A stretch of DNA of 17,927 nucleotides. Origin: Oribacterium sp. (GTDB lineage: Bacteria; Bacillota_A; Clostridia; Lachnospirales; Lachnospiraceae). The stretch's first letter is position 1; each line of letters starts with the position of its first letter. A model generated the notes under the pieces. That model made no database searches, was not told the origin of the DNA, and saw only the letters and a program-made list of their open reading frames with translations. Below are positions 1 through 17,927 of this stretch, piece by piece. The translations under genes were made by a program, and so were the position numbers. Location of the stretch: NCBI GenBank assembly GCA_017940955.1, contig JAGAXP010000245.1, positions 1 to 17,927 on the forward strand. Reading direction: 5' to 3'.

Positions 1-1
1 A

Positions 2-298
2 CCTGAGCTTATCTGCCCTGCAAGAGAAGTATTCGCTAACCCTGACAAGCACACACTTAAGGAGGCTCAGGACTGGAGCGACAGAATCTATCACATCAGC
101 CAGGCAATCTATGGCGGCGGACAGCCATCAGGTGAGGCACACGCAAGACTTAAGGAGACACTTGTACAGAGAGGTATCTTCAAGAGCGGCCTTATGAGAA
201 AGCCTGTACTTCCTCTCAACCAGGAAGAGAAGGACTGGATCGCTAAGGGCATCAAGAACAGCGGTCTTGAGAAGGTTGATATGTCTAAGTTTGCTTAA
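2..298 (+). CDS. DapA/NanA-family lyase, C-terminal part (partial)
   Basis: The open frame enters from the left edge and ends at TAA 296-298, giving 98 visible residues. The sequence resembles the C-terminal helical part of the dihydrodipicolinate synthase / N-acetylneuraminate lyase family: an ISQAIYGGGQP stretch followed by LKETLVQRGIFKSGLMRKPVLPL. These Schiff-base class I aldolases cleave or form 2-oxo acids in the cytoplasm. The catalytic lysine and tyrosine lie upstream of the window, so neither the substrate nor an intact active site can be checked. The 191-bp spacer to the next gene, an Nramp-like transporter on the same strand, has no clear intrinsic terminator, so the two may be co-transcribed. 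That would fit a catabolic lyase paired with its importer. Family assignment is from motif memory and is moderately sure; the exact enzyme is unknown. Confidence 0.65.
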   Translation, partial: PELICPAREVFANPDKHTLKEAQDWSDRIYHISQAIYGGGQPSGEAHARLKETLVQRGIFKSGLMRKPVLPLNQEEKDWIAKGIKNSGLEKVDMSKFA

Positions 299-306
299 TC
301 CAAATA

Positions 307-386
307 GGGGGGGCACCGAAATAAATCGGAGAGTAATATGAAATCCTGATAGATACGTCTCTTCCCCCGGGTAAGATCGGGGGAAG
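307..386 (+). promoter_or_regulatory. GC-rich structured leader with competing stems
   Basis: The spacer between the lyase and the transporter holds a run of seven G (307-313), a small hairpin CCGA/TCGG (316-319 with 326-329) and a perfect 9-bp stem CTTCCCCCG/CGGGGGAAG (361-369 with 378-386, loop 370-377). The C-run at 364-368 could pair either with the upstream G-run or with the downstream one, so two mutually exclusive folds are possible. No U-tract follows the second stem, so it is not a standard terminator. It may be an mRNA processing or stability element, or a regulatory leader of the transporter. No known riboswitch class was recognised. Confidence 0.4.
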
Positions 387-489
387 GATGTGGCTTTGAG
401 TGATTTGACGCTCATATACTGCTATTCAGAAATTGGCTTTGATTTCATGATTCCGATGGGATTTTTCGGTGTAATAAGGAGATATATAT

Positions 490-1818
490 ATGGAAGTTGC
501 ATTAAATAAAACTACTACAGATGCAAAGATCACAGGCACTGTTCAGGAGCGCCTTGGTTTTGATCCAAATTCAGTTAAAAAGCTTTCATTTAGAGAGCTG
601 GTTAAAAAAGTAGGACCCGGAATCATCCTTACAGGAATTGTTATCGGACCCGGAAACATCACAACATCAGCTATGATGGGTGCCAACTATGGATACCAGA
701 TGATGTGGCTCCTGATTCCTATCATTATCATGGGAATCACATTTACCATGACCGCTTACAGAATATCCATTTTTACAGGTATGCCTATACTTCACGCCAT
801 CAGACATTACTATGGAGGAGTTGCTTCCGGATTCTGCGGAGTAGCATTGTTCCTGTCGTGTTTCTTCTTTACACTTGGTAATATCACCGGTACAGGCGCA
901 GGTATGAACCTGATCTTCGGATTTGACTGGAGAATCGGTTCTATGATAATGCTGGCACTCCTTGCATTCTGCTACCTTACAAAGGGAGTTTATTCAAAGG
1001 TAGAGAAGGGAATCATGATTTGTATAGTAGGTATGGTTCTTGCATTCTTTGCTACACTTATCGCAACAGGTGGTCCTAACGTTGGACTTATGGCAAAGGG
1101 ATTTGTAACACCTCAGTTCCCTGAGGGATCTCTTACAACAGCTCTTGCATATATCAGTACCAATGCCGCAGTTACAGCCGGTATCTATGGAACCTATCTC
1201 GGACTTGAGAAGAAGTGGAAGAAGGAAGACCTTTTCAATGGTGCAATGCGTGCTGACGCTATCACACACATCGTAACTGTTGTTCTTATCTCTGGCTCTA
1301 TCGTTCTTGTTGGTGCCATCGTTCTTAATCCTACAGGTACAACCATAAAGGCTCCTGCTCAGCTTGGAGAGCTTTTAATACCATTCCTTGGTAACGCAGC
1401 TCCTATCGTTATGGGTATCGCTATCATCGGCGCTGGTTTCTCATCACTTCTCGGAAATACACAGAGAGGTGTCGTACTCCTCAATGCCGGTCTTAATAAG
1501 GAAACAGGACTTGAGTCAAAGGCTGTAAAGACACTTTGTATCGTATGCCTTGCTATCGCAACTGTAATCTGCTTCTCATACGGTGGATCACCGACACAGC
1601 TCATCTTCATCGCTAATGTTGCTACATCTATCGCAACACCTGTAGCAGGACTTTTCATGGTTCTCATCTTATGGAAGAAGGAGCTTTTCGAGGGCATCCA
1701 GGCACCTAAGCTTTTACAGATTTCCATGACAGTATGCTACATCTTCGCATTATTCATGACCTATAGTGCACTTAAGAAACTGGTTGCACAGCTTCCTGGT
1801 GTCCTCGGCTTAGCATGA
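490..1818 (+). CDS. Nramp-superfamily transporter without canonical metal-site motifs
   Basis: A 442-residue polytopic membrane protein with about 11 hydrophobic segments. AAGGAG at 477-482 lies 7 nt before the ATG. The TM1 region (residues 42-65) has the Nramp pattern GPGIxxTGxxxGPGN, but the DPGN of metal transporters is GPGN here (53-56), so the metal-binding aspartate is absent. In the TM6 region (about 218-236) the usual MPH motif, whose methionine binds Mn/Fe, is replaced by NAAVTAGIYG. The fold is probably kept, but classical Mn/Fe transport is doubtful. Known non-classical relatives include Mg-transporting NRMTs and Nramp-like proteins encoded beside organic-acid enzymes, such as YcsG near the 5-oxoprolinase genes of Bacillus. 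The upstream lyase gene favours an organic substrate, but that is inference. Annotation pipelines would probably call it a divalent metal transporter. Confidence 0.85.
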   Translation: MEVALNKTTTDAKITGTVQERLGFDPNSVKKLSFRELVKKVGPGIILTGIVIGPGNITTSAMMGANYGYQMMWLLIPIIIMGITFTMTAYRISIFTGMPILHAIRHYYGGVASGFCGVALFLSCFFFTLGNITGTGAGMNLIFGFDWRIGSMIMLALLAFCYLTKGVYSKVEKGIMICIVGMVLAFFATLIATGGPNVGLMAKGFVTPQFPEGSLTTALAYISTNAAVTAGIYGTYLGLEKKWKKEDLFNGAMRADAITHIVTVVLISGSIVLVGAIVLNPTGTTIKAPAQLGELLIPFLGNAAPIVMGIAIIGAGFSSLLGNTQRGVVLLNAGLNKETGLESKAVKTLCIVCLAIATVICFSYGGSPTQLIFIANVATSIATPVAGLFMVLILWKKELFEGIQAPKLLQISMTVCYIFALFMTYSALKKLVAQLPGVLGLA

Positions 1819-1832
1819 TGCTGATTTTAAAA

Positions 1833-1885
1833 AAGCTGCTGATACAGAAATGTATCGGCAGCTTATGTTATAACATATTTTTTTT
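1833..1885 (+). terminator. Intrinsic terminator after the transporter
   Basis: A 13-bp stem, AAGCTGCTGATAC (1833-1845) with GTATCGGCAGCTT (1852-1864), has one G-U pair and a 6-nt loop. An A-run precedes it (1829-1834). After a short AT-rich gap, eight T follow at 1878-1885. It lies 14 bp after the transporter stop. The A-run upstream means it could also end minus-strand transcripts of the convergent DUF2798 gene, so it is probably bidirectional. Confidence 0.75.
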
Positions 1886-2387
1886 ACAGGGTTTCTGAAA
1901 CAGCTGCATCAGCGGTCTTCTTTGAAAATGATCTTACAAAAAATCCGAAAACATTTCTCACGAACGGACCTGCAAAGAATATCTGCCAGCAAAGAGCCAT
2001 AAGGAAGTTCATGGCTGTGGTCTGAAGCCATACGGCAACAAGATCAGCGCCTGCATTCTTGAAAAGAATGGTTGCAACAAGGCTCATAAGCGGGCACATG
2101 AGACATACTGACATTGCAGAAATTGCGAGAATGATCATTATCATCGGATCCTTGCCCGGTGTAACAAATCTGAATGCAAGAATCTGTGCAAGCTTTCCTA
2201 CGAACAAAAGCTCGAGCACTACGGCTATAGGCCACATGATCATCATTTCTTTAAATGCGGCAATAAAAACAAAATTCTGCATTCCGCCGACATTAAGTGA
2301 AATGTTGTAGCAGATCATTGCATAAACCATGACAAATGCCATAAATAATGTGAAAATAACATCCTGAAACTTATTCTGTGGTAACAC
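1884..2387 (-). CDS. DUF2798 family membrane protein
   Basis: This 167-residue integral membrane protein of unknown function has four likely membrane segments (about 8-28, 45-70, 80-108 and 120-146) and a short basic C-terminal tail. The opening MLPQNKFQDVIFTLFMAFVMVYAMICYN and the repeated two-helix layout match the tandem DUF2798 proteins common in clostridia. The start is GTG at 2387, supported by AAAGGAG 9 nt upstream on the minus strand (about 2397-2403); no ATG with a better ribosome binding site was seen. It stands alone: the convergent transporter ends 66 bp away, and a promoter lies at 2510-2538. The family is often encoded as a single gene, and the sequence gives no clue to its role. 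Confidence 0.8.
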   Translation of the reverse strand: MLPQNKFQDVIFTLFMAFVMVYAMICYNISLNVGGMQNFVFIAAFKEMMIMWPIAVVLELLFVGKLAQILAFRFVTPGKDPMIMIILAISAMSVCLMCPLMSLVATILFKNAGADLVAVWLQTTAMNFLMALCWQIFFAGPFVRNVFGFFVRSFSKKTADAAVSETL

Positions 2388-2509
2388 GCTAAGGTTCTCC
2401 TTTCAAAAAACGGAAGACATCAGTGTGTTGTTCGTTATCACCACAGAAGGGTGTGCGTTTCCAATGATACCTGATCTGCATCTTCATTTACAATTACTAA
2501 CGAGTCGGC

Positions 2510-2538
2510 ATTATAACAGAAAAAAACAAATCGTGTAA
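2510..2538 (-). promoter_or_regulatory. Sigma-A-type promoter of the DUF2798 gene
   Basis: On the minus strand, TTACAC (2538-2533), a 17-nt spacer and TATAAT (2515-2510) form a good vegetative promoter. The -10 is preceded by TG (TGtTATAAT), the extended -10 signature. Transcription would start near 2503, leaving a leader of about 115 nt before the GTG start. Confidence 0.6.
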
Positions 2539-2745
2539 TACTATTTTGAAATTTTTTTGTTTTACAGTTCCACCGGTTAAACGTTTACCTATTGGCGGTT
2601 CTTTGGCAAAGAAGACCTTGAAATATAAACAGATTATTGATATATAAAAATATATAAACAAATATATAGATAAAAGACCATATATAAAAATATATAATCG
2701 AATCACGCAAATATAAATAACCAAGTAACTACAAGGCGGTGCTAT
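2539..2745. other. AT-rich non-coding region
   Basis: About 200 bp of non-coding DNA between the DUF2798 promoter and the tiny ORF at 2746. The first part has moderate base composition with a CACCGGTTAAACG stretch. The second part (2625-2720) is almost only A and T and holds the 18-bp direct repeat described separately. A minus-strand open frame of about 100 codons crosses it, but it lacks a ribosome binding site and is low-complexity, so it was not called as a gene. Confidence 0.5.
2640..2697. repeat. 18-bp direct repeat with 40-bp period in an AT-rich tract
   Basis: The 18-mer ATATATAAAAATATATAA occurs at 2640-2657 and, identically, at 2680-2697. A related AATATATAG lies between them. The 40-bp period is close to four helical turns, so both copies face the same side of the DNA. 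This could be a curved upstream element or paired protein-binding sites for the plus-strand transcript that follows. Low sequence complexity makes chance repetition possible. Confidence 0.55.
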
Positions 2746-2817
2746 ATGAACGGACCCAATCCTTATACTATTTCTTTTGGAATAAGGCCTAACCAATGGG
2801 CTGCTGACAATATATAA
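2746..2817 (+). CDS. Tiny ORF (23 aa): leader peptide or gene remnant
   Basis: ATG at 2746, preceded by AAGGCGG at 2734-2740, opens 23 codons (MNGPNPYTISFGIRPNQW then AADNI) ending at TAA 2815-2817. The pattern NPYTxxFGxxP looks like the N-terminus of a large clostridial family of AAA-type ATP-binding proteins that begin NPFTxxFGxxP; this is recollection, not a search. It could be the stub of such a gene after deletion. A hairpin covers its stop codon and the next gene starts 45 bp later, so a leader peptide with attenuation is the alternative. Translation is not established. Confidence 0.35.
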   Translation: MNGPNPYTISFGIRPNQWAADNI

Positions 2818-2840
2818 TTGTTGGCAGTCTACTTTTTATA
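2801..2840 (+). terminator. Terminator- or attenuator-like hairpin
   Basis: An 11-bp stem, CTGCTGACAAT (2801-2811) with ATTGTTGGCAG (2817-2827), contains two G-U pairs and a 5-nt loop, followed by CTACTTTTTATA. It spans the stop codon of the 23-codon ORF and lies just before the U32-like gene. The interrupted T-run makes it a moderate terminator at best; an attenuator is possible. Confidence 0.45.
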
Positions 2841-2862
2841 TGCTGGGAGATTTGGGCGTAAT

Positions 2863-3759
2863 ATGAATACAATTCATTATCACCTTCCGGGACTTTTTGA
2901 GTTTTATGAACTATATAAAATATTTCTCCCCCTGTTTAGAAAACATCGGGAATACTTTTATGACTGGTGTGAAATAGGTTCCATATATGGAGCTCCGGGA
3001 GATTGTCTCTGGGGAGGCGGACGCGTCGGTTTTGGTGAAGAGAATCCCGATAATGTAGTTTCACTGATGAAAGAATATCAGGTCTCTGCACGATTAACTT
3101 TTAGTAATTCACTGATAAGCGAAAAGCATCTCGATGACAGGAAATGTAATCGTCTATGTAACCTGTTTGAGAATTGGAATGGTGTTAAAAATGGTGTGAT
3201 CATTCATTCCGATCTGTTGTTGAATTACATTAAGAAAAATTATCAGGGATTTTATTTCGTCTCATCAACTACTAAGGTTTTGACTGACTTTGAGGATTTA
3301 AGGATCGAACTTAACAGAGAAGAATTTCGATATGTAGTTCCTGATTTCAGATTGAATAAAAGGTTTGATGACCTGAATACTCTTACCGAATCACAGAAAC
3401 AAAAAGTTGAATTCTTATGCAATGAATGTTGCTGGTTTGGCTGCTACGACAGAAAAAAATGTTATGAAAACGTCAGTCGAAAAAGTCTCGGAGAAGATTG
3501 TGAAGATCATATCTGTGTTTCGCCGGATGCAGAGTATGGTTATCGTTTCTCGGAGGCCATGAAAAATCCCGGGTTCATAGGTCTTGAAGATATAAAGAAT
3601 GTATATACCCCTAAGGGCTTCTTTGAATTTAAAATAGAAGGCCGAAGTTTGGGCAGTGCATTAATCCTGGAGTTTCTGCTTTACTATATGACGAAACCGG
3701 AGTATCAGCTAAAAGTGCGGGAAGAGATATATCTTGATAGTTCACTGGATCTCTTTTAA
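2863..3759 (+). CDS. U32-peptidase-like cysteine-rich protein
   Basis: A 298-residue soluble protein. The frame is open back to a TTG at 2818, but that start lies inside the hairpin. ATG 2863, with GGGAGA about 12 nt upstream, gives the likely N-terminus MNTIHYHLPG. Residues 36-60 (CEIGSIYGAPGDCLWGGGR), the strand-like VIIHSDLLLNYI (112-123), YFVSSTTKVL (131-140) and VVPDFRLNK (158-166) suggest a TIM-barrel like that of U32 peptidases. A cluster C186-x2-C189-C190-x3-C194-x5-C200, plus C213 and C218, resembles the cysteine positions with which U32 relatives such as UbiU/UbiV bind an Fe-S cluster. Metal binding and activity are inferred. The nearest downstream gene is convergent, so it appears to stand alone. 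It could instead be a protein of unknown function with a similar barrel. Confidence 0.55.
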   Translation: MNTIHYHLPGLFEFYELYKIFLPLFRKHREYFYDWCEIGSIYGAPGDCLWGGGRVGFGEENPDNVVSLMKEYQVSARLTFSNSLISEKHLDDRKCNRLCNLFENWNGVKNGVIIHSDLLLNYIKKNYQGFYFVSSTTKVLTDFEDLRIELNREEFRYVVPDFRLNKRFDDLNTLTESQKQKVEFLCNECCWFGCYDRKKCYENVSRKSLGEDCEDHICVSPDAEYGYRFSEAMKNPGFIGLEDIKNVYTPKGFFEFKIEGRSLGSALILEFLLYYMTKPEYQLKVREEIYLDSSLDLF

Positions 3760-3801
3760 TGGTTCAGAAAATTGTAGTCAGATACGGCGCAGAATCATAA
3801 G

Positions 3802-5019
3802 CTAAAACTCACATCTTGTGTCATCTCGAAATCCGTCATCATAAACAGTCTGAAGATAAAGCCCCACAAATGGTGCTTTCTGAGTTATAGCCTCACAGGC
3901 TTTCTCATTCCATTTTATCGTATCTTTACGTCCCGAAAAGTAAGCGGAGTTTACTTCTGCAAAGAAATTGCTGAGTTCTTTATCAGGCTCAGCAATGCTC
4001 CTTTTCAGCATCATAGTTGAAGTATCTTTAAAGAATTTTTCGGCATCTTTCGAGTGTTCAAAGTCAAGCTTTTCGGTATGGTAAGAAGCCTTATCTCCCC
4101 TAAATTCTATAACCCCGTACTGACATGGAGCCACCATAAGTGAAGAAGTCGCTATATCTTTAAGTCCCGATTCGCTCTCGGCTATATTCTGTATATGCAT
4201 ATGGCCGCTCAGATTACAGCGCACACCATATTTTTCATAAAGCTCGCAAAGTTTCTCATACTGTCCTATAACAAATCCATCAGTAAACATCGGATTATGC
4301 GGGATCAGGTTCTGATGGCTTACGGCCAGCACCTGTTTCCCGGATTTTTTGGCATCTAAAAGCTGATTCTTTATCCATGTAAGCGTTTCGCCCTTGAGTT
4401 CCCCGGGTGCTTCCTTTGTGTTGACATCCACCATGAGAACTCTTACTCCTGAGTCAAGCTCAGTAATATAACTAAGTGATGAATCATCCCGGGCTAATGC
4501 TTCGTCATAGCCAAAATCTCTGTAGATTTGCGAAAAGTCTTCGGCAGAAACATTATCAACCATGGTATAACCGTCGCCCTCAAAACATGCCGCTCCGCGA
4601 CTGTAAAGATCATGATTTCCGGGTATAACCAGAACTATAGTCCCTGCCTCTTCGATGGATTTCAGTTTTTGAGAAAAACCTTCATGACTTGCCCTTGCGC
4701 CGTTAAAGGTCAGATCTCCGGACAGGATAAGTACCTCCGGGTTTATTTTGATGATTTCATCCACAAAGGCATCAGTTATCTCCTCACAGTACTGCATGGA
4801 TTTTCCGTCGGCATTCTCAATCAGCTCTGTGAAATATTTCCCGTCATCCGTCAGCTCCGGCGCTATATAATGAATGTCCGTTGCCACACATATGGTGGTT
4901 TCGAATGATAATATTTCCTTTTCAGGAGCTGCTGACTGCTCTGGATCTGGACATTTCAAAATAAGAAATAGAATTAGTACGAGTATAAATACCGGCAGTA
5001 TATATTTTAAGTATTTCAT
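3802..5019 (-). CDS. Membrane-anchored calcineurin-like metallophosphoesterase
   Basis: This 405-residue protein starts at ATG 5019, chosen over a frame open to 5088 because GGAG lies 6 nt upstream and the N-terminus then becomes MKYLKYIL followed by a hydrophobic segment (residues 7-22). That segment looks like a signal anchor; the cysteine after it (C23) is preceded by K and is a poor lipobox. The metallophosphoesterase motifs are all present: D48xH50, GD at 101-102, GNHD at 134-137, H235 in SHQN and GHMH at 272-275. These bind two metal ions and hydrolyse phosphomono- or diesters, here probably outside the membrane. The C-terminal 110 residues are an extension with no recognised domain. 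The substrate (nucleotide, cyclic nucleotide or phospholipid headgroup) cannot be read from the sequence. A terminator separates it from the VOC gene upstream. Confidence 0.88.
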   Translation of the reverse strand: MKYLKYILPVFILVLILFLILKCPDPEQSAAPEKEILSFETTICVATDIHYIAPELTDDGKYFTELIENADGKSMQYCEEITDAFVDEIIKINPEVLILSGDLTFNGARASHEGFSQKLKSIEEAGTIVLVIPGNHDLYSRGAACFEGDGYTMVDNVSAEDFSQIYRDFGYDEALARDDSSLSYITELDSGVRVLMVDVNTKEAPGELKGETLTWIKNQLLDAKKSGKQVLAVSHQNLIPHNPMFTDGFVIGQYEKLCELYEKYGVRCNLSGHMHIQNIAESESGLKDIATSSLMVAPCQYGVIEFRGDKASYHTEKLDFEHSKDAEKFFKDTSTMMLKRSIAEPDKELSNFFAEVNSAYFSGRKDTIKWNEKACEAITQKAPFVGLYLQTVYDDGFRDDTRCEF

Positions 5020-5140
5020 GTTAATCTCCATTTCGGCGGCATAAATGAAAGAGTCCAGAAGGTTTGTCTTGGCATCCGTTACATCCATGTTTATATGCTT
5101 CTGTGAACCTGAACCGGGATGTATCCTGAAAAATCAAACA

Positions 5141-5185
5141 CAGGAAAGGCCGCAGTCCGAATGAAGAATCTGCGGCCTTTTCCTG
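5141..5185 (-). terminator. Intrinsic terminator after the VOC gene
   Basis: CAGGAAAGGCCGCAG (5141-5155) pairs with CTGCGGCCTTTTCCTG (5170-5185) with one bulged base, a very stable stem of 15 bp. On the minus strand it starts about 9 bp after the VOC stop and is followed by a T-rich stretch, TTTCCTGTGTTTGATTTTTC. It should insulate the metallophosphoesterase gene. Confidence 0.8.
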
Positions 5186-5194
5186 CAAAGAAAA

Positions 5195-5578
5195 TCAATA
5201 CTGCTTAAGATGTATAGCGAAACCTGCGATCATCTTATCAAGATAGATGAACTTCATGGTGCCGTCCTCATTGTAGGCGGCACTATCTTTCTTTACTCCC
5301 ATGCCTCTCATTTCAAAAAATTTGGCAGCCTTTGCAACATCGTGAGCACCGATTGCAATATGCCCTTTCTCTCCGGGACCATCCTTTTTCATGATCTCGA
5401 TGAGATCAGAAGCGAAGATAGAGCTGTTACCAACCCGTGGAAGAAAGCCCATCAGAGTGTGGAATTCATCTGCAATTCGTAAAGCATCTTCTTCACCGTC
5501 TGCATTGATACCTACATGAAGGACACAAAGTCCCAATTCCTTGACTGCATCAAAATCCTTTGACATTAAATCTGCCAT
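5195..5578 (-). CDS. VOC (glyoxalase-fold) protein, KDPG-aldolase-tail type
   Basis: A 127-residue single-domain protein with GGGAGG 6 nt before ATG 5578. It has the vicinal-oxygen-chelate pattern: a first half opening LHVGINADGEEDALRIADEF (20-39), GNSSIFASDLIEIMKK (50-65), then KGHIAIGAHDVAKAAKFFE (71-89), GTMKFIYLDKMIAGFAIHL (106-124). H21, H73 and H123 with E61 are possible metal ligands. The sequence resembles the extra domain found at the C-terminus of clostridial 2-dehydro-3-deoxyphosphogluconate (KDPG) aldolases, but here it is a free protein with its own ribosome binding site, promoter and terminator. It may bind or isomerise a 2-oxo sugar acid, which is inference. Other VOC activities such as epimerase or lyase remain possible. 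The N-terminal MADLMSKDFDAVKELG fits the linker region of the fused proteins. Confidence 0.75.
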   Translation of the reverse strand: MADLMSKDFDAVKELGLCVLHVGINADGEEDALRIADEFHTLMGFLPRVGNSSIFASDLIEIMKKDGPGEKGHIAIGAHDVAKAAKFFEMRGMGVKKDSAAYNEDGTMKFIYLDKMIAGFAIHLKQY

Positions 5579-5628
5579 AATGTACCTCCCGGTTTTGTAA
5601 ATGTTTTTTTGATATATGACGGAGGGGT

Positions 5629-5700
5629 TCAGATGATCAGGGCCTACAAACCACTCCGTAAACTAGTTTACCACCGATGCCGCAAAAAATCATCATCTGA
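5629..5700. promoter_or_regulatory. Operator-like palindrome inside a flanking inverted repeat
   Basis: A perfect 14-bp palindrome, GTAAACTAGTTTAC, lies at 5658-5671. It is flanked by a second inverted repeat, TCAGATGAT (5629-5637) and ATCATCTGA (5692-5700), the right copy of which touches the -10 of the VOC promoter. The central palindrome falls about 20-35 nt into the predicted VOC transcript. A dimeric repressor or activator binding here is likely, but the regulator is not identified. Confidence 0.5.
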
Positions 5701-5727
5701 TTGTAACATCAATGATTTTCTTTACAA
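5700..5727 (-). promoter_or_regulatory. Promoter of the VOC gene
   Basis: On the minus strand, TTGTAA (5727-5722), a 16-nt spacer and TACAAT (5705-5700) preceded by TG (extended -10) form a plausible vegetative promoter. The predicted start near 5693 gives a leader of about 115 nt containing the 14-bp palindrome. Confidence 0.5.
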
Positions 5728-5796
5728 ATGCAGAACCCTGCTTAAACTCACCTCTGTAACAGTTCATATCATCACAAAATAGGTGCTTAAATAGCA

Positions 5797-5826
5797 TAGA
5801 AATATTAAATAGTATTATAGTATAAT
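5797..5826 (+). promoter_or_regulatory. Promoter of the kinase-nucleotidyltransferase genes
   Basis: A consensus TATAAT at 5821-5826 follows TAGAAA (5797-5802) with an 18-nt spacer; the -35 matches consensus at four of six bases. Transcription would start near 5833, 28 nt before the TTG start of the STAS-kinase gene. The region is very AT-rich, so other -10-like words are nearby. Confidence 0.45.
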
Positions 5827-5860
5827 ATAGAAATAAATTTTGAAGGAAAGGGTGATATAG

Positions 5861-7060
5861 TTGCAGATTTCAGTTTTTGATAAAGTGATTAACATAGTTC
5901 TTCCGGAAAAGATGTCTACAGATAATGCAGAAGCCTGCAGCCTGGAAATCGAAAAAGCCCTGAATGAGCATCCGGGATGCTCACTCAGTTTTGATGCGGA
6001 AAAACTCACTTACATTAGCAGCATGGGGTTGAGGGTTTTATTAAAAGCCATTAAAAGTAAAGGCGAAAAAATACCTATAGAAAATGTATCTCAGGATGTG
6101 TATTCCGTTTTTCAGGTTACCGGATTTACAGATCTCATGGATGTGAGATTAAGGCTCCGAAGTCTTTCGGTAGAAGGCTGTGAGATGATCGGTGCCGGAA
6201 GGAGCAGTCATGTATACAGGTTGGATCCGGAGACCATAATCAAATGTTATGAACCGACTATCCCTATAAACAGGATCCGCCATGAAATGGATCTTGCACG
6301 AAATTCCTTTGTTAAAGGAATCCCCACCGCAATACCATTTGATCTCGTTCGGGTGAATGACAGATTCGGAGTAGTATTTGAGCTGATACAGGCGGATACA
6401 GTAGGGCGTTATATTACGGAGCATCCTGAAGAATTTGAAAAGACAGCAGTACAGTTTACCAAACTTTTAAAACAGATTCATGAAACCCATATGGATCCTG
6501 ACAGTGGCTTTGTATCAGAGAAGGAAACCTGGATGGACTGGCTTGAAGGAATGAAGGATTTCTATACAGAGGATGAGTACGATTTCATGAAGTATATGCT
6601 GGATCAGGTTCCTGACCGGGATACTCTGGTGCACTGCGACTATCATGAGAACAATGTACTCTACCAAAACGGAGAACTGATCCTTATAGATATGGCCGAT
6701 ATAGGATACGGACATCCCATATTTGACCTTGCAGGTATGGCATGCCGGGCACATCTTAGTTTCATTCCGGGAAGAAAAGCCCATCATGGACTGACTCCTG
6801 AGGATATGGAACGTTTTTATGAGCTGGAGTTACGCTGTTACTTTGACATTAAAGACGGTGATAATGAAAAATTTAATGCAGTCAAGGATCTGTGTGATGC
6901 CTTCGGATATCTGAGAAGCGGTCTTTTCCCCATGAAACACCAGGGCATATCTCAGGAGCTCAGGGAACTGCATGTGGCTGATGCCCGTAAATATCTTTTA
7001 AATGATGAACGTGAGAAAATAAAAGAGAAGCTTAGGGGACTGAAAGAGTTTTTTGATTGA
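5861..7060 (+). CDS. STAS domain-APH-type small-molecule kinase fusion
   Basis: A 399-residue cytoplasmic protein starting with TTG at 5861; AAGG/AAAGGGTG at 5843-5854 supports it and no nearby ATG fits. Residues 1-95 form a STAS domain (anti-sigma-factor-antagonist fold) with LTYISSMGLRVLLKA (49-63); S53/S54 sit where SpoIIAA-type proteins are phosphorylated. Residues 105-395 are an aminoglycoside/choline-kinase-like phosphotransferase: loop GAGRSSHVYR (111-120), ATP-binding K128, catalytic HCDYHENN (258-265: H258, D260, N265) and metal-binding LIDMAD (275-280). The arrangement resembles the TIGR02172 family of putative kinases. The substrate is probably a small alcohol or sugar; antibiotic resistance is unlikely. 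The STAS part may tie activity to a phosphorylation switch. A nucleotidyltransferase follows 137 bp downstream, so the phosphorylated product may be passed to it. Confidence 0.85.
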   Translation: MQISVFDKVINIVLPEKMSTDNAEACSLEIEKALNEHPGCSLSFDAEKLTYISSMGLRVLLKAIKSKGEKIPIENVSQDVYSVFQVTGFTDLMDVRLRLRSLSVEGCEMIGAGRSSHVYRLDPETIIKCYEPTIPINRIRHEMDLARNSFVKGIPTAIPFDLVRVNDRFGVVFELIQADTVGRYITEHPEEFEKTAVQFTKLLKQIHETHMDPDSGFVSEKETWMDWLEGMKDFYTEDEYDFMKYMLDQVPDRDTLVHCDYHENNVLYQNGELILIDMADIGYGHPIFDLAGMACRAHLSFIPGRKAHHGLTPEDMERFYELELRCYFDIKDGDNEKFNAVKDLCDAFGYLRSGLFPMKHQGISQELRELHVADARKYLLNDEREKIKEKLRGLKEFFD

Positions 7061-7155
7061 AACTATCAGGCTGATGACTATAGATGCAAAAACAGCAGCA
7101 AAACTGATTGAAACTATCGGGCTGACAACTATATATGTGAAACCAGTGGCAAAAG
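7054..7155 (+). repeat. Two tandem copies of a 51-bp unit
   Basis: Copy 1 (7054-7104) and copy 2 (7105-7155) abut exactly and agree at 41 of 51 positions by eye, both starting TGATTGAAACTATC. The first copy contains the stop codon of the STAS-kinase gene (7058-7060). The unit is a multiple of three and one frame stays open through both copies, but no ribosome binding site supports a separate protein. It lies in the spacer before the nucleotidyltransferase gene. Confidence 0.7.
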
Positions 7156-7197
7156 CTGGGATTAAACAGAATAACAAGATGGAAAGGAATAAGAATT

Positions 7198-7704
7198 ATG
7201 ATTATAACTTACGAAGATTTAAGTCGTATCAGAAAAGAAAATCCGGATAAAAAAATAGTGATGCTTAAAGGTACTTTTGACCTTTTTCATATGGGACATC
7301 TCAATATGATCCGTCGTGCAAAGGCCCTGGGGGATATTCTTGTTGTCCTTGTTAAGTGCGATGAGGCAATAAAACTTAAGGGACCGGACAGACCCATCGA
7401 GGATGAGCAACAGCGGGCATCCATAGTTGATGCCATAAGGTATGTGGACTATACCCTGATTGCCGACAGGAAGATAGATGCGGGCATCCCTGATGTTCCG
7501 GAGGAAGACAGGATGCAGTATCTGAGATATTATCAGCTGGTTTCGGATTTAAGGCCTGATGTGCTCATTAAACCATCAAAGAAGCTTCCGGATATCCTCA
7601 TGAAACTCTACAACGAGATAGGGACAGAAATACATGAAGTTGAGGAAACAAAAGGGGTTTCAACAACACTTCTTATAAAGAAGATTCGTGAAAGCCGGAA
7701 TTAA
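7198..7704 (+). CDS. HxGH-motif nucleotidyltransferase (TagD/RfaE C-terminal type)
   Basis: A 168-residue cytoplasmic enzyme with AAAGGA about 9 nt before the ATG. It has the nucleotidyltransferase signature GTFDLFHMGH (25-34; H31 and H34 bind the triphosphate), a KxKGPDRPI stretch (59-67), QQRASIVDAIRYVDY (71-85), RPDVLIKPSKK (119-129) and GVSTTLLIKKI (153-163), the last replacing the ISTT/ISSS-R motif. Order and length fit the glycerol-3-phosphate cytidylyltransferase (TagD) and heptose-phosphate adenylyltransferase (RfaE/HldE C-terminal) group; the PDVLIK motif leans to the second. The enzyme joins CMP or AMP to a phosphorylated alcohol or sugar and releases pyrophosphate. The gene sits between a kinase and an IspF-like gene, so it may act on the kinase product. 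Whether it uses CTP or ATP cannot be decided from the sequence. Confidence 0.85.
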   Translation: MIITYEDLSRIRKENPDKKIVMLKGTFDLFHMGHLNMIRRAKALGDILVVLVKCDEAIKLKGPDRPIEDEQQRASIVDAIRYVDYTLIADRKIDAGIPDVPEEDRMQYLRYYQLVSDLRPDVLIKPSKKLPDILMKLYNEIGTEIHEVEETKGVSTTLLIKKIRESRN

Positions 7705-7845
7705 ATGAAGGGGACCGGATAGACCGGCATATGTATGTCAGAGATAGACGGCAAAAAATACGAGTTTACAGAGTCAGTTTAATCTGCATCAGTATGTCAG
7801 CTATAAAGACTTAATACAGCATTAATAAAAGAGGAGTAAGTATTT

Positions 7846-8310
7846 ATGAAAGTAGCAATCGGACAGGATTCACATCGTTTTGATGACAGTAATTCAGATA
7901 AGCCTCTGATACTTGGAGGTGTTGTTTTTGAAGGGGAACAGCCACTACTTGCCAACAGTGACGGAGATGTGATACTTCATGCAGTCACAAGAGCTATATC
8001 AGGCATCACAACAGTGGATGTGCTTGGACCAAAAACCAAAGAGTTTCTGAAAAACGGAATCACAGACAGCAGGGTATATCTCGAGGAAGGACTTAAGGAT
8101 CTGGAGGGAAACATATCTCACCTGTCAATTTCCATTGAGTGCAAACGCCCACGCATCACTCCCAGGATTCCTGAGATGAGAAGAAGTCTTGCGGCAATGC
8201 TTAAAACCGATGAAAAGAATATAGGCATCACCGCAACAAGCGGAGAAGAATTGACGGAATTCGGCAAAGGAAACGGGATAAATGTTTTCGCGGTAATCAC
8301 CGTTGAATAA
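7846..8310 (+). CDS. Divergent IspF-like (MECDP synthase family) protein
   Basis: A 154-residue protein with GAGGAG 9 nt before the ATG, close to the usual IspF length (about 155-160). The family signatures are present: D8xH10 and H45 (zinc ligands), LILGGV (21-26), ANSDGDVILHAVTRAI (36-51), the RPRITPRIPEMR segment (101-112) and ITATSGEELTEFGKGNGI (128-145). IspF converts CDP-methylerythritol 2-phosphate to the 2,4-cyclodiphosphate and CMP. Here the canonical ALGDIGKHFPDTD segment is replaced by TTVDVLGPKTKEF (55-67), the AHSDGD histidine is N37, and the GRGEGI loop is GKGNGI. Zinc and CDP binding may remain, while substrate recognition has probably changed. It is likely a paralogue, not the housekeeping IspF. 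The nucleotidyltransferase just upstream could supply its CDP-linked substrate. Spacing of 141 bp allows a separate weak promoter (TATAAA at 7802-7807). Confidence 0.75.
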   Translation: MKVAIGQDSHRFDDSNSDKPLILGGVVFEGEQPLLANSDGDVILHAVTRAISGITTVDVLGPKTKEFLKNGITDSRVYLEEGLKDLEGNISHLSISIECKRPRITPRIPEMRRSLAAMLKTDEKNIGITATSGEELTEFGKGNGINVFAVITVE

Positions 8311-8391
8311 AGCTCTGATTTAAAATAGCCGATCAGATTTTCATATGATTGACATAATAGTAGATAGGGTGAATATACCGGGAGGTTTTCT

Positions 8392-8934
8392 ATGGTTTTA
8401 TTGGTAAATGCATGTGTACGCGGTGAATCAAGAACAAGGCACCTTGCGGAGAAGCTGCTTGAAAAAATCGGAGGAGACCGGGTGGAGGTCAGGCTGGAGG
8501 ATGTGGTCTTTCCGAAGACAGATGAAGCTTTTTTAAAGAAAAGAGACAGTCTGATAGCCACGCGGCAATTTGGGGATGATTACTTTTCTTTGGCAAAACA
8601 GTTTGCGGCAGCAGAAACTATCGTTATTGCGGCACCTTACTGGGATCTGTCATTCCCCGCTGTGCTTAAGCAGTACATAGAGCATATAAATGTTCTGGGA
8701 ATAACGTTTGAATATACACCTGAGGGGATTCCTAAGGGACTGTGCAAAGCGAAGAAGCTCTACTATGTTATGACTGCAGGTGGAACTTTTGTTCCGGAAG
8801 AATACGGATTCGGATACATAAAAGCTCTTGCCCAGAGTTTCTATGGAATCAAAGAAGTGGAGCTCATAAAAGCAGTGGGGCTTGATATAGTCGGGGCTGA
8901 TGTTGACGCAATAATGAATGAGGCGGAAACATGA
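8392..8934 (+). CDS. Flavodoxin-fold FMN-dependent NAD(P)H oxidoreductase (azoreductase-like)
   Basis: A 180-residue cytoplasmic protein, GGGAGG 6 nt before the ATG. The N-terminal strand-loop VNACVRGESRTRHLAEKLL (5-23) is the FMN phosphate-binding site of the NAD(P)H dehydrogenase (quinone)/AzoR group. APYWDLSFPAVLKQYIEHI (81-99) matches the conserved PMxNFxxPxxLKxY region, followed by GITFEYTPEG (103-112) and TAGG (128-131) at the isoalloxazine site. Such enzymes reduce quinones, azo or nitro compounds by two electrons. Its stop codon overlaps the ATGATG of the peptidase gene, indicating translational coupling. Residues 162-166 (VGLDI) and the C-terminal helix complete the fold. Substrate unknown; a link to the preceding kinase and IspF-like genes is only positional. 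Confidence 0.85.
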   Translation: MVLLVNACVRGESRTRHLAEKLLEKIGGDRVEVRLEDVVFPKTDEAFLKKRDSLIATRQFGDDYFSLAKQFAAAETIVIAAPYWDLSFPAVLKQYIEHINVLGITFEYTPEGIPKGLCKAKKLYYVMTAGGTFVPEEYGFGYIKALAQSFYGIKEVELIKAVGLDIVGADVDAIMNEAET

Positions 8935-11900
8935 TGTTAAAAAGCAGACATCAAACAATTCATATTATTAACAGGAAAATTATAGGATTTATCATGGTGA
9001 TATCGGTTATTGTCACCATGGCGGGCTGTGAGGCAACCTCTGTGCCTGAGGCAAATCCTGTTTCTGAGACTGTGTCCGAAGAAACAACCGAAGCGGAAAA
9101 GGAAAACAATGAGACTGTTACGGGAAGCGAAGAAACTGCCCCGGAGACTGAAGAAGTAAAAAGACAGACTGTAGAGCAGGATGAGAATGGGTACCCTTAT
9201 CTTTCGGAAGAAGTGGATGAGGAATATCAAAAGGATCTTTTCGTTGAAGGCAGCAGCTATCTCGATTATACGGTGGAAAGGACAGGTTCTGTAAAGTCTC
9301 TTAGGGCTGAAACTGCCGTCCTTAAACATAATACCAGCGGAGCCACAGTATACCTTATAAGGAATGATGATAAGGAACTGGGCTTTGATATAAGCTACAG
9401 GGTTCCGCAGCTGAATAATGCCGACATACCGCACATTTTCGAGCATTCCATACTTGCGGCTTCGGAAAAATATCCGGCTACGGATCTTTTCTTTGATATG
9501 GCAAATACTACCTACAATACGTACATCAATGCTTTTACATTCAACACCTGTACTTCATACCTTTTCAGTACATTAAGTCAGGGTCAGTTTATAAAGCTTC
9601 TGGATGGCTATATGAGCTGCATGACCTCTCCAAAGATACTTGAAAATGAAAACTTCTTTAAACGTGAAGCACTAAGATATCAGTTGTATAACATTGATGA
9701 CCCCATAACACTCAACGGAATAGTTTTTTCGGAAGACATGGGAGGACTGACAGACGGATCAGAAGTCTCCATATATGCAATAAATGAAAGCCTTTATCCG
9801 GATTCGATAATGAGTAATGTCGTGGGTAGATGCTATACGGATCTTGAGAACTTAAACTATAGTAATCTGCAGGAAGTATATAAGACATATTACAGATTTG
9901 ATAATTCCCTGATCATTCTTTACGGAGACATGGATTATAAGGCTGTGCTTGAATATCTGGATTCGGAATATCTTACAAAGTATCCTGAAAAAGAAGAACC
10001 TGTAAATATCCCGGAAATAGCTGTTTCTGAAGGTTATGTAGAAACCGAATATGACATTCCGGTTTATGAGGATGATACAATCGGCTATCAGAACAGGGTC
10101 ACGTATGCTTTTGATCTTTCCGGATTTACTCCTGAAGAAGAACGTGAACTGCTTTTGTTCGAGGCTCTCATGATGGATTCCTCTTCAACTTTTATGAAGG
10201 ACGTAAAAGAAACAGGGCTTCAATGGAAGGTGGTTCAAGGGTTATCTCCATACAGCGCCTGGTATCCTACTTATCAGGTGATACTTAACACTCAGGGAGA
10301 CGACATTGATAAGGATGTAATAAAGAAAATTTTTGATGACAGTCTTTCTGAAGTTTCACGAAATGGATTTCCCGAGGAAATTTATGATGTTGTAATAAAA
10401 AGAAGAGAACTGCAGGATGCCTTTGAAAGAGAGAATGTAACCTTCATAGATACTCTTTCCGAAGCAATTGCCGTACCCTGGACAAGAACCGGAGATCCAA
10501 TGGTCATGGAAACAGATGAAGCGGTCTTTGAAAAATTCATACAGGATTCGGGGCAGACCAGAGTGAAGGAGCTTGCAAAGAAGCTTATGGAGGTGGACCG
10601 TAAAGCTCTGGTTTACTGTAAGGAAAAACCTGGGCTTGCGGAAAAGAAAGAACAGGAAATAGAGGATTATTTAAAGAACTTAAAAGCTGATATGTCGGAA
10701 TCTGAGCTCCTTAAACTGATAGATGATACTAAAGATTTTGATGAATGGAGTGAGGAAAACATTACTAACAAAAATACAGTGATAAGTGTATCCGATCTGC
10801 CTGAGCCGGTAATATATGATACTCCGGAGATTACAAATCTCGGAGAATGTACGGTGGCAGCTGTACCGATTGATCAGAAAGATATCTATGACGTTAGTTT
10901 CCTTTTTGACACTTCAACTCTTAGGCAGGAAGAACTCTATGACCTTGTACTATATTTAAACCTTTTGGGCAATACGTCTACAAAAGTAAGATCTCAGGAG
11001 GAATTTGACAGAGAAAGCAGCTTAAATGGAAGCATAAGTACAGACCTGACCGGAGAAGGTTTTAAAGAACCTTTCAACAGATTGTATCTGGAGATATCAC
11101 TGGGAGGATTTACAAAGGATTTCAGTAATAATCTCAGTCTGATGGAGGAGATGCTGACAAAATCAGATTACAAAAAAGATGAAGTGCTGGAAATAGTTCG
11201 ATTACTTAAAAACAGCTATGATCCTTCCAATATAAGTTCTGATAATGCAGCATTAATCCTTTCCAGGGCTCTTGAAGGTGTAAGTACAGGGTTTGAGTAC
11301 TACATCATAAGAGGCATGCATGAATATCTTACCGGTCAGGAAACTGCACTCTCAGAAGATGATGCAGCGATCGAAGCATTGGCAGAAAAGATGGAAAACG
11401 TCCGTGATAAGATATGGCATAGTGACCATATGATCATGGGGATAGCCGCTTCACCGGAGGGTATTTCTGAAATAAAAAGTGAAGGTAAGGAACTTATAGA
11501 CAGAATCCCATCCGGTATAGTTGAAGATTACCGGGAGTCCTATGATTATGGAATCCCTTCCGAAAAGCGGATAGGCATCATTGTAAGCAACCCTTTGCAG
11601 TCATTACGTGGCGGGATTATTTTGGATGAGGCTGAGTTCAGGGGCAGATACCTTCCTTTTTTTGAGGCGCTTAACGACAGATACATTATTCCTGAAATGA
11701 GATACAGGAATGGTGCATATGGTGCGAATCTGACTTATATTATCAGTAAAAAACAGATTGGTATGGGTACAATAAACGATCCTAATTGCAGAACAACCAT
11801 GGAGGCTGTGGATGAGACTCCGGCAATACTCAGAGAAATGGATCTCACGGAGGAGGATCTTGATACATACACAGTTTCCGCATACCAAAAGATCGCGGTC

Positions 11901-12140
11901 CCGATGGGTGATATCAGTCGTGCGGATTCCGGTATCTATAATTATTTTGCGGGAATAGATCCGGACAATTTACTGTATATATCCGAAGATATGAAAAAGG
12001 CTGCAATTGAAGATAAAACGGTGGCGGCGGACATAATTGAAAAAATGATTAATGACGGTCACTTCGTGATGGCTGGAAGCAAGTCAAAGCTTGAAGAAGA
12101 TAAAGATTGCTTTGACATGGTGTTTGCATTGAGTGAATGA
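8931..12140 (+). CDS. M16C (PreP/Cym1-like) zinc peptidase lipoprotein
   Basis: A 1069-residue protein. ATG 8931 overlaps the previous stop; GAGGCGG lies 5 nt upstream. Residues 13-32 form a signal peptide ending in the lipobox MAGC (30-33), so C33 should be lipidated and the enzyme anchored outside the membrane. An E/T-rich linker (36-80) follows. The inverted zinc motif HIFEH (168-172) and the third ligand E268 in GIVFSEDMG lie 96 residues apart, as in PreP. TYNTYINAFTFNTCTSY (194-210) matches the PreP substrate-chamber region. The rest (about 300-1069) contains the further M16 domains that form a closed chamber. The family degrades unfolded peptides; mitochondrial PreP destroys presequences. 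An exported, lipid-linked version would probably degrade extracellular or cell-surface peptides. Length exceeds the usual ~970 residues mainly because of the signal and linker. Catalytic residues look intact. Confidence 0.9.
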   Translation: MMLKSRHQTIHIINRKIIGFIMVISVIVTMAGCEATSVPEANPVSETVSEETTEAEKENNETVTGSEETAPETEEVKRQTVEQDENGYPYLSEEVDEEYQKDLFVEGSSYLDYTVERTGSVKSLRAETAVLKHNTSGATVYLIRNDDKELGFDISYRVPQLNNADIPHIFEHSILAASEKYPATDLFFDMANTTYNTYINAFTFNTCTSYLFSTLSQGQFIKLLDGYMSCMTSPKILENENFFKREALRYQLYNIDDPITLNGIVFSEDMGGLTDGSEVSIYAINESLYPDSIMSNVVGRCYTDLENLNYSNLQEVYKTYYRFDNSLIILYGDMDYKAVLEYLDSEYLTKYPEKEEPVNIPEIAVSEGYVETEYDIPVYEDDTIGYQNRVTYAFDLSGFTPEEERELLLFEALMMDSSSTFMKDVKETGLQWKVVQGLSPYSAWYPTYQVILNTQGDDIDKDVIKKIFDDSLSEVSRNGFPEEIYDVVIKRRELQDAFERENVTFIDTLSEAIAVPWTRTGDPMVMETDEAVFEKFIQDSGQTRVKELAKKLMEVDRKALVYCKEKPGLAEKKEQEIEDYLKNLKADMSESELLKLIDDTKDFDEWSEENITNKNTVISVSDLPEPVIYDTPEITNLGECTVAAVPIDQKDIYDVSFLFDTSTLRQEELYDLVLYLNLLGNTSTKVRSQEEFDRESSLNGSISTDLTGEGFKEPFNRLYLEISLGGFTKDFSNNLSLMEEMLTKSDYKKDEVLEIVRLLKNSYDPSNISSDNAALILSRALEGVSTGFEYYIIRGMHEYLTGQETALSEDDAAIEALAEKMENVRDKIWHSDHMIMGIAASPEGISEIKSEGKELIDRIPSGIVEDYRESYDYGIPSEKRIGIIVSNPLQSLRGGIILDEAEFRGRYLPFFEALNDRYIIPEMRYRNGAYGANLTYIISKKQIGMGTINDPNCRTTMEAVDETPAILREMDLTEEDLDTYTVSAYQKIAVPMGDISRADSGIYNYFAGIDPDNLLYISEDMKKAAIEDKTVAADIIEKMINDGHFVMAGSKSKLEEDKDCFDMVFALSE

Positions 12141-12150
12141 CAGAGCTTAG

Positions 12151-12200
12151 TGATCCACCGGGGACGGTTCTCGCCGGCGAGAACCGTCCCCGGTGGATCA
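12151..12200. repeat. 50-bp perfect palindrome (REP-like element)
   Basis: Every base from 12151 to 12175 is complementary to its partner in 12200-12176, with no central loop. The half-site reads TGATCCACCGGGGACGGTTC then TCGCC. It is much richer in GC than the flanking DNA and lies 10 bp after the peptidase stop. GGGGACGGTTC-type palindromes are, as I recall, scattered in clostridial genomes near IS200/REP-associated transposases; no transposase is present here. No T-run follows on either strand, so it is not a standard terminator, though the hairpin would protect the 3' end of the peptidase mRNA. Confidence 0.85.
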
Positions 12201-12205
12201 GGTCG

Positions 12206-12232
12206 CTGACATACCGGTCAGACATTTATAAT
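12206..12232 (+). promoter_or_regulatory. Possible promoter of the rhodanese lipoprotein gene
   Basis: A consensus TATAAT at 12227-12232 lies about 48 bp before the rhodanese start codon. CTGACA at 12206-12211 is the best -35, but the 15-nt spacer is short. It begins just after the palindrome, so the lipoprotein gene may be transcribed separately from the peptidase. Confidence 0.35.
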
Positions 12233-12280
12233 AGGATTAGGAATTCTAACGTTTATGATAAAACATGGTGGAGGGATTTT

Positions 12281-13099
12281 ATGAGAAGGTCGTTCAGAAA
12301 GTGTTTGATGGCAATTGCGGGGAGTGTCTTGATTATGCTTTCGGGATGTGAATCAAGGGACCGGATAATGGACGGCGACGGTATGATTCAGACGTTTTAT
12401 TATACAAATATAACCCAGGATGAAGCGAAACGAATGATGGAACAGGATGACGGTCATGTTATCGTTGATGTGAGGAGACAGGATGAGTATGACGAAGGGC
12501 ATATTCCCGGAGCCATACTTATACCAAATGAAAATATAGAAAACGATCCTCCGGAAGAATTACCCGATCCTGAGCAGATCATTCTCGTTTACTGCCGCAG
12601 TGGACGGAGAAGTAAAGAGGCTTCACAGAAACTTGCTGATATGGGATATAGGAATGTTTATGAGTTTGGAGGAATCATCGACTGGACAGGTGAGACTGAG
12701 AAAAGTGAAGAAACAGCTGAAACAACTCAGGAAACAGAAGATGAAACAACAGAGGAAACAACCGTAGGAGATACGGAAATGATTGATAAGACTGCAACTT
12801 TAAGGTTTGAATCATTTGACGGAGGCGGGCCGGAATTTAATGTGATCATAGAGGACGAAAGCATTGTATCCTATTCTGCTGTAAGAAAGTATGCCAGTGA
12901 AGATCATGAAATGATGACAGGTGCCGGATATGATGAGGTATTCACATTTACCGGTATAAAACCCGGTGAAACAGATATGCGTATAGAGGCACGCTCACCC
13001 ATAGCAGATAATTTTGATGCAAACTATAAGGTAGTCGTCAGTGAAGATCAGAGCGTGAAAATAGAAGAGCTTTCGGTAAGTGAGCCGCCTTTAATGTAA
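12281..13099 (+). CDS. Rhodanese-domain lipoprotein with chagasin-like tail
   Basis: A 272-residue protein. The frame is open back to 12137, but that part reads through the 50-bp palindrome; ATG 12281 has GGAGGG 5 nt upstream and begins a proper signal peptide, MRRSFRKCLMAIAGSVLIML then SGC, with lipid-anchor C23. Residues 44-136 are a rhodanese domain: VIVDVRRQDEYDEGHIPGAI (60-79), active-site loop CRSGRRS (105-111, nucleophile C105) and the end VYEFGGIIDW (126-135). A T/E-rich spacer (137-168) leads to a beta-rich domain (170-262). There, MTGAGYDEVFTFTGIKPGET (212-231) resembles the second conserved segment of chagasin-type (I42) cysteine-protease inhibitors, but the NPTTG motif is absent, so this may only be an Ig-like fold. 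Role: extracytoplasmic sulfur transfer or thiol handling is possible. The gene converges with the HAD gene, leaving 6 bp. Confidence 0.8.
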   Translation: MRRSFRKCLMAIAGSVLIMLSGCESRDRIMDGDGMIQTFYYTNITQDEAKRMMEQDDGHVIVDVRRQDEYDEGHIPGAILIPNENIENDPPEELPDPEQIILVYCRSGRRSKEASQKLADMGYRNVYEFGGIIDWTGETEKSEETAETTQETEDETTEETTVGDTEMIDKTATLRFESFDGGGPEFNVIIEDESIVSYSAVRKYASEDHEMMTGAGYDEVFTFTGIKPGETDMRIEARSPIADNFDANYKVVVSEDQSVKIEELSVSEPPLM

Positions 13100-13105
13100 A
13101 GGGTA

Positions 13106-13921
13106 TTACTCTTCCAAAATAAATTTTTCTATCACTTCCGCGACACCGTCGGCATCATTGGTGTCGGTAATGTAGTCGGCGCGGTATCTCAGAGCGTCCT
13201 GAGCATTTTCCATGGCGACGCCGAGGCCGGCAAACTCTATCATGGTGATATCATTTAAGCCGTCTCCGCAGGCAATGAGCTCCTCGCGTTTAAGACCAAG
13301 CTTATCAAGCAGCTTCTTTAGGGAGGCTGCTTTTTCTATGCCGTTCGGAACTATCTCGAGGAAATAGGTTTCCGAGAAGAAGACATTGATCTTATCTCCG
13401 TACTCCGCCTTTATCATTAACTGGATTTCCCTGAGATGTGAATAGTTACCTACGCAAAGGAATTTGCATACAGGACCGTCAAGTGCAGCGTAAAGATCCG
13501 GAACCTGCATGAGAGGCACACGGTTTATCTTTGCCTCAAGCTGAGCGTAGGGGTTTTGGCCATCAAGAGTGACGATGCCCTTTTTGGTGTAGGTTAAGAT
13601 CGTCACATCATAAAACAGCTTCCCATAGTCTATGATGTCCGGATAAAATTCTTCCGGTAATGTTGTCTGCATGAAGGTTTCACCGGTGCGTCCGTCCACG
13701 ATATGGGCACCGTTGAAGGCCAGCATATATCCACCTGTTTCTTTAAGGTTCACCATTTCGGCCACCGGCAGGATCCCGACCAACGGACGGCCGGAAGCCA
13801 GCACTATATGAACTCCCTTATCAGCAGCTTTTTTCAATGCTTCCCTATTATGTTCTGAAACTTCCTTTTGTGAATTCGTAAGTGTTCCGTCCAGGTCCAG
13901 AGCTATCATTTTATACTTCAT
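13106..13921 (-). CDS. Cof-type HAD-IIB phosphatase (YidA-like)
   Basis: A 271-residue cytoplasmic hydrolase. Motif I is ALDLDGTLT (7-15; nucleophile D9, acid/base D11), motif II is ASGRP (42-46, S43), motif III is K197 in PNGIEKAASL, and motif IV is GDGLNDITM (219-227; D220, D224). Residues 85-190 form the Cof-type C2B cap, with SETYFLEIVPNG (183-194) at its hinge. Length is typical for the Cof/YidA group, which dephosphorylates sugar phosphates and flavin-type phosphates. The start ATG 13921 has GGAG 5 nt upstream. The LuxR regulator gene lies 57 bp upstream on the same strand and may be co-transcribed. The gene ends 6 bp from the convergent rhodanese gene with no terminator hairpin between them. 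Substrate not predictable. Confidence 0.92.
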   Translation of the reverse strand: MKYKMIALDLDGTLTNSQKEVSEHNREALKKAADKGVHIVLASGRPLVGILPVAEMVNLKETGGYMLAFNGAHIVDGRTGETFMQTTLPEEFYPDIIDYGKLFYDVTILTYTKKGIVTLDGQNPYAQLEAKINRVPLMQVPDLYAALDGPVCKFLCVGNYSHLREIQLMIKAEYGDKINVFFSETYFLEIVPNGIEKAASLKKLLDKLGLKREELIACGDGLNDITMIEFAGLGVAMENAQDALRYRADYITDTNDADGVAEVIEKFILEE

Positions 13922-13978
13922 AAAAACTCCATTTCTCCGCCTTTTGTCAGCAGCACAAATAGTGATGAAAAGCGTTTA

Positions 13979-15109
13979 TCAACCTATATTTCTTTTGGAA
14001 AACAGTTTTATCAGCTGGTATCTGCTGTTTACATGACACTTTTCATATATGTTTTCAACGTGCTTCTTCACGGTGTGGTAGCTTATCATCATTTCGGCGG
14101 CTATTTCCTTGTAGGTGTAGCCCTTTGCCATAAAAGAAGCCACCTTATGTTCTGTTTTGGTAAGCTCCTTAAGATATGCTGTTGCTACAGTCGAAACCGA
14201 AGCATTATCCTCCAAAGTCATATCAGGTACTTTTTTTTTATGTATGGTTATCCAGTGATACATATCCACTATTCCGTTGGAATAGCTTTTCGGGTAATCA
14301 TGTATGGTGTAGATATAGTTTTTGATAGTTCTGTTATGTACTCCGGAAGTGTCATCATCACTCATGCCGAGAAGAAACGGAAGCCAGCTGCAGGGCGTAT
14401 CCGGATCAATGTTTCCGACAGAGCCGTTTCCCATAAGCTCCTCAAGTTTTTTCACCGCATCGTCACTATGGAAAAGCACATGCATAAAATCATCTGTGAT
14501 GAGATAAGCCTTTTCTCCGGAGGCGATGATCTCTCCCTGTATCCTGGAAATGATCCTGACCTGCTCATATTTTTTGAAATTTTTATAGGACATGGCGATA
14601 TATGAGTATATGTCCCTGAAATACGATATATCGTCATCGGTAAAATCGCCATCCTCAGCGCTTCTCAAAAACAGGAGCTGGATGTATGCATTGATGCCGA
14701 AGGCCATAGTCAGGCTGTAGTGAGCCTTAAAGCATTTTTCAAGAAAGCCGGTATATCCGGAATTCTCATAGTCTGAAAGTATATCGCTAGCCCGATAGAG
14801 TCTCGGGTCCGTATCAAAGTAGGTTAAATGGTCGCTTACCGCTGAATCATATATAAGCTTTCGAACCTTATCCTGATCCATATGCTCAAGATACAAATGC
14901 CCTTCATCATCATTAAGCTGGCCATCCTTGTCCGTCATGGAAAGAAAATGTCCGTGAGTGTCGAAATACATGATTATGACTTTATCCAGTCCGAAGTTTC
15001 TTTCCAATGCTTCAAGCATGAAGGGGCAGAAAAACTCCTGTGCAGAGATCTGATGATTCTCCATCTCAAGAAAGAAGTTCTTCTGACCGTTGTTTTGTTC
15101 GTAATTCAT
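13979..15109 (-). CDS. LuxR-type HTH transcriptional regulator with sensor domain
   Basis: A 376-residue regulator. The C-terminal domain (about 314-372) is a LuxR/NarL helix-turn-helix: LTKTEHKVASFMAKGYTYKE (316-335), the recognition helix near SYHTVKKHVENIYEK (343-357) and VNSRYQLI (360-367). The N-terminal 300 residues lack a receiver phosphorylation site and an ATP site. Residues about 28-180 may form a GAF-like sensor, followed by a PAS-like stretch at 185-290 (inference from strand-helix pattern). The start ATG 15109 has only a weak, distant AAAGG, so the start is uncertain. An extended -10 promoter lies about 65 bp upstream. The gene is next to the flavin reductase gene on the same strand, separated by a terminator. 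Comparable LuxR-reductase pairs occur in gut anaerobes, so control of that reductase in response to its electron acceptor is plausible. Confidence 0.85.
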   Translation of the reverse strand: MNYEQNNGQKNFFLEMENHQISAQEFFCPFMLEALERNFGLDKVIIMYFDTHGHFLSMTDKDGQLNDDEGHLYLEHMDQDKVRKLIYDSAVSDHLTYFDTDPRLYRASDILSDYENSGYTGFLEKCFKAHYSLTMAFGINAYIQLLFLRSAEDGDFTDDDISYFRDIYSYIAMSYKNFKKYEQVRIISRIQGEIIASGEKAYLITDDFMHVLFHSDDAVKKLEELMGNGSVGNIDPDTPCSWLPFLLGMSDDDTSGVHNRTIKNYIYTIHDYPKSYSNGIVDMYHWITIHKKKVPDMTLEDNASVSTVATAYLKELTKTEHKVASFMAKGYTYKEIAAEMMISYHTVKKHVENIYEKCHVNSRYQLIKLFSKRNIG

Positions 15110-15173
15110 CTATGCTGTATCAATCCTTTAATTAAAACGTTTTTGGGATAACACTTATTTTAAATGATAGATA

Positions 15174-15182
15174 ATTATAACA
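15174..15182 (-). promoter_or_regulatory. Extended -10 promoter of the LuxR regulator gene
   Basis: On the minus strand, TGtTATAAT (15182-15174) is a full extended -10 element. No good -35 is at the right distance (TTGAAA is only 13 nt upstream), which is tolerated by extended -10 promoters. Transcription would start near 15167, 57 nt before the ATG. Confidence 0.5.
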
Positions 15183-15340
15183 TGAATAATCTTTTCAAAA
15201 AAAGCAAAATATACTTGGGAATATATGTTCTTTAATATGTACATTTTTCTCACATGATTTGCTATGATATTTATAAATAAAGAAAACCACAGCTCTCTGT
15301 GTAGAATAACCATCGCGCTGGCGATTTGGTACAATACAAA

Positions 15341-15393
15341 CAAAAAAACAGGGCTTTCGCCTGGGTGATTCATCCAAAGCGAAAATCCCGTTT
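15341..15393 (-). terminator. Intrinsic terminator after the flavin reductase
   Basis: On the minus strand, AAACGGGATTTTCGC (from 15393) pairs with GCGAAAGCCCTGTTT (to 15346) with two mismatches and one G-U pair. Seven T (15348-15342) and a further TTTG follow. It begins about 16 bp after the reductase stop. A second small hairpin (about 15310-15331) lies beyond it, in the spacer to the LuxR gene. Confidence 0.75.
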
Positions 15394-15408
15394 GTGATAA
15401 ATTTTTAA

Positions 15409-17283
15409 TTACTGTGCAGCATATTTAGCAGCATTTTCACCTGAAATAAAGCCCATGTAAGCGCCTACTCCAAGAGCCTCGCGGCCTGGGTAGTAATCAC
15501 CGAAGAAACCTGCTGAGCTGATGATACCTGCAGCATAAAGACCGGGGATAGCATTACCATCCTTATCAGTTACCTCACCTGCGAGGTTTGTTTCGATTCC
15601 GCCGTAGTTTCCTCTTGTAAGGTCATACTCTTTTACAGCGTAGAAAGGACCTGCATCTATAGCTGAAAGATACTGGGCATCCTTACCGTGATCTGTGTCC
15701 TCGCCTGCCTCGCAAAGCTTGTTGTACTGATCAACTGTTGCCTGAACTGTTGCAGGATCAAGGTTCATATCCTTGGCAAGGGTCTCGATGGAATCCTCCT
15801 TATATGCCTGAATAACAGAACCCTCAGAGGTTCTCTCAAGATACTCCGAAAGCTTCAGGAATTTGTCAGCGATCTCCTGATCCATGACAACCCAACCGTA
15901 ATCAGCTTCCCCTTCGTTAATGAAGTAGATCATCTGGTCGTGAACTCCGAGAGCTTCAGATACAGGACGGTTGCCCTTGTTGTCAAGAAGGAGACATTCG
16001 AAGGGATAGCTGTTATTTGGCTGACCTACAACAGGCATATCATAAGGATCCGGTGCAAAGCATCCACTCATTGACTCACCAAATGCTGACTTAACTGCAC
16101 CAACTTCAACAGCCATATTGATACCGTCACCTGTGTTGGAAACAGCAGTTGAAGTGAAGTTATGGAGTGCATCCGGAGCGAGCTCCGCTGTGAGATCGTC
16201 ATTCCATGCATAATCACCACAGGCAAGAACTACAGCCTTTGCATTAATGGTCTTTGTACCTGTCTTTGACTCACAAACAACACCGGTTACATGTTTTTCA
16301 GAATCTGTGATAAGCTTTGTTGCCTTTGTGTTGAAGTAAATAGGAACACCATTTTCAACAAGGTCATCCTCAAGCTGATTTACAAGAGCCTGGCCGCCCT
16401 TTACTTTAACTTGAGCTGTTGCAAGGTGAATGTTTTCGGCGTTCTTCTTTGCCTGCTCTGAAGCTGCGGGAACCATAGTTCCTTCATCGTTAAGCTTGTA
16501 GTCAACATTAGCTGCAGTAAGAAGCTCAAGAACATCAGGAGATACTGCGCAGGCTGTGTTGATCTTATCCATATCAAGAGGATTTCTTTCTGTAATCTTG
16601 TTACGCTTTACCCATTTCTCAACAAGCTCAGGAACACCTTCAGCTGTATCAGCTGCGATAAATGATCCTGATGAGAAGATAGATGTTCCACCGCCGAAGG
16701 CAAGCTTCTCAACCACGATAACATCAGCACCTTCACGGCTGGCTTTCTGGGCAGCTGCAAGTCCAGCGATGCCGGCACCTACAACAACAACGTCACAGTC
16801 AAGAGTCTCATCCTTAACCTCTACACTGACTTCACGGTTCTTCCATTCAGAAACATCTCCGCCTGCCTGCTCTATAGCATCGCTTACAAGCATACGAACA
16901 GCAGAACTTGAAATAGTTGCTCCGGAAATAGCATCAACAGCCAGTGACTGATGCTCAATGATGGAATCGGCCATAAGCTTTATACCCTTATCACCTACAC
17001 CTGCAGTCTCATTCTGCTCTGTGTAATTGATCTCTGCGATCTTTCCATCCTTTACTACAACTTCAGCGGTAATGTCTCCATCCATTCCCTTTGCTTTAGC
17101 GGTATATGTACCGTCAGTAAGAGAAGAAGATGATTCAGCAGCCTCTGTTGCTGCAGCTGAAGTTGCTGCCTCTGCAGAAGCCTCTGAAGCCGCAGTAGTA
17201 GCAACCGGTACAGAAGTAGATGCACAACCTGTAATGGACAGTGCTGAAACAACAGCTACTGTTCGAAGCATTGACTTGTTCAT
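15409..17283 (-). CDS. FMN-binding flavocytochrome-c-type reductase, lipoprotein
   Basis: A 624-residue protein. ATG 17283 has GAGGGGG about 9 nt upstream; an in-frame TTG at 17301 would include this site and is rejected. The signal peptide ends at SITGC (17-20, lipid C20), followed by an A/S/T/E-rich linker. Residues 56-141 form an FMN_bind domain with SGAT (120-123), whose T123 would carry covalent FMN. Residues 162-624 are the fumarate-reductase-like flavoprotein: FAD motif VVVGAGIAGLAAA (166-178), VVEKLAFGGGTSIFSSG (190-206), TGDGINMA (384-391) and GLYAAG (581-586). By comparison with soluble fumarate reductases, the active-site H and R near GGVHGxNRxGGN are changed: the region reads SAGFFGDYYPGREALG (590-605). 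The RD acid catalyst after GKRFxNE appears as VHD (447-449). It probably reduces an unsaturated organic acid other than fumarate at the outer membrane face. Confidence 0.88.
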   Translation of the reverse strand: MNKSMLRTVAVVSALSITGCASTSVPVATTAASEASAEAATSAAATEAAESSSSLTDGTYTAKAKGMDGDITAEVVVKDGKIAEINYTEQNETAGVGDKGIKLMADSIIEHQSLAVDAISGATISSSAVRMLVSDAIEQAGGDVSEWKNREVSVEVKDETLDCDVVVVGAGIAGLAAAQKASREGADVIVVEKLAFGGGTSIFSSGSFIAADTAEGVPELVEKWVKRNKITERNPLDMDKINTACAVSPDVLELLTAANVDYKLNDEGTMVPAASEQAKKNAENIHLATAQVKVKGGQALVNQLEDDLVENGVPIYFNTKATKLITDSEKHVTGVVCESKTGTKTINAKAVVLACGDYAWNDDLTAELAPDALHNFTSTAVSNTGDGINMAVEVGAVKSAFGESMSGCFAPDPYDMPVVGQPNNSYPFECLLLDNKGNRPVSEALGVHDQMIYFINEGEADYGWVVMDQEIADKFLKLSEYLERTSEGSVIQAYKEDSIETLAKDMNLDPATVQATVDQYNKLCEAGEDTDHGKDAQYLSAIDAGPFYAVKEYDLTRGNYGGIETNLAGEVTDKDGNAIPGLYAAGIISSAGFFGDYYPGREALGVGAYMGFISGENAAKYAAQ

Positions 17284-17491
17284 TTTTGATTTCCCCCTCA
17301 AAAATAATGATACAAAAGTCGGTTTCCCGATATGATTGTTAAATTTTTACCATGGTATGAAGGGATTATATTACATATAACTTCGGCTCATTGTACTTAT
17401 ACTCATACAATCAGCCTATAGCATTACCGTTTTGCATACAAAAAATCAATGGAGATAATAATATTTGCCTATAATGTACAGGGATCGTCAC

Positions 17492-17602
17492 ATGAATCTG
17501 GGTTTCGGCACTGATTATACCGAGTGTATGTTTCTTCGTATCAGTGCGGATATATTTTTGTCTTTTGAGAAACGGCGGTCAATCAGAAACCGCAATAGGT
17601 GA
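17492..17602 (+). CDS. Possible small ORF (36 aa), unrecognised
   Basis: ATG 17492 opens 36 codons ending at TGA 17600-17602, beginning MNLGFGTDYTECMFLRISAD and ending in the basic RRSIRNRNR. AGGG at 17479-17482 lies 9 nt upstream and TATAAT is at 17470-17475, which would give an unusually short leader. The middle is hydrophobic, and the whole could be a small basic peptide. No family was recognised. It could equally be chance, and only expression data or conservation would decide. Confidence 0.25.
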   Translation: MNLGFGTDYTECMFLRISADIFLSFEKRRSIRNRNR

Positions 17603-17662
17603 TTGTGTGGCATCAAGATACAGCAGGAATAAGTATTATCGGATCATTTCGTAAAATGAGTG

Positions 17663-17691
17663 TTGACTAACGACCGAACGGTAGTTATGAT
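17663..17691 (+). promoter_or_regulatory. TetR-gene promoter with built-in operator
   Basis: TTGACT (17663-17668), a 17-nt spacer and TATGAT (17686-17691) form a strong vegetative promoter. An inverted repeat, TAACGACCG-AA-CGGTAGTTA (17668-17687), with one mismatch between arms, fills the spacer. The ACCGNNCGGT core is typical of TetR/AcrR-family operators. A repressor bound here would block RNA polymerase, so autorepression by the downstream gene product is likely. Confidence 0.7.
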
Positions 17692-17732
17692 ATGAATAGT
17701 TGTATCGTAATGTTTGCTACTGGAGGGAAGCT

Positions 17733-17927
17733 ATGGAGAAGGGCAATACAAGGGATGAGATACTGGATGTCGCGCTCGATTTGTTCTCAGTAAACGGATA
17801 TGAAGCTACGAGCATCTCACAGATCGCAGATGCGGTAGGTATTCGCAAGGCATCTCTGTACAGCCATTTCGCAAGCAAGCAAGATATTCTTGATAATGTC
17901 GTAGACTCGGTGTTGAAAGGATATGCA
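17733..17927 (+). CDS. TetR/AcrR-family transcriptional regulator (5' part)
   Basis: The frame begins at ATG 17733, with GGAGGG 5 nt upstream, and runs off the right edge after 65 codons. The visible part is the DNA-binding domain of the TetR/AcrR family: TRDEILDVALDLFSVNGYEA (6-25), then the helix-turn-helix TSISQIADAVGIRKASLYSHF (26-46) and the typical SKQDIL (48-53). The ligand-binding domain lies outside the window. An operator-like inverted repeat overlaps its own promoter, consistent with autoregulation. The divergent reductase gene starts 450 bp away and could be a second target, but no similar operator was seen near its -10. Confidence 0.92.
   Translation, partial: MEKGNTRDEILDVALDLFSVNGYEATSISQIADAVGIRKASLYSHFASKQDILDNVVDSVLKGYA

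What the first reader, a model, noticed from the sequence alone, without database searches (positions are those of the whole stretch)
5861..8310. Kinase - nucleotidyltransferase - IspF-like cassette: a possible parallel to the IspD/E/F steps
Three adjacent same-strand genes encode an APH-type kinase, an HxGH nucleotidyltransferase and an IspF homologue. In the MEP pathway, IspD adds CMP, IspE phosphorylates and IspF cyclises with CMP release. Here the first two activities come from unrelated families, and the cyclase-like protein has an altered substrate segment. The set could make a new cyclic diphosphate or process another CDP-linked polyol. I know of no described pathway with this combination, but I cannot search.
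Basis: inference. Interest (0 to 1): 0.72.

Follow-up and report, generated by a model that had tools for sequence, protein, structure and literature searches.

The report
Kinase, nucleotidyltransferase, IspF-like cyclase cassette
A rare but conserved set of three bacterial genes pairs a relative of the isoprenoid enzyme IspF with a kinase and a nucleotidyltransferase of unrelated families, which looks like a second, independently built version of three steps of a well-known pathway, with an unknown product.

Summary
The three genes are intact and under purifying selection. They co-occur beyond chance, and transferase and IspF are fused in some relatives, much as IspD and IspF can be. The nearest genome held also has a canonical ispF, ispD, ispE, ispG and dxr, so the cassette is an extra there. 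Its IspF belongs to a type that in many Clostridia sits with ordinary IspE and IspD and is usually the only IspF found. Transferase-linked IspFs form one well-supported clade inside that type. The kinase-linked subclade has three further fixed changes (R49, D58, K65) in the segment that binds the methylerythritol part, while zinc and CDP sites are mostly kept. In a sister form of the cassette a histidine phosphatase takes the kinase's place; one incomplete draft genome with it has DXS, IspG and IspH but no IspD or IspE hit, which is suggestive, not proof. I think the cassette works by IspD/E/F-type logic on a CDP-linked polyol; whether the product is MEcPP or a new cyclic diphosphate is open. 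CTP use, substrate and product are untested. The paper searches made here listed no description of it.

The parts
5861..7060 (+). STAS-APH kinase gene (399 aa): STAS domain about residues 7-99, APH kinase domain about 110-294 with HCDYHENN and IDMAD motifs
   Evidence: AlphaFold2 model pLDDT 93; top solved folds are APH-type enzymes; K128, H258, D260, N265, D277 invariant in 40 rows
7198..7704 (+). HxGH nucleotidyltransferase gene (168 aa)
   Evidence: model pLDDT 92; best solved folds HldC, then CTP:phosphocholine, glycerol-3-phosphate and other cytidylyltransferases, with pantothenate synthetases among them
7288..7299 (+). codons for the H-x-G-H motif (residues 31-34, HMGH)
   Evidence: H31, G33, H34 invariant in 9 aligned transferases; H31 and H34 invariant in 44
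7846..8310 (+). IspF-like cyclase gene (154 aa); Zn ligands D8, H10, H45, phosphate-holding S38 and CDP/Mg-site residues P102, A130, T131, S132, E134 present
7984..8049 (+). residues 47-68, the stretch that matches the methylerythritol-binding region; carries R49, D58, K65
   Evidence: role of the loop from PMC2151065 (passages seen)
8392..8934 (+). flavodoxin-fold oxidoreductase gene, next to the cassette in L002 and L004 too; link to the cassette not shown

Best explanation
The cassette is a CDP-polyol cyclase route built on IspD/E/F-type logic. Shown: the three genes are a recurring unit, the cyclase kept the zinc site and most of the CDP site of IspF, and it branches from within IspFs that lie beside IspE and IspD. 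Inferred: the HxGH transferase couples CMP from CTP to a polyol phosphate (the IspD role), the STAS-APH kinase puts a second phosphate on it (the IspE role), possibly under STAS-based control, and the IspF variant closes a cyclic diphosphate and releases CMP. Because R49, D58 and K65 are fixed in the polyol-binding stretch, the polyol is probably not handled exactly as methylerythritol is.
For: Co-occurrence of the three. Fusion of transferase and IspF in P0036 (both Pfam domains) and P0314, which by eye begins inside a transferase C-terminus. One clade of transferase-linked IspFs, 77 rows, support 100/99, nested among operon IspFs. Zn residues kept in 98-100% and CDP-site residues mostly kept; the three sites fixed differently (kinase-linked at least 95%, operon group at least 90%) all lie in residues 47-68 (3 of 3, hypergeometric p 0.004); 22 of 22 rows whose linkage to another cassette gene is known have N37, R49, T56, D58, K65. 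Fewer nonsynonymous changes than neutral. A full set of canonical upstream genes in G001 (ispF, ispD, ispE, ispG, DXR), so the cassette need not do the housekeeping job.
Against: No biochemical data. The nucleotide is not settled: the best NCBIfam and structural matches of the transferase are of ADP-heptose type (RfaE domain II 90.3 bits, HldC) with cytidylyltransferases next, and the equivalog models rfaE domain II and TagD are matched far below their cut-offs. Two genomes have a phosphatase, not a kinase, beside transferase and IspF, so a kinase step is not constant. The IspF still passes the ispF cut-off. The residue that stacks on cytosine (E. coli K104) is R in only half of the kinase-linked rows. 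Labels of those IspF rows whose linkage is unknown were set by a motif that overlaps site 58, which makes that site partly circular; R49 and K65 lie outside the motif. The stretch 47-68 was chosen after the differences had been seen.
Confidence: 0.45

Rival explanations
1. Same logic, but the product is MEcPP itself: the cassette is an alternative or stress-regulated supply of MEcPP, with the HxGH transferase standing in for IspD and the kinase for IspE. In the histidine-phosphatase form it may be the only IspD.
For: The cyclase is mostly 57-64% identical to Clostridia IspFs that sit with IspE and IspD and that were the single IspF match in the genomes tested, apart from G802. G792 has DXS and IspH (771.6 and 253.5 bits, over their cut-offs), IspG and one IspF next to the transferase, but no hit for IspD or IspE over the whole assembly. 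Of 46 genomes of its family, my pick, 6 have IspF: four have IspD about 0.9 kb away on the same contig, and the two without are the two with the transferase; the one PF01128 hit of G1039 is a D-ribitol-5-phosphate cytidylyltransferase (192.3 bits, cut-off 166; below the ispD cut-off) in a LicD/glycosyltransferase cluster.
Against: G792 is incomplete: 45 of 74 markers found in the 1.04 Mb held, a ribosomal block and frr/uppS missing, 43 of 50 markers outside that block and the pathway genes; its missing DXR may be the same gap. Only 11 tRNA genes for 7 amino acids were found in it. IspE was not searched over all of G1039, where 35 of 74 markers were found in the 0.91 Mb held. No kinase is next to the phosphatase form. 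The kinase-linked cyclases have the charge changes R49, D58, K65.
Confidence: 0.3
2. The kinase and transferase make an NDP-linked compound by LicA/LicC or heptose-type logic, and the IspF variant performs another CMP-releasing cyclisation, for example forming a simple cyclic phosphate from a CDP-polyol that carries no second phosphate.
For: Transferase closest to RfaE domain II / HldC and to choline-, ethanolamine- or glycerol-3-phosphate-type cytidylyltransferases; the phosphatase form pairs it with a CobC-like histidine phosphatase; changed substrate stretch.
Against: The serine that holds the attacking 2-phosphate (E. coli S35, window S38) is kept in all 46 rows of the kinase-linked group, which suggests that the second phosphate is still there.
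Confidence: 0.15
3. The genes are neighbours without a shared pathway, carried together by horizontal transfer.
For: Sporadic distribution: 1 of 397 family genomes and 1 of 398 phylum genomes have the transferase at the thresholds used.
Against: Repeated co-occurrence on diverged contigs, fusions, overlap of transferase and IspF genes in L005, one IspF clade tied to the transferase.
Confidence: 0.05

Closest known systems
MEP pathway enzymes IspD, IspE, IspF (and IspD-IspF fusion proteins)
   Same: Third gene is an IspF homologue over the TIGR00151 cut-off; a nucleotidyltransferase is next to or fused to it, as IspD can be.
   Different: Transferase is of the HxGH family, not PF01128; kinase is of the APH family, with no ispE model match; substrate stretch of the cyclase changed.
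ispF-ispE-ispD operons of Clostridia with the same IspF type
   Same: Direct relatives of the cyclase; an IspE cluster in 73 and an IspD cluster in 71 of 82 loci; in L024 the neighbours pass the ispE and ispD cut-offs.
   Different: They keep ordinary IspE and IspD and have C, G or S at site 56 in about 99%, N at 49 and 58, D at 65 in all of 67 rows (60 of the 67 have both neighbours, 3 IspE only, 1 IspD only, 3 neither).
HldE domain II / HldC, TagD, CTP:phosphocholine cytidylyltransferases
   Same: Fold and HxGH motif of the transferase.
   Different: Scores far below the cut-offs (90.3 of 181.5 for rfaE domain II; 53.9 of 165.4 for TagD).
TIGR02172 / APH-like kinases
   Same: Kinase domain matches TIGR02172 with 111.9 bits and APH with 52.2.
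   Different: Below the TIGR02172 cut-off of 228.2; carries an N-terminal STAS domain, which some relatives linked to the transferase or IspF lack (P0215, P0217, P0220).

Membership tests
IspF (2-C-methyl-D-erythritol 2,4-cyclodiphosphate synthase) | Score over the TIGR00151 cut-off | tested here: met
   123.2 bits, cut-off 116.45
IspF (2-C-methyl-D-erythritol 2,4-cyclodiphosphate synthase) | Zn ligands and CDP/Mg site | tested here: met
   D8, H10, H45, P102, T131, E134 kept; T133 of E. coli is S132, K104 is R103
IspF (2-C-methyl-D-erythritol 2,4-cyclodiphosphate synthase) | Methylerythritol-binding stretch as in canonical or operon IspFs | tested here: not met
   R49, D58, K65 against N, N, D in 67 operon-group rows
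IspF (2-C-methyl-D-erythritol 2,4-cyclodiphosphate synthase) | Makes MEcPP from CDP-ME 2-phosphate | not testable with these tools
   needs an assay
IspD (PF01128) | IspD domain in the transferase | tested here: not met
   only PF01467 found at E 0.01
IspE (GHMP kinase) | IspE family model match in the kinase | tested here: not met
   APH, STAS and weak kinase matches; no ispE model match at E 0.01
CTP-dependent HxGH cytidylyltransferases | Uses CTP | not testable with these tools
   matches both ADP- and CDP-type enzymes
HldE domain II / RfaE II | TIGR02199 cut-off | tested here: not met
   90.3 bits, cut-off 181.5
TIGR02172 kinases | TIGR02172 cut-off | tested here: not met
   111.9 bits, cut-off 228.2
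APH phosphotransferase superfamily | PF01636 cut-off and catalytic H-x-D-x4-N | tested here: met
   52.2 bits, cut-off 23.2; H258, D260, N265 invariant in 40 rows

The most novel reading that the evidence does not exclude
An IspD/E/F segment assembled twice in evolution: an HxGH nucleotidyltransferase took over the IspD step beside a MEP-pathway IspF (in some gut Clostridia perhaps as the only IspD), and a later branch added an APH kinase, often STAS-controlled, and re-shaped the cyclase to make a cyclic diphosphate other than MEcPP.
Probability: 0.33. Interest if true: 0.88.

Novelty: new variant of a known kind. Interest (0 to 1): 0.7.

Why it matters
[quoted passage not shown] A natural replacement of IspD or IspE would break that rule, matter for antibiotics and herbicides that target these steps, and give parts for pathway engineering. 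If the product is not MEcPP, the cassette would point to an unknown cyclic diphosphate in bacteria.

Tried and rejected
A single-copy ispF: rejected for the nearest genome held, G001, which has two (240.6 and 116.5 bits); the window's own assembly is not held. A cassette-only altered IspF: rejected as stated, since the same type lies beside IspE and IspD elsewhere. Absence of IspD, IspE and DXR from G792 as proof: rejected after the marker check. The IspD-like hit of G1039 as an ordinary IspD: rejected. Plasmid carriage: only matches under 60% identity among plasmid records, 27 for the transferase and 12 for the IspF. Known RNA element in the window: none over the gathering scores. Compositional outlier: GC of the three genes is 0.42-0.44, the window's 0.42. 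Literature: the listings (at most 15 titles each, of up to 2,073 papers holding the terms) showed no paper on such a cassette; I saw passages only, of PMC10663253, PMC13001223 and PMC2151065. A motif hunt for other kinases and for N-terminal Rossmann proteins (a stand-in for DXR) in the draft genomes gave nothing I could use; one APH-like protein without a STAS domain was seen in G1039 (L298).
Full report
What is there. Three same-strand genes lie at 5861-7060, 7198-7704 and 7846-8310. The first is an APH-type kinase with an N-terminal STAS domain, the second an HxGH nucleotidyltransferase (PF01467), the third an IspF homologue that passes the TIGR00151 cut-off (123.2 against 116.45 bits). The same trio is in L002 (G001; kinase gene cut by the locus end), L003 and L004, the last two being Oribacterium records. 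Differences between the window and L003/L004, in codons: transferase 6 synonymous and 0 nonsynonymous against L003, 9 and 1 against L004; IspF 7 and 1, 5 and 2; kinase 10 and 11, 12 and 8, where 3.3 to 3.9 nonsynonymous per synonymous would be neutral.

Is the set conserved? The transferase is rare: 1 of 397 family genomes at E 1e-30 and 1 of 398 phylum genomes at E 1e-25, the same genome G001 both times. In protein collections relatives of all three were found, one named Selenomonas (P0007). The protein search gives no context, so I used equal longest-contig lengths: 17 of 46 transferase clusters share a length with an IspF cluster (0.32 on average in 100 shifted comparisons, maximum 3) and 10 with a kinase cluster (0.18, maximum 2); five lengths (2916, 5771, 7411, 8458 and 9493 bases) occur in all three lists; 24 of the 46 transferase clusters have no partner by this test. 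This used 46, 46 and 50 of the 120 rows listed in each search, and some kinase rows were added because they matched. Two clusters look like transferase-IspF fusions: P0036 has both Pfam domains, with the IspF part cut short, and P0314 by eye starts inside a transferase C-terminus and runs into a whole IspF (Pfam finds only the IspF part).

Where the IspF comes from. A scan of species genomes gave 80 loci with a relative. An IspE cluster occurs in 73 and an IspD cluster in 71 of the 82 loci then held, typically directly downstream of the IspF. I named the clusters by eye; the family models confirm them in L006/G793, L024/G802 and L077/G813. Two archaeal loci printed (L077, L080) carry an IspD-IspF fusion. 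Of 25 genomes tested, 23 have a single IspF match. The exceptions are G791, which carries the window's cassette plus a canonical IspF, and G802, whose second match is a degenerate IspF without the zinc ligands and below the cut-off. So the unusual sequence type is mostly an ordinary MEP-pathway IspF of these bacteria. An ML tree of 151 IspFs puts the transferase-linked ones in one clade (77 rows, 100/99) inside the operon type; the kinase-linked group of 46 rows is one side of a branch (94/83), nested in the rest of the clade, where both rows with known phosphatase context lie (the bootstrap had not settled). The other protein rows were labelled by a motif at about residues 56-61, and the tree includes those columns.

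What changed in the cyclase. Metal ligands D8, H10, H45 and the phosphate-holding S38 are kept; of the CDP/Mg site P102, A130, T131 and E134 are kept in 89-100% of the kinase-linked group, S replaces E. coli T133, and the stacking lysine is R in half of the rows. PMC2151065 (passages seen) describes a rigid CDP-zinc pocket and a flexible loop that positions the methylerythritol part. Sites conserved at 95% or more in the kinase-linked group and 90% or more in the operon group, but different, are R49 (N), D58 (N) and K65 (D); all three lie in residues 47-68 (hypergeometric p 0.004, with 8 of 44 such sites in that stretch). At looser levels 6 of 14 differing sites lie there (p 0.005). The stretch was set after the differences had been seen, so the p-values are indicative. 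Among 22 rows of known linkage, 22 have N37, R49, T56, D58 and K65. The phosphatase-type group keeps N49 and N58 but shares T56. The operon group of 67 rows has both neighbours in 60, IspE only in 3, IspD only in 1 and neither in 3.

The other two enzymes. The transferase model (pLDDT 92) is closest to HldC and then to CTP:phosphocholine, glycerol-3-phosphate and other cytidylyltransferases, with pantothenate synthetases among them, so the nucleotide is not decided. The C-terminal GxSTT-type motif resembles cytidylyltransferases by my recollection, which no call tested. The kinase model (pLDDT 93) is closest to APH enzymes with modest TM-scores, which says little about its substrate. The STAS domain is absent in some linked relatives, so it is a regulatory extra if anything.

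The phosphatase form. In G792 (L005) and G1039 (L173) a CobC-like histidine phosphatase, the transferase and the IspF are adjacent; phosphatase and transferase overlap in both, transferase and IspF in L005. Only 2 of 292 family genomes have this transferase at E 1e-30. Of 46 family genomes, my pick, 6 have IspF; four of these have IspD about 0.9 kb away, the other two are G792 and G1039. G792 has no IspD, IspE or DXR hit over the whole assembly but has IspG, DXS and IspH. G1039's only IspD-family hit is a D-ribitol-5-phosphate cytidylyltransferase. Against this: G792 misses many markers (45 of 74 found in the part held; 43 of 50 outside the ribosomal block and the pathway genes) and shows only 11 tRNA genes; the missing markers include frr and uppS, which flank dxr in E. 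coli. Only 0.91 of about 1.3 Mb of G1039 was held, with 35 of 74 markers, and in it DXS was found but not IspE, DXR, IspG or IspH. So loss of IspD and IspE is suggested, not shown.

The host of the window's cassette. The window's own assembly is not held. G001 carries an ispD (197.4 bits, cut-off 181.3) and a canonical ispF (224.8, cut-off 116.45), ispE, ispG and DXR; G791 shows the same ispF, ispD, ispE and ispG hits. So the cassette is an accessory route there. The upstream flank is rearranged between strains.

Conclusion. The mechanism I favour is a CDP-polyol route ending in a cyclic diphosphate, with the product open between MEcPP and a new compound. No step of the chemistry is shown.

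Noticed in passing
window 7705-7845 against L004: The gap between the transferase and IspF genes is 141 bases in the window and L003 but 19 in L004, a length difference of about 122 bases; L002 has the same short spacing.
   Followed up: no
window 7061-7197: The gap between kinase and transferase holds an imperfect tandem repeat of about 50 bases, seen by eye in the sequence.
   Followed up: no
window 3802-5088 and 5195-5578: A metallophosphoesterase gene that lies directly upstream of and in line with the cassette in L003 and L004 is inverted in the window, with a small gene between that has only a weak glyoxalase match.
   Followed up: partly
window 8931-13099 against L002 and L004: Most of the M16 protease gene is missing in L002 and L004, where a 194-residue frame matches its first 44 residues and the last part of the rhodanese/chagasin gene.
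   Followed up: no
L077, L080 (archaeal drafts), L065, L068, L070: The same IspF type occurs in archaeal drafts (Woesearchaeota and others; IspD-IspF fusions with IspE in L077 and L080), a Neomarinimicrobiota draft and Ruthia-type symbionts.
   Followed up: partly
L109 (G802) 180-638: A second, degenerate IspF homologue that lacks the zinc ligands and scores below the ispF cut-off (106 of 116.45), in a genome with an ispF-ispE-ispD operon.
   Followed up: partly
family of G792: 40 of 46 sampled genomes gave no IspF match and few had a strong IspD, so this lineage may largely lack the MEP pathway.
   Followed up: partly
G816 (Oribacterium RUI013): Two further STAS-APH relatives (41% and 35% identical) lie elsewhere in the genome of L003.
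   Followed up: no
window 2818-3759: A 313-residue protein with no Pfam or NCBIfam match at E 0.01.
   Followed up: no
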